Part shown: positions 1 to 18,104 of the stretch, piece after piece
Numbering within the stretch: the stretch's first letter is position 1
How the letters are laid out: the number at the start of each line of letters is the position of its first letter
Assembly (NCBI GenBank): GCA_002862965.1
Contig: PKCW01000260.1
Location: forward strand, 1-18,104
From: Pseudomonadota bacterium
Lineage (GTDB): Bacteria > Pseudomonadota > Gammaproteobacteria > UBA5335
Direction: 5' to 3'
DNA length: 18,104 bases
Translations under genes and position numbers: made by a program
The notes under the pieces: generated by a model
Told to the model about the DNA's origin: nothing
Databases searched by the model: none
The model's input: the letters and a program-made list of their open reading frames with translations, nothing else

Positions 1-13
1 GACTGGAGCTCAA

Positions 14-148
14 TCAGACCGTCAGGCGATGACGACCCTTGGCGCGGCGGGCTTTGATGACAAGCCGGCCGTTCTTCGTCGCCATGCGGGCCCGGAAGCC
101 ATGAGTTCGTTTGCGACGCAGTTCGCTGGGCTGGTAGGTTCGTTTCAT
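14..148 (-). CDS. rpmH: 50S ribosomal protein L34
   Basis: This 44-residue, very basic protein is a structural component of the large ribosomal subunit and binds 23S rRNA. It begins [18 protein letters not shown] and ends GRHRLTV, the almost invariant L34 sequence, and its length matches the family (44-46 residues). The ATG is the conserved start; I see no strong Shine-Dalgarno sequence before it. It is transcribed away from dnaA, the usual arrangement in gammaproteobacteria. The next gene in that direction is normally rnpA, which would lie just beyond the left edge; only 13 bases past the L34 stop are visible. Confidence 0.97.
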
Positions 149-208
149 GGAGTCGACCGTCTTTACGACAAAGGGTTGCGCGTCCGAGGCGGGACACGGG
201 GGCTGGAA

Positions 209-238
209 ATGCTACTTCCCGAGCCGCGTCCATGTCAA
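209..238 (-). promoter_or_regulatory. sigma-70-type promoter for rpmH
   Basis: On the minus strand a perfect -35 TTGACA (238-233) is followed after 18 bases by TAGCAT (214-209, 4 of 6 matches to TATAAT). Transcription would start near position 202, giving a leader of about 54 bases before the L34 start codon. The assignment rests on the hexamers and on the expected need for a strong promoter upstream of rpmH. Confidence 0.55.
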
Positions 239-285
239 CGGGCGATGCGGTGGCTAGGCCACCAAAAGGGGTATAGACTGATTTG

Positions 286-295
286 CCCGTACGGG
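286..295. promoter_or_regulatory. short palindrome upstream of dnaA
   Basis: CCCGTACGGG is a perfect 10-base palindrome 57 bases before the dnaA start, in the 203-base gap between the divergent rpmH and dnaA genes. It is well placed to be an operator, but no protein is implied and a 10-base palindrome can arise by chance in GC-rich DNA. I found no convincing DnaA box and no well-formed -35/-10 pair for dnaA in this gap; only TACAAT at 331-336 resembles a -10 element. Confidence 0.25.
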
Positions 296-351
296 AACGG
301 CGGGGATTCTTTGTTGTTAAACGCTTTGATTACAATAAATTGGATCCTCTT

Positions 352-1674
352 GTGTCGGTTTGGAAAATCTGTCTTGATGCCCTGCGATCCCAGCTCCCGG
401 AACAGGATTTCGGGGTGTGGGTGCTTCCCTTGCACGCGGTCGAGGACGGCCGGCAGCTACGCCTTCTTGCGCCGAATACCTTTGTCCAGGAGTGGGTGCA
501 CACCCATTACCTCGAGGTGATTCAAAGCACGATTCGTCGACTTGCACCGACCACCGTGCCGCCGAGCAGTATCGAAGTGGGTGCGGCCACACCTGCCGCA
601 GCCGTGGTCAGCGAGGCCGGTCGACCGGCCCCCGTGCGTCCCGAGCCGCTCACCGGGAATCGCATCAACCCCGGTTTTACCTTCGATAGTTTTATCGAAG
701 GCAAGTCCAATCAGCTGGCGTTCGCCGCCGCCCGGCAGGTGGCCGAGAATCCCGGGCACTCCTACAACCCCCTGTTCATCTATGGCTCGGTCGGTCTTGG
801 CAAGACCCATTTGATGCAGGCCGTGGGCAACGATCTCCTGCAGCGACGTCGCGGCGCCAAGGTCGTTTACCTTCATTCGGAGCGCTTCGTGAACGACATG
901 GTTCATGCGCTGAAGAACCATAAAATCAATGAATTCAAGAACTTTTACAGGTCCGTCGATACGCTGCTGATCGACGACATCCAGTTCTTCGAGGGCAAGG
1001 AGCAATCCCAGGAAGAATTTTTCCACACCTTCAATGCCCTCTTCGAAGGTCACCGGCAGATCATCCTGACATGCGACCGCTATCCCAAAGAGGTCCAGGG
1101 TCTCGAGGAACGGCTCCGATCCCGCTTTGGCTGGGGCCTGACGGTAGCGGTCGAACCGCCGGAGCTGGAAACGCGCACCGCGATTCTCATCAAGAAGGCC
1201 GAGCAGTCTGGGGTCGCGTTGCCGGACCCGGTGGCGTTCTTCATTGCGCAGCAGGTGCGATCCAACGTGCGTGAACTGGAAGGGGCGCTGCGTCGCGTCG
1301 TGGCCCATTGCCAGTTCAAGGGTTCGCCGATCGGCATCGATGAAGCGCGCGAAGCGCTGAAGGATTTGTTGCGCCTGCAGGAAAAGCTGGTGACCCTGGA
1401 CAACATCCAGCTCGTCGTGGCGGACTACTTCAAGATCCGCCGGAGCGATCTGATCTCCTCCAGCCGCACCCGGTCCATCGCGCGACCACGACAGATCGCC
1501 ATGGCGCTGGCCAAGGAACTGACCTCGCACAGCCTGCCGGAGATCGGCAAGCACTTCGGCGGCCGGGACCATACGACGGTGTTGCACGCCTGTCGCAAAC
1601 TCGTGGAACTCCGGACCAGCGATCCTCGAATCAACGAAGACTATCAGAACCTTACCCGAATCCTGTCGGCCTAG
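352..1674 (+). CDS. dnaA: chromosomal replication initiator protein DnaA
   Basis: DnaA is the AAA+ ATPase that binds DnaA boxes at oriC, melts the origin and loads the replicative helicase. The 440-residue product has an N-terminal helicase/DiaA-interaction domain (about 1-80), a short variable linker, and an AAA+ domain with Walker A GSVGLGKT (145-152) and Walker B LLIDDIQ (205-211). The arginine-rich segment [10 protein letters not shown] follows, and a C-terminal DNA-binding domain carries the signature [14 protein letters not shown] (403-416). I chose GTG at 352 because the protein then starts [11 protein letters not shown], aligning with the known N-terminus. The ATG at 283 would add 23 unconserved residues. 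A weak GGA lies 7 bases before the GTG. The first gene of the dnaA-dnaN-recF-gyrB cluster, it is slightly shorter than E. coli DnaA (467), the difference being in the linker. Confidence 0.98.
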
Positions 1675-1703
1675 CGTCGCCATTGCAGAAGCTGTGGGAA
1701 AAC

Positions 1704-1712
1704 CGTGGATAA
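1704..1712 (-). promoter_or_regulatory. DnaA box, 8 of 9 match
   Basis: The minus strand reads TTATCCACG, one mismatch from TTATCCACA. It faces the opposite way to the two perfect boxes and lies 30 bases after the dnaA stop. A 7/9 box, TTTCCCACA, lies two bases to its left in the same orientation. Confidence 0.65.
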
Positions 1713-1750
1713 GCCGGGCACAATTCCAACCGACCTGTAGCGACCCCCGG

Positions 1751-1759
1751 TTATCCACA
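1751..1759 (+). promoter_or_regulatory. DnaA box, perfect
   Basis: TTATCCACA matches the high-affinity DnaA-box consensus at all nine positions. A weaker CCATGCACA starts 11 bases later (1762-1770), about one helical turn away, so the two could be occupied side by side. Confidence 0.85.
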
Positions 1760-1849
1760 TTCCATGCACAGGATCCGCGCGCACCGACTCACAGCTTTCA
1801 AAAGGTCACAACTAATTGGATCATAAGGAAAAAGACGCGGCAGGCGGAC

Positions 1850-1858
1850 TTATCCACA
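1850..1858 (+). promoter_or_regulatory. DnaA box, perfect, next to the AT-rich region
   Basis: A second perfect TTATCCACA, in the same orientation as the one at 1751 and 99 bases from it. It is the box nearest the AT-rich segment, 22 bases away, so it is the natural anchor for a DnaA filament that opens the duplex. Confidence 0.85.
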
Positions 1859-1880
1859 GCGCTAACAGCTACCATCCAGA

Positions 1881-1906
1881 AAGACATAAGATTTATATTT
1901 GATTCA
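1881..1906. other. candidate DNA unwinding element
   Basis: A 26-base segment of which 21 bases are A or T, containing the run ATTTATATTT (1891-1900). It stands out in GC-rich surroundings and ends 20 bases before the dnaN start. I see no clean repeat of the E. coli 13-mer, so the assignment rests on composition and on closeness to the perfect DnaA box. Confidence 0.55.
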
Positions 1907-1926
1907 CCATCCGAGACCGCCAGACC

Positions 1927-3033
1927 ATGACAGTCGAATTTTCCCGCGAGGAACTTCTCAAACGCCTGCAAGCCACGATCGGTGTGGTCGAACGGCGTCA
2001 GACCATGCCCGTGCTGGCCAATGTGCTGATCGAAATCGAAGGCGACCGCTTCAGAATCGTCGGAACCGACCTTGAAATCGAGCTGGTGGCCGAAGGCAGT
2101 TGCCAGTCGGATGGGGCAACGAGCTGGACGGTATCGGGACGCAAGCTTTTGGACATCGTCCGAAGCCTTCCCGAGCAGGCCCGGATTCAGTGCACGAGCC
2201 TGGAAGATCGCCTGACCCTGCGCGCAGGCCGCAGCCGGTTTTCGCTGGCCACGCTACCGGTGAGCGACTTTCCGCGGACCGCGACCCCGGAAGGCAGTAC
2301 ACGCATCAGCCTTCAACAGGAGAGCCTGAAACTGCTGCTCGAACGAACCCAGTTCAGCATGGCGCATCAGGATGTCCGCTATTACCTCAACGGCTTGCTG
2401 CTCGATCTGCAACCCGGCCTCCTGCGCGCCGTCGGCACCGATGGACACCGCCTCTCGATGGCGGAAGTGAAGATAGAGGAAACGGCCATCGAGGCCCGAC
2501 AGATCATCCTGCCGCGCAAAGGTATTCTCGAACTGCAGAAACTGCTCGACAAAGGCCCGGTGACGATACAGGTATCGATGAACCAGGCGACCATCCTGCT
2601 GGACGGCGTTCGGTTCACCAGCAAACTCGTCGACGGGCGTTTCCCGGACTATGAAAAGGTGATGCCGAATCACTTGCCGAGATCGCTGGTCGTCGACCGT
2701 CAGGCATTGCGGGTCGGGCTATCGCGCGCCGCGATTCTGTCCAACGAAAAATTTCGTGGCGTTCGGCTCGGGCTGGAGCCGAGAGGTGTCGTCATTCGGG
2801 CGCACAATGCCGAACAAGAGGAAGCGGAGGAATTCCTGGCCGCCGACTACCATGGCGAGGCGATGGAAATTGGCTTCAATGTCGCGTATCTGCTGGAACC
2901 GCTGGGCGTTTTGCCCAACGAGCAGGTGCGGCTGGAATTCTCTGATGCGAACGGCAGTTGCCTCATGACCGGCGTCGAGGAAGGCCAACCGGTGGTTCCC
3001 AGCCGCCACGTCGTCATGCCCATGCGGCTCTGA
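1927..3033 (+). CDS. dnaN: DNA polymerase III beta subunit (sliding clamp)
   Basis: The 368-residue beta clamp dimerises into a ring around DNA and tethers DNA polymerase III and many repair enzymes to the template. The N-terminus (MTVEFSREELLKRLQ, then RRQTMPVLANVLIE), the central GTDGHRLSMAE and the C-terminal tail VVMPMRL are all typical of the family, and the length is essentially that of E. coli DnaN (366). The ATG aligns with the family N-terminus; only a weak purine stretch precedes it. It follows oriC and is 7 bases upstream of recF, so the two are almost certainly co-transcribed. Confidence 0.98.
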   Translation: MTVEFSREELLKRLQATIGVVERRQTMPVLANVLIEIEGDRFRIVGTDLEIELVAEGSCQSDGATSWTVSGRKLLDIVRSLPEQARIQCTSLEDRLTLRAGRSRFSLATLPVSDFPRTATPEGSTRISLQQESLKLLLERTQFSMAHQDVRYYLNGLLLDLQPGLLRAVGTDGHRLSMAEVKIEETAIEARQIILPRKGILELQKLLDKGPVTIQVSMNQATILLDGVRFTSKLVDGRFPDYEKVMPNHLPRSLVVDRQALRVGLSRAAILSNEKFRGVRLGLEPRGVVIRAHNAEQEEAEEFLAADYHGEAMEIGFNVAYLLEPLGVLPNEQVRLEFSDANGSCLMTGVEEGQPVVPSRHVVMPMRL

Positions 3034-3040
3034 GTCGTGA

Positions 3041-4111
3041 ATGCCGATCTGCTCGATTCAGGGGCGCGATTTTCGGCGGTTCAGCCGATTCGAGTTGGTT
3101 TGTGACCCCCACATCAATTGGCTGATCGGCCCGAACGGCAGTGGCAAGACGTCGATTCTTGAAGGAATCTATCTTCTCTCCCGCGGAAAATCATTTCGGA
3201 CCGTACGACGACAATCAATTTGGCGGCATGGCGCGCACGGGTTCACCCTGAAGGCCAGGATCACGGACCCCTTGCGGGGATACGCCCACTTGACGGCGGA
3301 CGCGACCACCGAGGCAATCAGCTTTAGAATTCAAAGTGAACCGGTCCGGAGCATGAGCCTTTTGGCCGGCCTGCTTCCGGTTCAACTCATGGACCCGCGC
3401 ATAACCCCCCTGGTTAGTGGTGGCCCTTCAGACCGGCGCCGGTTTCTCGACTGGGGATTGTTTCACGTGGAACCTTCTTTCCGCGTGCACTGGCGCGACT
3501 ACGCCCGAGCCCTCGAGCAACGGAATGCGGCGTTACGCATGAGCGCGCCGGACGACGTCCTGGCGGGATGGGAACGCGCACTCGTACGAGAAGGAGAAGC
3601 CATCACCTCCCTCCGCAACGCCCATCTCGCAGAGCTCGGTCCATACCTGACCGAGCGCGCCATGGCCCTCGATTGCCCGGCCCAGATGACCCTGCGTTAC
3701 CAACCGGGTTACCCCGCTGGACAGACTTTTCGCGATGCCTTGATTAAAAGCCGGGGACGCGACCGTCTGCGCAGCATTACCTCCGTCGGACCACATCGGG
3801 CCGACGTTGAGATCCGGATCGCGCATTACGCTGCTCAGCAGGTGCTTTCACGCGGCGAAGAGAAGCGCTATAGCTACGCCTTGCTATTGGCCCAGGTTGA
3901 TGTGTTCCATCGACATACGGGTGATTTCCCCATTATTTTGATGGATGATCCTGCAGCGGAACTCGACCGTCTGCATTGGCAACGCTTGTCGGGGATACTT
4001 TCCTCTTTACCCGCGCAGCAATTCATTGCCGCCTTGGAAAACGCGAGCCCGCCCGTCGACTCACCGGTGGTGTTTCACGTGGAACAATTTGCGGCGACAG
4101 GAATGGTATGA
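3041..4111 (+). CDS. recF: DNA replication and repair protein RecF
   Basis: RecF is an SMC-like ATPase that, with RecO and RecR, loads RecA on gapped single-stranded DNA and helps restart replication. The 356-residue product has Walker A GPNGSGKT (30-37), the ABC-type signature LSRGEEKR starting at residue 269, and Walker B ILMDDPAAELD with the acidic pair at 302-303. Length matches E. coli RecF (357). It starts 7 bases after dnaN and ends 27 bases before gyrB. The reading frame contains two ParB-binding sites, read as FHVE at residues 141-144 and 345-348; the second falls in the poorly conserved C-terminal tail. Confidence 0.97.
   Translation: MPICSIQGRDFRRFSRFELVCDPHINWLIGPNGSGKTSILEGIYLLSRGKSFRTVRRQSIWRHGAHGFTLKARITDPLRGYAHLTADATTEAISFRIQSEPVRSMSLLAGLLPVQLMDPRITPLVSGGPSDRRRFLDWGLFHVEPSFRVHWRDYARALEQRNAALRMSAPDDVLAGWERALVREGEAITSLRNAHLAELGPYLTERAMALDCPAQMTLRYQPGYPAGQTFRDALIKSRGRDRLRSITSVGPHRADVEIRIAHYAAQQVLSRGEEKRYSYALLLAQVDVFHRHTGDFPIILMDDPAAELDRLHWQRLSGILSSLPAQQFIAALENASPPVDSPVVFHVEQFAATGMV
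3459..3474 (+). promoter_or_regulatory. parS: parS site 1 (ParB binding), inside recF
   Basis: TGTTTCACGTGGAACC differs at two positions from the widely used parS sequence TGTTTCACGTGAAACA. Its core GTTTCACGTGGAAC is palindromic except for one pair. It lies about 1.6 kb right of the last perfect DnaA box, where ParB sites are expected for chromosome segregation. The genes parA and parB are not in this window. Confidence 0.8.
4071..4086 (+). promoter_or_regulatory. parS: parS site 2 (ParB binding), inside recF 3' end
   Basis: TGTTTCACGTGGAACA has a single mismatch to TGTTTCACGTGAAACA and shares its first 15 bases with site 1, 612 bases away. Two copies of a 15-base identical palindrome within one gene are very unlikely by chance and support a real ParB nucleation cluster near oriC. 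It is also just upstream of a possible gyrB promoter. Confidence 0.85.
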
Positions 4112-4112
4112 T
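4104..4112 (+). promoter_or_regulatory. possible extended -10 promoter for gyrB
   Basis: TGG followed directly by TATGAT (4107-4112, 5 of 6 matches) forms an extended -10 element overlapping the recF stop codon. Initiation near 4119 would leave a leader of about 20 bases before gyrB. No -35 element is evident 16-18 bases upstream, so it would rely on the TGn extension. gyrB could equally be read from upstream promoters. Confidence 0.35.
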
Positions 4113-4123
4113 CGTGATTTTGA

Positions 4124-6535
<2,412 letters not shown>

Positions 6536-6536
6536 C

Positions 6537-7325
6537 GTGACGGCGCGCGGATTGACTGCCCCGCCGATCTTCCTGTTTACCGACTTCGGCGGTGATGGTC
6601 CCTATGTGGGCCAATTGAAGGCCGCCATTCACGGCATCGCTCCCACGCTGGCGGTGGTGGATCTCTGCCACGACGTCGCGCCCTTTCAGGTCCGGCCGGC
6701 TGCCCATCTGCTGGCTGCGCTGCTGCCCTACCTGCCCGCCGGCGCATGCGTCGTCGCCGTGGTCGATCCCGGGGTCGGCACCGCGCGGCGCGGGGTGCTG
6801 CTCGAAGCGGATGGATTCCGTCTCGTCGGACCGGATAACGGCCTGCTCGCCATCGTGGCGCAGCGCGCCAAGCACGCCATCTGGCACTATCTTCCCGAGC
6901 CGGCAGCCTGGGGTTCTGCAACCTTCCACGGTCGGGACTGGTTCGGTCCGGTTGCCGCCCGCCTGCAGGACGGCCAGCACATCGACTTGCGTCCGGCCGA
7001 CGACCAGGATCAGCCGGAAGGAATGAGTTGGTCCACCGACTGGAACCGCATCATCTACATCGACGGCTACGGCAACGCAATGACGGGGTTACGCGCCGAC
7101 GGTTTCGGCGTGGAGGACGTGCTTCTCCTCCGGGACGCAGTGGAAATCCGCCACGCGCGGACCTTCGAGGAGGCCCTGCCCGGAGAGCCGTTCTGGTTTG
7201 CCAATTCCTGCGGCTTGGCCGAACTGGCCGTCAACCGGGGCCATGCAGCGCGCCAACTGGGCCTGGCGGTGGGGCAACGCTTCGACATCCGTCGGCACGC
7301 CCACGCCGGGCAAGGCACTACTTGA
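6537..7325 (+). CDS. S-adenosyl-L-methionine hydroxide adenosyltransferase (DUF62 family)
   Basis: Members of this family split S-adenosylmethionine with a water-derived hydroxide into adenosine and methionine; fluorinase and chlorinase are specialised relatives. The family signatures are present in order: LFTDFGG near the N-terminus, VVDPGVGTARRG, GPDNGLL, FHGRDWFGP and, in the C-terminal beta domain, IDGYGNAMTGL (usually closer to D-x-x-GN-x-x-TN). The catalytic Asp-Arg-His triad is intact at about D77, R84 and H131. I chose GTG at 6537, one base after the gyrB stop, which gives 262 residues and suggests translational coupling. ATG at 6486 would overlap gyrB by 50 bases, and TTG at 6552 is also possible. 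The 3' end overlaps the opposing gene by 8 bases. The physiological role of this family is unclear. Confidence 0.88.
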   Translation: MTARGLTAPPIFLFTDFGGDGPYVGQLKAAIHGIAPTLAVVDLCHDVAPFQVRPAAHLLAALLPYLPAGACVVAVVDPGVGTARRGVLLEADGFRLVGPDNGLLAIVAQRAKHAIWHYLPEPAAWGSATFHGRDWFGPVAARLQDGQHIDLRPADDQDQPEGMSWSTDWNRIIYIDGYGNAMTGLRADGFGVEDVLLLRDAVEIRHARTFEEALPGEPFWFANSCGLAELAVNRGHAARQLGLAVGQRFDIRRHAHAGQGTT

Positions 7326-7764
7326 GCCGTTGCTTCACGGCATCTTCGAGCGAGGTCAGCCCTGCCGCCTTGCCGAAATTCAGCGCCTCCGCGGCCGGCT
7401 GACCCTGAATCAGGTTGGCGCGCAGCGCGAGCAGTGCGCCCACACGGTTGCCGCTGGCGCAATGGATGATCACTGGACCCGGCTTGGCATGGGCGAGCGC
7501 CCGGTCCAGTCTGCGCGCCGTGTCTTCGGTGAGATCCGCGCCGCCGCCGACGGGGATGCTCACGAAGTCCATGCCCAGCGACTCGACCAGACCCGATTCG
7601 TCGATTCCCGCCATCTCCGAGCCGGGCCGCAGATTGATGACCGTCTTGTAGCCCGCGGCGGCCGCCGCGCGGAGCTGTTCGTCGGTCGGTTGCCCGCCCG
7701 TCAACAGACCGGGTGCGGCCTGGCGGGCGTTGGGCAGCGGAATCAGCGGGGCGGTTTCGCTCAC
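7318..7764 (-). CDS. DUF442 family rhodanese/phosphatase-like protein
   Basis: A 148-residue protein with a tyrosine-phosphatase-like fold. The landmarks are an LLTGGQPTDEQL segment near the N-terminus, YKTVINLRP, and the anion-binding loop HCASGNR with Cys102 and Arg107. The loop is Cys-X4-Arg, as in rhodaneses and in the DUF442 domain fused to beta-lactamase-like sulfur dioxygenases, rather than the Cys-X5-Arg of classical phosphatases. Sulfur transfer is therefore as likely as phosphate hydrolysis. GTG at 7764 is preceded by AGGAG (7773-7777) at 8 bases, the best ribosome site in the region. A longer form from 7881 would add a poor, uncharged hydrophobic leader. It is third in a leftward set after the antiporter and the Rossmann protein. 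Confidence 0.75.
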   Translation of the reverse strand: MSETAPLIPLPNARQAAPGLLTGGQPTDEQLRAAAAAGYKTVINLRPGSEMAGIDESGLVESLGMDFVSIPVGGGADLTEDTARRLDRALAHAKPGPVIIHCASGNRVGALLALRANLIQGQPAAEALNFGKAAGLTSLEDAVKQRLK

Positions 7765-7884
7765 GGGGTGAACTCCTGGTTGCAATGGGGCGCCTGCCCC
7801 GGCGTCGAACGACAAGCACATGAAGGTCGCACACGCTGCGGCCACGCAGTAGTCGGACACGTGCGAAAGCGACATGCCCAACCC

Positions 7885-8745
7885 CTACCAAGACAACCGG
7901 CGGATACGGTCTACCATGGGATCCAGCATAGCGCAGTTCGCGTCGACCTCGGTGCAAACCCTGGGCGCTCGCTCGGCGATCAGTGGCGCCATCAGCGCCC
8001 ACTCCCGGCCCATGCGCAGGCCGAAGGCCGTGATGGAACGTCGCTGCGGGCGCACGGGGCGTTCCACCTGTGACCGGCAAGCCGCCAGAACAGCCGGAAT
8101 CGGCGTCCATTCACCGGCGAGCCGCGCCGTGGCCGTCTCGATGTCGAGGCCGTCACGACACAGGGCCAAGGCCACCCGCGCGATCTGGTGCGCCGAAATC
8201 AGCCGCAGCGCGCTGCCGCTGCACTGGGGGACCGGCAGCAAACCCCGGCGAATCGTGCGACGCATGGGGGTGTCGAACCAGCGTTCCAGCACGACCGCCG
8301 TGGGCAGGCGAATCACCATGCGCTCGGGATGGCGACGCGGGCCCGGCATACCGGCTGGCGCCAGTTCGAGGACGCGATCGGGCGCCGCCGGCCAGCAGGC
8401 CTCAGGGACCCCACTGAGATCAGACGCCGGCACCGCCAACCGCTGCCCGGGACAGATCAGCAACCAGTCCGGGCGCATGACGCCCTGCGGTGGCTCGACC
8501 AGCGTGCCCGCGGCATCGAGCGGGCGGACGGCAACGCCGCGACGTGCGAGCCGTCTCGCCCAAGGCGAATCGTGTCGGCGCGTCCACGCCGTCAACGGCA
8601 TGCCGGCCTCGAGCAAAACCTGGATACAGGCCGTGGCCTCCGGGCCATGGATCCCGATGATCCCGACGCGAGGGGGCGACCGGCCTGGCCGTGGGGGGTG
8701 GCCGATGTCCTGCGGGGGAACATCGATCGGCGCGCTGCCCATCAT
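7885..8745 (-). CDS. NmrA-like/atypical SDR Rossmann-fold protein, function unknown
   Basis: The 286-residue product begins with a proline-rich stretch, then a Rossmann beta-alpha-beta unit: RVGIIGIHGPEATA (about 27-39), an arginine pair after the second strand (AWTRR), and LARRGVAVRPLD. This is the layout of NmrA-type NAD(P)-binding proteins. The usual TGATGxxG loop is degenerate (GIHGPEA), and I find no Tyr-x-x-x-Lys dyad, so it may sense or bind a nucleotide rather than catalyse a redox reaction. The ATG at 8745 is preceded by GGTGG (8754-8758) at 8 bases and sits 4 bases after the antiporter stop, so the genes are co-transcribed and perhaps coupled. GTG at 8778 would overlap the antiporter gene. 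No specific function can be assigned. Confidence 0.6.
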   Translation of the reverse strand: MMGSAPIDVPPQDIGHPPRPGRSPPRVGIIGIHGPEATACIQVLLEAGMPLTAWTRRHDSPWARRLARRGVAVRPLDAAGTLVEPPQGVMRPDWLLICPGQRLAVPASDLSGVPEACWPAAPDRVLELAPAGMPGPRRHPERMVIRLPTAVVLERWFDTPMRRTIRRGLLPVPQCSGSALRLISAHQIARVALALCRDGLDIETATARLAGEWTPIPAVLAACRSQVERPVRPQRRSITAFGLRMGREWALMAPLIAERAPRVCTEVDANCAMLDPMVDRIRRLSW

Positions 8746-8749
8746 GCCA

Positions 8750-10711
8750 TCATCCACCGAGCAGCCGTTGCTCGGCACGCTCGAGTTGCGAGGCCGTTCC
8801 GAGCAGGACCAGCGTGTCGTTGGCCTTCAGATGAACATCATCGGACGGGTCCTGTCCGGTGACCGATCCGCGCCGGAGCGCCTGCACGCGAACGCCGATC
8901 TGATCCAGCCGGAGGTCGCCCAAGCGGTGGTTGACGGCATGTGCCGTATCCGGGAGCACCACGGGGTGGACGACTTCCAGCGGGTTTCCCCGGGCATCGG
9001 CCAGCTTCGAGCGCTCCCCATGCAGATAGCCGTGCAGCAGCCGGTAGCGCTCGTGGCGCGCCTGTTGGATATGTTCCTGGACGCGGTCCGATGGGACGCC
9101 GAGCAGTTCGAGAACGTGCGAGACCAGCATCAGGCTGCTTTCCAGCGTTTCGGGAACGATCCCCGTCGCGCCGGCCGCTTGGAGGGCTTCCCAGTGTCGA
9201 TCATCCGACGTACGGACCAGGACGGGCAGGTCGGGGCGCAACGGCCGGACTTCCTCGAGGATGCGTAGAGCATCCTTGTCGTTGTTGAAGGCGATGACGA
9301 GCAGCCGCGCGTGCATCAGCCCGGCCTTGCGCAACAGCGACCGCTGGCGCGAGTCGCCGAACAGCACCGACTCGCCTGCCACCAAGGCTTCGCGGACGCG
9401 TAGCGTATCACTGTCGATGGCGATGTAGGGGATTTGTTCGCGCTGGAGAAAGCGTGCAATGGCTTGGCCGACGCGCCCGAATCCGCACAGGATCACGTGG
9501 GGTTCCTTGCTTGCCTCGGCCAGGAAAGCGGTATCGGCAGGCCCGTCGGGAGCGCGTTCCACCCGCCGGGTCCACCGCGGCGCCGCATTCAGCAGCATGG
9601 GCGTCGCCATCATGCTGAGCATGATGCTGGAAAAGAGCAGTGACTGCTGAGTGGATGAGATCGCGCCGTAGGCGCCGCCCAAGGTGAGCAAGGCAAAGCC
9701 GAACTCGCCCCCCTGGGCCAGCGCGACTGCGGCGAGCAGCGCGGTGCGCCGGCTTTCGCCCATCAACCGCGACAAGCCGGCGACCAGTGCGCCCTTGATG
9801 ACCATGAATCCCAGCGTCAACAGCAGCACCCAGTGCAACTGGGCCGCCAACTGCGCCGGCTGGATCAGCATGCCGACGGCGACGAAAAAGATCCCCAGCA
9901 GCACATCCCTGAACGGCCGGATCTCCGCTTCGATCTGATGACGAAAATGGCTCTCACCGAGCAGCATCCCGGCCATGAAGGCACCGAGCGCCATGGAAAG
10001 TCCCATCAACTGGGTCAGCGCCGCGGCGGCCAGGATGACGACCAGAACCGCCAGCACGAACAGCTCTTCGATGCGGGTCCGCGCAACACCGCTGAACAAG
10101 GGCGGCAGCACGCGAGGCCCCACGACCAGCAGTCCCCCCAGCAGCGCCATCGACTTGGCGACGGTCCAGAGCAGGGATGAAACCACCGCATCCCCGGACC
10201 CCCCGAGCGAGGGCAAGATCGCGAGAAAGAACACGGACGCCAGATCCTGAAACAACAGGACGGCCACGGCGATCTGGCCGAAGCGCTGGTGCAACTGGTG
10301 ATTGCGGGTCAATTCGCGGCTGACCACCGCGGTCGAGGACAGCGCCAGCGCCGCGGCCAGTACACCGCTCGTGGTCCATGAGATCCCAAGCGACAGCGCG
10401 ATGCCGCCGAACACGGCCAAGGTCAGCGCCACTTGCCCCAGGCCGATGCCGAGCACCAGCCGGCGCATGGCCCGCATTCTGGGCAGCGCGAACTCGAGGC
10501 CAAGCGAAAACAGCAGAAAGACGACCCCGAACTCGGCCAGTTGGGCGACCGATTCGGGCCGCGAGATCCAGCCGAGGCCGCCCGGTCCGATCAGCAGGCC
10601 GACGAGGATGTAGCCGAGGATCGGCGAAATGCGCAGGGGATAGCAGAGCGACAGGACGGCCAGCGAACTGGCGAGCAGGATGAGCAGCTCAAGGAAGAGT
10701 CCATGGGCCAT
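8750..10711 (-). CDS. CPA2 family monovalent cation:proton antiporter (KefB/KefC-like) with RCK domains
   Basis: An inner-membrane potassium (or sodium)/proton antiporter of 653 residues. About 12 hydrophobic segments occupy residues 5-385. They include the crossover-helix region LLFQDLASV with Asp156, equivalent to the essential Asp of KefC, and the motif LGAFMAGMLLGES. A cytoplasmic RCK N-terminal (TrkA-N) domain follows with the nucleotide loop GFGRVG (410-415). An RCK C-terminal (TrkA-C) domain fills roughly the last 80 residues. E. coli KefB and KefC lack a TrkA-C domain, so this is a KefC-like relative rather than a strict orthologue. Ligand control by NAD(H) or nucleotides is inferred. 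The ATG has no strong Shine-Dalgarno. It heads the leftward set with the NmrA-like and DUF442 genes. Confidence 0.88.
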   Translation of the reverse strand: MAHGLFLELLILLASSLAVLSLCYPLRISPILGYILVGLLIGPGGLGWISRPESVAQLAEFGVVFLLFSLGLEFALPRMRAMRRLVLGIGLGQVALTLAVFGGIALSLGISWTTSGVLAAALALSSTAVVSRELTRNHQLHQRFGQIAVAVLLFQDLASVFFLAILPSLGGSGDAVVSSLLWTVAKSMALLGGLLVVGPRVLPPLFSGVARTRIEELFVLAVLVVILAAAALTQLMGLSMALGAFMAGMLLGESHFRHQIEAEIRPFRDVLLGIFFVAVGMLIQPAQLAAQLHWVLLLTLGFMVIKGALVAGLSRLMGESRRTALLAAVALAQGGEFGFALLTLGGAYGAISSTQQSLLFSSIMLSMMATPMLLNAAPRWTRRVERAPDGPADTAFLAEASKEPHVILCGFGRVGQAIARFLQREQIPYIAIDSDTLRVREALVAGESVLFGDSRQRSLLRKAGLMHARLLVIAFNNDKDALRILEEVRPLRPDLPVLVRTSDDRHWEALQAAGATGIVPETLESSLMLVSHVLELLGVPSDRVQEHIQQARHERYRLLHGYLHGERSKLADARGNPLEVVHPVVLPDTAHAVNHRLGDLRLDQIGVRVQALRRGSVTGQDPSDDVHLKANDTLVLLGTASQLERAEQRLLGG

Positions 10712-10746
10712 GGAGATCGCGCCGACCGGTGACTGGGGCTTTGGCG

Positions 10747-10755
10747 ACTATACCA
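10747..10755 (-). promoter_or_regulatory. extended -10 promoter for the antiporter operon
   Basis: On the minus strand TGG is joined to TATAGT (10752-10747), an extended -10 element. Transcription would begin near 10740, about 29 bases before the antiporter ATG. No good -35 hexamer is present, as is common for extended -10 promoters. The element lies just past the dsbA stop, so it separates the antiporter operon from the cytochrome c4-dsbA unit. Confidence 0.45.
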
Positions 10756-10777
10756 TCCCGGCCGCCGTCTTCAGGAC

Positions 10778-11464
10778 TTAGTTGGCGGCGCCCTTGCTAT
10801 CCTTGGCGATGAGGTAATCCATCACCTTGAGCGTTTCGGAGAGCTTGGCTTCCTTTTCCTGCACATGTTGCTGGAAGCCCGGCGAAACGACGTACTTGCC
10901 GTTGATCACGAAAGCGGGGGTGCCCAGCAACAGCACGCCGAAGCGTTCCCATTGCGCCTGGGCCTGCTTCAGCTTGGTGCGCACGGCAAACGAATCGTAG
11001 GCCGCCGTGAAGGCCTTCTTGTCGACACCCTGTTTGGCGACGAAGTCGGCCATGCGGGCCTGGCTGTCCAGCCGTTCCTTGTCCTGATGGATGGCCTTGA
11101 ACAAGGGGCCGTTGAGCCTGTCCGCGGCGCCAAGAGTTTCAAGTGCGTAGTAGGACTGTCCATAGACGCCCCAGCTGCGGCGGAAGAAATCCGGGCCATG
11201 GGTCACGCGGATGAAGTCGATCCGGTCGCCGTTGGCCTTGATCCACGCTTCCAGGGAGGGCTCGATGTCGTAACAGATGTGACAGCCATAGGAGAAAAAC
11301 TCGGCCACCTCGGCCTTCGATCCGCTCGCGATGCGCTGGGGATTTTCGACCAGGCGATACTGCACCCCTTCCTTGTAGGCGGATTGAGCGCCTGCAGCCG
11401 TCAGCCACAACGCGAGGCCGACGAACAGCCCGAGTTTCGCCAAGAGTCGTGACCCGTTTCGCAT
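10778..11464 (-). CDS. dsbA: DsbA family thiol:disulfide oxidoreductase with atypical CHIC active site
   Basis: A periplasmic oxidoreductase that would introduce disulfide bonds into exported proteins and be reoxidised by DsbB. The 228-residue precursor has a Sec signal (MRNGSRLLAK, hydrophobic core to about residue 23, cleavage near TAAGA). It then has the thioredoxin-fold segment EVAEFFSYG leading to Cys61-His-Ile-Cys64, a helical insertion, and the cis-proline loop GTPAFVING with Thr182-Pro183. Canonical DsbA has Cys-Pro-His-Cys; here the dipeptide is His-Ile, which should shift the redox potential. AAGGAG (11474-11479) lies 9 bases before the ATG. It is 22 bases downstream of cytochrome c4 on the same strand, the same pairing as in Pseudomonas, so co-transcription is very likely. 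Confidence 0.9.
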   Translation of the reverse strand: MRNGSRLLAKLGLFVGLALWLTAAGAQSAYKEGVQYRLVENPQRIASGSKAEVAEFFSYGCHICYDIEPSLEAWIKANGDRIDFIRVTHGPDFFRRSWGVYGQSYYALETLGAADRLNGPLFKAIHQDKERLDSQARMADFVAKQGVDKKAFTAAYDSFAVRTKLKQAQAQWERFGVLLLGTPAFVINGKYVVSPGFQQHVQEKEAKLSETLKVMDYLIAKDSKGAAN

Positions 11465-11486
11465 GTACCCGCGCTCCTTGAGGTGA

Positions 11487-12098
11487 TCAGTGCAGTCCTT
11501 CGATGTAAGAGGATACGGCTTCGATCTCCTGATTGCTCATCCGGGTGGCGATGCTCTTCATGATCTGGCTGGCCGGCGTACCGGCGCGGGTGCCGGTGCG
11601 GTAGGCCTCGAGCTGAAGTTTGGTGTAGGCGGCATGCTGGCCCGCGATGCGGGGATAGCCCGCCGGCCCGTTGCCCGAGCCGCGCGGTCCATGGCAGGCC
11701 ATGCAGGCCGACACACCGGATTCCTTGTTGCCACCACGATAGACCTTGGCGCCCGCGTCCGCCAGCGCAGGATCCGCACCGCCGACCTGAGGCCGCTGCT
11801 GCGCGAAATAGGCGGCCAAGTCCGCCATGTCTTCGTCGCTCAGCCCCATGGCCATCGGGCTCATCAGCGCATTCTGGCGCTTGCCTTCCTTGAAGGCCTT
11901 GAGCTGCCCCACGATGTACTCGGGGCTCTGGCCGGCGAGCTTGGGCCACTGTCCATTCGTGCTGTTGCCGTCGAGACCATGGCAGGCCGCGCAAGGCGCC
12001 GCCTTCTGTTGTCCCGCTTCCGGGTTGCCAGCCGCCACCGCGCTGCCGGCCACGCACAACCCGACGAGCATCAAGCCCGCGGCAATCAGTCTGTTCAT
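11487..12098 (-). CDS. cytochrome c4 (periplasmic di-heme c-type cytochrome)
   Basis: A periplasmic electron carrier that passes electrons from the bc1 complex to terminal oxidases. The 203-residue precursor has a signal peptide (MNRLIAAGLMLVG, cleavage after AVAA near residue 23). Two similar cytochrome domains follow, each with one heme-binding motif: CAACH (36-40) and CMACH (132-136). Candidate axial methionines are Met80 or Met83 and Met180 or Met187. The duplicated layout and the length are characteristic of cytochrome c4. A strong AGGAGG (12109-12114) lies 10 bases before the ATG. It is followed after 22 bases by dsbA and diverges from engB. Confidence 0.95.
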   Translation of the reverse strand: MNRLIAAGLMLVGLCVAGSAVAAGNPEAGQQKAAPCAACHGLDGNSTNGQWPKLAGQSPEYIVGQLKAFKEGKRQNALMSPMAMGLSDEDMADLAAYFAQQRPQVGGADPALADAGAKVYRGGNKESGVSACMACHGPRGSGNGPAGYPRIAGQHAAYTKLQLEAYRTGTRAGTPASQIMKSIATRMSNQEIEAVSSYIEGLH

Positions 12099-12190
12099 GG
12101 GAAATGCGCCTCCTGATCTGGCATGCTGAATGGCCGAGAGCCGGCAAGGACGTCGCCGAGCGCGCGGAACTCCGGGCTCGCAAGCGCGCA

Positions 12191-12221
12191 ATTCTACAAC
12201 GTTGGGACCGAAGCCGGTCAA
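12191..12221 (-). promoter_or_regulatory. possible promoter for cytochrome c4-dsbA
   Basis: On the minus strand TTGACC (12221-12216) and TAGAAT (12196-12191), each 5 of 6 matches, are 19 bases apart, which is longer than the preferred 17. Transcription would start near 12184, leaving a leader of about 85 bases. The -35 element lies inside the interrupted palindrome at 12206-12232. Confidence 0.35.
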
Positions 12222-12232
12222 CCGGCGCGGTC
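12206..12232. repeat. 27-base interrupted palindrome between cytochrome c4 and engB
   Basis: Two nested inverted repeats share one axis: GACCG (12206-12210) pairs with CGGTC (12228-12232), and GCCGGT (12213-12218) pairs with ACCGGC (12221-12226). Eleven of the arm bases pair. No T-run follows on either strand, so it is not an intrinsic terminator. It sits 20 bases before the engB start and over the possible cytochrome c4 promoter, so it could be an operator for the divergent genes or a hairpin in the engB leader. Confidence 0.5.
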
Positions 12233-12251
12233 AAGAGGAACCATCGATCTC

Positions 12252-12860
12252 ATGCGGGACTACAACGCAGCGGTTTTTGTGAAGAGCGTGGCGCAGCTGA
12301 TGCAGTTGCCCGCCGACGATCTGGCCGAGGTGGCCTTCGCCGGGCGCTCCAATGCCGGCAAATCGAGTGCGCTCAATGCCATCACCCAGCGCCGCGCGCT
12401 GGCCCGCACCAGCCGCACGCCTGGACGGACGCAGTTGCTCAATTTCTTCGCCCTGCCCTGTGGCATGCGGCTGGTGGACCTGCCCGGCTATGGCTATGCC
12501 GAGGTTCCGCTGGCGGTGAGGCAGGAATGGGCGGCGCTCGTGGAAGGCTATCTGCGCGATCGGCAAAGCCTCAAGGGCGTGGTGCTGGTGATGGATGTGC
12601 GTCATCCGCTGACACCGTTCGATCGCCAGATGCTGGACTGGTGCGTCAGCTGCGGCCTGGCCTGTCATGTGCTGCTGACCAAGGCGGACAAACTCGGGCG
12701 TGGCGCTGCAGGCAATGCGCTGCTGGCCGTGCGTCGGACCCTGGTTCAGGACGCCCCCGGGGCGACCGTCCAGCTATTCTCCGCCGTCTCGCACCAGGGT
12801 ATCGAGGAGGCGCGCGAACGGCTGGAGTCCTGGTTTGACGACCGAAGCGTCCCGGCATAA
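12252..12860 (+). CDS. engB: ribosome biogenesis GTP-binding protein EngB (YihA/YsxC)
   Basis: EngB is an essential TRAFAC-class GTPase that acts in late assembly of the 50S ribosomal subunit. The 202-residue protein shows the G motifs in order: G1 GRSNAGKSS (31-39), the switch segment [10 protein letters not shown]3 DLPGYG (76-81), G4 TKAD (143-146) and G5 near SA (177-178). Length is typical (E. coli 210). The ATG at 12252 gives [16 protein letters not shown], aligning with family N-termini; AGAGGAA ends 11 bases upstream, a rather long spacing. The frame is open to 12123 but the upstream part is not conserved. It diverges from cytochrome c4 and converges on polA; its stop codon lies over the end of the predicted small RNA. 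Confidence 0.95.
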
Positions 12861-12899
12861 AAAAAACCGCGATGGCCGAAGGGGGAAGCCATCGCGGTT
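12859..12899 (-). terminator. intrinsic terminator of the predicted small RNA
   Basis: On the minus strand the stem AACCGCGATGGC (12899-12888) pairs perfectly with GCCATCGCGGTT (12876-12865) across an 11-base loop. The run of eight T extends from 12866 to 12859. There is no T-run on the plus side, so it should not terminate engB transcripts by the intrinsic mechanism. The T-run overlaps the engB stop codon. Confidence 0.85.
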
Positions 12900-12973
12900 A
12901 CAGCGGACTGCGGTCTTGGGGGAAACCGGCCAGCCCGCTTACTCAGGGTAGGAAGAGTATCGTTGCGATACTC
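12859..12973 (-). ncRNA. predicted small regulatory RNA between polA and engB (ErsA/Spot 42 position)
   Basis: About 115 nt, read leftward. Hairpin 1 starts at the predicted 5' end: GAGTATCG, loop CAA, CGATACTC (12973-12955). After a 15-nt linker, hairpin 2 (12939-12902) has 13 pairs interrupted by a two-base bulge, with one G-U pair, and the loop TTCCCCCAAG. Hairpin 3 (12899-12865) is a perfect 12-base stem with loop TTCCCCCTTCG, followed by eight T. A sigma-E-like promoter precedes it and a separate terminator ends polA before it, so it looks like an independent unit. Spot 42 in enterobacteria and ErsA in Pseudomonas are encoded downstream of polA on the polA strand, facing engB, as here. 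I infer homology of position, not of sequence. Both C-rich loops could pair with G-rich ribosome-binding sites. Alternatively it is only an elaborate 3' region. Confidence 0.65.
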
Positions 12974-12979
12974 GAAAAC

Positions 12980-13006
12980 ATAGACCGGGCCGTTTTCCGG
13001 AAGTTC
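12980..13006 (-). promoter_or_regulatory. sigma-E/AlgU-type promoter for the small RNA
   Basis: On the minus strand GAACTT (13006-13001) is separated by 16 bases from TCTAT (12984-12980). This fits the envelope-stress sigma consensus (GAACTT, 16-17, TCTGA; E. coli GGAACTT then GTCTRA). The preceding base is G and the base before TCTAT is also G, improving the match to the E. coli form. Start of transcription would be 6-8 bases downstream, at 12973 or 12972, exactly where hairpin 1 begins. No comparable sigma-70 pair is visible. Confidence 0.6.
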
Positions 13007-13017
13007 CGGCGGCGACG

Positions 13018-13042
13018 AAAAAAAACATCCGTCCACGAATGT
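13018..13042 (-). terminator. intrinsic terminator of the lptM-lysA-polA transcript
   Basis: Thirty bases after the polA stop, on the minus strand, ACATTCG (13042-13036) pairs with CGGATGT (13031-13025) through one G-U pair across the loop TGGA. Eight T follow at once (13025-13018). The stem is short and only moderately stable, so some read-through into the small-RNA region is possible. Confidence 0.6.
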
Positions 13043-13071
13043 GGCGATCAGGAGCGGTTTCGACCGGGTCG

Positions 13072-15804
13072 TCAGCTGCCGTGGGCGGCGTCCCAGTTCG
13101 CACCGACGCCCGCCTCCACCTCCAGCGGCACGGCCAGATCCGCCGCGCCCTGCATGCGCGTCAGCACCCCCTCCCGGACCGACGCGACGGCGTCGCTGGG
13201 GATCTCGAACACCAGTTCGTCGTGCACCTGCAGGATCATCCGTGCCGGCACGGCCGCGTCGAGGATCCAGCGATCGATGGCGATCATGGCGCGCTTGATG
13301 ATGTCCGCGGCGGTGCCCTGCATGGGGGCATTGATGGCGGTGCGCTCGGCGTACTGGCGCAGGCTCGCGTTGCGGGCCTGGATATCCGGCACGTAAAGGC
13401 GGCGGCCGAACACGGTTTCCACATAGCCCTGCTCGCGCGCCCGCGCGCGGGTCTGGTCCATGAAGACGCGCACGCCGGGATAGCGCTCGAAGTACAGATC
13501 GACGTAGCGCTGCGCCGCGTCCCGCGCGATGCCGAGCTGGCGCGCCAGGCCGAAGGCCGACATGCCGTAGATGAGACCGAAGTTGATGGCCTTGGCCGCG
13601 CGGCGCTGCTCGCCCTGCACCTGATCCAGGGGCACGCCGAACACCTCCGCCGCCGTGGCGCGGTGTACGTCCTCGCCCTGCGCGAAGGACTGGCACAGCC
13701 GCGCATCGCCGGACAGATGCGCCATGATGCGCAGCTCGATCTGCGAGTAGTCCGCCGAGAGCAGCACATGCCCCGGATCGGCGATGAAGGCCTGGCGGAT
13801 GCGTCGGCCCTGCGCGGTGCGCACGGGGATGTTCTGCAGGTTGGGGTCGGACGAGGACAGCCGGCCCGTGGCGGCGACCGCCTGCTGATAGGAGGTGTGG
13901 ATGCGCCCGGTGCGCGGGTCGATCTGCGCCGGCAGCTTGTCGGTGTAGGTCGATTTCAGTTTGGCCAGGCTGCGGTAGTCCAGGATCAGCCGCGGCAAGG
14001 CATAGTTGGCGGCGAGTTCCTGCAGCACGTCCTCGGCCGTGGACGGCTGGCCGGTGGGCGTCTTGCGCAGGACCGGCAGGCCCAGCTTGTCGAAGAGGAT
14101 TTCCTGCAACTGCTTGGGGGAATCGAGGTTGAAGGGCGCGCCAGCTTCGATCTGGGCCGCCTCACGCAGCCGCACCATCTCCGCCGAAAGCTCCGCGCTC
14201 TGGGCGGTGAGCAGCGCGGCATCGACACGGACACCCATGCGCTCCATCCGTCCCAGCACGGGCAGCAGGGGCAGCTCGAGCGTGGTGTAGACCGCGTCCA
14301 GCGCGGGCACTGCCTGCAGCCGCGGCCCCATCGCCCGGTGCAGGCGCAGGGCGATGTCGGCGTCTTCCGCCGCGTAGCGGGTCGCGGTTTCGATCGGCAC
14401 GGCAGCGAAGGGGATCTGCTTGGCGCCCTTGCCGGTCACCGATTCGTAGGTCAGGGTCGCGACGCCCAGTTCGCGCAGCGCCATCGCGTCCAGATCGTGC
14501 CGCGCCGTGCTGTCCAGCACATAGGACTCCAGCATCGTGTCGTGGCGGATGCCGCCCAGGCGGATGCCGTGGTTTTCCAGGACCGCGCGGTCGTATTTGA
14601 GGTTCTGGCCCAGTTTGGGCCGCGTTTCATCCTCCAGCAGGGGCTTGAGGCGGGCGAGCGTGGCCTCGCGATCGAGTTGGGGCGCGGCTTCGAGCCCTTC
14701 GTGGGCGAGCGGGATGTAGATCGCCTCGCCCGGATCGATGGCGAAGGAAAGGCCGACGATGCGGGCCGCGAGGCTGTTCAGGCTGGTGGTTTCGGTATCC
14801 AGCGCGATCAGATCGGCCGTTTCCAGCCGTGCCAGCCAGCGTTCGAGGTCGGCCGTTTCGCGGATGCAGTGATAAGTGGGTTCTGCGCCGGGGCCCGTGC
14901 CCGATGCTGGCCCTGCCGCAACCGCGGTGGCGTCGCCCTCGCGCTTCAGTTCGCGCAGCAGCCCGCCCAGCTCCAGTTCCTGCGCCAGTCCGAGCAGGGC
15001 CGCGGTATCGGCCGGCCCGGGATGCAGATCGTCGAGCAACAGGTCCAGCGCCACGTCCGTGCGGATGCGCGCCAGTTCGCGCGACAGCGCCAGCTGTTCG
15101 AGATTCTCGCGCAGGGATTCACCGACCTTGCCCGCGATCGCGTCAGCCGCCGCCACGAGCGCGTCCAGATTGCCGTAGGCGCCGAGCCATTTGGCCGCCG
15201 TCTTGGGGCCGACCTGGGGCACGCCCGGGATGTTGTCGCTGCTGTCACCGACCAGGGCCAGGTAGTCGACGATGCATTCGGGCGGCACGCCGAACTTGGC
15301 TATCACGGCGGCGCGGTCGAGCCAGCTGCCGGTCATGGTGTTGACCAGGGCGACATGCCCGTCGACGAGTTGCGCCATGTCCTTGTCGCCGGTGGAGATC
15401 ACGGTATCCAGCCCGAGCGCCGCCGCCTGCCGGGCGAGGGTGCCGATGACGTCGTCCGCCTCCACCCCGGCGACTTCCAGCAGCGGCACGCCCATGGCGC
15501 GGATCAGCGCCTTGAGCGGCTCGATCTGGCGGGCCAGATCGTCCGGCATGGCGGGCCGATGCGCCTTGTAGGCCTGGAACAGTTCGTCGCGGAAGGTCTT
15601 GCCGCGCGCATCGAACACCACCGCCAGCCGCCGCGGCTGCAGCTCCTGGACGAGCTTGCGCAGCATGTTGTAGACGCCCAGCACCGCGCCGGTGGGACGG
15701 CCGTCGCGTGTGCTGAGCGGCGGCAGGGCGTGGAAGGCGCGGTAGAGGTAGCCGGAGCCGTCCACCAGGACCAGCGGCACGGGCGGGGCAGGAGGCAGTG
15801 TCAT
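13072..15804 (-). CDS. polA: DNA polymerase I
   Basis: Polymerase I removes RNA primers and fills gaps in lagging-strand synthesis and excision repair. The 910-residue protein (E. coli 928) has three domains. The first is a 5'-nuclease domain (LVDGSGYLYRAFHALPPL, then GVEADDVIG and GDSSDNIPGVPQVGPKTA). The second is a 3'-5' exonuclease with intact LDTETTSLN (Asp336, Glu338) and YAAEDAD, so proofreading should be active. The third is a family A polymerase with motif A SADYSQIELR (Asp685), motif B RRAAKAINFGLIYG and motif C QVHDELVFE (Asp862). ATG 15804 is chosen because the nuclease domain begins a few residues later; it lies 7 bases after the lysA stop. It is the last gene of a leftward operon and converges on engB. 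The frame is open for 63 further codons upstream, but these overlap lysA and are unconserved. Confidence 0.97.
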   Translation of the reverse strand: MTLPPAPPVPLVLVDGSGYLYRAFHALPPLSTRDGRPTGAVLGVYNMLRKLVQELQPRRLAVVFDARGKTFRDELFQAYKAHRPAMPDDLARQIEPLKALIRAMGVPLLEVAGVEADDVIGTLARQAAALGLDTVISTGDKDMAQLVDGHVALVNTMTGSWLDRAAVIAKFGVPPECIVDYLALVGDSSDNIPGVPQVGPKTAAKWLGAYGNLDALVAAADAIAGKVGESLRENLEQLALSRELARIRTDVALDLLLDDLHPGPADTAALLGLAQELELGGLLRELKREGDATAVAAGPASGTGPGAEPTYHCIRETADLERWLARLETADLIALDTETTSLNSLAARIVGLSFAIDPGEAIYIPLAHEGLEAAPQLDREATLARLKPLLEDETRPKLGQNLKYDRAVLENHGIRLGGIRHDTMLESYVLDSTARHDLDAMALRELGVATLTYESVTGKGAKQIPFAAVPIETATRYAAEDADIALRLHRAMGPRLQAVPALDAVYTTLELPLLPVLGRMERMGVRVDAALLTAQSAELSAEMVRLREAAQIEAGAPFNLDSPKQLQEILFDKLGLPVLRKTPTGQPSTAEDVLQELAANYALPRLILDYRSLAKLKSTYTDKLPAQIDPRTGRIHTSYQQAVAATGRLSSSDPNLQNIPVRTAQGRRIRQAFIADPGHVLLSADYSQIELRIMAHLSGDARLCQSFAQGEDVHRATAAEVFGVPLDQVQGEQRRAAKAINFGLIYGMSAFGLARQLGIARDAAQRYVDLYFERYPGVRVFMDQTRARAREQGYVETVFGRRLYVPDIQARNASLRQYAERTAINAPMQGTAADIIKRAMIAIDRWILDAAVPARMILQVHDELVFEIPSDAVASVREGVLTRMQGAADLAVPLEVEAGVGANWDAAHGS

Positions 15805-15811
15805 GGCCGGC

Positions 15812-17062
15812 TCAATCCGGCAGCACGCTTTCGCCCGCCCACAGATCGATGACGGACTCGCGCGCGCGCGCCACATGCACGCGGTCGCCGTCCACCAAAA
15901 GTTCCGGTGGCCGGGGCCGCGCGTTGTACTGCGAGGCCATGACGAAGCCATAGGCGCCCGCCGAGCGCACCGCGAGCAGATCGCCCTCGGCAATGCGCAG
16001 CGGCCGGGCCTTGCCCAGGAAATCAGCCGTTTCGCACACCGGTCCGACCACGTCGTAGACCGCCTCGGGCCGCTCCGGTTGCTCGCGCACCGTCACGATT
16101 TCCTGCCAGGCCTGATACAGCGCCGGACGCAGCAGATCGTTCATGCCCGCATCGACGATGGCGAAGTGTCGCTCGCTCTGGTCTTTGAGGTACTCGACCC
16201 GGGTGAGGAGGATGCCCGCGTTGCCGACCAGCACGCGGCCCGGCTCCAGGATCAGCTCAAGCGCCCGGCCGTGCAATCGCTCGCGCAGCGCCGCGGCATA
16301 CGCGGCGGGATCCGGCGGCGTTTCGTCCCGGTAGCGGATGCCCAGCCCGCCGCCGACGTCCAGATGCTGCAGCGCGATCCCCCGCGCGGCCAGTCGGTCG
16401 ACCAGTTGCAGCACGCGATCCAGGGCGTCGACGAAGGGCGCGGTCCGGGTGAGCTGCGAGCCGATGTGGCAATCCACGCCCACCACGCGGATGCCGGGTG
16501 CGTCGGCCGCCAGTGCATAGGCTGCTTCCGCCTCGGCGATGGCGATGCCGAACTTGTTGTCCTTCAGGCCCGTGGCGATGTAGGGATGGGTCTGCGCGTC
16601 CACGTCGGGATTGACGCGCAGCGATACCGGCGCGGCGACGCCGTGGGCACGGGCGATGCGATCGAGCCGCTCGAGTTCGGCGATCGACTCGACATTGAAG
16701 CAGCGGATGCCGACCGAAAGCGCGTGTTCCAGTTCCGCCGCGCGCTTGCCGACCCCGGAAAACACGATTCGGGCCGGATCGCCGCCGGCCTGCAGCACGC
16801 GCGCCAACTCGCCGCCCGAGACGATGTCGAAGCCCGAGCCCAGGCGGGCGAGCACGTTCAGCACCGCCAGATTGGCATTGGCCTTCACCGCATAGCAGAT
16901 CAGATGCGGCTGATCGCCCAGCGCTTCGGTCATCACACGGAAATGGCGGGTCAGCGTGGCGCGCGAATAGACATAGGCCGGTGTGCCGTAGGCCGCGGCC
17001 AGCGCCTCCAGATCGACGTCCTCGGCATGCAGTCGCCCGTCGCGATAATTGAAATGATCCAT
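15812..17062 (-). CDS. lysA: diaminopimelate decarboxylase
   Basis: This PLP enzyme removes CO2 from meso-diaminopimelate to make L-lysine, the last step of the pathway, in the cytoplasm. The 416-residue protein (E. coli 420) belongs to fold type III. Its alanine-racemase-like barrel carries the PLP lysine in CYAVKAN (Lys60), HIGSQ (His199), LDVGGGLGI (235-242) and the phosphate/substrate motif EPGR (273-276). The C-terminal domain contains GPVCETADFLG with the active-site Cys343. All catalytic residues are intact. It starts 10 bases after the lptM stop and ends 7 bases before polA, so the three genes are tightly packed. The start lacks a clear Shine-Dalgarno, consistent with coupling to lptM. 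Confidence 0.97.
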   Translation of the reverse strand: MDHFNYRDGRLHAEDVDLEALAAAYGTPAYVYSRATLTRHFRVMTEALGDQPHLICYAVKANANLAVLNVLARLGSGFDIVSGGELARVLQAGGDPARIVFSGVGKRAAELEHALSVGIRCFNVESIAELERLDRIARAHGVAAPVSLRVNPDVDAQTHPYIATGLKDNKFGIAIAEAEAAYALAADAPGIRVVGVDCHIGSQLTRTAPFVDALDRVLQLVDRLAARGIALQHLDVGGGLGIRYRDETPPDPAAYAAALRERLHGRALELILEPGRVLVGNAGILLTRVEYLKDQSERHFAIVDAGMNDLLRPALYQAWQEIVTVREQPERPEAVYDVVGPVCETADFLGKARPLRIAEGDLLAVRSAGAYGFVMASQYNARPRPPELLVDGDRVHVARARESVIDLWAGESVLPD

Positions 17063-17072
17063 GGGTCAGCGG

Positions 17073-17237
17073 CTACTCGGTGGCAAGCGGATCGGGTACG
17101 GCAGGCGTTGCGGCCGGCGGCGTCGCCGGCTGCTCCGCGGGCCGTGCCGCGTCGGGTCGGTACAGATCGCCTTTCTGGCCGCAGCCAGCGATCGGCAGCA
17201 GGCTCAGGGACAGCAGCACGAGGCGCGCAAGCGACAT
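17073..17237 (-). CDS. lptM: LptM (YifL-type) small outer-membrane lipoprotein
   Basis: A 54-residue lipoprotein: MSLARLVLLSLSLLPIAGC is a signal sequence with lipobox IAGC (Cys19 lipidated). The conserved CGQKGDLY and a proline/alanine-rich tail follow. In E. coli LptM (YifL) binds the LptD-LptE translocon and helps its oxidative maturation. The CGQKGDLY motif and the position immediately upstream of lysA are shared with Pseudomonas and other gammaproteobacteria. The ATG at 17237 has a weak ribosome site; a TTG six codons upstream, adding LRIAL before the ATG-encoded Met, is an alternative. It is first in the lptM-lysA-polA operon. Confidence 0.9.
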   Translation of the reverse strand: MSLARLVLLSLSLLPIAGCGQKGDLYRPDAARPAEQPATPPAATPAVPDPLATE

Positions 17238-17278
17238 GAGGGCGATCCGCAATGGCAGGGGAACGAGATCAGGCGGCC

Positions 17279-17307
17279 AGTATAGTGGCGCAGGCTGTGC
17301 TTGCCCA
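17279..17307 (-). promoter_or_regulatory. candidate sigma-70 promoter for lptM-lysA-polA
   Basis: On the minus strand TGGGCA (17307-17302, 4 of 6) is followed after 17 bases by TATACT (17284-17279, 5 of 6). Initiation near 17272 would leave a leader of about 35 bases before lptM. The remaining part of the 94-base gap to the next gene shows no clear terminator. Confidence 0.5.
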
Positions 17308-17331
17308 TGCGGCGCCGCGTTGCGCCGAAGC

Positions 17332-18099
17332 TCAAGCGCCGTAGGTACGTTCCAGATACGCGAGGATGTCGGCCGACTCCAGCAACCGCGCGCCGGTGTT
17401 GGGGTCCTCGAGATAGGGCACCTGCATGTGGCCGGTGCGGGCGAAATGCGCCGCGCGTTTGCCGCCGGGCACCGGTTTGAATGGCCCGCTCTGGATGCGC
17501 CGTGCCGCCGGCCCCATTTCCTGCCAGCGTTCCTTGCCGACATTGTGCAGGACATAGGGCAGTTCCAGTTCCGTGAGGCGCTCGCGCACCAGCCGCGAAT
17601 ATGGACTGGATTCGAAACTCCACAAGTGCAGCAATTGCGCCGGCGTTCGGGCCGGCCGCCCCCGGATTCCGCGCAGGCCGCGCACCACGGTTCCCAGGGC
17701 GTTGCCGATTTGCTTGAGGAGAACGCCCCGGTAGTAGGCCGGCACCTCACGCCCGCCGTAAGCGCGAAACAGGTAGGCGATGATCGCCTCGGATTCATAC
17801 ATCCGGGTGTCGGTGTTGGGGTCGACCAGATAGGGGAACTGCGCCTTGCCGCCCAGTGCGACGACTTCGGGCCGAAACCGTGTGCCGCCCTTGGGGCAGG
17901 GATAAATTTCCGCGTCCAGGTGCAACGCGGTCAGCGCCTCGCGCACGGCCCGGCAGTAGGGGCAACCCTCCATATCGTAGAGCTTGAGCAATCGTCCCGG
18001 CGCCGGCGCACGGACCGACGACGCGATCACGCTGGTGCCTCGCCACAGGCCGAGCGTGGACGACAATACGGACGTCAGCACATTGATTTGATGCGTCAC
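17332..18099 (-). CDS. tandem GST-N/glutaredoxin-like domain protein
   Basis: The product has two thioredoxin-fold GST-N domains in tandem. Domain 1 (about 36-116) has the redox motif CPYC (Cys46, Cys49), a cis-proline segment QFPYLVDPN, and the Glu-Ser pair of the glutathione gamma-glutamyl site (YESEAIIAYL). Domain 2 (about 156-254) has the parallel segments MQVPYLEDPN and LESADILAYL, but SPYS (165-168) replaces CPYC, so it should bind but not carry out dithiol chemistry. There is no C-terminal all-helical GST domain. The start is uncertain: GTG 18099 gives 255 residues, but the frame stays open to the right edge, so the true start may lie beyond the window. Probably a cytoplasmic glutathione-dependent oxidoreductase; its substrate is unknown. 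Confidence 0.78.
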   Translation of the reverse strand: MTHQINVLTSVLSSTLGLWRGTSVIASSVRAPAPGRLLKLYDMEGCPYCRAVREALTALHLDAEIYPCPKGGTRFRPEVVALGGKAQFPYLVDPNTDTRMYESEAIIAYLFRAYGGREVPAYYRGVLLKQIGNALGTVVRGLRGIRGRPARTPAQLLHLWSFESSPYSRLVRERLTELELPYVLHNVGKERWQEMGPAARRIQSGPFKPVPGGKRAAHFARTGHMQVPYLEDPNTGARLLESADILAYLERTYGA

Positions 18100-18104
18100 G
18101 AAAT

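Follow-up and report, generated by a model that had tools for sequence, protein, structure and literature searches.

Does the gap between polA and engB in this gammaproteobacterial lineage hold a small RNA (sRNA) gene, and how would such a gene be related to the RNAs known from the same chromosomal place in other bacteria? The DNA analyzed here, called the window, is the whole 18,104-nt stretch of contig PKCW01000260.1 (assembly GCA_002862965.1, Gammaproteobacteria UBA5335), in which polA (minus strand, end 13072) and engB (plus strand, end 12860) converge on the gap. An earlier reading, made from the sequence only, had proposed that the gap encodes an envelope-stress sRNA of the ErsA type. 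The finding is real, and that interpretation is essentially right; expression of the RNA is predicted.

The common view of envelope-stress sRNAs is that they are young and tied to single lineages. In E. coli the polA slot is occupied by Spot 42, which is under the control of CRP. The accessible text of several papers describes other polA-linked RNAs. ErsA lies in the polA-engB intergenic region and has Hfq-dependent targets (PMC8575079). Its expression is strictly dependent on sigma-22 (PMC7565897), and it is presented as a functional orthologue of Spot 42 and a repressor of algC and oprD (PMC8395346). The CCCC loops of sX13 repress mRNAs with G-rich motifs, and Hfq is dispensable for this RNA (PMC3771888). 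The same source describes alpha-r7 as polA-linked, with three stem-loops and apical C-rich motifs; its authors had already pointed to sRNA genes at the polA loci of other bacteria (Spot 42, alpha-r7) and raised the question of further cases (PMC3771888). Anti-hemB corresponds to ncS04, a candidate sRNA strongly expressed in biofilms of B. cenocepacia (PMC5688073). Among the open-access journal papers searched, none names both ErsA and sX13.

The features of the locus are collected in the table. On the polA strand, a polA terminator, a promoter and a three-hairpin RNA of about 115 nt had been claimed in this order, and re-reading the sequence gives the same succession. The terminator-like hairpin at 13042-13025 sets polA apart from the sRNA, as far as its sequence tells, and the true start of polA probably lies further inside the listed ORF. 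The 115-nt RNA folds at -54.2 kcal/mol, compared with -30.85 +/- 3.33 in 200 shuffles (z -7.0), and none of the 200 shuffles folded equally well. The claimed 3' end, a perfect 12-base stem followed by eight T, was found at 12899-12859 of the minus strand, where the stem arms are AACCGCGATGGC and GCCATCGCGGTT. Three C-rich segments are present in the RNA: UUCCUACCCUGAG, the CCCCC of hairpin B and the CCCCC of the terminator loop. In the alignment made by the model described below, the mostly unpaired segment TTCCTACCCTGAGTAAG falls on the CCCTCCCTGAG loop that hairpin A has in the wider family. Inspection by eye shows UACUC and GAGUA on either side of UUCCUACCCU in the window RNA; pairing between the two could give a hairpin A of five pairs, in competition with the 8-pair 5' hairpin. 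A dual function as a peptide-coding RNA was considered and rejected: the only ATG sits in the terminator and opens a frame of just 11 codons up to the 3' end.

Table. Features of the polA-engB gap in the window and of the genes on either side
Feature	Position	Strand	Basis and remarks
engB (ysxC/yihA) GTPase ORF	12123..12860	+	ORF list; matches E. coli yihA stretch; convergent neighbor
Terminator T-run, 8 T	12859..12866	-	Overlaps last two bases of engB stop codon
sRNA, about 115 nt, predicted 5' end G12973	12859..12973	-	Fold, covariation, model matches
Terminator hairpin (hairpin C), 12 perfect pairs, CCCCC in loop	12865..12899	-	Sequence, fold, covariation
Middle hairpin (hairpin B), CCCCC loop	12902..12939	-	Fold, covariation
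Segment TTCCTACCCTGAGTAAG, mostly unpaired in predicted fold	12938..12954	-	Identical in 6 of 6 copies from 5 genomes
5' hairpin GAGTATCG-CAA-CGATACTC, 8 bp	12955..12973	-	Fold
-10 element TCTAT, spacer 16	12980..12984	-	Sequence; relatives TCTAT or TCTGT
-35 element GAACTT (sigma-E type)	13001..13006	-	Sequence; shared by all six promoter copies in the window's family
Terminator-like hairpin and T-run behind polA	13018..13042 (hairpin 13042-13025)	-	Sequence
polA ORF	13072..15993	-	ORF list; matches E. coli polA stretch; upstream on sRNA strand

The conservation of the RNA was followed among close relatives. A DNA search found the region in five of 37 genomes: the window's own (G000), three of the same genus (G001-G003) and one of a second genus in the same family (G004). 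Six copies are present in these genomes, two in G001 and one in each of the others, and the segment TTCCTACCCTGAGTAAG does not vary among them. In an alignment of four sequences, 12 of the 36 predicted pairs are changed on both sides with pairing kept, and such changes occur in all three hairpins. In the 5' hairpin of G004, three pairs are changed on both sides, one is changed on one side and one is lost. The sequence-only reading had staked its case on stems that are conserved and co-vary in relatives, and the alignment contains both. In G003 another gene stands between polA and the sRNA, and the promoter and sRNA are kept beside engB. The intervening gene (L002/L008) looks by eye like an AI-2E/PerM-like transporter. 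The conserved pattern, with one mismatch allowed, is absent from G005-G008, and the polA-engB gap of G005, which is tiny, lacks the RNA. The covariance model R1, built from the four aligned sequences, has no match in the engB stretches of G005, G006 and G007; in G006 the contig extends some 280 nt beyond engB before it ends, and in G007 engB has a neighbor other than polA. Two contigs of G001, C58 (L004) and C296 (L006), each break off within the 5' part of the sRNA. Their upstream sequences differ, one resembling that of G003 and the other the polA side of G002, which suggests a second sRNA copy in this genome.

The promoter is conserved together with the RNA. In all six promoter copies of the window's family, 16 or 17 nt separate GAACTT from TCTAT or TCTGT, and the spacers comprise five distinct sequences in four groups (G003 equals one G001 copy, and G002 nearly equals the other). 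No sigma-70-type site was found in 12400-13500 of the window. The genome encodes an RpoE orthologue with 59% identity to E. coli RpoE. Its gene has an rseB-like gene downstream and GAACTC-N16-TCTAG upstream, and rseA was detected by BLAST in G004 only.

R1 is blind to synteny, and it was used to search the class. At E<=0.01 it matched 28 of 369 class genomes, of which three were training genomes and 25 were not. polA and/or engB lie in the 1.5-kb flanks of 28 of the 30 R1 matches (25 of 27 without the training genomes), the two others being L045 and L055. R1 had no match in nine of 17 engB loci (L057, L061, L062, L067-L072), nor in L010, L011 and L013. Many of the new members have a common order, in which a 5' hairpin is followed by hairpin A (loop UCCCUCCCUGAG), hairpin B (loop CCCC) and a CCCCGG...CCGGGG terminator whose loop is C-rich.

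Twenty-four of these new members, none from the window's family, served to build a second model, R2, and 22 of the 369 genomes supplied its training sequences. It finds a single place in the window, 12859-12962, at 49.4 bits (E 1.6e-11). At E<=0.01, R2 matched 211 of 369 class genomes, representing 158 of 271 genera. Because that threshold also admitted matches in 19 of the 68 genomes sampled outside the class (the best at 35.0 bits, E 1.5e-5), reliance is placed on E<1e-5 together with position. At E<1e-5, R2 matched 186 class genomes in 140 of the 271 genera, by our own table count with the 22 training genomes included, and none of the 68 genomes outside the class. Neither polA nor engB adjoins any of the 19 outside-class loci examined; among in-class R2 loci from the phylum search, four of the ten examined lack both genes. 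Position serves as an independent check on the better-scoring matches. The count rests on 137 best R2 matches and 74 engB rows, which give both coordinates for 67 genomes. In 56 of these the match lies within 3 kb of engB, and 54 of the 56 are convergent with that gene, at its 3' side. Of the remaining 11, ten have the match on a different contig from engB; the last, G341, has it 100 kb away from engB and beside polA.

Among 108 R2 matches, 24 of 25 pairs show double changes. The double-change cells number 560, compared with 165 +/- 14 after shuffling and 18-110 with slid structures, in a 108-row alignment that was fitted to the model structure and so favors it. CCC is present in loop A of 105 of the 108 sequences, loop B of 103 and loop C of 91 (median loop length 10), and in the two shorter spacers of 24 and 6 (median lengths 5 and 7). 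The window RNA is placed in this family by a model match, by its position beside engB and polA, and by a sigma-E-type promoter sequence about 50 nt upstream of the core. The reading as an ErsA-type sRNA in another lineage is supported; its scope was too narrow, since the family is present in about half of the sampled class genomes.

Does the promoter also extend to the wider family? The strict motif GAACTT-N15-17-TCNN[ACT] was sought upstream of the family loci. A first test took 42 of 43 places (L056 was dropped, being on the same contig as L003) and found the motif in 27, with 0.24 expected. The larger test covered 100 loci with one match each, comprising 96 R2 matches and four loci of the window's family; eight extra tandem copies, the 13 loci L169-L181 and the duplicate L102 were left out. 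At these better-scoring loci, which reach down to E 6.8e-9, the motif is present within the 160 nt upstream in 67 of 100, compared with 0.43 expected from Markov resampling. The downstream control zone contains it in two of the 100 loci, and the 496 kb outside the upstream zones contain it 14 times. The distance from the start of the motif to the R2 core is 35-65 nt at 66 of the 67 loci that have it. polA and/or engB were detected beside 85 of the 100 loci, and the motif is still present in 12 of the 15 others. Among the 79 loci outside both the R2 training set and the window's family, 52 have the motif and 64 adjoin polA or engB. The proposal that GAACTT-16-TCTAT is a sigma-E-type promoter is supported by the hexamers in all copies of the window's family, by the motif at two thirds of the 100 loci and by the similar sequence upstream of the rpoE orthologue of the genome. 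The strict motif is missing at 33 loci; by eye, many of these have one-base variants and a few look sigma-70-like. L116, L121, L122, L123, L150 and L157 are family members without the strict motif; the upstream regions of some appear sigma-70-like by eye, which suggests promoter replacement in some of them.

The relation of the window RNA to named families was approached through Rfam. At gathering thresholds, Rfam has no match across the whole window. Under lax settings, the sRNA strand gave near-matches to sX13 (27.9 bits, E 0.001), alpha-r7 (22.5), ErsA (19.5), anti-hemB (19.4) and tfoR (13.7), and the opposite strand gave one to IR_84 (19.8 bits), all far below the cut-offs. Membership in any single Rfam family is rejected, since every score is below its cut-off. 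Several of the near-matches are linked to the polA/engB neighborhood, and this lead was therefore followed. Covariance models of ErsA and Spot 42 had been put forward earlier as a check: ErsA falls well short of its cut-off of 50 bits, and Spot 42 has no match in the window.

ErsA (Pseudomon-1, RF01719) of Pseudomonas has the same location as the window RNA, in the polA-engB gap on the polA strand. Both have C-rich segments and a terminator with a C-rich loop, and a promoter sequence of the sigma-E/sigma-22 type is also present at the window RNA. They differ in primary sequence and in the 5' region, and the R2 cross-score is weak. The ErsA model passed its cut-off in one of 369 class genomes (L182), where the locus is preceded by GAACTT-N16-TCATA; R2 scores 35.4 bits there (E 1.5e-7 in the small search, 1.2e-5 per genome). 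With three more genomes of the same family, which are putatively also ErsA loci as read from two printed sequences, the R2 scores span 34.9-37.5 bits, and all four loci adjoin polA. These scores are hardly above the best outside-class score, so the link between R2 and ErsA is a weak one that leans on position. In the reverse test, the ErsA model had matches at 25 places in the class. Twenty overlap R2 matches at comparable coordinates, two (G227, G247) have no comparable coordinates and three (G061, G122, G308) do not overlap. The ErsA model has no match at E<=0.001 in the window's own genome, nor in 14 control genomes.

The connection with sX13 (RF02232) of Xanthomonadaceae is clearer. This family is the best Rfam near-match of the window, at a score below its cut-off of 50, and both RNAs are polA-adjacent with hairpins that carry C-run loops. 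The sX13 model passed its cut-off in three of 369 class genomes, and R2, trained on none of the genomes that pass the ErsA or sX13 threshold, finds the same three places beside polA at 45-47 bits (about 1e-10). In contrast to sX13, with its three C-rich-loop stem-loops, the window RNA has no C-rich loop in its 5' hairpin. Two of its three loops contain CCCCC, and the remaining C-rich segment is predicted to be mostly unpaired. The strict sigma-E motif is missing from the 100 nt examined upstream of the three sX13 loci. Anti-hemB (Burkholderia RNA 7, RF02837) has a threshold of 49.5, which the window does not reach, and its consensus CCCCGCUUCUCCUCCCUGAGCGGG equals hairpin A of the wider family. 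When 60 family loci were scanned with Rfam at gathering thresholds, three passed, all as anti-hemB; two of them lie beside engB or polA, and neither gene was found at the third (L156).

Two further candidates were rejected. Spot 42 (spf) of E. coli occupies the same slot between polA and yihA in the same orientation, and it encodes a small protein, whereas no such peptide is indicated in the window RNA. R2 has no match at E<=5 in the E. coli spf locus (L206), and the window has no Spot 42 match, so that kinship beyond the common slot is not supported. Alpha-r7 (RF02342) of Alphaproteobacteria has a cut-off of 60 bits, far above the window's near-match, and an extension of the family to Alphaproteobacteria is rejected since none of the 19 outside-class R2 loci examined has polA or engB beside it. 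By threshold, the window RNA falls outside the existing Rfam families. It groups with sX13 and anti-hemB, and probably with ErsA, in a larger family. What will be new to specialists is this single polA-locus family, usually with a sigma-E-type promoter, that bridges several Rfam entries.

Other explanations of these observations have to be weighed. The plainest is that there is no functional RNA and that a terminator and fortuitous inverted repeats happen to fill an intergenic gap. Terminators are usual at convergent gene ends, and the transcript is only predicted; given compensatory changes in all three hairpins, an invariant unpaired segment and a conserved upstream promoter sequence, this explanation deserves practically no credence. 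The RNA might instead be a constitutive sigma-70 housekeeping sRNA in which GAACTT and TCTAT are incidental. The loss of the strict motif in a few family members would fit such an RNA, as would the behavior of sX13, which in the accessible text is highly expressed and rises in high salt, at 37 degrees and in minimal medium (PMC3771888). It is very improbable in view of the missing sigma-70-type site around the gap, the hexamers kept in every copy of the window's family and the frequency of the motif across the wider loci.

A stronger competitor is convergence. The sRNAs of polA loci could have arisen independently and come to resemble each other through favored C-rich loops, GC-rich terminators and sigma-E promoters, so that the window RNA would be ErsA-like and not homologous to ErsA, sX13 or anti-hemB. 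Rfam does separate these families and the window lies far below each threshold, R2 scores the ErsA loci near its best outside-class match, and Spot 42 shows that the slot can be filled by an RNA that R2 does not recognize. However, loci of the family pass the anti-hemB threshold, two of them beside engB or polA, most places of the ErsA model overlap R2 matches, the sX13 loci score well with R2, and hairpin order, promoter distance and orientation are held in common. We regard convergence as unlikely, while giving it distinctly more weight than the two preceding explanations.

Common descent is the preferred reading. Sequence comparison shows that the RNA is conserved, with compensatory changes in its stems, that its sigma-E-type promoter sequence is conserved too, that the locus is syntenic and that the family is broad. 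We consider it likely that the window RNA is an RpoE-controlled, trans-acting sRNA whose C-rich segments pair with G-rich initiation regions, and that it is one branch of a widespread polA-locus family to which sX13, anti-hemB and ErsA probably also belong. Envelope stress would free RpoE, which would then transcribe the sRNA from its own sigma-E promoter, a step suggested by conservation of the promoter sequence. The transcript would end at the engB stop codon and present the 5' hairpin and the C-rich segments. These segments may pair with G-rich Shine-Dalgarno or nearby initiation sequences of mRNAs, and the pairing would mostly lower translation of the targets. We infer the pairing step by analogy with sX13 and ErsA and from the conservation of the loops. 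Exact 10-nt complements of the conserved segment occur at seven sites in four genomes, one per genome being the sRNA gene itself. Outside that gene there is none in G000 or G004, and therefore targets would need shorter or imperfect pairing or other loops. Of the extra sites, G002 has two and G003 has one; none is repeated in a second genome of the four, and the target model therefore rests on analogy.

A broader history also appears probable to us, with somewhat less assurance. ErsA, sX13 and anti-hemB would be lineage-specific descendants of one ancestral polA-engB sRNA in the Gammaproteobacteria (in the GTDB sense, including the former beta group). The ancestor would already have been controlled by RpoE, with C-rich loops resembling an anti-Shine-Dalgarno sequence, and would have acted as a general envelope-stress brake on translation. 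It would later have been lost, provided with another promoter or amplified in tandem in some lineages, with Spot 42 in the slot in E. coli. In about half of the class genomes sampled, one sRNA keeps its position, promoter type and core structure. Results obtained with ErsA and sX13 could carry over to many unannotated gaps, which can be tested as one family. The locus also raises a testable question, namely by what route Spot 42 came to occupy the polA slot of E. coli.

Some individual loci differ from the common arrangement. Tandem sRNA copies are present in G178 (L083/L038) and G285 (L043), with four copies each, and in G114 (L049), with two; several of the tandem copies carry their own sigma-E-like motif. 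L211 (G115) has the family-typical CCCCGCTTTTCCTCCCTGAGCGGG hairpin, with polA and engB not found nearby, and is possibly a relocated copy. At 993-1426 of L046, a match to the cspA thermoregulator (RF01766), just above its threshold, adjoins the sRNA locus.
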